The translations under genes were made by a program, and so were the position numbers. The notes below the pieces were generated by a model, which made no database searches, was not told the DNA's origin, and saw nothing but the letters and a program-made list of their open reading frames with translations. From a virus, in IMG/VR virus record IMGVR_UViG_3300029319_000369, positions 1 through 27,888 of that record: a stretch of 27,888 bases of DNA. The stretch is one strand, 5' to 3'. This document shows positions 1-27,888 of this stretch, piece by piece. Position 1 is the stretch's first letter. Every line of letters begins with the position of its first letter.

Positions 1-725
1 TCCCATTGAGTACCAGTATGATCGTAAAGTATCGTAGCACTTGCTCCGTCTACTCTAATTCCTGCTCCGTCAGCAGCAGCAGAATCTGCAGCACCACTAG
101 CAATAGTAATTTCTTTATCTTCAACTGTTAATGTAGCTGTATTCAAAGTAGTAGTATCTCCTTGAACTACTAAATCTCCACCAACGGTAAAGTTACCAGT
201 TGTACTACAATTACCAGCTAAAGCAATATTATCTACTATTTTAGCAGCAGTTACTTGATCGTCTGCAATGTGTTCTGTATCAATACTACCAGCAGCAAAG
301 TGTTCACTATCGACTGCGTCATCTGCAATCTTAGCACCAGTAATAGCATCGGCTGCAATCTCTGCAGTTACGACACCACCAGTTTTAATGGTTACTACTC
401 CACTAGTTACATCAAAGTTATCGCTTGAAAAAGAAGCTAATCCTTTTGCACTAGTTGAAGCAAATACATTAGAATCGGTTACATCTAAAGCTATAGAAAC
501 AGAATTGTCGTCAGTACCAGATGATACTGTACCACTTAATCCGTTACCATAAGTAAGATCTTGTAATGTAGGTAAGTGAAATACCTCAACACTACTATTG
601 TTATGTCTACCGACATATAATTTTTTACCTGCCTGATTTAATGCTAACTCTCCACTAGCTAAACTACCTGGAGCTGCAGTATTGGTATTACTGCTATGTC
701 TTTTAATTTGGACTGTATTAGCCAT
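1..725 (-). CDS. Tail fibre / receptor-binding protein, N-terminal part (runs off left edge)
   Basis: The ATG at 723-725 has a strong upstream AGGAGA site and the frame stays open to the left edge, giving about 241 residues of an incomplete protein. The first 50 residues contain IKRHSS...GSLASGELALNQAGKKLYVGR, which matches the pattern of Mtd-like fibre N-terminal domains that attach a fibre to the virion. Next come repeats of the AEIAADAITGAKIADDAV type and a GGDLVVQGDTTTLNTATLTVEDKEI segment, both common in marine phage tail fibres. Receptor binding normally resides in the C-terminus, which is not visible here. The gene lies 16 nt downstream of a short fibre-like gene that also begins MAN. 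Assignment as a fibre is firm; its attachment point and receptor are unknown. Confidence 0.8.
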   Translation of the reverse strand, partial: MANTVQIKRHSSNTNTAAPGSLASGELALNQAGKKLYVGRHNNSSVEVFHLPTLQDLTYGNGLSGTVSSGTDDNSVSIALDVTDSNVFASTSAKGLASFSSDNFDVTSGVVTIKTGGVVTAEIAADAITGAKIADDAVDSEHFAAGSIDTEHIADDQVTAAKIVDNIALAGNCSTTGNFTVGGDLVVQGDTTTLNTATLTVEDKEITIASGAADSAAADGAGIRVDGASATILYDHTGTQW

Positions 726-741
726 ATTATTCTCCTAAAAA

Positions 742-981
742 TTATGTATAAGTTCCACCCTCAAGCGTTTTATTGCTTAAGGTTTGCGATGATGCAATAT
801 CAACTATATCGTCACTATTTGTACCACCGACTGTTTTGTCGTCTAATTGATTTAACTCTGAAGCAGTTGCAGTAACATCATTTAACTTGGTTAAGTCTGC
901 TTGTGTTACTCCACTAGCATTAACTTTAGTTACAGATGAATCTACTATTGCCCCAGTATGAGTTGATGTGTAATTAGCCAT
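742..981 (-). CDS. Short fibre-like / possible head decoration protein
   Basis: This 79-residue protein has a clear AGGAG site at 988-992 and ATG at 979-981. It is rich in Thr, Ser, Asp and Asn and contains TATASELNQLDDKTVGG and SSQTLSNKTLEGG. Both are fibre-shaft motifs usually found inside long marine phage tail fibres, yet here they form a complete small protein. It sits between the major capsid gene and the long fibre gene. It could be a small trimeric fibre, a capsid decoration or head-fibre protein, or an adaptor for the following fibre. No enzyme motif is visible. The fibre-motif reading is seen in the sequence; the role is inference. Confidence 0.6.
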   Translation of the reverse strand: MANYTSTHTGAIVDSSVTKVNASGVTQADLTKLNDVTATASELNQLDDKTVGGTNSDDIVDIASSQTLSNKTLEGGTYT

Positions 982-998
982 ATTAATCTCCTAGTTGA

Positions 999-1017
999 GG
1001 GGGAGCAAAGCTCCCCC
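999..1017 (-). other. Perfect GC-rich stem-loop after the major capsid gene
   Basis: GGGGGAGC (999-1006) and GCTCCCCC (1010-1017) form a perfect 8-bp stem with a 3-nt loop, just downstream of the capsid stop codon (1027) and just upstream of the ribosome site of the next gene. In the transcribed (minus) direction no T-run follows, so it is not a standard intrinsic terminator. It could stabilise the 3' end of capsid mRNA, cause partial termination, or be a processing site that makes capsid mRNA more abundant than fibre mRNA. Confidence 0.6.
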
Positions 1018-1026
1018 AATTAACTA

Positions 1027-1896
1027 TTACGGATTGTTAAAATTAACAATACCCATTGCTGTTGAATCTGCAGCGTGTGATAAAGCAGCTCCAAATAAAA
1101 CATCAGCTACAACAGAAGTTGCCAAGTGATCAATATCATAAGATGATTGAACTCTTGGTGCTAACTGCTGTGCAAAGTACACAGAGTTTTTGTTGAAGAT
1201 TGTAGCAGTTTCATCGCCACTTGTACCGTCATCATCCCAGTCTATGCTTGGATACACTTCTAATCCATAAGCATTAATGATTCTTCCTGAAGCTAGAGGA
1301 TTTTCAGCATCTCCTCTTTTTTGTGCTTCTGCGAACTCGCCTAAAGATAATAGTGACATATACGCAGCAGGGGAACAATAGAAGTAGTGTTCTCCGTCTG
1401 TGTAATCATATCCTGCATCAAGAAGTTTTTGTAAACCACTTCTGATTAATGCAGTTGTAAATGTGTTATCACTTGAAAGTGTTACATCATTACCAGTAGC
1501 ACCTTGTACTAGTGCAGCAAGATAGTTCTCTACTTTTTTAGCTAAGGCATAACCCATTGACTGTGCATAAGCATTGAATAGATCAGCAGATTCTTGAACT
1601 CTTACGATGTCCTCGATTCTTTTAGCTTCGTAGTGATGTTGATCAACTGCGAGTTGTACAACTCCGTCAGTATTGTTAGTATATGTTACTGCAGTATTTG
1701 CTGCTTTAGCAACAGCTTCTTCTTCAGTAACCTTTGGAATATTAAGTATGTCGCCACCACTTGATAACATAGATGAAAAGTCTAATACTTGATTTCTCAT
1801 CTGAAATTTTCTTTCAGCATAATCAAGAATTGCATCTCTCCACATCTCTGGTATAAAATTGGCAGCTGTTGTTATTGTTACATTTCCGTCAGCCAT
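1027..1896 (-). CDS. Major capsid protein (HK97 fold, P22-coat-like type)
   Basis: This 289-residue protein lies immediately downstream of the scaffold-like gene, the usual order scaffold then coat. The N-terminus has FIPEMWRDAILDYAERKFQMRN followed by GDILNIPKVTEEEAVAKA, the arm and early strand pattern of P22 gp5-like coat proteins seen in many marine phages. A central helix-rich stretch (VENYLAALVQG, then LQKLLDAGYDY) resembles the HK97-fold spine and P-domain, and LATSVVADVLFGAALSH near the C-terminus is typical of the last A-domain segment. There is no N-terminal protease-processed delta domain, consistent with a separate scaffold. The start is supported by a GGAG-type site upstream of 1896. 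Confidence 0.85.
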   Translation of the reverse strand: MADGNVTITTAANFIPEMWRDAILDYAERKFQMRNQVLDFSSMLSSGGDILNIPKVTEEEAVAKAANTAVTYTNNTDGVVQLAVDQHHYEAKRIEDIVRVQESADLFNAYAQSMGYALAKKVENYLAALVQGATGNDVTLSSDNTFTTALIRSGLQKLLDAGYDYTDGEHYFYCSPAAYMSLLSLGEFAEAQKRGDAENPLASGRIINAYGLEVYPSIDWDDDGTSGDETATIFNKNSVYFAQQLAPRVQSSYDIDHLATSVVADVLFGAALSHAADSTAMGIVNFNNP

Positions 1897-1926
1897 TTTA
1901 TTTACTCTCCTTAAGATTTAAAATGT

Positions 1927-2478
1927 TTATTTTTTCTTAAGGTAATGACTTATCAAGTCTTTATGCGATCCTCTTCGCTGTTTAGCATCCGACATATCAG
2001 AAAAAGGATTACCCTTAAACTTCTGTACAGATACTTTATTCTCAACTTGTCCTACATTTACACCAGACTTTGAATCAAATTCTGATGCTATGTCACGCAA
2101 AAGAGATAAATCATCTACCTTCTCAAATTTTTCTCTTTTCGTTTCAGGAATTTTACCTAGAAGAGATTCTCTTTCTTGATTTACATAATTAGAAAAAGAT
2201 TCATTAACCTCATCAAACTTGGCTTGTAAATCTTTATTCTTATTTTGTTCTTCAACTAAGAGAGCTTTGTATTCGCCTTGCTCTTCTAAAGTCTTTTTAC
2301 GCTGTTCTTCCTGTGCAGTTGCTATTTGATCTACTTTGGTTTTTAATTCATTTCGTTCTTTTACTAGCTCCTGAAAACGATAATATGGAACAGCTTCTTG
2401 TGTCTTTTTTTCGTCTTGACTGACTTGAGGTTCTTTTACAGCTTCCTCAACGGCTGTATTCTGTGTTTCTTCAGACAT
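1927..2478 (-). CDS. Capsid scaffolding protein
   Basis: The protein has 183 residues. It has an acidic, disordered N-terminus (about residues 1-30), a long charged coiled coil (about 35-115, with ERNELKTKVDQIATAQEEQRKK and EEQNKNKDLQAKFDEVNE), and a basic C-terminus ending SHYLKKK. This is the usual build of P22/phi29-type scaffolds, in which a basic C-terminal hook binds the coat protein. The position directly before the major capsid gene supports the role. No protease motif is visible, so assembly probably does not use a scaffold-cleaving protease from this gene. An AAGGAG site precedes the ATG at 2476-2478. Confidence 0.75.
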   Translation of the reverse strand: MSEETQNTAVEEAVKEPQVSQDEKKTQEAVPYYRFQELVKERNELKTKVDQIATAQEEQRKKTLEEQGEYKALLVEEQNKNKDLQAKFDEVNESFSNYVNQERESLLGKIPETKREKFEKVDDLSLLRDIASEFDSKSGVNVGQVENKVSVQKFKGNPFSDMSDAKQRRGSHKDLISHYLKKK

Positions 2479-2546
2479 TTTTACTCCTTAAGTGGATTAT
2501 ATTATGTGATAAATTAAATATAGTTTTATTTAATAACAATTAGAAA

Positions 2547-2768
2547 TTAAGATATGCCATATTCGTCTGGAGTTACACCATACTTCTCGAATATTTCTGA
2601 CATTTCCATAGAAATCAACATCATTTCAGATACATCAATATCTTTTTCTTGTATTTTTTTTGTAGGTGCTATTTTACTACATAAAAAACCTAGCAGATCA
2701 TTATTAGCTTGTGATATTTGTTTCAATTCTACTATTTGCTTTAATATTTTTTTTAATAAATCGTCCAT
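2547..2768 (-). CDS. Small helical protein of the head operon, unknown function
   Basis: This is a 73-residue predicted mostly helical protein: LLKKILKQIVELKQISQANNDLL near the start and VSEMMLISMEMSEIFEKYGVTPDEYGIS at the end. Its first base coincides with the last base of the preceding gene's stop codon (a TAATG-type junction), which indicates translational coupling within the head operon. I do not recognise a family. By position between a gpG/gp10-like protein and the scaffold it is likely a head or head-assembly factor. The antisense frame over the same bases has no ribosome site and is not annotated. Confidence 0.55.
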   Translation of the reverse strand: MDDLLKKILKQIVELKQISQANNDLLGFLCSKIAPTKKIQEKDIDVSEMMLISMEMSEIFEKYGVTPDEYGIS

Positions 2769-3325
2769 TATAAATCAAACCTTTTACCTGCGATTACACG
2801 CATTTTACCTTTAATTCTTTCTTGTATTTTTTTTTCTAACAACTTCATACCTATTTTAAAATTTTTACCTAACAAATTATCATCTAACAATATTTTAGCA
2901 TCTAATATTTCGTCAGATGTGTAAAACCACTTTCTTATTTTACCACCTCTGGCTCTACCGTTCAAGTGATAAGCACCATAAAACTCTCCTTTAGAATTTT
3001 TTGCTCTATTAAAGTCTGGACGAATTATAACTCTGTTTGCTTGTGGATTTGTAAATATTTTAATAGGTATACTGTTTTTTAAGTTACCAGTAAGTTGCAT
3101 CATTGGTTTTTGCCCTGCTCCAACTCTTTCTCTAAAATCTTCATATTCAATTTCATAAACAGGATAATCTTGTCCGTTTATGTCTTGATCTGATTTAAAT
3201 GTTTTTTTTACTTGTTGCAACGCAGCTCTCCCTACGCCTTTAAGAACATTATCAAAAATAAGTTTTGGTAGTTGTCGTCTTTTTAACTTTTTAAAATCGA
3301 CATTAGTCTGGACTGTTATTCTCAT
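2768..3325 (-). CDS. Virion morphogenesis protein, gpG/HK97-gp10-like
   Basis: This 185-residue basic protein lies between portal and scaffold. It shows the usual build of the phage virion morphogenesis (Mu gpG-like) and HK97 gp10-like families: an N-terminal helix ending in GRAALQQVKKTF, then GQDYPVYE, a QLTGNLKNSIPIKIF segment matching the conserved 'L...G.L..SI' core, and a central YGAYHLNGRARGGKIRKWF resembling the 'YA..HQ.G......RPFL' motif. Members act in head completion or tail attachment. It overlaps the 3' end of the portal gene by 23 nt. I am fairly sure of the superfamily, less so of the exact role. Confidence 0.6.
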   Translation of the reverse strand: MRITVQTNVDFKKLKRRQLPKLIFDNVLKGVGRAALQQVKKTFKSDQDINGQDYPVYEIEYEDFRERVGAGQKPMMQLTGNLKNSIPIKIFTNPQANRVIIRPDFNRAKNSKGEFYGAYHLNGRARGGKIRKWFYTSDEILDAKILLDDNLLGKNFKIGMKLLEKKIQERIKGKMRVIAGKRFDL

Positions 3326-4601
3326 CTTGAACTTCTACTGGTTGATTTACTTGTGCATTTTCCTCAATTACTCTTTGAGCATCTTCTATTGTTAGATCTT
3401 TATTTTCTTCTGATAATAGATGTGCCTGTGTAGTTAAGTTATGCTTTAATTTGTACTCGTTCAACATAATCTTATCTTGAGTAGTCATTGGATATTCAAC
3501 TTCAGAGAAATCTACTTTGAAATTAACAGGATCTGGTAATCCTAAATTATTTTGATTGGACAAAGCATATTCTACTTTGTAGAAATCTTTTTCGTACTGA
3601 CGATACAATTCTTTATCATCTATAAAATCTTCGTGGCGTTCCAAGTCTTTAATCATTAAAGAAATACCACTTGGTACTTCTCCACCTGATTGTGCGAAAG
3701 TAACAAACAAATGATTATTTAATGCCACTAATTCTATTTGCCATTTAATGTTTTCAATAACATCACGAACATTACCCTCTGGAGATACAATATTATAATT
3801 ACTTCCTTCTGGCAATGTTAAAATTTCATCTGATCCTGCTCTTACATTTGCGTTATCAGAAACTAAACCTGTTACAACTGGCTGTCCAAACATTTGGAAT
3901 CGTAATCCTAATTGCATTTCAGTCATTGTTATATTGATATGCTCATTTGCAGATACTAAATCTGATGCACCTTCCACGAAAAAAGAATCTAATTGTTCTT
4001 CTCTATGTGAAAAAACAAAAGGCAAAACACCAAGATTGTGTTCTATTTCTTCTAGGACATTGCCATTTTCATCAAACTTCATATGTAATTCACTATCCCA
4101 GTAAGCATACATTAAATCATCTGTATCATTTATATCAGCGTGTCCGTGCATCATTGGATATACAATAGCTTTTGGTTTATATGGATTATCTCCAAAGTAT
4201 GGCTCAAAATAATAAATAGGACGATATTCAAATCGTTCTTCCATTTCATCATACATAACATAAGTTGCACAAGTACCAAGCAATCTAGTCATACGCTCCA
4301 TTTGTTTCATACGAGCATTTTTTACAGATGTTAATTGATCATATCTTTCATTAACATTTCTTTTTGCACCTATCGTATATATTTTTGACATACGATTTAC
4401 AAACTTTTTCACGATATTAGTATTGTAGTGAGGAATTTCTTGAAATGCGTCTGACTTAAAATATCCTTCGATATATTGATCTGTTAAAGATCCAGAATAG
4501 TAATCTAAAAATTTTCTGACTTCTTCCCTTCTTGCCTTCGCTTGTTCTTCTTTGAAATGTGTAAGTGAGTCTTGTATAATCTCTTTAGCTGTTAAAACCA
4601 T
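3303..4601 (-). CDS. Portal protein
   Basis: The protein has 432 residues and lies directly after the large terminase. The N-terminus (KFLDYYSGSLTDQYIEGYFK, about residues 27-46) is the classic opening of SPP1-gp6-like portals, followed by IPHYNTNIVKKFVNRMSKIYTIG, where the portal wing starts. The central part has LGVLPFVFSHREEQLDSFFVEGASDL, another recurring portal motif (a proline-containing strand before the crown and stem helices), and GVPSGIS-like text in GGEVPSGISLMIKDLER. It forms the dodecameric DNA channel at the capsid vertex and docks TerL during packaging. AAGGAATAC precedes the ATG at 4599-4601. The acidic C-terminal tail ends in NNSPD. Confidence 0.85.
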   Translation of the reverse strand: MVLTAKEIIQDSLTHFKEEQAKARREEVRKFLDYYSGSLTDQYIEGYFKSDAFQEIPHYNTNIVKKFVNRMSKIYTIGAKRNVNERYDQLTSVKNARMKQMERMTRLLGTCATYVMYDEMEERFEYRPIYYFEPYFGDNPYKPKAIVYPMMHGHADINDTDDLMYAYWDSELHMKFDENGNVLEEIEHNLGVLPFVFSHREEQLDSFFVEGASDLVSANEHINITMTEMQLGLRFQMFGQPVVTGLVSDNANVRAGSDEILTLPEGSNYNIVSPEGNVRDVIENIKWQIELVALNNHLFVTFAQSGGEVPSGISLMIKDLERHEDFIDDKELYRQYEKDFYKVEYALSNQNNLGLPDPVNFKVDFSEVEYPMTTQDKIMLNEYKLKHNLTTQAHLLSEENKDLTIEDAQRVIEENAQVNQPVEVQDENNSPD

Positions 4602-4615
4602 TAAAGTATTCCTTT

Positions 4616-5929
4616 TTATCGTGATATTCTTCCAATGAAATTACTTCTAATCGGAAATCTATTCAAGATAAAATATCTGAACGCATCGCAGCCGTGTTCA
4701 AAGTAACCGTCCTTGACAGGATTGTTGGATATGCCCTTTCCTTCTTTAGCTTCTGGAAATCTGTATCCTTCAAAATCTTCTGCAATACCTACACACTTTT
4801 TATCAACTTTTATCCTGCGTAATCCCTCTGCATTTTCGAAAAATCCACGACAATAACTTACACCTGCTTGTATATCACGAGATAATCTATCCATACGATA
4901 TTCTACAAAAATTCCGTGTCTGCGTAATATGTGTATATCTCCCATACCTGATTGTCCTTGTACAAAACTACCTGCTGGATCTCCGTAGTATGTAATAACT
5001 GGATATGGCTTGGCTTTTATTCTTTCTGCTAATTTATCAGTCGGTATGTTTCTTTCGTGTATTATTTCATCAATAATGTTTATATGCCAATTACCATTTT
5101 CCTGAAATGTCTGAAACCATAATACTGAAGGCATACGAAAACCAAAGTCCATAGAGCAAAAAGTTGGTAGGTTTGGCTGGTATGGCACATCTCCCATATC
5201 TTTATTTCTATCAAAAGGATATACTCTACCTTCCATAGAAGTAAACTTTGCAGCAAATTCCTGATCAAATAATTCTTTAGACATATTACGCTTTCTTTCC
5301 TGGATAAAAGAATCTTTCTTTCCGTCTGGAAACGCATATTGATTTTCCCAACTTGGAGATTGCTGTGAATACCATTTAGGATCAGATTGTCCTAATAAAT
5401 ACAAATCGTATATCCAATTAAACCCTTCAGGCGTTGTAATAAATATTGCTTTACCTTTTCTGTCTACAAGCGTAGGGGATAAATACATATCCCAAATTCT
5501 TCTTGGCATTTTCGCTGCCTCGTCTATAATAAGCAAATCAACTCCCTCTCCAACAAGCGAGTCAGGATTTTCACAAGACATACCCTCAACAGTAGTTCCC
5601 CATTTAAATTTTATATACTGTTCTTTCTCTGATGCTCTTTCAATATCATTTGCTTTACCTGCAACCATATCTTTCCATATTTCACGAAACATTAATCTGG
5701 ATTTTTTATATGATAATCCGACAAGCCATATCTTTTTATTAGGTTGAGCAGCGTAAAACTCTGCCTCACGAAAAGCAGCAGTCGTTTTTCCGTATCTTCT
5801 TCCACAGATATTTACAAAATAAGATGCGTCTGATTTATCAGGGAAATGTAGTTTTCTTTGCCCTGCGTGTGGTTTATACTTCATAAAGTCAAACCACTTT
5901 TGTTTAAATTCGTGTTCTTTATTTTTCAC
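4616..5929 (-). CDS. terL: Terminase large subunit
   Basis: This 437-residue protein is the packaging ATPase and nuclease. Visible motifs are Walker A GRRYGKTT (43-50), Walker B DLLIIDEA (131-138, with D136 and E137), and the coupling motif TTP (165-167). The RNase-H-like nuclease acidic residues lie in SMDFGF (D261), YYGDPAG (D317) and GCDAFRYF (D415). It starts at a GTG (5927-5929) inside the last codons of terS, overlapping it by 11 nt with only a weak ribosome site, which suggests translational coupling. Spacing of ATPase and nuclease motifs is normal, so the enzyme looks intact. The packaging mode (cos or headful) cannot be decided from this sequence. Confidence 0.93.
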   Translation of the reverse strand: MKNKEHEFKQKWFDFMKYKPHAGQRKLHFPDKSDASYFVNICGRRYGKTTAAFREAEFYAAQPNKKIWLVGLSYKKSRLMFREIWKDMVAGKANDIERASEKEQYIKFKWGTTVEGMSCENPDSLVGEGVDLLIIDEAAKMPRRIWDMYLSPTLVDRKGKAIFITTPEGFNWIYDLYLLGQSDPKWYSQQSPSWENQYAFPDGKKDSFIQERKRNMSKELFDQEFAAKFTSMEGRVYPFDRNKDMGDVPYQPNLPTFCSMDFGFRMPSVLWFQTFQENGNWHINIIDEIIHERNIPTDKLAERIKAKPYPVITYYGDPAGSFVQGQSGMGDIHILRRHGIFVEYRMDRLSRDIQAGVSYCRGFFENAEGLRRIKVDKKCVGIAEDFEGYRFPEAKEGKGISNNPVKDGYFEHGCDAFRYFILNRFPIRSNFIGRISR

Positions 5930-6575
5930 TTTGTTTTTCTAGCTTGATTAACTGTTCAAGCCATTTGCGTCTTTCGCTTTCGGTAGGACGACGAGAAGGT
6001 AAAGGATCTAACCCTACTTTCTTTGCTCGTTGCAATAAAGCATATCGTTCTGCTCTATCTTCTCTTCGTTTTTGCCTATAAGGTTTTTTGCCTTGTTTTA
6101 TTTGCTCAACTGCTTTTTTTTCTTGTATTTCTCTTTTCTTAGGTTTGTCGTTTTCTGGATTTCTTTCTGGAAGTGTTTCTATTATATTAGAAACTTCTTC
6201 GCTATCTGCGTCAATTATTTCAGCATCATCTATTTGTTCTGATTTTAAAAACTTTTCAAACGGACTATCAACCGTGACATTAATATTTCTTACTAATTTT
6301 CCAGAGTGTTCTAATACAAGTCGCCCTGCTTGTACATTACCTTCAACTGCTTCTCGTATCATACTATTCAATACCATTGGTAATTTAGCATTGAAAGAAA
6401 CCATATATTGTTTATAATACATATCAACAAAACGATCATCTGCAAACCAACCGTGTATTGTTTGTGGAGTAACCTTTAACTCTTTGGCTAATTCTCTTTT
6501 GGTTATTTCAGGATTGTGTATTAATAAATCAATAGCAGCCATTTGATTGGCTTTCTTTAACTCGATATTGCTCAT
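5919..6575 (-). CDS. terS: Terminase small subunit
   Basis: The protein has 218 residues. Residues 24-46 (ITKRELAKELKVTPQTIHGWF) form a clear helix-turn-helix of the phBC6A51/Tnp-type found in small terminases. A helical middle follows (VLNSMIREAVEGNVQAGRLVLEHSGK, about 68-93), typical of the oligomerisation region. The C-terminal half is strongly charged (KPKKREIQEKK, QKRREDRAERY, RRPTESERRKWLEQL), probably contacting DNA or TerL. It binds the packaging site and recruits TerL, whose gene overlaps its 3' end. Its ATG overlaps the stop of a tiny basic ORF as ATGA. The combination of HTH plus position before terL makes this a confident call. Confidence 0.85.
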   Translation of the reverse strand: MSNIELKKANQMAAIDLLIHNPEITKRELAKELKVTPQTIHGWFADDRFVDMYYKQYMVSFNAKLPMVLNSMIREAVEGNVQAGRLVLEHSGKLVRNINVTVDSPFEKFLKSEQIDDAEIIDADSEEVSNIIETLPERNPENDKPKKREIQEKKAVEQIKQGKKPYRQKRREDRAERYALLQRAKKVGLDPLPSRRPTESERRKWLEQLIKLEKQSEK

Positions 6576-6715
6576 TTACCTTGTCCTCTATATTTTTTCT
6601 TGTAGTATTTCTTAGAGTTTTTGTTACCAAACTTGGTATTGGTACTCATACCTTGCCGAGTTTTTTTTGCACCATTTGACTTTCTAGTGCGATCCTTGAA
6701 TAATGACTTTCTCAT
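6572..6715 (-). CDS. Tiny basic protein (47 aa) before terS
   Basis: The ATG at 6713-6715 opens 47 codons whose TGA overlaps the terS ATG as ATGA. The upstream two-TM gene likewise overlaps this start as ATGA. The product is strikingly basic and Gly/Asn-rich: it starts MRKSLFKDRTRKSNGAKKTR and has KFGNKNSKKYYKKKYRGQGK at the end. No domain is recognisable. Basic proteins of this size recur in marine phages and may bind nucleic acid or be packaged, but no function is shown. The double translational coupling supports a real gene. Confidence 0.6.
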   Translation of the reverse strand: MRKSLFKDRTRKSNGAKKTRQGMSTNTKFGNKNSKKYYKKKYRGQGK

Positions 6716-6927
6716 TTTTTATAGACTTTTTCTGCTCCTGCTATTCCAAATGATCCCAGCGTTACCCAAACAAATGAGTTATAAATGTAGTCGTTTACCA
6801 TTAATTCTATTCCAATAATACCCATTGCTAAATCTACGATGCCAAATACACACATCAACGCAAAGGATAAAAATCCAATAATATTTTTTTCATTGTATTC
6901 GTTTTTATCTTTAAATAATTCCCACAT
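6712..6927 (-). CDS. Small membrane protein with two TM segments
   Basis: This 71-residue protein has a charged N-terminus (MWELFKDKNEYNEK) and two hydrophobic segments, about residues 16-41 (IIGFLSFALMCVFGIVDLAMGIIG) and 48-63 (IYNSFVWVTLGSFGIAG). It ends KVYKK, so both ends are probably cytoplasmic. AAAGGA lies seven bases before the ATG at 6925-6927. The size and topology are holin-like (class II). However, a convincing three-TM holin sits beside the endolysin at 26533-26904, so this may be a second holin, a pinholin or antiholin, or an unrelated membrane protein. Confidence 0.6.
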   Translation of the reverse strand: MWELFKDKNEYNEKNIIGFLSFALMCVFGIVDLAMGIIGIELMVNDYIYNSFVWVTLGSFGIAGAEKVYKK

Positions 6928-6930
6928 AAC

Positions 6931-7065
6931 TTATCCTTTCAAGTATCTAAACTTTTTTTTGTTAATAGGATTACCTTTTAGCTTTTGCTTGATGCTTTTC
7001 TTTCGCATACCAAACAAACGCTTAGGTATAAAATTTCTTGCTGTGCTTTTAGTTACATTGCTCAT
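6931..7065 (-). CDS. Tiny basic protein (44 aa)
   Basis: The frame runs from the ATG at 7063-7065 to TAA at 6931-6933. The product is about one third Lys and Arg, beginning MSNVTKSTARNFIPKRLFG and ending KKKFRYLKG. Its ATG overlaps the stop of the preceding tiny gene as ATGA, and its last codons carry the AAAGGA ribosome site of the next gene. I do not recognise a family. The tight coupling and the absence of stops in such a Lys-rich frame argue for a real gene. Confidence 0.5.
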   Translation of the reverse strand: MSNVTKSTARNFIPKRLFGMRKKSIKQKLKGNPINKKKFRYLKG

Positions 7066-7205
7066 CTATGACTTTTTACTACTGGCACACTCATTGTCAA
7101 TGATGATCCTTTGTGTTTTTTATATCCACCTTTTGGATTTTTCATCAACTTATACTTACCTTTCTTTTTCATAAAGTGATACCCTCTTGGTGCTTTCACT
7201 TTCAT
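7062..7205 (-). CDS. Small conserved-looking basic protein (47 aa)
   Basis: The start chosen is the ATG at 7203-7205, preceded by GAAGGTAG. An internal ATG at 7170-7172 is less likely because its upstream site is poor. The product begins MKVKAPRGYHFMKKKGKYKL, contains NPKGGYKKHKGSS, and ends VPVVKSHR. From memory this pattern (KVKAP.G.HFMKK.GKY.LMK...G.YK.HKG) recurs as a hypothetical protein in marine phages; I could not check that. Its start overlaps the stop of a 20-aa gene and its stop overlaps the next start, both as ATGA. Function unknown. Confidence 0.6.
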   Translation of the reverse strand: MKVKAPRGYHFMKKKGKYKLMKNPKGGYKKHKGSSLTMSVPVVKSHR

Positions 7206-7264
7206 TTTTTTCTACCTTTCTTCATTTTCTTTTTCTTTTTCTTTTTTCCTTTATGATATGGCAT
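7202..7264 (-). CDS. Micro-protein, 20 aa, lysine-rich
   Basis: The ATG at 7262-7264 has one of the best ribosome sites in the region (AGAGGAGATAGTT before ATG). The product is 20 residues, MPYHKG followed by an almost pure Lys tract with Met, Gly and Arg. It is the first of a chain of ATGA-linked tiny genes leading to terS. It may be a genuine micro-protein, because MPYHKGKK-type micro-ORFs are familiar to me from marine phages, or a leader whose translation opens the next ribosome site. Confidence 0.5.
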   Translation of the reverse strand: MPYHKGKKKKKKKMKKGRKK

Positions 7265-7266
7265 AA

Positions 7267-7422
7267 CTATCTCCTCTTTTTAAATTTTGTTTTTGGACAC
7301 GATCTAATGTATTCTATTCTGTTTTGTATCTTTAATCCTGTATGCAAACCACAATAAGTTATGCCCTTTTCTTTACCAGCAAACGAACATCTTTTTTTGA
7401 TTAAAGAACAGTAGTCGAACAA
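7267..7422 (-). CDS. Small Cys-containing protein with TTG start (51 aa)
   Basis: A frame with no ATG runs from a TTG at 7420-7422, two bases after the stop of the upstream zinc-ribbon gene, to TAG at 7267-7269. The product has Cys at residues 5, 12, 24 and 42, in contexts DYCSL, KRCSFAG, TYCGLHT and RSCPKTK, and INRI-like NRIEYIRSCP. The spaced Cys plus 'NRI..I..CP' looks like a small metal-binding phage protein rather than random sequence. Its last codons contain the AGAGGAG site of the next gene. The start codon is the weak point; an ATT at 7426-7428 is the only other in-frame option. Confidence 0.5.
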   Translation of the reverse strand: MFDYCSLIKKRCSFAGKEKGITYCGLHTGLKIQNRIEYIRSCPKTKFKKRR

Positions 7423-7423
7423 C

Positions 7424-7627
7424 CTAATCTATATCCAATTCTTTGCGTAAAGCACTATCTGACATCGAACTTTTACTATTAATGACTAATTTTGGCAAAG
7501 AAGGCAACCTTTTTACTAGGAATTGCTCATCTTTGCATAGGCATAGTTCAAGTGGATCATCAGCCATTTTCTGCTCCACTTCAAATATCATATCGCACTC
7601 TAAACATTTATAATCATATTTTGGCAT
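7424..7627 (-). CDS. FmdB-like zinc-ribbon protein
   Basis: This 67-residue protein begins MPKYDYKCLECDMIFEVEQK, which matches the FmdB/CxxC regulatory-protein zinc ribbon (usual form MP.Y.Y.C..CG..FE). The first knuckle is C8-x-x-C11. The second is C29-L-C31, one residue shorter than the normal CPxC, so metal binding may be altered. Phage members are often found near terminase genes; function is unproven, though a DNA- or protein-binding role is plausible. It is the first gene of the leftward unit, next to the divergent control region. Only a short AAAGG-type site lies upstream. Confidence 0.65.
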   Translation of the reverse strand: MPKYDYKCLECDMIFEVEQKMADDPLELCLCKDEQFLVKRLPSLPKLVINSKSSMSDSALRKELDID

Positions 7628-7695
7628 AGAAACAATTTAAAGGTAAAAATCTATAAAAAACCACGAAAATTTAGGATTTGTTGTCTAATCTTTTT

Positions 7696-7708
7696 GTACT
7701 TCAAGTAC
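7696..7708. promoter_or_regulatory. Palindromic operator candidate
   Basis: GTACTT, one central base, AAGTAC is a perfect 13-nt dyad. It sits about 28 nt downstream of the leftward -10-like TATAAT and about 70 nt upstream of the first leftward gene, a normal place for a repressor or activator site. The phage's own HTH proteins (11364-11561, 15934-16257) are possible ligands. No second copy was noticed, so its significance is modest. Confidence 0.35.
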
Positions 7709-7735
7709 TACTTTAACTGTTATTTATTATTTTCT

Positions 7736-7741
7736 ATTATA
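7736..7741 (-). promoter_or_regulatory. Leftward -10-like element (late unit)
   Basis: On the minus strand a perfect TATAAT lies about 110 nt before the first leftward gene. No TTGACA-like -35 is present at 16-18 nt, where an A-run stands instead, so it would be an activator-dependent or phage-modified promoter. In such AT-rich DNA a chance TATAAT is quite possible. Confidence 0.3.
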
Positions 7742-8021
7742 TCGTCGTTTATAGAATATTTTTTTACTCTTGATTTTAACATATACCTTATTAAATTATT
7801 ATTATTTATAGTTAGTCGTTACTTTATACTTCGCAAGGAAACCTGATACACGACAACGCTGTGTGCAAACTCGCCTTAGGGGGCATAAAATCAACAAAAA
7901 GCAACAAACAAGCAAAACAATAAGCAAAATAGCCGTAAAAAAAATAAAAGGGTGATACATACCAATCAATACAAACAAACACAAACAACAAAAGATGTTT
8001 TACAATACAACAAAAAATGTA

Positions 8022-8050
8022 TTGACATTTAAATAAAAAGGTTTTAAGTT
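8022..8050 (+). promoter_or_regulatory. Rightward early promoter candidate
   Basis: A perfect TTGACA (8022-8027) is followed after 17 nt by TAAGTT (8045-8050), a poor -10. It lies just upstream of the first early gene (ATG at 8087). It is the only consensus -35 in this control region, but the weak -10 keeps confidence low. Confidence 0.35.
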
Positions 8051-8086
8051 GTTTTAATGAGATTAACAAACATAGGAATTAAAGCA

Positions 8087-8617
8087 ATGAACATTAGAAC
8101 AATAGACTTTAAAACATTTAAACACAATACATTTAAATTTATAGCATACATATCAACTTTTTTAATGTTGTTTCCATTGTATGAGATAATACAAGTAGTA
8201 ATAGAAAGTTCTTCAAATGGTTTCATATTTATTGATAATGAAGAACTAAGTAATAGGTTTTTCTTTAATGGCTTGATGCCGTTTTTAGCTTTTGGATATG
8301 TCTTTTTATTTTCATCTTACATTACATTAAAAACAAAACAAGATACAACAAAACCAATTAATACATTGGAAGAGCTAAGACAATACAAAAAAACAAACAA
8401 TTACGAATTTTGTATTAGTAAATGTTTCTGCGATCCAACCGTCTACGAATTAGTCATAGTAAAATTAAATGATGATTTTTTAGAAGAAAACTTTTTAGAA
8501 CACGAAGAGTTTAACAACTTTAATGATTTACATAAATACCTAATTCTACATTATGATTTAGAAATATTTGAAAAAGATTTTAAGCCATTAGATGAATACG
8601 GAAGAGTTTTAAATTAA
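8087..8617 (+). CDS. Early membrane protein with two TM segments and soluble C-domain
   Basis: I chose the ATG at 8087, which has AGGAA 8 nt upstream, over the in-frame ATG at 8057, which has no good site. The 176-residue product has TM segments at about 17-39 and 60-82, then a soluble domain (103-168) containing NNYEFCISKCFC, FNDLHKYLILHYDLEIFEKDF. That domain resembles the small protein encoded at 8806-9045, so the two look like paralogues, one membrane-anchored and one free. As the first early gene it could act on the host envelope or on superinfection, but no known family is recognised. Confidence 0.65.
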   Translation: MNIRTIDFKTFKHNTFKFIAYISTFLMLFPLYEIIQVVIESSSNGFIFIDNEELSNRFFFNGLMPFLAFGYVFLFSSYITLKTKQDTTKPINTLEELRQYKKTNNYEFCISKCFCDPTVYELVIVKLNDDFLEENFLEHEEFNNFNDLHKYLILHYDLEIFEKDFKPLDEYGRVLN

Positions 8618-8630
8618 GGAAGGGAAAACA

Positions 8631-8789
8631 ATGAACATTAAAACAAAAGCATATATTACATATTTTGAAAACTTACATCATATCAAAAAGCAAAAAAGAA
8701 AAGAGATGATAACAAACATATTAGAATTTGTTTTTACTCTTTTAATGTTCTTCTTCTTTTGGTTGCTTTTGGTATTGGTAAACATATAA
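8631..8789 (+). CDS. Small single-TM protein (52 aa)
   Basis: The frame starts at an ATG with AAGGAAGGG upstream and starts 13 nt after the preceding stop. The N-terminal half is basic (HHIKKQKRKEM) and the C-terminal half is one hydrophobic segment (about residues 31-51, FEFVFT-like into LLMFFFFWLLLVLV). The first codons ATGAACATTA repeat those of the preceding gene. Basic-in topology is expected. It lies between the two genes sharing a paralogous domain, so the three may act together at the membrane. Function unknown. Confidence 0.55.
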   Translation: MNIKTKAYITYFENLHHIKKQKRKEMITNILEFVFTLLMFFFFWLLLVLVNI

Positions 8790-8805
8790 AAAGGAATTAC
8801 AAACA

Positions 8806-9045
8806 ATGAAACAAAATACATATTCTTTTTGCTTTAAAAAAATAGATAAAGAAAACTCTTTAATGATAATTAAAGGTAAATTAGATAGTAGACATTTTAA
8901 TATAGTAGGTTATCATTACGAAATAGATTTTTACGAAAATGATAAATATGTAGATAACATTAATAATATTGATAGCTACAAAGAATTAAAACAATATTTA
9001 AAAGATGAGTTTAATATTAAAATAACTCATAAAGATTTTGAATAA
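8806..9045 (+). CDS. Small early protein, paralogous to the C-domain of the 8087 gene
   Basis: This 79-residue soluble protein has AAGGAA upstream of the ATG. It contains NTYSFCFKKID at the start and SYKELKQYLKDEFNIKITHKDF at the end. These align by eye with NNYEFCISK and NDLHKYLILHYDLEIFEKDF of the 8087 product, with similar spacing, which suggests duplication of one small alpha/beta domain. No known domain recognised. By position it belongs to the first early transcript, which ends at the terminator at 9623-9656. Confidence 0.6.
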   Translation: MKQNTYSFCFKKIDKENSLMIIKGKLDSRHFNIVGYHYEIDFYENDKYVDNINNIDSYKELKQYLKDEFNIKITHKDFE

Positions 9046-9073
9046 TTTATTAACAAATAAACAAGGGGTTTAA

Positions 9074-9460
9074 ATGAAACTACATCATACAAAGTACAAA
9101 AAAAACTATGCTAAATTTATTTTAGATAGTATACAACCATATGAAGAACACAAACCAATTAAAGACGAAAAGAAATTAGATTATTTAATCAATGTCTTTA
9201 AAAAAGAAAGTAATTTTAATAATCAAACGCAAAGTTTTCAAACGGCTTTTTCTTATTGGTTGTCAGGGTTGCCTTCTGTTATTAATCTTCCTTTTTATAA
9301 TGACGAAATAATAGAATTAGCCGTAAAAATGGGATCGCTTGATAAAAACCATACAGAGCAACAAAGCGATCGAGTTATAAACAATTATTATAATTTTATG
9401 GCTTTTATGGTTTTAGATATGAAAATAAAACAAGATAAAACTAATATTTTAGACATTTAA
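9074..9460 (+). CDS. Conserved-type hypothetical phage protein (128 aa)
   Basis: An AAGGGG site precedes the ATG. The product has an N-terminal basic helix and a core SYWLSGLPSVINLPFYNDEIIELAVKMGSL followed by QSDRVINNYYNFMAFMVLDM. I know this 'LPS.. .LPFYN.EII.LA...G' pattern from other marine phage hypothetical proteins but cannot name a family. It is mostly helical without TM segments. It could be an early host-interaction protein; there is no catalytic motif to say more. Confidence 0.65.
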   Translation: MKLHHTKYKKNYAKFILDSIQPYEEHKPIKDEKKLDYLINVFKKESNFNNQTQSFQTAFSYWLSGLPSVINLPFYNDEIIELAVKMGSLDKNHTEQQSDRVINNYYNFMAFMVLDMKIKQDKTNILDI

Positions 9461-9473
9461 AAAGGGGGGTACA

Positions 9474-9617
9474 ATGGTAATTGAAAGACATAAAATAAAC
9501 GGTTCTTTAATAATTACAGATATTAAAGACGGTTATTTGTTTAAAAGAATATATTATTTTTATACCAAAAAACAAGCCGTTAAAATGTTTAAACAGGAAT
9601 TAAAACAAATCAAATAA
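9474..9617 (+). CDS. Small hypothetical protein (47 aa)
   Basis: The frame starts at the ATG at 9474-9476 after an AAAAGGGGGG ribosome site and ends five bases before the stem of a strong terminator. The product begins MVIERHKINGSLIITDIKDG, then YLFKRIYYFYTKKQAVKMF and QELKQIK. The pattern 'GYL..R.Y..YTK.EA...F..EL' is one I associate with small proteins in marine phages. A two-strand plus helix fold is likely. It is the last gene of the first early transcript. Confidence 0.6.
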   Translation: MVIERHKINGSLIITDIKDGYLFKRIYYFYTKKQAVKMFKQELKQIK

Positions 9618-9622
9618 TAATA

Positions 9623-9656
9623 AAGCCGTGTATTTAATTATATACGGCTTTTTTTT
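9623..9656 (+). terminator. Intrinsic terminator
   Basis: AAGCCGTGTAT (9623-9633) pairs with ATATACGGCTT (9640-9650) in an 11-bp stem with one G-T pair and a 6-nt loop. The stem's TT runs into six more T on the plus strand. It closes the first early transcript just after the 47-aa gene. Confidence 0.9.
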
Positions 9657-9670
9657 ACAGGGTTTATAAA

Positions 9671-9760
9671 ATGATAAAAGAAATTTTAGATTTTACAATT
9701 ATTTACTTTACAATATTAATTGTTTTATTATGGTTATTAACTATAAAAGAACAATTATAA
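9671..9760 (+). CDS. Micro membrane protein (29 aa)
   Basis: Immediately after the terminator, ATG at 9671 opens 29 codons: a short charged start (MIKEILD), one hydrophobic segment (FTIIYFTILIVLLWLLT) and KEQL at the end. A CAGGG sequence lies about 10 nt upstream. Single-span micro-proteins are common in phage early regions, but in such AT-rich DNA hydrophobic frames also arise by chance, so this is tentative. Confidence 0.35.
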   Translation: MIKEILDFTIIYFTILIVLLWLLTIKEQL

Positions 9761-9783
9761 TATCAATACAAGGAAACTATAAA

Positions 9784-10014
9784 ATGAAAATAGAACAAAA
9801 AACAATATATAATGTTTATGGAAAAATAAAATATTATAATCATAAGACAATGAAAAATGAAATAATAACAATTAAAGATAGTTATTTTATTGTTAAAAGA
9901 TCAGATTATAATAAACAAGTAGCAATAAATAAATTGCTATCAGATTTTCCAACAATTAATAAAAATGATATAATTATAAATAAGGGTATTGAAACTATTT
10001 ATAATTATAGATAA
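9784..10014 (+). CDS. Small hypothetical protein (76 aa)
   Basis: The start used is the ATG at 9784, which has AAGGAA upstream; an in-frame ATG at 9730 has none. The product is basic and Asn/Ile/Lys-rich, beginning MKIEQKTIYNVYGKIKYYN and continuing through ITIKDSYFIVKRSDYNKQ with a strand-rich pattern. The middle (YFIVKRSDYNKQVAINKLLSDFP) resembles in build the neighbouring small early proteins. It is followed directly by a second intrinsic terminator, so it forms a short transcript between two terminators. Confidence 0.5.
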   Translation: MKIEQKTIYNVYGKIKYYNHKTMKNEIITIKDSYFIVKRSDYNKQVAINKLLSDFPTINKNDIIINKGIETIYNYR

Positions 10015-10020
10015 TAACAA

Positions 10021-10047
10021 AAAAGGGATCAATTAAGATCCCTTTTT
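10021..10047 (+). terminator. Intrinsic terminator
   Basis: AAAAGGGATC (10021-10030), a 6-nt AATTAA loop and GATCCCTTTT form a perfect 10-bp stem ending in five T. It lies six bases after the 76-aa gene. The stem is symmetrical enough (A-run on the other side) to work in both directions. Confidence 0.9.
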
Positions 10048-10200
10048 CATAACAAACAAGGTTTCTATAATGAACATAGAAAGGGTTAATAAATTAAACA
10101 TATTATAATTATAAATCTACTATATTTCACTATATTTATAAATATACAAATAATGTTTGCTTTTATTATAAATATGTTATAAAGTAAGATACAAACAAGT
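10048..10200 (+). promoter_or_regulatory. Extremely AT-rich intergenic segment with short repeats
   Basis: No convincing gene is present; a 12-codon frame at 10070 is the only short ORF noticed. ACTATATTT occurs twice at a 10-bp interval (10119-10127, 10129-10137), and TATAAAT recurs three or more times. A TTGCTT (10157) and TATAAA (10178) pair with a 15-nt spacer is a weak promoter candidate. Since a strong terminator ends at 10047 and genes resume at 10201, a promoter is expected here. The composition would also suit a DNA-unwinding element. Confidence 0.4.
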
Positions 10201-10341
10201 ATGAACAAAAATTTAAACAAGATCAATTTTATTATATTGGGCATAGCTATATCTTCATATATCTCATTAATATACCTATCAGTTAAATCACATTATAGCT
10301 ATGTCCATAATTATATTAGATATAAGGAAGAACACATATAA
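10201..10341 (+). CDS. Small single-TM protein (46 aa)
   Basis: ATG at 10201 opens 46 codons ending in TAA that overlaps the next ATG (TAATG). One TM segment is predicted at about residues 9-28 (NFIILGIAISSYISLIYLSV), with a polar C-terminus (YSYVHNYIRYKEEHI). The ribosome site is weak (AAAGTAAG). The exact coupling to the next gene supports reality. Unknown function. Confidence 0.5.
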   Translation: MNKNLNKINFIILGIAISSYISLIYLSVKSHYSYVHNYIRYKEEHI

Positions 10342-10730
10342 TGGAAGATAAAAAAATGAAAGAGTGGGTTGATAATAAAATCAAAGAACTTAAAAAGAAC
10401 GGCGAGTATTATTATAAAAGAGGTACTACGCATTTAACTATTGAGGACATTGAAAAAAAGTGTGAAGATCAAATAGTAGACAAAGATAAACCTATCAGAA
10501 TAGAAAGAGTTATTTGTGGTGGTAGAGAAGAAGAAATTTTCTTTACTTGGGAAATGTGGATAGATAATGGACAAGTAGTTATCTCTGTTGATGAGAGTAA
10601 TGGACATTGGGGTAAAAAATCACAAGAGGCAGAAGAAAGACTTGATGAAAAACTAAGATATAAATTAGAAGAAGATTATGAAGAAGAGTTAGAAATTGAA
10701 CAATATGAAAAGGAAAATGGTTTAAAATGA
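10341..10730 (+). CDS. Acidic hypothetical protein (129 aa)
   Basis: AAGGAAG precedes the ATG, and the start is coupled to the previous stop. The product has a lysine-rich helix at the N-terminus, a central strand-rich part (IRIERVICGGREEEIFFTWEMWIDNGQVVISVDES) and a highly acidic C-terminal helix (EEDYEEELEIEQYEKENG). No motif is recognised. The acidic tail could be a nucleic-acid mimic or simply a coiled coil. It begins the operon that leads to the recombination and replication genes. Confidence 0.6.
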   Translation: MEDKKMKEWVDNKIKELKKNGEYYYKRGTTHLTIEDIEKKCEDQIVDKDKPIRIERVICGGREEEIFFTWEMWIDNGQVVISVDESNGHWGKKSQEAEERLDEKLRYKLEEDYEEELEIEQYEKENGLK

Positions 10731-11017
10731 GCAAAGAAAGAATTATGGAGCAGTTAAATATGATTGGTAGAAAAGTAGATATAATCACAGAGGGTTATAC
10801 CAAAGATCAAATAGAAGAAAACATAGACTTCTTTATTGAGCAAGATAAAATTAAACAAGAAGAAGAACAAGATGATGATGATAAAGAAATGTTATCTACT
10901 TGTTGTGGTTATAGTGCTATGACAGAAATACATATGAATAACGAAAGTAAAGAAGTTGAGGCAATCGCTATATGTAGTAAATGTAGAGATTGGGCAGACT
11001 TTGAATACGAGGATTAG
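10727..11017 (+). CDS. Small acidic protein with zinc-ribbon-like Cys pairs
   Basis: The ATG overlaps the preceding TGA as ATGA. The 96-residue product has a helical N-terminal half, an acidic linker (EEEQDDDDKE) and a C-terminal module with STCCGYSAMTEIH and AICSKCRDW, i.e. two Cys pairs about 25 residues apart, consistent with a zinc ribbon. It could contact nucleic acid or RNA polymerase as many small phage zinc ribbons do; this is inference. Confidence 0.6.
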   Translation: MSKERIMEQLNMIGRKVDIITEGYTKDQIEENIDFFIEQDKIKQEEEQDDDDKEMLSTCCGYSAMTEIHMNNESKEVEAIAICSKCRDWADFEYED

Positions 11018-11371
11018 GTGGAATATACAGATAAATCAATCAAACAAGTTTTTCAATATTTTAAAGGTAAAATATCCAAAGATGAAATAAGGTTATTGGC
11101 AGATAGTAATCTTTGGTATTTACTTTGCTTTGTACAAACTAAAATTATGCCAAGAAAAATTAAAGGAGGACTAGTGAAAGAATATACAGACAAACAAATA
11201 AACTCAATGATATTGCATTTAAGAGTAAAAGATATTGCAGAGATGTATTATTTAGATAACGAGCAAGATCCTGATAGAAAGTTTTATGATTATAAAACTG
11301 ATAGTTGGCTCACTCGTGAAATGGTAATTAGTAGTGCAATAGAAACAGGTTGGGAGGAGAAAAATGAGTAA
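11018..11371 (+). CDS. Hypothetical protein with internal duplication and possible nested start
   Basis: The start is a GTG directly after the preceding stop codon, with GAGGATTAG upstream. The 117-residue product begins MEYTDKSIKQVFQYF. At residue 53 it restarts with VKEYTDKQINSMI, a similar sequence. The second copy is preceded by AAAGGAGG and a GTG at 11174, in frame, one of the best ribosome sites in the window. So two products are likely, 117 aa and about 65 aa. The C-terminal half (HLRVKDIAEMYYLDNEQDP...WLTREMVISSAIETGW) is helical. No known family. Confidence 0.6.
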   Translation: MEYTDKSIKQVFQYFKGKISKDEIRLLADSNLWYLLCFVQTKIMPRKIKGGLVKEYTDKQINSMILHLRVKDIAEMYYLDNEQDPDRKFYDYKTDSWLTREMVISSAIETGWEEKNE

Positions 11372-11561
11372 AGATAATGATTGGTATTCTATACAACTAT
11401 ATTTAGATGTCAATGAGAGATCAATGGCTTGGCTTTCAAGAAGATTAGGTGTGCATATAAACACTATAAGATCTTGGAAAAGAACAGGTAAAGTATCTCA
11501 AATGGGTAAGTTAGCATTGTGCTATATTACAGGGCAGACTTATGAACAATTATTTAATTGA
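11364..11561 (+). CDS. Small HTH DNA-binding protein
   Basis: This 65-residue protein has GGAGG before the ATG and overlaps the previous gene by 8 nt. Residues 21-43 (MAWLSRRLGVHINTIRSWKRTG) form a clean helix-turn-helix, followed by KVSQMGKLALCYITGQTYEQLF, a Cro/C1-like or MerR-like tail helix. A single-domain regulator of this size in the early operon suggests control of early or late promoters. No ligand or dimerisation domain is visible. Confidence 0.65.
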   Translation: MSKDNDWYSIQLYLDVNERSMAWLSRRLGVHINTIRSWKRTGKVSQMGKLALCYITGQTYEQLFN

Positions 11562-11571
11562 GGTGGTTTAA

Positions 11572-11835
11572 ATGAGAGAAATAAAATTAATAGATCAACT
11601 CAAAAGAAATGCTAAGTATGAATTTTTTTATGACTATTTAAATCTAATTGAAATTTCAGATGATATGGTTTTAAAAGAAATGTGGCAAAATGTAAATCTG
11701 ATTGATGATTGTACAACTATTCAAGAACTTAAAAATATTAAGTTTGTTGAAAAAGAGTTAAATGGAACTTTTAGTTGGGATGCAATTGAGGATCACAAAA
11801 ATAATAACTTATTTGTTAAGGAGGAAATAAAATGA
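11572..11835 (+). CDS. Small hypothetical protein (87 aa) before the annealing protein
   Basis: A GAGGTGG site precedes the ATG. The product is mostly helical and acidic, MREIKLIDQLKRNAKYEFFYDY through EMWQNVNLIDDCTTIQELKNI, with a C-terminal FSWDAIEDHKNN. Its last codons (GAGGAAATAAA) provide the ribosome site for the next gene, and the stop overlaps that ATG. No family recognised. Confidence 0.5.
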   Translation: MREIKLIDQLKRNAKYEFFYDYLNLIEISDDMVLKEMWQNVNLIDDCTTIQELKNIKFVEKELNGTFSWDAIEDHKNNNLFVKEEIK

Positions 11836-12383
11836 GTGATGATCTAATTAAAAAATATAATTTAGAAGAACAAGATTTTTGGACTTTAAGAGATAATAAA
11901 ATTATATCGTTTGACGGAGTTATTAAGATTATAGAGGCAGAAAACATTAAGTTTGAAATGTCTGATAATCTTGATGTATCGCCTAGTGTAGCAATCAAAG
12001 TAAGAGCATATCAAGAGAGTGATGAACTTGGTTTGATTGAGGAAATAACTTTTGGCGAGGCAAATGATAATAATTGCAAAAATCAATACTATTGGGCAAT
12101 GGCAGAAAAAAGAGGTAAAGCAAGAGCAACCTTGAAATTGCTAGGTTTGTATGGTAAAAATGCTTTTTATACTGATATAGAAAGTGATGATTGGACTATG
12201 CAAAAACCTACGATAAAACAAATTGAGGCAATAGATCGTTTAGAAAAACAAGCATTGGATAGTGGTGTATTAGGTAAAGACGCAAGACAATGGTTAAAAG
12301 CAAACAAAAATGGTATTAGAAACAATATTGATGTTTACGAAAAAGCAAAAGCAAGTCTTAAAAATCATCTTGGTTTGCAATGA
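11832..12383 (+). CDS. Putative single-strand annealing protein (ERF/Rad52-like)
   Basis: The protein has 183 residues. The N-terminal domain contains FDGVIKIIEAENIKFE, then SPSVAIKVRAYQESDE, and the diagnostic-looking YYWAMAEKRGKARATLKLLGLYG (about residues 88-110). This resembles the 'A.T.A.GRA...LGL' helix that ends the core of ERF/Rad52-type annealing proteins. The C-terminus (IKQIEAIDRLEKQALDSGVLGKDARQWL) resembles the tails of such proteins that contact partners. It would anneal single strands during recombination-dependent replication. Neighbours (initiator, nuclease, SSB-like protein) fit. A RecT-family or other beta-rich DNA protein is an alternative. Confidence 0.5.
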   Translation: MSDDLIKKYNLEEQDFWTLRDNKIISFDGVIKIIEAENIKFEMSDNLDVSPSVAIKVRAYQESDELGLIEEITFGEANDNNCKNQYYWAMAEKRGKARATLKLLGLYGKNAFYTDIESDDWTMQKPTIKQIEAIDRLEKQALDSGVLGKDARQWLKANKNGIRNNIDVYEKAKASLKNHLGLQ

Positions 12384-12520
12384 ACGAATTATTTGACGCA
12401 TTAGATATATTAACCTTTGTATTTATTTTGTGTAGTTTGAGTGTTATATACATTTTAAACATACATACATTGGTTTTCTATTTACTGATCGCTTTTATAG
12501 AGTTATTGTTTAATGGATAA
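12380..12520 (+). CDS. Small membrane protein with one or two TM segments, overlapping both neighbours
   Basis: ATG at 12380 overlaps the preceding TGA (ATGA), and its stop lies 8 nt inside the initiator gene. The 46-residue product has two hydrophobic stretches (ILTFVFILCSLSVIYIL and LVFYLLIAFIELLF) split by NIHT. Being coupled on both sides, it fills what would otherwise be a 129-nt gap. It might tether replication proteins to the membrane or be unrelated; nothing more can be said. Confidence 0.5.
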   Translation: MNELFDALDILTFVFILCSLSVIYILNIHTLVFYLLIAFIELLFNG

Positions 12521-13250
12521 TTCTTTTATAAAAGTGTATAGAAAGATCCAAGATAATTGGATTTGGGATAATCCGTTATATCTGAAATGTTGGATAGATA
12601 TGTTGATGAGGGCAAGTATTAAGTCCTCATCAATGTTGATCAATAATCAAATAGTCAATATAAATAGAGGAGAGATAGTATTTTCTCAAAATAATTTTGC
12701 TAACAGAAATAAAATGTCAAGACAACAATTAAGAACATTTTTAAAAAAGTTAGAAAAAACAAATATGATTGAGGTAAAATCTAACCAACTGCTAACACAC
12801 TTAATTATTGTCGGATACCAACGATACAATGATTATAAATCAACCAAGAGCCAACCAACTAATAACCATATTATAAGAAAGAAAGAAAGTAAGAATAAAG
12901 AAAACAAAGACTTTGATTTATTTTGGGAACATTATCCTAAAAAGGTTGGGAAGAAAAAAGTACAGGATAAGTTTAACTCAAACAATTATCCTATTGATTT
13001 AATATTAAAGAATTTAGAATTACAAAAAAAGTCGGATCAATGGCAAAACCAACAATACATACCTAATCCTGAAACTTATCTAAATCAAGAAAGGTGGACT
13101 GATGAGGTAGTATTACCAGTTGCAGATGACGAGCCGATTTATGTTTACCAATGTCGTAAATGTAAACAAACAAAGACAACTTCGGAATATAGAGATTTAT
13201 ATGTTTCGTGTTGTGATGAACAGATACAACCAAGAAAGGAATACAAATGA
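12513..13250 (+). CDS. Replication initiator / replisome organiser-like protein with C-terminal zinc motif
   Basis: The protein has 245 residues. The N-terminal domain (about 1-105) carries FIKVYRKIQDNWIWDNPLYLKCWIDML, RGEIVFSQNNFA and MSRQQLRTFLKKLEKTNMI, the winged-helix pattern of phage replisome organisers. The next region (133-197) has FDLFWEHYPKKVGKKKVQDKF and IPNPETYLNQERW, matching the C-terminal domain of O/DnaD-like initiators that recruits helicase or loader. Residues 214-234 add CRKC and CC, a zinc-binding tail. It should bind the phage origin, possibly within its own gene, and recruit host DnaB; no phage helicase is seen. The last 27 bases are part of a direct repeat. Confidence 0.75.
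   Translation: MDNSFIKVYRKIQDNWIWDNPLYLKCWIDMLMRASIKSSSMLINNQIVNINRGEIVFSQNNFANRNKMSRQQLRTFLKKLEKTNMIEVKSNQLLTHLIIVGYQRYNDYKSTKSQPTNNHIIRKKESKNKENKDFDLFWEHYPKKVGKKKVQDKFNSNNYPIDLILKNLELQKKSDQWQNQQYIPNPETYLNQERWTDEVVLPVADDEPIYVYQCRKCKQTKTTSEYRDLYVSCCDEQIQPRKEYK
13224..13250 (+). repeat. 27-nt direct repeat, copy 1
   Basis: This copy matches 13391-13417 at 26 of 27 positions (only C/T at 13231 versus 13398 differs). It covers the last codons of the initiator (encoding IQPRKEYK and stop), the AAGGAATAC ribosome site, and the ATG of the following gene. Confidence 0.9.
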
Positions 13251-13417
13251 AAGAATATATATGTGAAGTAAATTTAGTTTTTAGTGGTAATAACTTAGAG
13301 GCAAAAAACAAAAATGAGTATGTCAAAAAAGTAAAAGATACATTTAAAGACGAATTTAACATTGAATTAGATGATAAAGAAATTTCAAACATACAACTAA
13401 GAAAGGAATACAAATGA
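13247..13417 (+). CDS. Small hypothetical protein (56 aa) bracketed by direct repeats
   Basis: The ATG overlaps the initiator stop (ATGA) and has AAAGGAATACAA upstream. The product begins MKEYICEVNLVFSGNN, has a lysine-rich helix (YVKKVKDTFKDEF) and ends IQLRKEYK, almost the same last eight residues as the initiator (IQPRKEYK). A small strand-helix-strand fold is likely. No family recognised. The gene lies exactly between the two copies of a 27-nt repeat, so it could be gained or lost without disturbing its neighbours. Confidence 0.55.
   Translation: MKEYICEVNLVFSGNNLEAKNKNEYVKKVKDTFKDEFNIELDDKEISNIQLRKEYK
13391..13417 (+). repeat. 27-nt direct repeat, copy 2
   Basis: This second copy is at the end of the 56-aa gene and includes the ribosome site and ATG of the next gene. 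The repeat unit (end of gene, ribosome site, start) begins 167 nt after copy 1, the exact length of the cassette. Confidence 0.9.
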
Positions 13418-13659
13418 GTGAACATTTAATTAATCCAATAGTAGACATATTAAAGATACATTGGGTTGAACAAGATATTGGCGAATATTATGGACATAAT
13501 AATCAAGGATATATTTTTGGAATTGAGTTTCAAGATGATCAAGATAATTATGAGTGCGTATGGTACAAAAGTGAAAAAGAGAGAGATAAGCAATATGAAA
13601 AAGAAATTAAGAAATTAAAATTTAGTACTAATTTTGATAATTTAAATGGGAGAATATAA
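13414..13659 (+). CDS. Small acidic hypothetical protein (81 aa)
   Basis: The start overlaps the previous TGA and uses the repeated AAGGAATACAA ribosome site. The product has a strand-rich N-terminal half (ILKIHWVEQDIGEYYGHNNQGYIFGIEFQ) and a charged helical C-terminus (KSEKERDKQYEKEIKKLKF). No known domain recognised. It belongs to the tightly packed operon after the initiator. Confidence 0.5.
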   Translation: MSEHLINPIVDILKIHWVEQDIGEYYGHNNQGYIFGIEFQDDQDNYECVWYKSEKERDKQYEKEIKKLKFSTNFDNLNGRI

Positions 13660-13917
13660 ATGAGTAATTTATTATTAAAAACGCAACAAGAGTTGCACGA
13701 GAATACTACTAAATGGAATAAAGTTGTAGAAAAAATAAAACAAATAAACTTTAAGAAATATCAAACTAATCAGACGATTGGATTTATAATTGACGACATA
13801 GTCAAAGGAGAGTTTATTAACGAAGAAAAAAAAGAAGATGAAAGTAGTTGGACGAAAGAGATAGATAGATCTGATATGAGAGAGTGGGATAAACCTAATC
13901 AAAGCGAAGTATTATGA
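13660..13917 (+). CDS. Small hypothetical protein (85 aa)
   Basis: It starts directly after the previous stop, whose last codons (GGGAGAATATAA) supply the ribosome site. It is helical at the N-terminus (LLKTQQELHENTTKWNKVVEKIKQI), followed by TIGFIIDDIVKGEFI and an acidic tail with SSWTKEIDRSDMREWDKP. The stop overlaps the next start. No family recognised. Confidence 0.5.
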   Translation: MSNLLLKTQQELHENTTKWNKVVEKIKQINFKKYQTNQTIGFIIDDIVKGEFINEEKKEDESSWTKEIDRSDMREWDKPNQSEVL

Positions 13918-14075
13918 AAGATGTTATAAATACTCAATGGAGTATTGAAGTTGAGGGAAAACTCAATCGTAATAATATTATATTCCATACTAATAAATAT
14001 CAAAAACTTTATCAAAAAATGGAAAAATATAATAACTTTATAAAAAAACGAAAGAGGCAAGATGAAACCAAGTAG
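13914..14075 (+). CDS. Small basic hypothetical protein (53 aa)
   Basis: ATG at 13914 overlaps the previous TGA as ATGA, and the last 14 bases overlap the nuclease gene. The product starts MKDVINTQWSIEVEG and becomes basic and helical (KYQKLYQKMEKYNNFIKKRKRQ). The AAAGAGGCAAG near its 3' end is the ribosome site of the next gene. It may simply couple translation; function unknown. Confidence 0.45.
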   Translation: MKDVINTQWSIEVEGKLNRNNIIFHTNKYQKLYQKMEKYNNFIKKRKRQDETK

Positions 14076-14421
14076 TGCAAAAGCAAAAGGCAGAAACTTT
14101 CAAAATAAAGTTAGAGAAATGATAATGGACAAGTTGGGTATAAATGAACACGATATAAAAACGGCAGTAATGGGCGAGAGTGGTATGGATATTATATTAT
14201 CTAAGGCAGGTAGAGAAACTTTTCCTTATGCAGTAGAGTGTAAAAAGGTAGAAAAAATCAATATTTGGAAGTGCTTTGATCAAGCAAGTGAAAATTCAGA
14301 CGACTTAACACCACTATTAGTTTTCTCAAAAAATCACTCAAAAGTAATGGTTTGCTTTGAATTTAAGGATTTATTAGATTTAATAAACAACAGCAATGGA
14401 TTTAAGAGATTGACTAAATGA
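14062..14421 (+). CDS. PD-(D/E)XK nuclease / Holliday-junction-resolvase-like protein
   Basis: This 119-residue protein opens with SSAKAKGRNFQNKVREMI, then DIKTAVMGESGMDIILSKAGRETFPYAVECKK. The conserved elements are the N-terminal helix with K8/R11/Q14/E19-type residues, the acidic D43 in GMDI, and E59-x-K61 in the VECKK strand, i.e. the PD-(D/E)XK core. Phage proteins of this build are annotated as endonucleases or junction resolvases. It would resolve recombination or replication intermediates or trim DNA before packaging. It sits directly before a metallophosphoesterase, again suggesting a recombination module. Confidence 0.65.
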   Translation: MKPSSAKAKGRNFQNKVREMIMDKLGINEHDIKTAVMGESGMDIILSKAGRETFPYAVECKKVEKINIWKCFDQASENSDDLTPLLVFSKNHSKVMVCFEFKDLLDLINNSNGFKRLTK

Positions 14422-15650
14422 AACTTTCAGAAGACGGAATATATTTTTTATCCTGCCCTACTTGTGGTAGCAAAGATCTTATCAAAAAGGGTAAGCAAAA
14501 AAGTGCTGGTGGAAATTACAGACAAAGGTATTTATGCAATAGTTGTAAAACCAAAACAATATATCCAATAAAAAACGATTTAGAGGTAGTTAGAGAAAAT
14601 GTAAAACTTGCTAAACAAAAACAATCTGCACAAGATGTAAATAGAATAGAACGAAAAGCATTTAGGGAACACGCAAGATATGAAAACGCAGTACATAATT
14701 TATTATTTGATATTCAGGCATTATTGCAAAACAAAAATTTTTCTGAATTTAAATTTAAAGAAGTCAAACAAGGCAAGAGTGTTGGAGTTCTGCAAATATC
14801 TGATACACATTTTAACGAACTTGTTTCCTTACCTCATAACAATTATGATTTCAAAGTTGCTAGTAGACGCTTAAAGCATTATGTAAATAGAGCAAAACAA
14901 ATATTTAAAGTCTACGATATTGATAGCGTATTGATTGCAATAACAGGCGATCTTATAAATTCTGACAGAAGATTAGATGAAATGCTTAATATGTCCACTA
15001 ACAGAAGTAAAGCAGTATTTCTTGCAGTAGATTTATTACAACAAATTATATTTGATGTCGGACAAGATTATTCTGTATCTGTTGCTTGTGTGACTGGAAA
15101 TGAAAGTAGATTGAAACAAGACTGGGGTTGGAGTGATTTTATGGCGTCGGACAATTACGACTTTGTTATCTTTGAAATTCTAAGACACTACTTCAAAACA
15201 ACAGATGTGCAGTTTGTAGTTGATGATCCTACGGAAGTAGTAGTTAATGTCGCAGGACAAAATTTATTATTATTACACGGAAACGGCAGTTTTACTACGC
15301 AATACGAAAAAAGTGTCAATCAAATAAAAGGTAGATACGCAGGTAGAGGTGTACAGATAGATTATATTATATCAGGACACATACACTCTGCCAGAGTAGG
15401 AGATATTGCTAGTAGAAGTAGTTCGCTTGTTGGAGCAAACGAATATAGTGAAAAAGGATTAAATCTATCAGGAAGAGCAAGTCAAAATATTTATATTTTT
15501 CATAAGAATAAAAATATAGACGCTATGAAAATAGATTTACAAAATGTAGGAGATGAGTGTTATGACATTGATCGAGAATTAGAAAGTTATAATGCAAAAT
15601 CATCTACAAAATTAAAACCAAAGAAAACCATATTTGAGGTAACGATATGA
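14418..15650 (+). CDS. Zinc-ribbon plus metallophosphoesterase (SbcD/Mre11-like) fusion
   Basis: The protein has 410 residues. Residues 13-43 form a zinc ribbon (C13PTC16 and C40NSC43 with GNYRQRYLC), like those of transposase InsA-type DNA-binding ends. A charged helical linker follows (55-110). The calcineurin-like phosphoesterase domain shows all main motifs: D129-x-H131 (ISDTHF), G177-D178, G227-N228-E229 in place of the common GNH, H287 in LLLLHGNG, and G320-H321-x-H323 (SGHIHSA). It is probably a DNA exo/endonuclease or repair phosphoesterase recruited to DNA by the ribbon. No SbcC partner is encoded. GNE is common in phage members, so activity is likely intact. Confidence 0.8.
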   Translation: MKLSEDGIYFLSCPTCGSKDLIKKGKQKSAGGNYRQRYLCNSCKTKTIYPIKNDLEVVRENVKLAKQKQSAQDVNRIERKAFREHARYENAVHNLLFDIQALLQNKNFSEFKFKEVKQGKSVGVLQISDTHFNELVSLPHNNYDFKVASRRLKHYVNRAKQIFKVYDIDSVLIAITGDLINSDRRLDEMLNMSTNRSKAVFLAVDLLQQIIFDVGQDYSVSVACVTGNESRLKQDWGWSDFMASDNYDFVIFEILRHYFKTTDVQFVVDDPTEVVVNVAGQNLLLLHGNGSFTTQYEKSVNQIKGRYAGRGVQIDYIISGHIHSARVGDIASRSSSLVGANEYSEKGLNLSGRASQNIYIFHKNKNIDAMKIDLQNVGDECYDIDRELESYNAKSSTKLKPKKTIFEVTI

Positions 15651-15847
15651 TGTTAAAGTTAAATCCAAAGGAAACAGAAGTGCTAAAACATATTTTTGAT
15701 AGCCACTATGTTAGAAAGTTGCCACCTGAAATCAAAGATGTTGCATTAGAGATCAACAGAGCAATTTCTAATCCTAAAAAAGTGACTGAACAAGAATATG
15801 TTGGACTTAATCCAACTTGGAAACATTGCGAAAATTGTGACGATTAA
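15647..15847 (+). CDS. Small hypothetical protein (66 aa)
   Basis: The ATG overlaps the preceding TGA as ATGA. The product is helical (PKETEVLKHIFDSHYVRKLPPEIKDVALEINRAI) and ends NPTWKHCENCDD with a CxxC. One Cys pair alone is not a full zinc site unless it dimerises. No family recognised. Confidence 0.5.
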   Translation: MMLKLNPKETEVLKHIFDSHYVRKLPPEIKDVALEINRAISNPKKVTEQEYVGLNPTWKHCENCDD

Positions 15848-15933
15848 TTAGTATGATTATAGCAAGATTACATCAATGCGTTTATAACGCAATAGTATCG
15901 CTTTGTCTTAAATACAAAAACAAGGAAGGTAAA

Positions 15934-16257
15934 ATGTACTACAATACAACAAATGAAACAGGAAGTTTGCTAAGAAAAAAAACAAAAAAAGCAAATAATC
16001 AAAAACATAAATGCTTGTCATATTTCCAAGCAAATCCGTATACAATGTATACACCTGAAATGCTACACAATGACTTAGTCGCAACAAATGATATAAACGA
16101 AAATACACCACTAACATCAATTCGTAGAGCATTTAGCGATTTAAGTAAAGAGGGATACATAATAAAAACATCTGAAAAACACATAGGCAATTATGGTAGA
16201 CACTCTTATCTATGGGTTTTAAAAAATTATCACAATGAAAAGAAATGGAGTAAATAA
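15934..16257 (+). CDS. Winged-helix DNA-binding protein
   Basis: The start chosen is the ATG at 15934, with a strong AAGGAAGG site. The frame remains open upstream to an ATG at 15853, which would add 27 residues, but that start lacks a good site. The 107-residue product begins MYYNTTNETGSLLRKKTKKANNQ, then has YTPEMLH, PLTSIRRAFSDLSKEGYIIKTS and GNYGRHSYLWVL: recognition helix and wing of a small winged-helix domain found in many phages. It may regulate transcription or assist replication. The stop overlaps the next start (TAATG). Confidence 0.65.
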   Translation: MYYNTTNETGSLLRKKTKKANNQKHKCLSYFQANPYTMYTPEMLHNDLVATNDINENTPLTSIRRAFSDLSKEGYIIKTSEKHIGNYGRHSYLWVLKNYHNEKKWSK

Positions 16258-16484
16258 TGGCTTACGAGCATAAAGAAAATAATGGATCGTTATTTAAAAA
16301 CGATAAAAAGGAAAAACAAACTCAACCTGATTATACTGGGCAAGTTAATGTAGGTGGTACTTTGTACAACATATCTGCTTGGATCAATGAAAGCAAAGGT
16401 GGTAAAAGATATTTTGGTTTGCAAGTATCAATACCAAAACCAAAAGATGACAAGCCAATAGATCCACAAGACTTACCATTTTAA
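16257..16484 (+). CDS. Small OB-like protein with SSB-type acidic tail
   Basis: This 75-residue protein begins MAYEHKENNGSLFKNDKKEKQ, then DYTGQVNVGGTLYNISAWINESKGGKRYFGLQV, a strand pattern resembling DUF736-like or small OB-fold proteins of phages. It ends PIDPQDLPF. The last residues resemble the acidic DDIPF tip of bacterial SSB, which recruits replication and repair proteins. With an annealing protein and nuclease in the same operon, a role in handling single-stranded DNA is likely but not shown. Confidence 0.6.
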   Translation: MAYEHKENNGSLFKNDKKEKQTQPDYTGQVNVGGTLYNISAWINESKGGKRYFGLQVSIPKPKDDKPIDPQDLPF

Positions 16485-16489
16485 AATAA

Positions 16490-16588
16490 TTGAGGTAGTT
16501 TGGTATAAATGTAAACAATTAAATATAGGAGTTCACTCTTTTGTTAATAAAGTTTATGCAAATACCTGGTTGGCTACGGCTACCTCAA
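16490..16588 (+). ncRNA. Structured intergenic RNA candidate (about 99 nt)
   Basis: The gap between the SSB-tailed protein and the methylase folds by eye into one long arm. TTGAGGTAG (16490-16498) pairs with CTACCTCAA (16580-16588), 9 bp. GGTAT (16502-16506) pairs with ATACC (16562-16566). TGTAAAC (16510-16516) pairs with GTTTATG (16552-16558) with two G-U pairs. An apical AGGAG/CTCTT hairpin with a UUCA loop lies at 16527-16540. A 13-nt bulge (16567-16579) repeats GGCTAC. No T-loop or D-loop consensus is present, so it is not a normal tRNA. It ends seven bases before the AGGA site of the methylase, so it may control that gene or be a free small RNA. Confidence 0.45.
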
Positions 16589-16605
16589 AAAATTAGGATA
16601 AAACA

Positions 16606-17100
16606 ATGATAAATAAAGGACTATTTACATCAGATAAAGATGATTGGCAAACTCCTAAATGGCTGTTTGATAAATTAAATAAACATTTCAACTTTAATGC
16701 AGATGTATGTGCAAATGATGAAAACGCTTTGTGTAATAAATATTATACAAGTTATGATAGTTGTTTAGATAAAGATTGGGAGATGTGCAACTTTATGAAT
16801 CCACCTTACGGTAGAGAAATTTCTTTTTTTGTAAAAAAAGCACACGATCAATGGCTAGAAAATGATTGCACCACCGTTGCATTGCTACCTGCGAGAACTG
16901 ATACTAAATGGTTTCACAAATATATTTATTTACCTGCTACTATTATATTTATAAAAGGACGATTAAAGTTTGAAGGTGGAGAAAAATTAGCACCTGCACC
17001 TTTTCCAAGTATGGTAGTTGTATGGTGGGGTATGGGAAAAATTAACGATCAAGACTTTTTAAGCGACGAACAACTTGAAAAACTTATAAATTCAAAATAA
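16606..17100 (+). CDS. Phage DNA adenine N6-methyltransferase
   Basis: This 164-residue protein belongs to the phage N-6-adenine methylase family by its motifs: WQTPKWLFDKLNKHF (14-28), NADVCANDENALC, and the catalytic NPPY in FMNPPYGREI (65-68), then ALLPARTDTKWFH and IIFIKGRLKFEGG. Length is typical of the family. It would methylate phage DNA to resist host restriction or to time replication or packaging. AGGATAAAACA precedes the ATG. It is the last rightward gene, after a structured RNA candidate, and faces the convergent tail genes. The same frame remains open for a further 49 codons after its stop. Confidence 0.85.
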   Translation: MINKGLFTSDKDDWQTPKWLFDKLNKHFNFNADVCANDENALCNKYYTSYDSCLDKDWEMCNFMNPPYGREISFFVKKAHDQWLENDCTTVALLPARTDTKWFHKYIYLPATIIFIKGRLKFEGGEKLAPAPFPSMVVVWWGMGKINDQDFLSDEQLEKLINSK

Positions 17101-17204
17101 CGCACTATTTACGGTGTTCATACCACTTTGATCTATCACGCTTACGATATGCTATTAAGAGTGTTTTTATGGCTTTGTAGGGGTATTTTAAGAAGAAAAA
17201 TTTA

Positions 17205-17600
17205 TTATAATTGCTCTTCAATTTCAATATCAACATTGAAAGCATTATAAGCCACTTCTGATATGTTTAATTTGTTATTTACAAAGCGAACTTCGGTAGA
17301 AGTAGAGAAATCATCTTCGCTATAAAAGAAAGAATTAAGTTGTCCTTTGGCATAATCAAACAAAGCCACTAATTTATTTTTATCAGCAACACTTAAATTT
17401 GAGTATGATAACTTTCTTGAAAATCTGGAAGTATTATGATTTGCTACTGCGTATGTTTTACCACTTAAAGATTTTCTTGCAACTATACCTTCATACTCTT
17501 TTGGTTGATCTGATGCAATATTAGGATTACGACTTGGAGAATAAGTTGCTTTGTCTGATCCGTTAGACGCTGTTGAGTATTTTGCAGATTGTATAGCCAT
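17205..17600 (-). CDS. Distal tail / minor tail protein
   Basis: This 131-residue protein lies at the end of the tail operon after the hub-like gene. The second half has RFSRKLSYSNLSVADKNKLVALFDYAKGQLNSFFYSEDDF, then VRFVNNKLNISEVAYNAFNVDIEIEEQ, the beta-sandwich pattern of tail-tip proteins (lambda gpM and distal-tail-like: 'FD...GQ..SF.......V.VRF....L......YNV.I...E'). It probably sits at the tail tip between tube and hub. It lacks obvious signal or enzyme motifs. Gene order (tape measure, hub, this gene) is reversed from lambda, so the exact counterpart is uncertain. Confidence 0.55.
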   Translation of the reverse strand: MAIQSAKYSTASNGSDKATYSPSRNPNIASDQPKEYEGIVARKSLSGKTYAVANHNTSRFSRKLSYSNLSVADKNKLVALFDYAKGQLNSFFYSEDDFSTSTEVRFVNNKLNISEVAYNAFNVDIEIEEQL

Positions 17601-17618
17601 AATTTAATTTACCTCTTT

Positions 17619-19967
17619 TTATATTTCTCTCAAAACAACTTTTAAACTACCTGGACTTCTTGTAATAGAAATTATTATAAATATAGTGCTTGTAGTCAAT
17701 CCGTTAAATACAGGCATATTGTTTATTACCGTACTTTCAAACTGACAAAAATCTCCTACTTCCATACCATAAAAATATTTACTACTATCGCCACTATTAG
17801 AACTTTGCGAGTTTATTATTTCTACATTAGCCGTAAACTTTGGAATACCATTTATAGTTCTATAATAATTAGCGAAACTGTCATTTCTATTTCCTGATCC
17901 AGTATTTATAGCAGATGTTGATTTATCTAAATCTCCGTCATCTATTAATATATCCAATGTATTAGTTTCTATATTTTCATTACTAAGTATATTATAATTT
18001 GATCGTATTGAATTTGTAGTATCTTCTGCTGTTTGCTCATATATCTGTTTATCTGTAATTGGACTTTTTTGATATTTAATAATTCTTTTTGTAATCAGTT
18101 TGTCAATAGGACTAACAGATAAGTTAAAAGTAGATATATCTTCTAATCCTATTTTATGATCTACTGTTGGATTGCCATTTGGTATATGTATATATTGTGG
18201 CTTTTCATCACTAGTTCTAAACCTAAATATAAATCCACCTTCAAACTGTAATTTGTCTAACAACTTTGTGATTTCTACTGGTTTGGTATTCCAGTATTCC
18301 ACTTTCCAAGCAGATCTTGCAGATGCTAAATCGCTATATCCTTCTGGTGTTTCTGATGATCCACCTCTACCTGCAAACCTAGACAATAAATCTCTGTGCA
18401 TATCTACCACATTATCTACTACACCACTACCAAAATGTTTATCAAATCCGTCACCACCACAATATAATTTTTTTACAGATGTGACAGCAGATTGATGTTC
18501 TAATGGATTTGACTCACTATCTGATGATCCCTCATCAACTATTTCTGCTTTTGCTATAATCTGTATATCTTTTATTTTTACAGTCATAGAAGAAGTTTCT
18601 GCGTTGTGCATATTCACACTATTAAATAATAAAGATATTTCAAAACTAGCAGGAGCATTACCGTCAGATTTAGAAAAGTCGCTTAAAAAATTAAAAGTAT
18701 GATTATAAGATCCGTTAGCATCTTTTGAATCATCAGTTTCTGTTTCTGCTGCATCATCTCCGTCAAACAAACCACGACATTGTACTGATACTTCGTATGC
18801 GTCTTGTGAACTTGATCCACCAAAACCATTGTTATAACTGGCAACATCATAAGAAACAAAAACACTATATCCTGTAACTTTATGATCTTCTTTTGTAGGA
18901 CTAAATTTTATTCTATAAAAATCATTTGCGTCCTTATCAGAGTTTGTAGCAGCCGAAGTGACTCTATGATTTATTTGAAAAAAACTAGTTGTGCTAGTAT
19001 CTACTGCATTGTCTTGTGGGTGTAATTCCTCTAATAAAAATGGATCTAAATGTTGATTGTCAGAATCTATTATTTCTGATACAGAATCAATTTTAGGACG
19101 ATATTTATATTCACGCAATAGTTTTAACTGTGATTGCATTACATTTCTATTTGTGTCGGCAGTAGCACTTTCATAAGTATTTATAGATGTTATATTATTT
19201 GTTTTATTATTACTGCCGTCTAACTGTTCTATTGGTGCAAATATCGGATAAGAGTCAGAGTTTCTAAAAGCATCTTTTACAGGATAATGCAAAAATTCAT
19301 TAGTAAAAGATCTGTGGACTAAACAATTATATTTTCCACCATTTATAGTATCTACTTCCACAGGGTATAATTTTACATCTGTATCTGCGTCTACTATAAC
19401 TGGACTTGCATCAGTAGAATCTGCTGTTTTTTTATAATCTCCATATACGATAGGAAAATAATTTCCTGAATTAGTTTGAAATTGTGGAACTTTAATAAAG
19501 TCTATTGGTGTAGCAGAGGCAATAGTCAAAGTTACTTGATGATTGCTATTTAACTTAACATCTTTAAGTCTGCCTGTAAATATAGTTAAATAATTACTAC
19601 TTGATATACTTCCTACTTTAGATTTTACTGTTACGCTATGATTTAAATAATACCTAGTTCCTTGATTTAATATCTCTTGTGATAGTTTGGCGTTTGAGTG
19701 ATTTGCTAATTGTCCATTATGACAAGTGATCGTTATATTTCCTGTTTTTGCCGTACCTTTTTCTAAATCAATAGATTCACGAAGTGACATATTATTTAAA
19801 ATAAAAGGGTGGTACACACCATTTGTACCTGCATCTACTTCTTCTGTTCCTAAACGAATATATGCTGCTGTGCCACTACCACCTGTATTGGATATTTCTA
19901 CTAACCAAGATTCAGAAAAACCTTGTCCTAAAGCATCTCTATACGCCTGTTCAAGTGTTAATGCCAT
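17619..19967 (-). CDS. Tail hub / baseplate-like tail tip protein
   Basis: This 782-residue protein starts on the last base of the tape-measure stop (TAATG). The N-terminal part (MALTLEQAYRDALGQGFSESWLVEISNTGGSGTAAYIRLGTEEV, LRESIDLEKGTAKTGNITITCHN, FTGRLKDVKLNSNHQVTLTIAS) resembles the tail-tip hub domains of siphoviruses and GTAs, followed by a PIVYGDY segment. The middle is strand-rich and polar, possibly a carbohydrate-binding or jelly-roll domain, and the C-terminus (KLLDKLQFEGGFIFRFRTSDEKPQYIH, ISTFNLSVSPIDKLITKRIIKYQKSP) resembles the gp27/hub-like domains. It probably closes the tail tip and contacts the host. No lytic-enzyme motif is visible. Confidence 0.6.
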   Translation of the reverse strand: MALTLEQAYRDALGQGFSESWLVEISNTGGSGTAAYIRLGTEEVDAGTNGVYHPFILNNMSLRESIDLEKGTAKTGNITITCHNGQLANHSNAKLSQEILNQGTRYYLNHSVTVKSKVGSISSSNYLTIFTGRLKDVKLNSNHQVTLTIASATPIDFIKVPQFQTNSGNYFPIVYGDYKKTADSTDASPVIVDADTDVKLYPVEVDTINGGKYNCLVHRSFTNEFLHYPVKDAFRNSDSYPIFAPIEQLDGSNNKTNNITSINTYESATADTNRNVMQSQLKLLREYKYRPKIDSVSEIIDSDNQHLDPFLLEELHPQDNAVDTSTTSFFQINHRVTSAATNSDKDANDFYRIKFSPTKEDHKVTGYSVFVSYDVASYNNGFGGSSSQDAYEVSVQCRGLFDGDDAAETETDDSKDANGSYNHTFNFLSDFSKSDGNAPASFEISLLFNSVNMHNAETSSMTVKIKDIQIIAKAEIVDEGSSDSESNPLEHQSAVTSVKKLYCGGDGFDKHFGSGVVDNVVDMHRDLLSRFAGRGGSSETPEGYSDLASARSAWKVEYWNTKPVEITKLLDKLQFEGGFIFRFRTSDEKPQYIHIPNGNPTVDHKIGLEDISTFNLSVSPIDKLITKRIIKYQKSPITDKQIYEQTAEDTTNSIRSNYNILSNENIETNTLDILIDDGDLDKSTSAINTGSGNRNDSFANYYRTINGIPKFTANVEIINSQSSNSGDSSKYFYGMEVGDFCQFESTVINNMPVFNGLTTSTIFIIISITRSPGSLKVVLREI

Positions 19968-22258
19968 TACGCAAGATTTCTCCCTACGGCATTTTCTATT
20001 TCTGGTATAAGCGTATCTCTTACAAACTCATCTGTACCAAGTATATTACCATTTAAGTTAATAGTGACAGAACTATCTCCACCTGGCGATCCACCTGAAT
20101 TACCAAGAGGTGTTACTTGAACTCTTTCTCTACCTGTTGGATTATCTCCAACCATAATCATTTGCTTTCCTTGTGTAACAAAGTCTGCACCAATTGCTGC
20201 TTTTCTTGCTGCATCTAACTGTCCTTTTATTTGTGCAACTTTTGCCATACCTGCTGCAAATACACTAAATGCTTTACCAATATTACCAGTCTTTAATTCT
20301 TCTGTAAAAGCCAATATCACATTAGCTAATGCTAATGCTCTTCTAAGTTTTAATAAAGAAATAGTTACTTCTTTATTTCCTTTTGTAAACATTAATGCAG
20401 AATTAGTCAAATCATCAAAACCTTTTATAGCATCTTGATTTTCTTTTTTAAAGTTTACTAATCCGTCTGTAATTCTTTCAAAAGGTGTCTTATCTCCTTC
20501 AATAGGAATATTCATTGCTTCCATATATTTCAAAACAGCTTCTCTCATTTTATTAAGAAAATCTATTTGTCCACCTGCATCTGTAGTATTCATTAAATCG
20601 CCACTAAATACTTTTGATAATATATCTGCAAAAGGAGAAAGTGCTTGATCAAATTCTCCTATATCTTTCTGTGTTGCAATACCTTTACCAAAATCTCCTA
20701 AGAAACCTAATAAAAAAGCATCATTTACTTTTTGCCCTAACTGAAGTGTTGCAGGGAAATTCTTTTCTTTTGCAACTTTTTCATCAAAGGTTTCAAATCC
20801 AAATCGTTTTAAATCTATAGTTGCCATATATCTTACAAGATCTTCAAAAGTATGATTAAGATCTTTTTCTATGTCTGAAATTTCTGTTTTAGTTAAAATG
20901 CCGTCTGATAATGCTTTTGAAAAAGCATTTCTTACTTTCATAATGCTTTCATTGTCTGCAAATGCAGTATCTGCAGCTTTTGTAAACTGCTCTTCAAATG
21001 CACCAAATCCTAAAGCACCACTTCTACCTAATATTTCTTCTACATTTCCTTTTGTAGTTATATGCTCAATGAGAGGACTTAAAAAATCTTCTCCGTCTGA
21101 TTTAACTTCTCTCATTTGATCAGTTAATTCTTTTAATAATTTATTAGGATTATCTTTTAGTGCTTTTCCAAAATCCTGTACTCTTTGTTCATTTTCAGGA
21201 TCAAATATTGATCGCAATTTAGGATCTAATGCTTCTGAAGCAACTCCTATATCTTTTAACACTTCTAAAACTTCAAGATTTATAATATCTGCTAAAAACA
21301 TTGATTCTGCTGCTGCCTGTTTAGCATCTTCACTCATAAGAGATAATAGCTCATTAAATCTGCTAGTTTCTGTTGTGTTTAATGCCTCTAATACATCTGC
21401 AGTAGTATTTGCTATGTTCTCAAAGATAGGTGCTAATTGTCCACCACCACTTTCTAAAAAGTCGCCAAAAGAAGAGTTTAATCTGTTAAATGCAAATGAT
21501 GTACTATCTAAACTTTGTGCAGTACCACCAAACTGTATTTCCAATTCTCTTAATATCATTGACTGTGCTTTTGCTATTTGATTAGTACGAGCAAGATTTT
21601 TAATCATCTTCTTCTGTTCATCGTTGAACTGAATACCAACACGCTGCAAAGCAGATACACCTGTAATAGGATCATTTAACGCTTTACCTACTTGCACGGC
21701 AGAAGTTTGTAAGTCTTGCCCCATAGCAACAGATACATTTAATATTGCCTCTGTAGCGTCTTTAAAAATTTGTCCTTTAATTTGTGTGAAGGTAAGCAAT
21801 ATTCCTTGCATAGAAAGTATAGCTTCATCTCCTATACCTGTCAATCTTTGCAGTCTTGACGCTATTCCTTGTAATTCTCTTGAGGATACTTTTGCAGCAA
21901 ATCCTGTACTTCTTAGAGTCTGATTTAATTTTGCTGTTGCTTTTTGTTGTTCTCCGTGAAGTCTAATAGCTTTACCAACAGTTCTGTTCATAAAGTTAAA
22001 AGCAAAAGAATAAACAAGTAATTGAGATCTTAGCGTAGCAAAAGAAAATCTTAGTTTACCTAAAACTCCTTGCAGTCTTAACTTGTTTCGTATATTAATA
22101 TCAACTTGCTTACCTTGTTTTTTAAGAAGTTTATTATATCTTCTTGTTACATCTTCTAGCTTTTTTTGTGCATTTGCAGCATTAGAAAATGCTTTTGCTA
22201 ATTCTTTATCTCCAGTTGCTTCAAACCGAATCTGTACTTTTAAATCTGTTTCAGCCAT
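19967..22258 (-). CDS. Tape measure protein
   Basis: The protein has 763 residues, among the longest in the window, directly after the chaperone genes. It has an N-terminal coiled coil (LAKAFSNAANAQKKLEDVTRRYNKLLKKQ), a hydrophobic segment (RSQLLVYSFAFNFMNRTVGKAI), then helical repeats with AILNVSVAMGQDLQTSAVQVGKALNDPITGVSALQRVGI, the well-known tape-measure core motif, and a C-terminal helix-hydrophobic part (KAFSVFAAGMAKVAQIKGQLDAARKAA). At about 0.15 nm per residue the tail would be near 115 nm. It overlaps the preceding chaperone frame by 8 nt, as usual. Confidence 0.88.
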   Translation of the reverse strand: MAETDLKVQIRFEATGDKELAKAFSNAANAQKKLEDVTRRYNKLLKKQGKQVDINIRNKLRLQGVLGKLRFSFATLRSQLLVYSFAFNFMNRTVGKAIRLHGEQQKATAKLNQTLRSTGFAAKVSSRELQGIASRLQRLTGIGDEAILSMQGILLTFTQIKGQIFKDATEAILNVSVAMGQDLQTSAVQVGKALNDPITGVSALQRVGIQFNDEQKKMIKNLARTNQIAKAQSMILRELEIQFGGTAQSLDSTSFAFNRLNSSFGDFLESGGGQLAPIFENIANTTADVLEALNTTETSRFNELLSLMSEDAKQAAAESMFLADIINLEVLEVLKDIGVASEALDPKLRSIFDPENEQRVQDFGKALKDNPNKLLKELTDQMREVKSDGEDFLSPLIEHITTKGNVEEILGRSGALGFGAFEEQFTKAADTAFADNESIMKVRNAFSKALSDGILTKTEISDIEKDLNHTFEDLVRYMATIDLKRFGFETFDEKVAKEKNFPATLQLGQKVNDAFLLGFLGDFGKGIATQKDIGEFDQALSPFADILSKVFSGDLMNTTDAGGQIDFLNKMREAVLKYMEAMNIPIEGDKTPFERITDGLVNFKKENQDAIKGFDDLTNSALMFTKGNKEVTISLLKLRRALALANVILAFTEELKTGNIGKAFSVFAAGMAKVAQIKGQLDAARKAAIGADFVTQGKQMIMVGDNPTGRERVQVTPLGNSGGSPGGDSSVTINLNGNILGTDEFVRDTLIPEIENAVGRNLA

Positions 22259-22700
22259 TGTCTTTCATTTTATATTGTTTTGATTGAATATAATTTAACA
22301 TTTTTTCTATAACATTGCACTTATCAATCCATTTTTTTGGTTGATTTCCGTATGATCCTGGATAAGGTGGTACTTTCATCTTTTTGCAATATATAAACTT
22401 TTGTATATCTCTTTGATATTCTTTGCTCAAAAAATGATTAGGACAAGAAAAAAACGGTAGATGTGATACGATTGCTTGATGCAATTCAAATTTCTTTTTT
22501 GATGTTTTATTGTGTTCTATTAACTCTTCTTTAAGAAGTCCTATAACTTCCCATACATCGTCCATAGATGTAAAGGTGTGAACGCTGTTATTCTTTTTAA
22601 GAGGTAACTTAGCTTTATATGGAAAGGTAGAATACTGACAACCCTCACACCAATCATCTAACAATATATTTAATTCTAGTGAGAGGGATTCTATTCCCCC
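22251..22700 (-). CDS. Tail assembly chaperone, C-terminal (gpT-like) part made by -1 frameshift
   Basis: This frame has no ATG near its 5' end and only a TTG at 22662-22664 with a poor ribosome site. It opens at 22703, right after an in-frame TAG, and lies exactly -1 relative to the upstream chaperone gene, overlapping its last codons. Translation is therefore most likely by frameshift, giving a fusion ...DYNSLG-GIESLSLELNILLDDWCEG.... The unique part (about 149 codons) has WCEGCQ, SHLPFFSCPNHF and GSYGNQPKKWIDKCNVIEKML, with several Cys. It corresponds to lambda gpGT's T domain, which binds tail tube and tape measure during assembly. Confidence 0.7.
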   Translation of the reverse strand, partial: GGIESLSLELNILLDDWCEGCQYSTFPYKAKLPLKKNNSVHTFTSMDDVWEVIGLLKEELIEHNKTSKKKFELHQAIVSHLPFFSCPNHFLSKEYQRDIQKFIYCKKMKVPPYPGSYGNQPKKWIDKCNVIEKMLNYIQSKQYKMKDNG

Positions 22701-22703
22701 AAG
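22642..22703 (-). promoter_or_regulatory. Programmed -1 frameshift signal
   Basis: In the transcript, CTT GGGGG AATAG (22703-22691) places a five-G run just before the zero-frame stop; slipping back one base re-pairs glycine codon GGG on GGG. Six bases after the GAA codon, CCCTCTCAC (22687-22679) pairs with GTGTGAGGG (22650-22642), a 9-bp stem with one T-T mismatch and a 28-nt loop. Slippery run, short spacer and stem-loop is the standard layout of stimulated -1 frameshifting. The heptamer is not a classical X-XXY-YYZ, so P-site slippage is assumed. Confidence 0.65.
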
Positions 22704-22954
22704 CTATTATAATCCTGTATAGCTACTTGCAGTTCTGCTCTGTCGTCTATTGACAAAGATTTAATAAACTTATCATCTACTGACTCTACGCCTGATCTAA
22801 TCCATAGCGTACTTAAAGCAAATTGATTTTTAATTACTGGTTGTCCGTCTACCGTATCCACGACAATTGCGTCCATACATTTGTCAAAATCGTCTACAGA
22901 CATCTCTTTTAGAGTAGCTTTAATACCACTCTTAAGTGTTATTTTTTTAGACAT
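22691..22954 (-). CDS. Tail assembly chaperone (gpG-like)
   Basis: This 87-residue acidic protein lies between the tail tube and the tape measure gene, the standard place of the G chaperone. It begins MSKKITLKSGIKATLKEMSVDDFDKCMD, has FALSTLWIRSGVESVDDKFIKSLS and ends DYNSLGE. The end matches the 'N.L..' helix then frameshift site arrangement of such genes. AAAGGATAAT precedes the ATG. It coats the tape measure during assembly and, in a small fraction of translation, continues into the -1 frame. Confidence 0.75.
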   Translation of the reverse strand: MSKKITLKSGIKATLKEMSVDDFDKCMDAIVVDTVDGQPVIKNQFALSTLWIRSGVESVDDKFIKSLSIDDRAELQVAIQDYNSLGE

Positions 22955-22972
22955 TGATTATCCTTTATTTGT

Positions 22973-23989
22973 TTATTCTATAGTGATAGCAACTAAATCT
23001 CCAGAAGTACCTGCTACACCTCTTGTGCTTACTGACAAGAACATAGCTTCTTCTTCTGAAAAAGATACATCTGTTATAATTGCTTTCGGTATTGAAAAAT
23101 CTACATTTCTAGTAACACTATCTTTTGCAGTTAAAGTATTAGCAACAGTTGATGATCCGTCTTGTCCTTCAAAGGTAGCGACTAATCCGTCTGTGTCTGC
23201 GTCATACTTAATAACAGAATCAAATGTTACAGATGCTTCTGGTAAAGCTCTTGCAATAATTTGAAAACTACCTGCTGCATTGAATCCCATAAATTGTGCA
23301 TCGTTTTCAATAGTGCAACTAAATGATTTCATAATAGGATCTGCAACACCTGCAATAACTGTTACTGCATTTGTATCTGCGTCATCTCCATAATCTGTTG
23401 TAAAGTAGTTTGTATTGAAGTGAGCTGTACTTGTTGGATTCAAGTTGCTTGTAAAATCTGGTTTCATACCTGTTTTAAAAGTTCCAGACATTTTAATTCT
23501 ACCTGACTCTTCAGCAATATCTCCATTTAAAGTCAATGAAGTTAAAACACAGCCAGTAAATAACATTGAGTTACTAGCTTCTGGAACATTTAATAGTATG
23601 CTAAAAGTACCTACATCTGCAGTAGATGTACTATCTCCAACTTTTAATTCCGAAGGATCATAAGATGCAGGTATAGAAGAAGCACCACTTGCATCTTGTG
23701 TAATGTTTTTAACTAATTTAGGTAAAATAGTTGCGTCTGCAATTCCTGAAAAACTTATTTCTTTTACGGTTAAATCATTAGAAAGAAAAAGATCTACTTC
23801 TTTTAAAGTTCTTCCTGCTCCGTGTCTTACATCTAAAACTTGTTGTGGATTCAATGAAGGCATCTCGATTGAATCAATATTAATTAATTTATAATCTCCT
23901 ACAGTAGAACTTGCTGTACCTACTGTTGCCTCGTGAGCAATAGCTAACTCAAATTCTTTCGGAGAAAATGCTGCACTTAAATTTGCCAT
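22973..23989 (-). CDS. Major tail tube protein
   Basis: This 338-residue, Ser/Thr/Asp-rich, strand-rich protein precedes the chaperones and follows the neck genes. The N-terminus FSPKEFELAIAHEATVGTASSTVGDYKLINIDSIEMPSLNPQQ resembles tail-tube 'loader' regions, with LTSLTLNGDIAEESGRIKMSGTFKTG and IMKSFSCTIENDAQFMGFN typical of the tube fold's strands (immunoglobulin-free). It forms the hexameric rings of the non-contractile tube; no sheath gene is present, so the tail is of siphovirus type. GAGGTAAAG precedes the ATG. Confidence 0.8.
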   Translation of the reverse strand: MANLSAAFSPKEFELAIAHEATVGTASSTVGDYKLINIDSIEMPSLNPQQVLDVRHGAGRTLKEVDLFLSNDLTVKEISFSGIADATILPKLVKNITQDASGASSIPASYDPSELKVGDSTSTADVGTFSILLNVPEASNSMLFTGCVLTSLTLNGDIAEESGRIKMSGTFKTGMKPDFTSNLNPTSTAHFNTNYFTTDYGDDADTNAVTVIAGVADPIMKSFSCTIENDAQFMGFNAAGSFQIIARALPEASVTFDSVIKYDADTDGLVATFEGQDGSSTVANTLTAKDSVTRNVDFSIPKAIITDVSFSEEEAMFLSVSTRGVAGTSGDLVAITIE

Positions 23990-23990
23990 T

Positions 23991-24170
23991 TTACTTTACC
24001 TCTTTTACTTTTGATTTTACTTCTTCTAAATAATCTTTTGCTAATTCTGGCACTCTATCTAATTCTACAGATTTGCCACCATTAAGTTTTGCCCAGTCAG
24101 AATAGTCTAACCTTAGAAAGCTAGGTTTTCTAGGCATTAGTTCGTCTTTTAATTTATATTTTTTAGCCAT
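23991..24170 (-). CDS. Small tail-operon protein (59 aa)
   Basis: The ATG at 24168-24170 has GGAGTTAATT upstream and starts 2 nt after the neck gene's stop; TAA is at 23991-23993. The product is MAKKYKLKDELMPRKPSF, then LRLDYSDWAKLNGGKSVELDRVP and ELAKDYLEEVKSKVKEVK. The pattern 'P..P.FLRLD.SDW..LN.GK.VEL..VP....  .L..V' recurs, from memory, as a short conserved protein in marine phage tail operons. Function unknown, possibly tail tube or terminator assembly. Confidence 0.65.
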   Translation of the reverse strand: MAKKYKLKDELMPRKPSFLRLDYSDWAKLNGGKSVELDRVPELAKDYLEEVKSKVKEVK

Positions 24171-24172
24171 AA

Positions 24173-24682
24173 TTAACTCCTTACAATATAAAAAGATCCA
24201 TTAGAAAGTACAAAGAATTTATCATTAGAGGTAACAAATCTTATAAACTTCTCGTGTACCTCTTCATATAAAACAGGAATTGATATTCTTGATGCGTAAA
24301 CATTTTCAATATCGGTGTCTATATTATGATCTATTGACGGCATACCTGCATAAAAATAAGGTATATTACCACCGTGAGAATTGTTAAACAAAACAGTTTC
24401 TATCCTGCTTACATCTTTATACATTTCATCTAATGCTTTTTCATTGTTTCTATTTGTTTTTATTATATAGTCCATTTCTATCTCGTAAAGATTCATATAT
24501 GTATTTGTTCGTTTTTCTTGCAAACTTTGTGAAGTAGGATATATTCTTAGTGATTTTGTACCTATGTCTTTTGCAATACTATCAAAATAAATTGGCAATG
24601 CACCTTTAAATTCTGTTCGCAATTTTTGACGCAATGGTGTCATAATTTTATCATAAGTTATATTTTCTATAGATAAAGCCAT
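24173..24682 (-). CDS. Neck / tail-completion protein, paralogue 2
   Basis: This 169-residue protein starts on the last base of the preceding TAA (TAATG). LRTEFKGALPIYFDS, YEIEMDYIIKTNRNNEKALDEMYKDVSRIETVLF correspond by eye to IRSEFKATLPVF and YNLTIDFFMLDRTRNENTVKRFFKTVSRLEETIY in the neighbouring gene, so the two are probable duplicates. The fold (helix, strands, helix) and position fit tail-terminator or neck (gpZ/gpU-like) proteins. The C-terminus (KFIRFVTSNDKFFVLSNGSFYIVRS) is unique to this copy. Confidence 0.55.
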   Translation of the reverse strand: MALSIENITYDKIMTPLRQKLRTEFKGALPIYFDSIAKDIGTKSLRIYPTSQSLQEKRTNTYMNLYEIEMDYIIKTNRNNEKALDEMYKDVSRIETVLFNNSHGGNIPYFYAGMPSIDHNIDTDIENVYASRISIPVLYEEVHEKFIRFVTSNDKFFVLSNGSFYIVRS

Positions 24683-25098
24683 TACCTAATACTCCTTACA
24701 TTTACATTAAATATAGCTTTTCTGTATCCATTTATCTCATCATCATCATAATTAATTGTTCTTACTTCAGGTTTATAAGTAGGGCTTATTTCTAATAAAG
24801 AATAAATTGTTTCTTCTAATCTCGATACAGTTTTAAAAAATCTTTTAACAGTATTTTCATTTCGTGTTCTGTCCAACATAAAAAAATCTATAGTTAAATT
24901 GTAATTATTGGAAATTTTTGCATACATATTATTATCAGAAGATGAATCATCTCCCTTTAAAATAGCAAACTGATTTCCTCTTATTTGATTATCACGAGAA
25001 CGGAATACAGGTAATGTAGCTTTAAATTCAGATCTTATTGCATTGATTATTGTTTCTTCAATATCAACTTTCCAAGCATTAGTAGATGCGACTGCCAT
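24682..25098 (-). CDS. Neck / tail-completion protein, paralogue 1
   Basis: The protein has 138 residues and overlaps the connector gene by 20 nt. It begins with a helix (AWKVDIEETIINAIRSEFKATLP), followed by strands (NQFAILKGDD, NYNLTIDFFMLDRTRNEN), a helix (VKRFFKTVSRLEETIYSLL) and closing strands (GYRKAIFNVNVRSIR). This matches the alpha/beta build of tail terminator or head-closure proteins. A paralogue follows immediately. One of the pair may cap the tail and the other join it to the head; which is which cannot be told. Confidence 0.55.
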   Translation of the reverse strand: MAVASTNAWKVDIEETIINAIRSEFKATLPVFRSRDNQIRGNQFAILKGDDSSSDNNMYAKISNNYNLTIDFFMLDRTRNENTVKRFFKTVSRLEETIYSLLEISPTYKPEVRTINYDDDEINGYRKAIFNVNVRSIR

Positions 25099-26059
25099 TT
25101 TTACCTCGATAGAATTGTTTGAAATCTTTACGAGTCATCTTGACTGATCGCATAGAGGCGTTTTCTACTTCTTCATATATACCAGTAACTTCTACTTCCC
25201 ACTCATCATTTTGTGTTGCAGTAGAACTATCTGATGATCCCTGAAATCTAATTTGCAGTCCACCTGCTAATTCTTGATAATCTCCATTAATAACTTCATC
25301 TGTTATTACTTGATTATTTTTTAAGGTATCATCATCTTTCGCAAACACAGAATACTTAGCAGTACCAATAGCACCACCAGTTGTAACGATGACTTTTAAT
25401 CTATCATAACTACCAAAGTAATTTCCTCTAGTATCAACAATATTAAGACTTCCAGACACAGATATTTTTCTCACAATCCCCTGTGAAGCATCGCCTGTGT
25501 TCATATAACTCAACTTAGCTTTGCCACTATTTAAGTCGTTAATATGCATTTCTGCTTCTTGAAATAATGCTTCTGCAATTTCACTAGTTGGATCTTTTCC
25601 TTTTACAAGGAAGAAAGCTGCTATTAGTGAAGTTAATCTACGAATAAGATAATCGTAAGTTCCGTCTTTTAATAAAAATTGCTCTCTAGGTAAATTAGAA
25701 TCAAGTTTAGAATCTACATAGTCACTTGCGTCTTTCATTACTCTTGTTTTAAGAGTTGCAAAATCTTCCCCTGCTTCCATAAGTAAATCTTCTGGTGTAC
25801 TGCTATCGTTATAATAATAAACTGCGTCTATTGCACTATCATAAAACCACTCTCCATTAGCATCTACTGCTGATTTAGACGCTTGTGCAGATCCTAAATC
25901 CTGTCCGTCTACAAATAATACAGTTACTAATCCAGAGTCGTGTGATACATATCTACTTCCTGAATCTACGATCCAACTATATATAGGTTTTTTTGTATCA
26001 AACTCATCTAAATTAGGAAAAGCATCTTTTAAATCTCGTGATGTTATATATGTAGGCAT
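25079..26059 (-). CDS. Head-tail connector (adaptor) with extra beta domain
   Basis: The protein has 326 residues. It begins MPTYITSRDLKDAFPNLDEF, and its middle helices DFATLKTRVMKDASDYVDSKLDSNLP and YDYLIRRLTSLIAAFFLVKGKDPTSEIAEALFQEAEMHINDL resemble the DUF1320/gp6-type adaptor helical core. That core is split by a strand-rich insertion (about 40-90) and followed by a C-terminal strand-rich domain (about 205-310, VSGSLNIVDTRGNYFGSYDRLKVIVTTGG). Adaptor proteins dock under the portal. This is longer than usual (110-200 residues), so the beta domains may project outward or contact fibres. Confidence 0.55.
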   Translation of the reverse strand: MPTYITSRDLKDAFPNLDEFDTKKPIYSWIVDSGSRYVSHDSGLVTVLFVDGQDLGSAQASKSAVDANGEWFYDSAIDAVYYYNDSSTPEDLLMEAGEDFATLKTRVMKDASDYVDSKLDSNLPREQFLLKDGTYDYLIRRLTSLIAAFFLVKGKDPTSEIAEALFQEAEMHINDLNSGKAKLSYMNTGDASQGIVRKISVSGSLNIVDTRGNYFGSYDRLKVIVTTGGAIGTAKYSVFAKDDDTLKNNQVITDEVINGDYQELAGGLQIRFQGSSDSSTATQNDEWEVEVTGIYEEVENASMRSVKMTRKDFKQFYRGKNGSRIY

Positions 26060-26533
26060 TTACTCTCCTTTGGCTCTTTTATACCAACCATACCAAAATT
26101 TTTCTTGCGTAGGGTTATCTGAAATTAGCAAAGAATAGAATAAAATTCTATATGAAATAAATCTATCTGCCTCTAATTTTTTACAAGCAGATATTGTCGC
26201 AGCACCAATCTTGCCGTCCTCTTTTATTTCAAATGTATTTTTATTATTACACGCTTGTTGTAATATTTTTACTGCACGATATTGTCCAGTATTCACAACA
26301 CAATCAAAATAGGCATATCGTAATTCTGCTGGTAATTTTGACGCTTTAGACGGAATCCAATAGTCTTTATAGTAAATTTCTTTTGCTTGTTCTCTTGTCA
26401 GATTTTTAATATCTAAATGAGGATAAAAGCGTTTTGTGATACCATAGTTAGTTTCTCCACCGAGATCGTCTTTGTCATTGACATAACCTCCCTCGTGTTG
26501 CAATACTTTTTCTATTATATCATCAAATTCCAT
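26060..26533 (-). CDS. Endolysin, GH108-type muramidase with peptidoglycan-binding end
   Basis: The start chosen is the ATG at 26531-26533, which overlaps the holin stop (TAATG); the longer upstream frame is antisense-like and lies within the holin. The 157-residue product begins MEFDDIIEKVLQHEGGYVNDKDDLGGETNYGIT, with the GH108 catalytic Glu14 in HEGGYVND, and has ELRYAYFDCVVNTGQYRAVKILQQ followed by DGKIGAATISACKKL, the PG-binding-3 type end. It cleaves the glycan backbone of peptidoglycan. No signal peptide or SAR segment, so it should depend on the adjacent holin. Confidence 0.9.
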   Translation of the reverse strand: MEFDDIIEKVLQHEGGYVNDKDDLGGETNYGITKRFYPHLDIKNLTREQAKEIYYKDYWIPSKASKLPAELRYAYFDCVVNTGQYRAVKILQQACNNKNTFEIKEDGKIGAATISACKKLEADRFISYRILFYSLLISDNPTQEKFWYGWYKRAKGE

Positions 26534-26904
26534 TACGCCGATCTCTTGACTTTCTCGAACGAACGCATACCACCTAAACCTAGCATACCTAGAAGTATCG
26601 TCGTCAATGTTCCCATATCGAAGGTAGGCAACACTATTTGGTATCCAAAGGCATACAACAAGAAAGTTAAGAACGGTTGAAGTATGAAGTGATAACATAA
26701 TGCTACACCACAAGTCCAACCAACAAACGGACGCCAACCTGATACAAAAAGATTAGTTGATCCAGCTTCAACTTTATTAACCTCAAGCTGTGCCTTATTA
26801 ATCTCCTGTATGAGTTCTGCTTTTTCTGCTTTGTCCAGAGTAAAGTCATCGATTTTATCTGCTACTTTATCTATTATACCTGCTACTACATTAAGTTTTG
26901 GCAT
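26533..26904 (-). CDS. Holin, three-TM GTA type
   Basis: The protein has 123 residues. The N-terminal half is amphipathic and soluble (IIDKVADKIDDFTLDKAEKAELIQEINKAQLEVNKVEA). The second half has SGWRPFVGWTCGVALCYHFILQPFL, a hallmark of the 'holin of 3TMs, for gene-transfer release' family, and further segments LLYAFGYQIVLP and TLTTILLGMLGLGGMRS. TM segments are at about 58-75, 76-92 and 98-113. It would permeabilise the inner membrane to release the endolysin encoded next to it. It overlaps the coiled-coil gene by 14 nt. Confidence 0.85.
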   Translation of the reverse strand: MPKLNVVAGIIDKVADKIDDFTLDKAEKAELIQEINKAQLEVNKVEAGSTNLFVSGWRPFVGWTCGVALCYHFILQPFLTFLLYAFGYQIVLPTFDMGTLTTILLGMLGLGGMRSFEKVKRSA

Positions 26905-27073
26905 TTTTTTTGCCTTTATCTAAAGATTGTAGTGCTTCTATAACTCCTTGTTGTTTTGCTATCTGCATACGCAATTCTGCATTATTTGCTTGTAGCATTG
27001 TAATTTGCTCATTGCATTGATTGAATTGATCTACTAATTCTTTTAGTTTGGATTGTTGTTCTTCTAGTTTCAT
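26891..27073 (-). CDS. Coiled-coil protein beside the holin (60 aa)
   Basis: AAGGAATACT precedes the ATG. Almost the whole 60-residue protein is a heptad-rich helix (KLKELVDQFNQCNEQITMLQANNAELRMQIAKQQGVIEALQSL) with a basic end (KGKKNAKT). It overlaps the holin start by 14 nt. There is no signal or TM segment, so it is not an obvious spanin; it may regulate the holin or be a structural coiled coil. Confidence 0.6.
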   Translation of the reverse strand: MKLEEQQSKLKELVDQFNQCNEQITMLQANNAELRMQIAKQQGVIEALQSLDKGKKNAKT

Positions 27074-27114
27074 AGTATTCCTTACTTTATTAATATTTCT
27101 AAGAATATAACAAA

Positions 27115-27354
27115 TTATGAATATCTACGCATCTTTTTTCTTGTTTTGCGTGAATACTTTGCTCGTTGCTTTCCTGCTTTTTTTGCTTTTCTTTTCTTAC
27201 GAGTTTCGTATGCGTATTCTGAAGAAGTCATTGCTTTGATTAAGCGTTCAGGTAAATATCTTTCTCCAGTTTTTGATGACGGCTTACCAGACTTAGTACG
27301 CCATTTTTGTTTTGTCCACCTGCGTAGACTTTTCTGTGATTTCTTGAGAGCCAT
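27115..27354 (-). CDS. Small basic conserved phage protein (79 aa, DUF5872-like)
   Basis: The product begins MALKKSQKSLRRWTKQKWRT and contains KSGKPSSKTGERYLPERLIKAM and a C-terminal run of basic residues (TRKKRKAKKAGKQRAKYSRKTRKKM). I associate the 'W.KQKWRTKSGK....GERYLPE.AI' pattern with a small protein conserved in marine and T4-like phages (I believe DUF5872, not checked). High positive charge suggests nucleic-acid binding or virion packaging. Its ATG overlaps the preceding stop. Confidence 0.65.
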   Translation of the reverse strand: MALKKSQKSLRRWTKQKWRTKSGKPSSKTGERYLPERLIKAMTSSEYAYETRKKRKAKKAGKQRAKYSRKTRKKMRRYS

Positions 27355-27539
27355 TATCTATAACCACCACCTGCTCGTTTGTAGGCGAGTGCTAACATTT
27401 GAGCTTTTCTTGCACTCCATTGTCCAGGATTACCACCTTTATTACCTCTTAGGATCTTATTAAATAAACGCTTTCTAAGCGTAGGTTTAGTATAATTTCC
27501 TGCTTGATTGACTCTCGATTTTCTTTTCTTTTTTCTCAT
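27354..27539 (-). CDS. Small basic conserved phage protein (61 aa)
   Basis: The start overlaps the thioredoxin-like gene's stop (ATGA-type, 27536-27539) and its stop overlaps the next start. It begins MRKKKRKSRVNQAGNYTKPT, then RKRLFNKILRGNKGGNPGQWSARKAQMLALAYKRAGGGYR. The end 'W(S/T).RKAQ.LA..YK..GGGY' is a motif I know from small proteins of cyanophages and pelagiphages. It may bind DNA. Function is unproven. Confidence 0.65.
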   Translation of the reverse strand: MRKKKRKSRVNQAGNYTKPTLRKRLFNKILRGNKGGNPGQWSARKAQMLALAYKRAGGGYR

Positions 27540-27826
27540 TGTTTTACTTCTTTTCTTACATCTGCAATGATAGTATCTTCATTGAATTTCATACTAATTC
27601 CAGGTACAAATCGTTTTACTTCTTTACCGTTTTCTAAAACAATAATAGTAGGAACTATTTTAATGTTCCACTCTTTTGCAATAGTAGCACCAATAACTTT
27701 ATCTTCAATATCTATTTCTGCTACATAACATAGCTTTGATAGTTTTTCTATCTTTACTCTATTTTGATGATTCCAACTTGCGTTTACTTGCACAACTGCA
27801 CAATTCTGCACATTTAACAACTGCAC
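27536..27826 (-). CDS. Thioredoxin-fold protein lacking the CxxC (5' end uncertain)
   Basis: The visible part of 96 residues starts at a GTG (27824-27826) with no ribosome site; the frame is open to the right edge, so the true start may lie upstream, with DSFQDVQLLNVQNCAVVQVNASW fitting the first strand-helix-strand of thioredoxin. The usual WCGPC is replaced by WNHQN, while the rest is normal: IDIEDKVIGATIAKEWNIKIVPTIIVLENGKEVKRF with the cis-proline in VPT. It cannot do dithiol chemistry, so it is likely a structural or partner-binding thioredoxin. It opens the right-hand block before two basic proteins. Confidence 0.65.
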   Translation of the reverse strand: MQLLNVQNCAVVQVNASWNHQNRVKIEKLSKLCYVAEIDIEDKVIGATIAKEWNIKIVPTIIVLENGKEVKRFVPGISMKFNEDTIIADVRKEVKQ

Positions 27827-27888
27827 ATCTTGAAAGCTGTCTAGTCTAACGGACTGCGAGTATAAGGGCGATTGCCATAAAAATAATC

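Follow-up and report, generated by a model that had tools for sequence, protein, structure and literature searches.

The window, that is, the whole stretch of DNA analyzed here, comprises 27,888 bases of an IMG/VR virus record. Its plus strand carries the apparent early replication genes, encoding a DnaD-like replication protein, a PDDEXK nuclease, an exonuclease-like protein, an ssb-like protein, and a Dam methylase, and the structural genes are located on the minus strand; the two sets converge near 17.1-17.2 kb. The ssb-like protein (16257-16484) had no Pfam match. As the first-pass annotation had noted, most of the gap from the ssb stop to the methylase start is occupied by a single element (99 of 121 bases). 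The features of the locus are as follows:

16257..16484, plus strand: upstream gene for a single-stranded-DNA-binding protein (ssb) of 75 aa with the C-terminus DLPF (PHROG 18154, E 8e-13)
16490..16588, plus strand: whole predicted structured RNA element, class A (fold z -2.5; matched with exactly the same ends by the covariance model R1)
16490..16498, plus strand: closing stem P1, 5' strand (9 Watson-Crick pairs; 100% paired across 18 sequences)
16499..16501, plus strand: U-rich strand joining P1 and P2 (UUU in most class A rows)
16502..16506, plus strand: P2 5' strand GGUAU (5 pairs with 16562-16566)
16510..16516, plus strand: P3 5' strand (7 pairs, including U.G and G.U)
16527..16540, plus strand: apical hairpin AGGAG-UUCA-CUCUU (one G.U; 82% of cells paired in class A)
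16552..16558, plus strand: P3 3' strand (partner of 16510-16516)
16562..16566, plus strand: P2 3' strand AUACC, within the conserved CAAAUACC (class D equivalents AUACC/GGUAU and, in L497, ACACC/GGUGU)
16567..16579, plus strand: small hairpin P4 with the invariant loop UGGCU (16571-16575) and an outer pair that varies across subclasses
16580..16588, plus strand: closing stem P1, 3' strand (partner of 16490-16498, on the same basis)
16606..17100, plus strand: downstream gene for a Dam-type adenine methyltransferase, an optional cassette (PF05869, E 6.5e-31)

The four stems reported in the first-pass annotation (9, 5, and 7 pairs, and the apical hairpin) were all reproduced at exactly these positions, together with the GGCTAC repeat (16572-16577 and 16578-16583). 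The segment 16567-16579, described there as a 13-nt bulge, proved instead to be the hairpin P4 with its UGGCU loop, the most conserved part of the element. Single-sequence folds (classes A, B, and E, L402, and L362) place a short hairpin, X-G-G-U-[UGGCU]-A-C-U-X', directly 5' of the P1 3' strand; thus, the predicted fold is a three-way junction of P1, a long arm (P2, P3, and the apical hairpin), and P4. In the window, only two inner pairs and one U.G of P4 are standard, and a G.G mismatch weakens the hairpin in comparison with many relatives; P4 is also weaker in several other class A members. The minimum free energy of the plus strand RNA was -24.8, against -17.1+/-3.1 in shuffles (z -2.5), and the minus strand fold was weaker (z -1.84). 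The earlier judgment that the pairing is unlike chance was borne out, with only 3 of 200 shuffles folding as well; 6 of the 300 shuffled gaps (2%) contained a 9-bp Watson-Crick stem spanning at least 60 bases, so that the evidence from this single AT-rich sequence is moderate. It is the comparison with relatives that makes the case for the predicted fold decisive.

Relatives were gathered by an ssb protein search of viral contigs, in which the RNA sequence was not used. Every ssb relative with more than 60% identity and enough downstream sequence contained a conserved core right after the ssb stop. The family was found in phage contigs from public viral metagenomes and includes five subclasses, A-E. 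Two of these emerged from the ssb search: class A elements are window-like and about 100 nt long, and those of class B (about 120-150 nt) have an additional arm hairpin, GUCGCAGGUAANCAAYCCUG. This hairpin is also present in class C, where P1 is GGGAUA/UAUCCC; in class E, P1 is UAAGGAGGC/GCCUCCUUA. Class B elements with unrelated closing stems were found in L362 (CUGGAGUAGAU/AUCUACUCCAG) and L402 (UAACUUCCCUUC/GAAGGGAAGUUA), and the B hairpin stem of the latter is changed from GCAGG/CCUGU to GUAGG/CCUAC. These B elements and classes C, D, and E were obtained by pattern scans. The 51-kb record IMGVR_UViG_3300030102_002442 (G009) contains two class B elements (11705-11853 and 44931-45067), each after its own ssb gene, and could represent either two joined phages or a real duplication.

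Within class A (17 sequences), 90% of pairs were kept versus 39-55% with slid partners, and three pairs were changed on both sides. P3 was paired in 98% of cells, with one both-side change and additional wobble changes; the P2 5' strand is nearly invariant, hence the little covariation there, and the apical hairpin had no both-side change within this class. In whole alignments (classes B/C and D), MAFFT did not place the variable P1 correctly, and the P1 and P4 strands were therefore excised for comparison. In the 18 distinct P1+P4 strand sets taken across subclasses, P1 pairing was complete (100%), and each of the seven counted pairs had changes on both sides. P1 had also served to list candidates, although the initial class A and B sets had been identified independently of it. 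The closing stem changes its sequence completely between members and keeps its pairing, and G-C, C-G, U-A, and U.G are all found as the outer pair of P4. For the strand sets, covariation scored 0.81; shuffles gave 0.17, and slid controls no more than 0.24. The otherwise close L365 and L329 are distinguished by a double compensatory change (GGGU..ACUC versus CGGU..ACUG). Compensatory changes in the stems of relatives, which the first-pass annotation had proposed to look for, are thus present. Conservation of sequence is concentrated in P4, and P1 is variable. The non-Watson-Crick pairs of the curated helices, read on the plus strand, were 29 G.U and one A.C, a count with hand-chosen register and strands in which full pairing is partly by construction; such an excess is expected if the plus strand is the folded molecule. 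The region 16490-16588 therefore very probably belongs to a real structured RNA family and, as the comparison shows, is predicted to encode a conserved plus strand RNA with a three-way junction.

A covariance model, R1, was built from 15 class A sequences with the window left out and found the window with 114 bits (E=1.8e-24) and exact ends. In whole class E records, the elements were its only significant matches (E 6e-6 to 5e-5), as they were in L362 and most of the tested class B records (E 4e-6 to 3e-4, including both copies in the 51-kb record), in each case with exact P1 ends; the match in L515 was weak (E 0.006). By this covariance-model homology with exact P1 ends, classes A, B, and E form one family. 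R1 gave no match in class C, L402/L391, or class D records. Class C and L402/L391 are tied to the family via the common B hairpin, and class D only via CAAAUAC, P4, and junction order. Class D elements have CAAAUAC, the same P4, and the junction order P2, P4, P3, corresponding to the class A cyclic order (P1, P2, P4) opened elsewhere; at the place of the P1-P2 joining strand, they have a longer and usually U-rich strand. Their P2 pairs change from AUACC/GGUAU to ACACC/GGUGU in L497. Class D, which was found with a pattern containing CAAAUAC and P4, would rather probably be a circular permutation of the class A junction, and this apparent permutation would be instructive on how RNA folds are rearranged.

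The Rfam scan suggested in the first-pass annotation was carried out with Rfam 15 (4227 families), and no match at the gathering threshold was found in the window or in 11 related loci (L016, L032, L058, L077, L085, L344, L362, L377, L384, L402, and L410). Permissive Rfam scans of single elements returned weak, unrelated names only. No tRNA or tmRNA was detected by ARAGORN in the window or in 19 related loci, and no positive evidence was found for the tRNA-like decoy that had been considered. Among 50,697 records of named phages, blastn found no homologue of the element; the class B and class D patterns had no exact match in bacterial and archaeal genomes, and the open-access literature yielded no description of the element. 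The element thus matches no public RNA catalogue family at the gathering threshold. Matches of SPbeta phage to part of class B were short, weak, and within annotated genes and were taken as chance, and the many short-pattern matches to CAAATAC..GGTTGGCTAC were unrelated, apparently coding sequences with no convincing P1 stem and were discarded. Pseudoknot pairing of the class B hairpin loop (NCAAY) with UUGG showed no both-side change and lacked covariation support. A CsrA site at the conserved GGA and a likeness to the 3' end of 16S rRNA were not retained, the sequences being too short for a judgment.

The methylase start codon lies 17 bases past the element end in the window, a position suited to the translational switch for the methylase envisaged in the first-pass annotation. 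However, L014, the nearest relative, with 94% identity to the window on either side, keeps the element and is without the 498-base methylase block (window 16589-17086), so a methylase leader is ruled out as the main role. Downstream genes vary among relatives or are absent from the element's strand, a methylase lies upstream of the element in L416, and no conserved position upstream of a controlled gene was observed. A methylase switch is accordingly extremely unlikely. The break between L014 and the window coincides exactly with the 3' end of P1, which places the element next to a site of gene exchange. At the ends of the methylase gene, an imperfect direct repeat of 18 bases (89% identical) was noted, 16611-16628 AAATAAAGGACTATTTAC and 17095-17112 AAATAACGCACTATTTAC, and is possibly a trace of how the cassette arrived.

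The elements are always on the early-gene strand and usually start within about 10 bases of the upstream stop codon, which in class C is inside P1. The constant strand and the usual place directly after an early gene also fit a role in cis on the upstream message, and this is the main rival to a trans-acting RNA. The element would then be a 3' UTR or intercistronic structure that protects or processes the ssb message or separates it from optional genes downstream, or one that stops early transcription ahead of the convergent late genes. In L014, L027, L213, L413, L341, L250, and L414, no further same-strand feature intervenes between the element and a convergent gene. On the other hand, the class C and L391/L426 elements are inside longer same-strand gene runs, the upstream genes, although mostly ssb, also include a methylase (L416) and small ORFs, the stem is not followed by a U-tract, and an invariant UGGCU loop is needless for a plain 3' barrier. 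A cis role is conceivable but doubtful.

The preferred reading, given a probability of about 0.4 from sequence comparison, is that of an early-operon small RNA that would act in trans through P4. A self-contained RNA presenting P4 is favored because P1 is variable but always paired, the P4 loop is invariant, and the neighbors are exchanged. The 29:1 ratio of G.U to A.C and the R1 matches in classes E and B point in the same direction, as does the L362 element, which is flanked by two terminator-like hairpins. The element may be part of the early-operon transcript, forming a tail or spacer of the ssb message; P1 would set it off as a compact domain open to trimming, and the trimmed element would work as an independent small RNA. 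A partner would recognize the surface of the invariant P4 loop; this would most likely be an RNA-binding protein of the host or phage and less likely a target RNA, and the job of the element would concern the infection as a whole and not either neighbor gene. Weighing against this reading are the constant strand and placement, as well as the G.G mismatch that weakens P4 in the window; no promoter of its own could be shown for the element. A small phage RNA had been among the suggestions of the first-pass annotation, and it is supported by the compensatory changes, the plus strand G.U bias, the homologous family, and the lack of a tRNA or Rfam gathering match. A precedent for trans-acting small RNAs from phage early regions is PreS (LPR1) of phage lambda, an Hfq-dependent small RNA targeting dnaN (PMC12197685). 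PreS, about 90 nt, resembles the element in size and early-region setting and is distinguished by its Hfq dependence and dnaN target.

The location in the replication and recombination module would also suit folded single-stranded DNA serving as a replication, priming, or packaging site, from which the one-strand G.T bias could come as well. The STAXI motif (RF01728), formed by tandem repeated pseudoknots in Enterobacteriales, is likewise often near ssb genes, and both a DNA and an RNA role were considered by its authors (PMC2864571). The present element shares with STAXI the status of a candidate structured RNA near single-stranded-DNA-binding protein genes; however, it is a single three-way junction in viral-metagenome phages, is single-copy in the window, and has no Rfam gathering match, so it was not assigned to STAXI. 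The G.U pairs tolerated inside P3 and P4 suit RNA better, and the element is between operon genes, not at a fixed genome end; a DNA site is quite unlikely. Among further structured RNAs, the manA (RF01745) and wcaG (RF01761) motifs come from marine metagenomes and marine phages (PMC2864571) and appear to regulate metabolic genes, whereas the element is placed after genes, and no particular gene lies consistently downstream of it.

A nascent-RNA antiterminator acting on its own transcribing RNA polymerase, like HK022 put, would also be a structured RNA of near 100 nt in early operons, and put RNA acts alone in cis (PMC9378689). The put sites are two stem-loops within about 270 nt downstream of early promoters, whereas the element is a three-way junction, at the early-operon end in many phages, and such a function is very improbable. 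STAXI, manA/wcaG, put, and PreS were the nearest systems in role or setting found in the literature search.

Invariant nucleotides at the junction and two apparent circular permutations (A/B/E versus D) would be compatible with a self-cleaving ribozyme or a small-molecule aptamer. Circular permutation is known from hammerhead ribozymes. With no Rfam ribozyme or riboswitch match at the gathering threshold and no consistently placed downstream gene for an aptamer to control, this explanation is improbable. Rather unlikely is a new functional RNA class, either a ribozyme or an RNA capturing a host protein (e.g., a defence or translation factor), that would combine the three-way junction and its invariant UGGCU hairpin with two natural circular permutations. 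To our knowledge, few structured RNAs have been described from environmental phages. Many phages retain the element beside their replication genes despite turnover of its surroundings, and its invariant 5-base loop on a covarying scaffold offers a small, defined target for learning the roles of phage RNAs in infection.

Other structured sequences were observed after ssb. A tRNA-like sequence with acceptor-like and T-arm-like parts follows ssb in L077 (after 3267), with no ARAGORN call. In L222 (about 2056-2124), L365 (about 425-495), and L515, a second long hairpin is located between the ssb stop and the element; its stem sequence differs between contigs (e.g., GGTGTCAAGTAG..CTGCTTGACACC and CTGCCAGGTG..CACTTGGCAG). 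Many of the more distant ssb relatives (L056-L093) have other structured-looking intergenic sequences after ssb (GGGGAAAGCGYAAGTGAGTACCCACTAACTT..AGGAGT and a longer form), which suggests that this spot often holds RNA elements.
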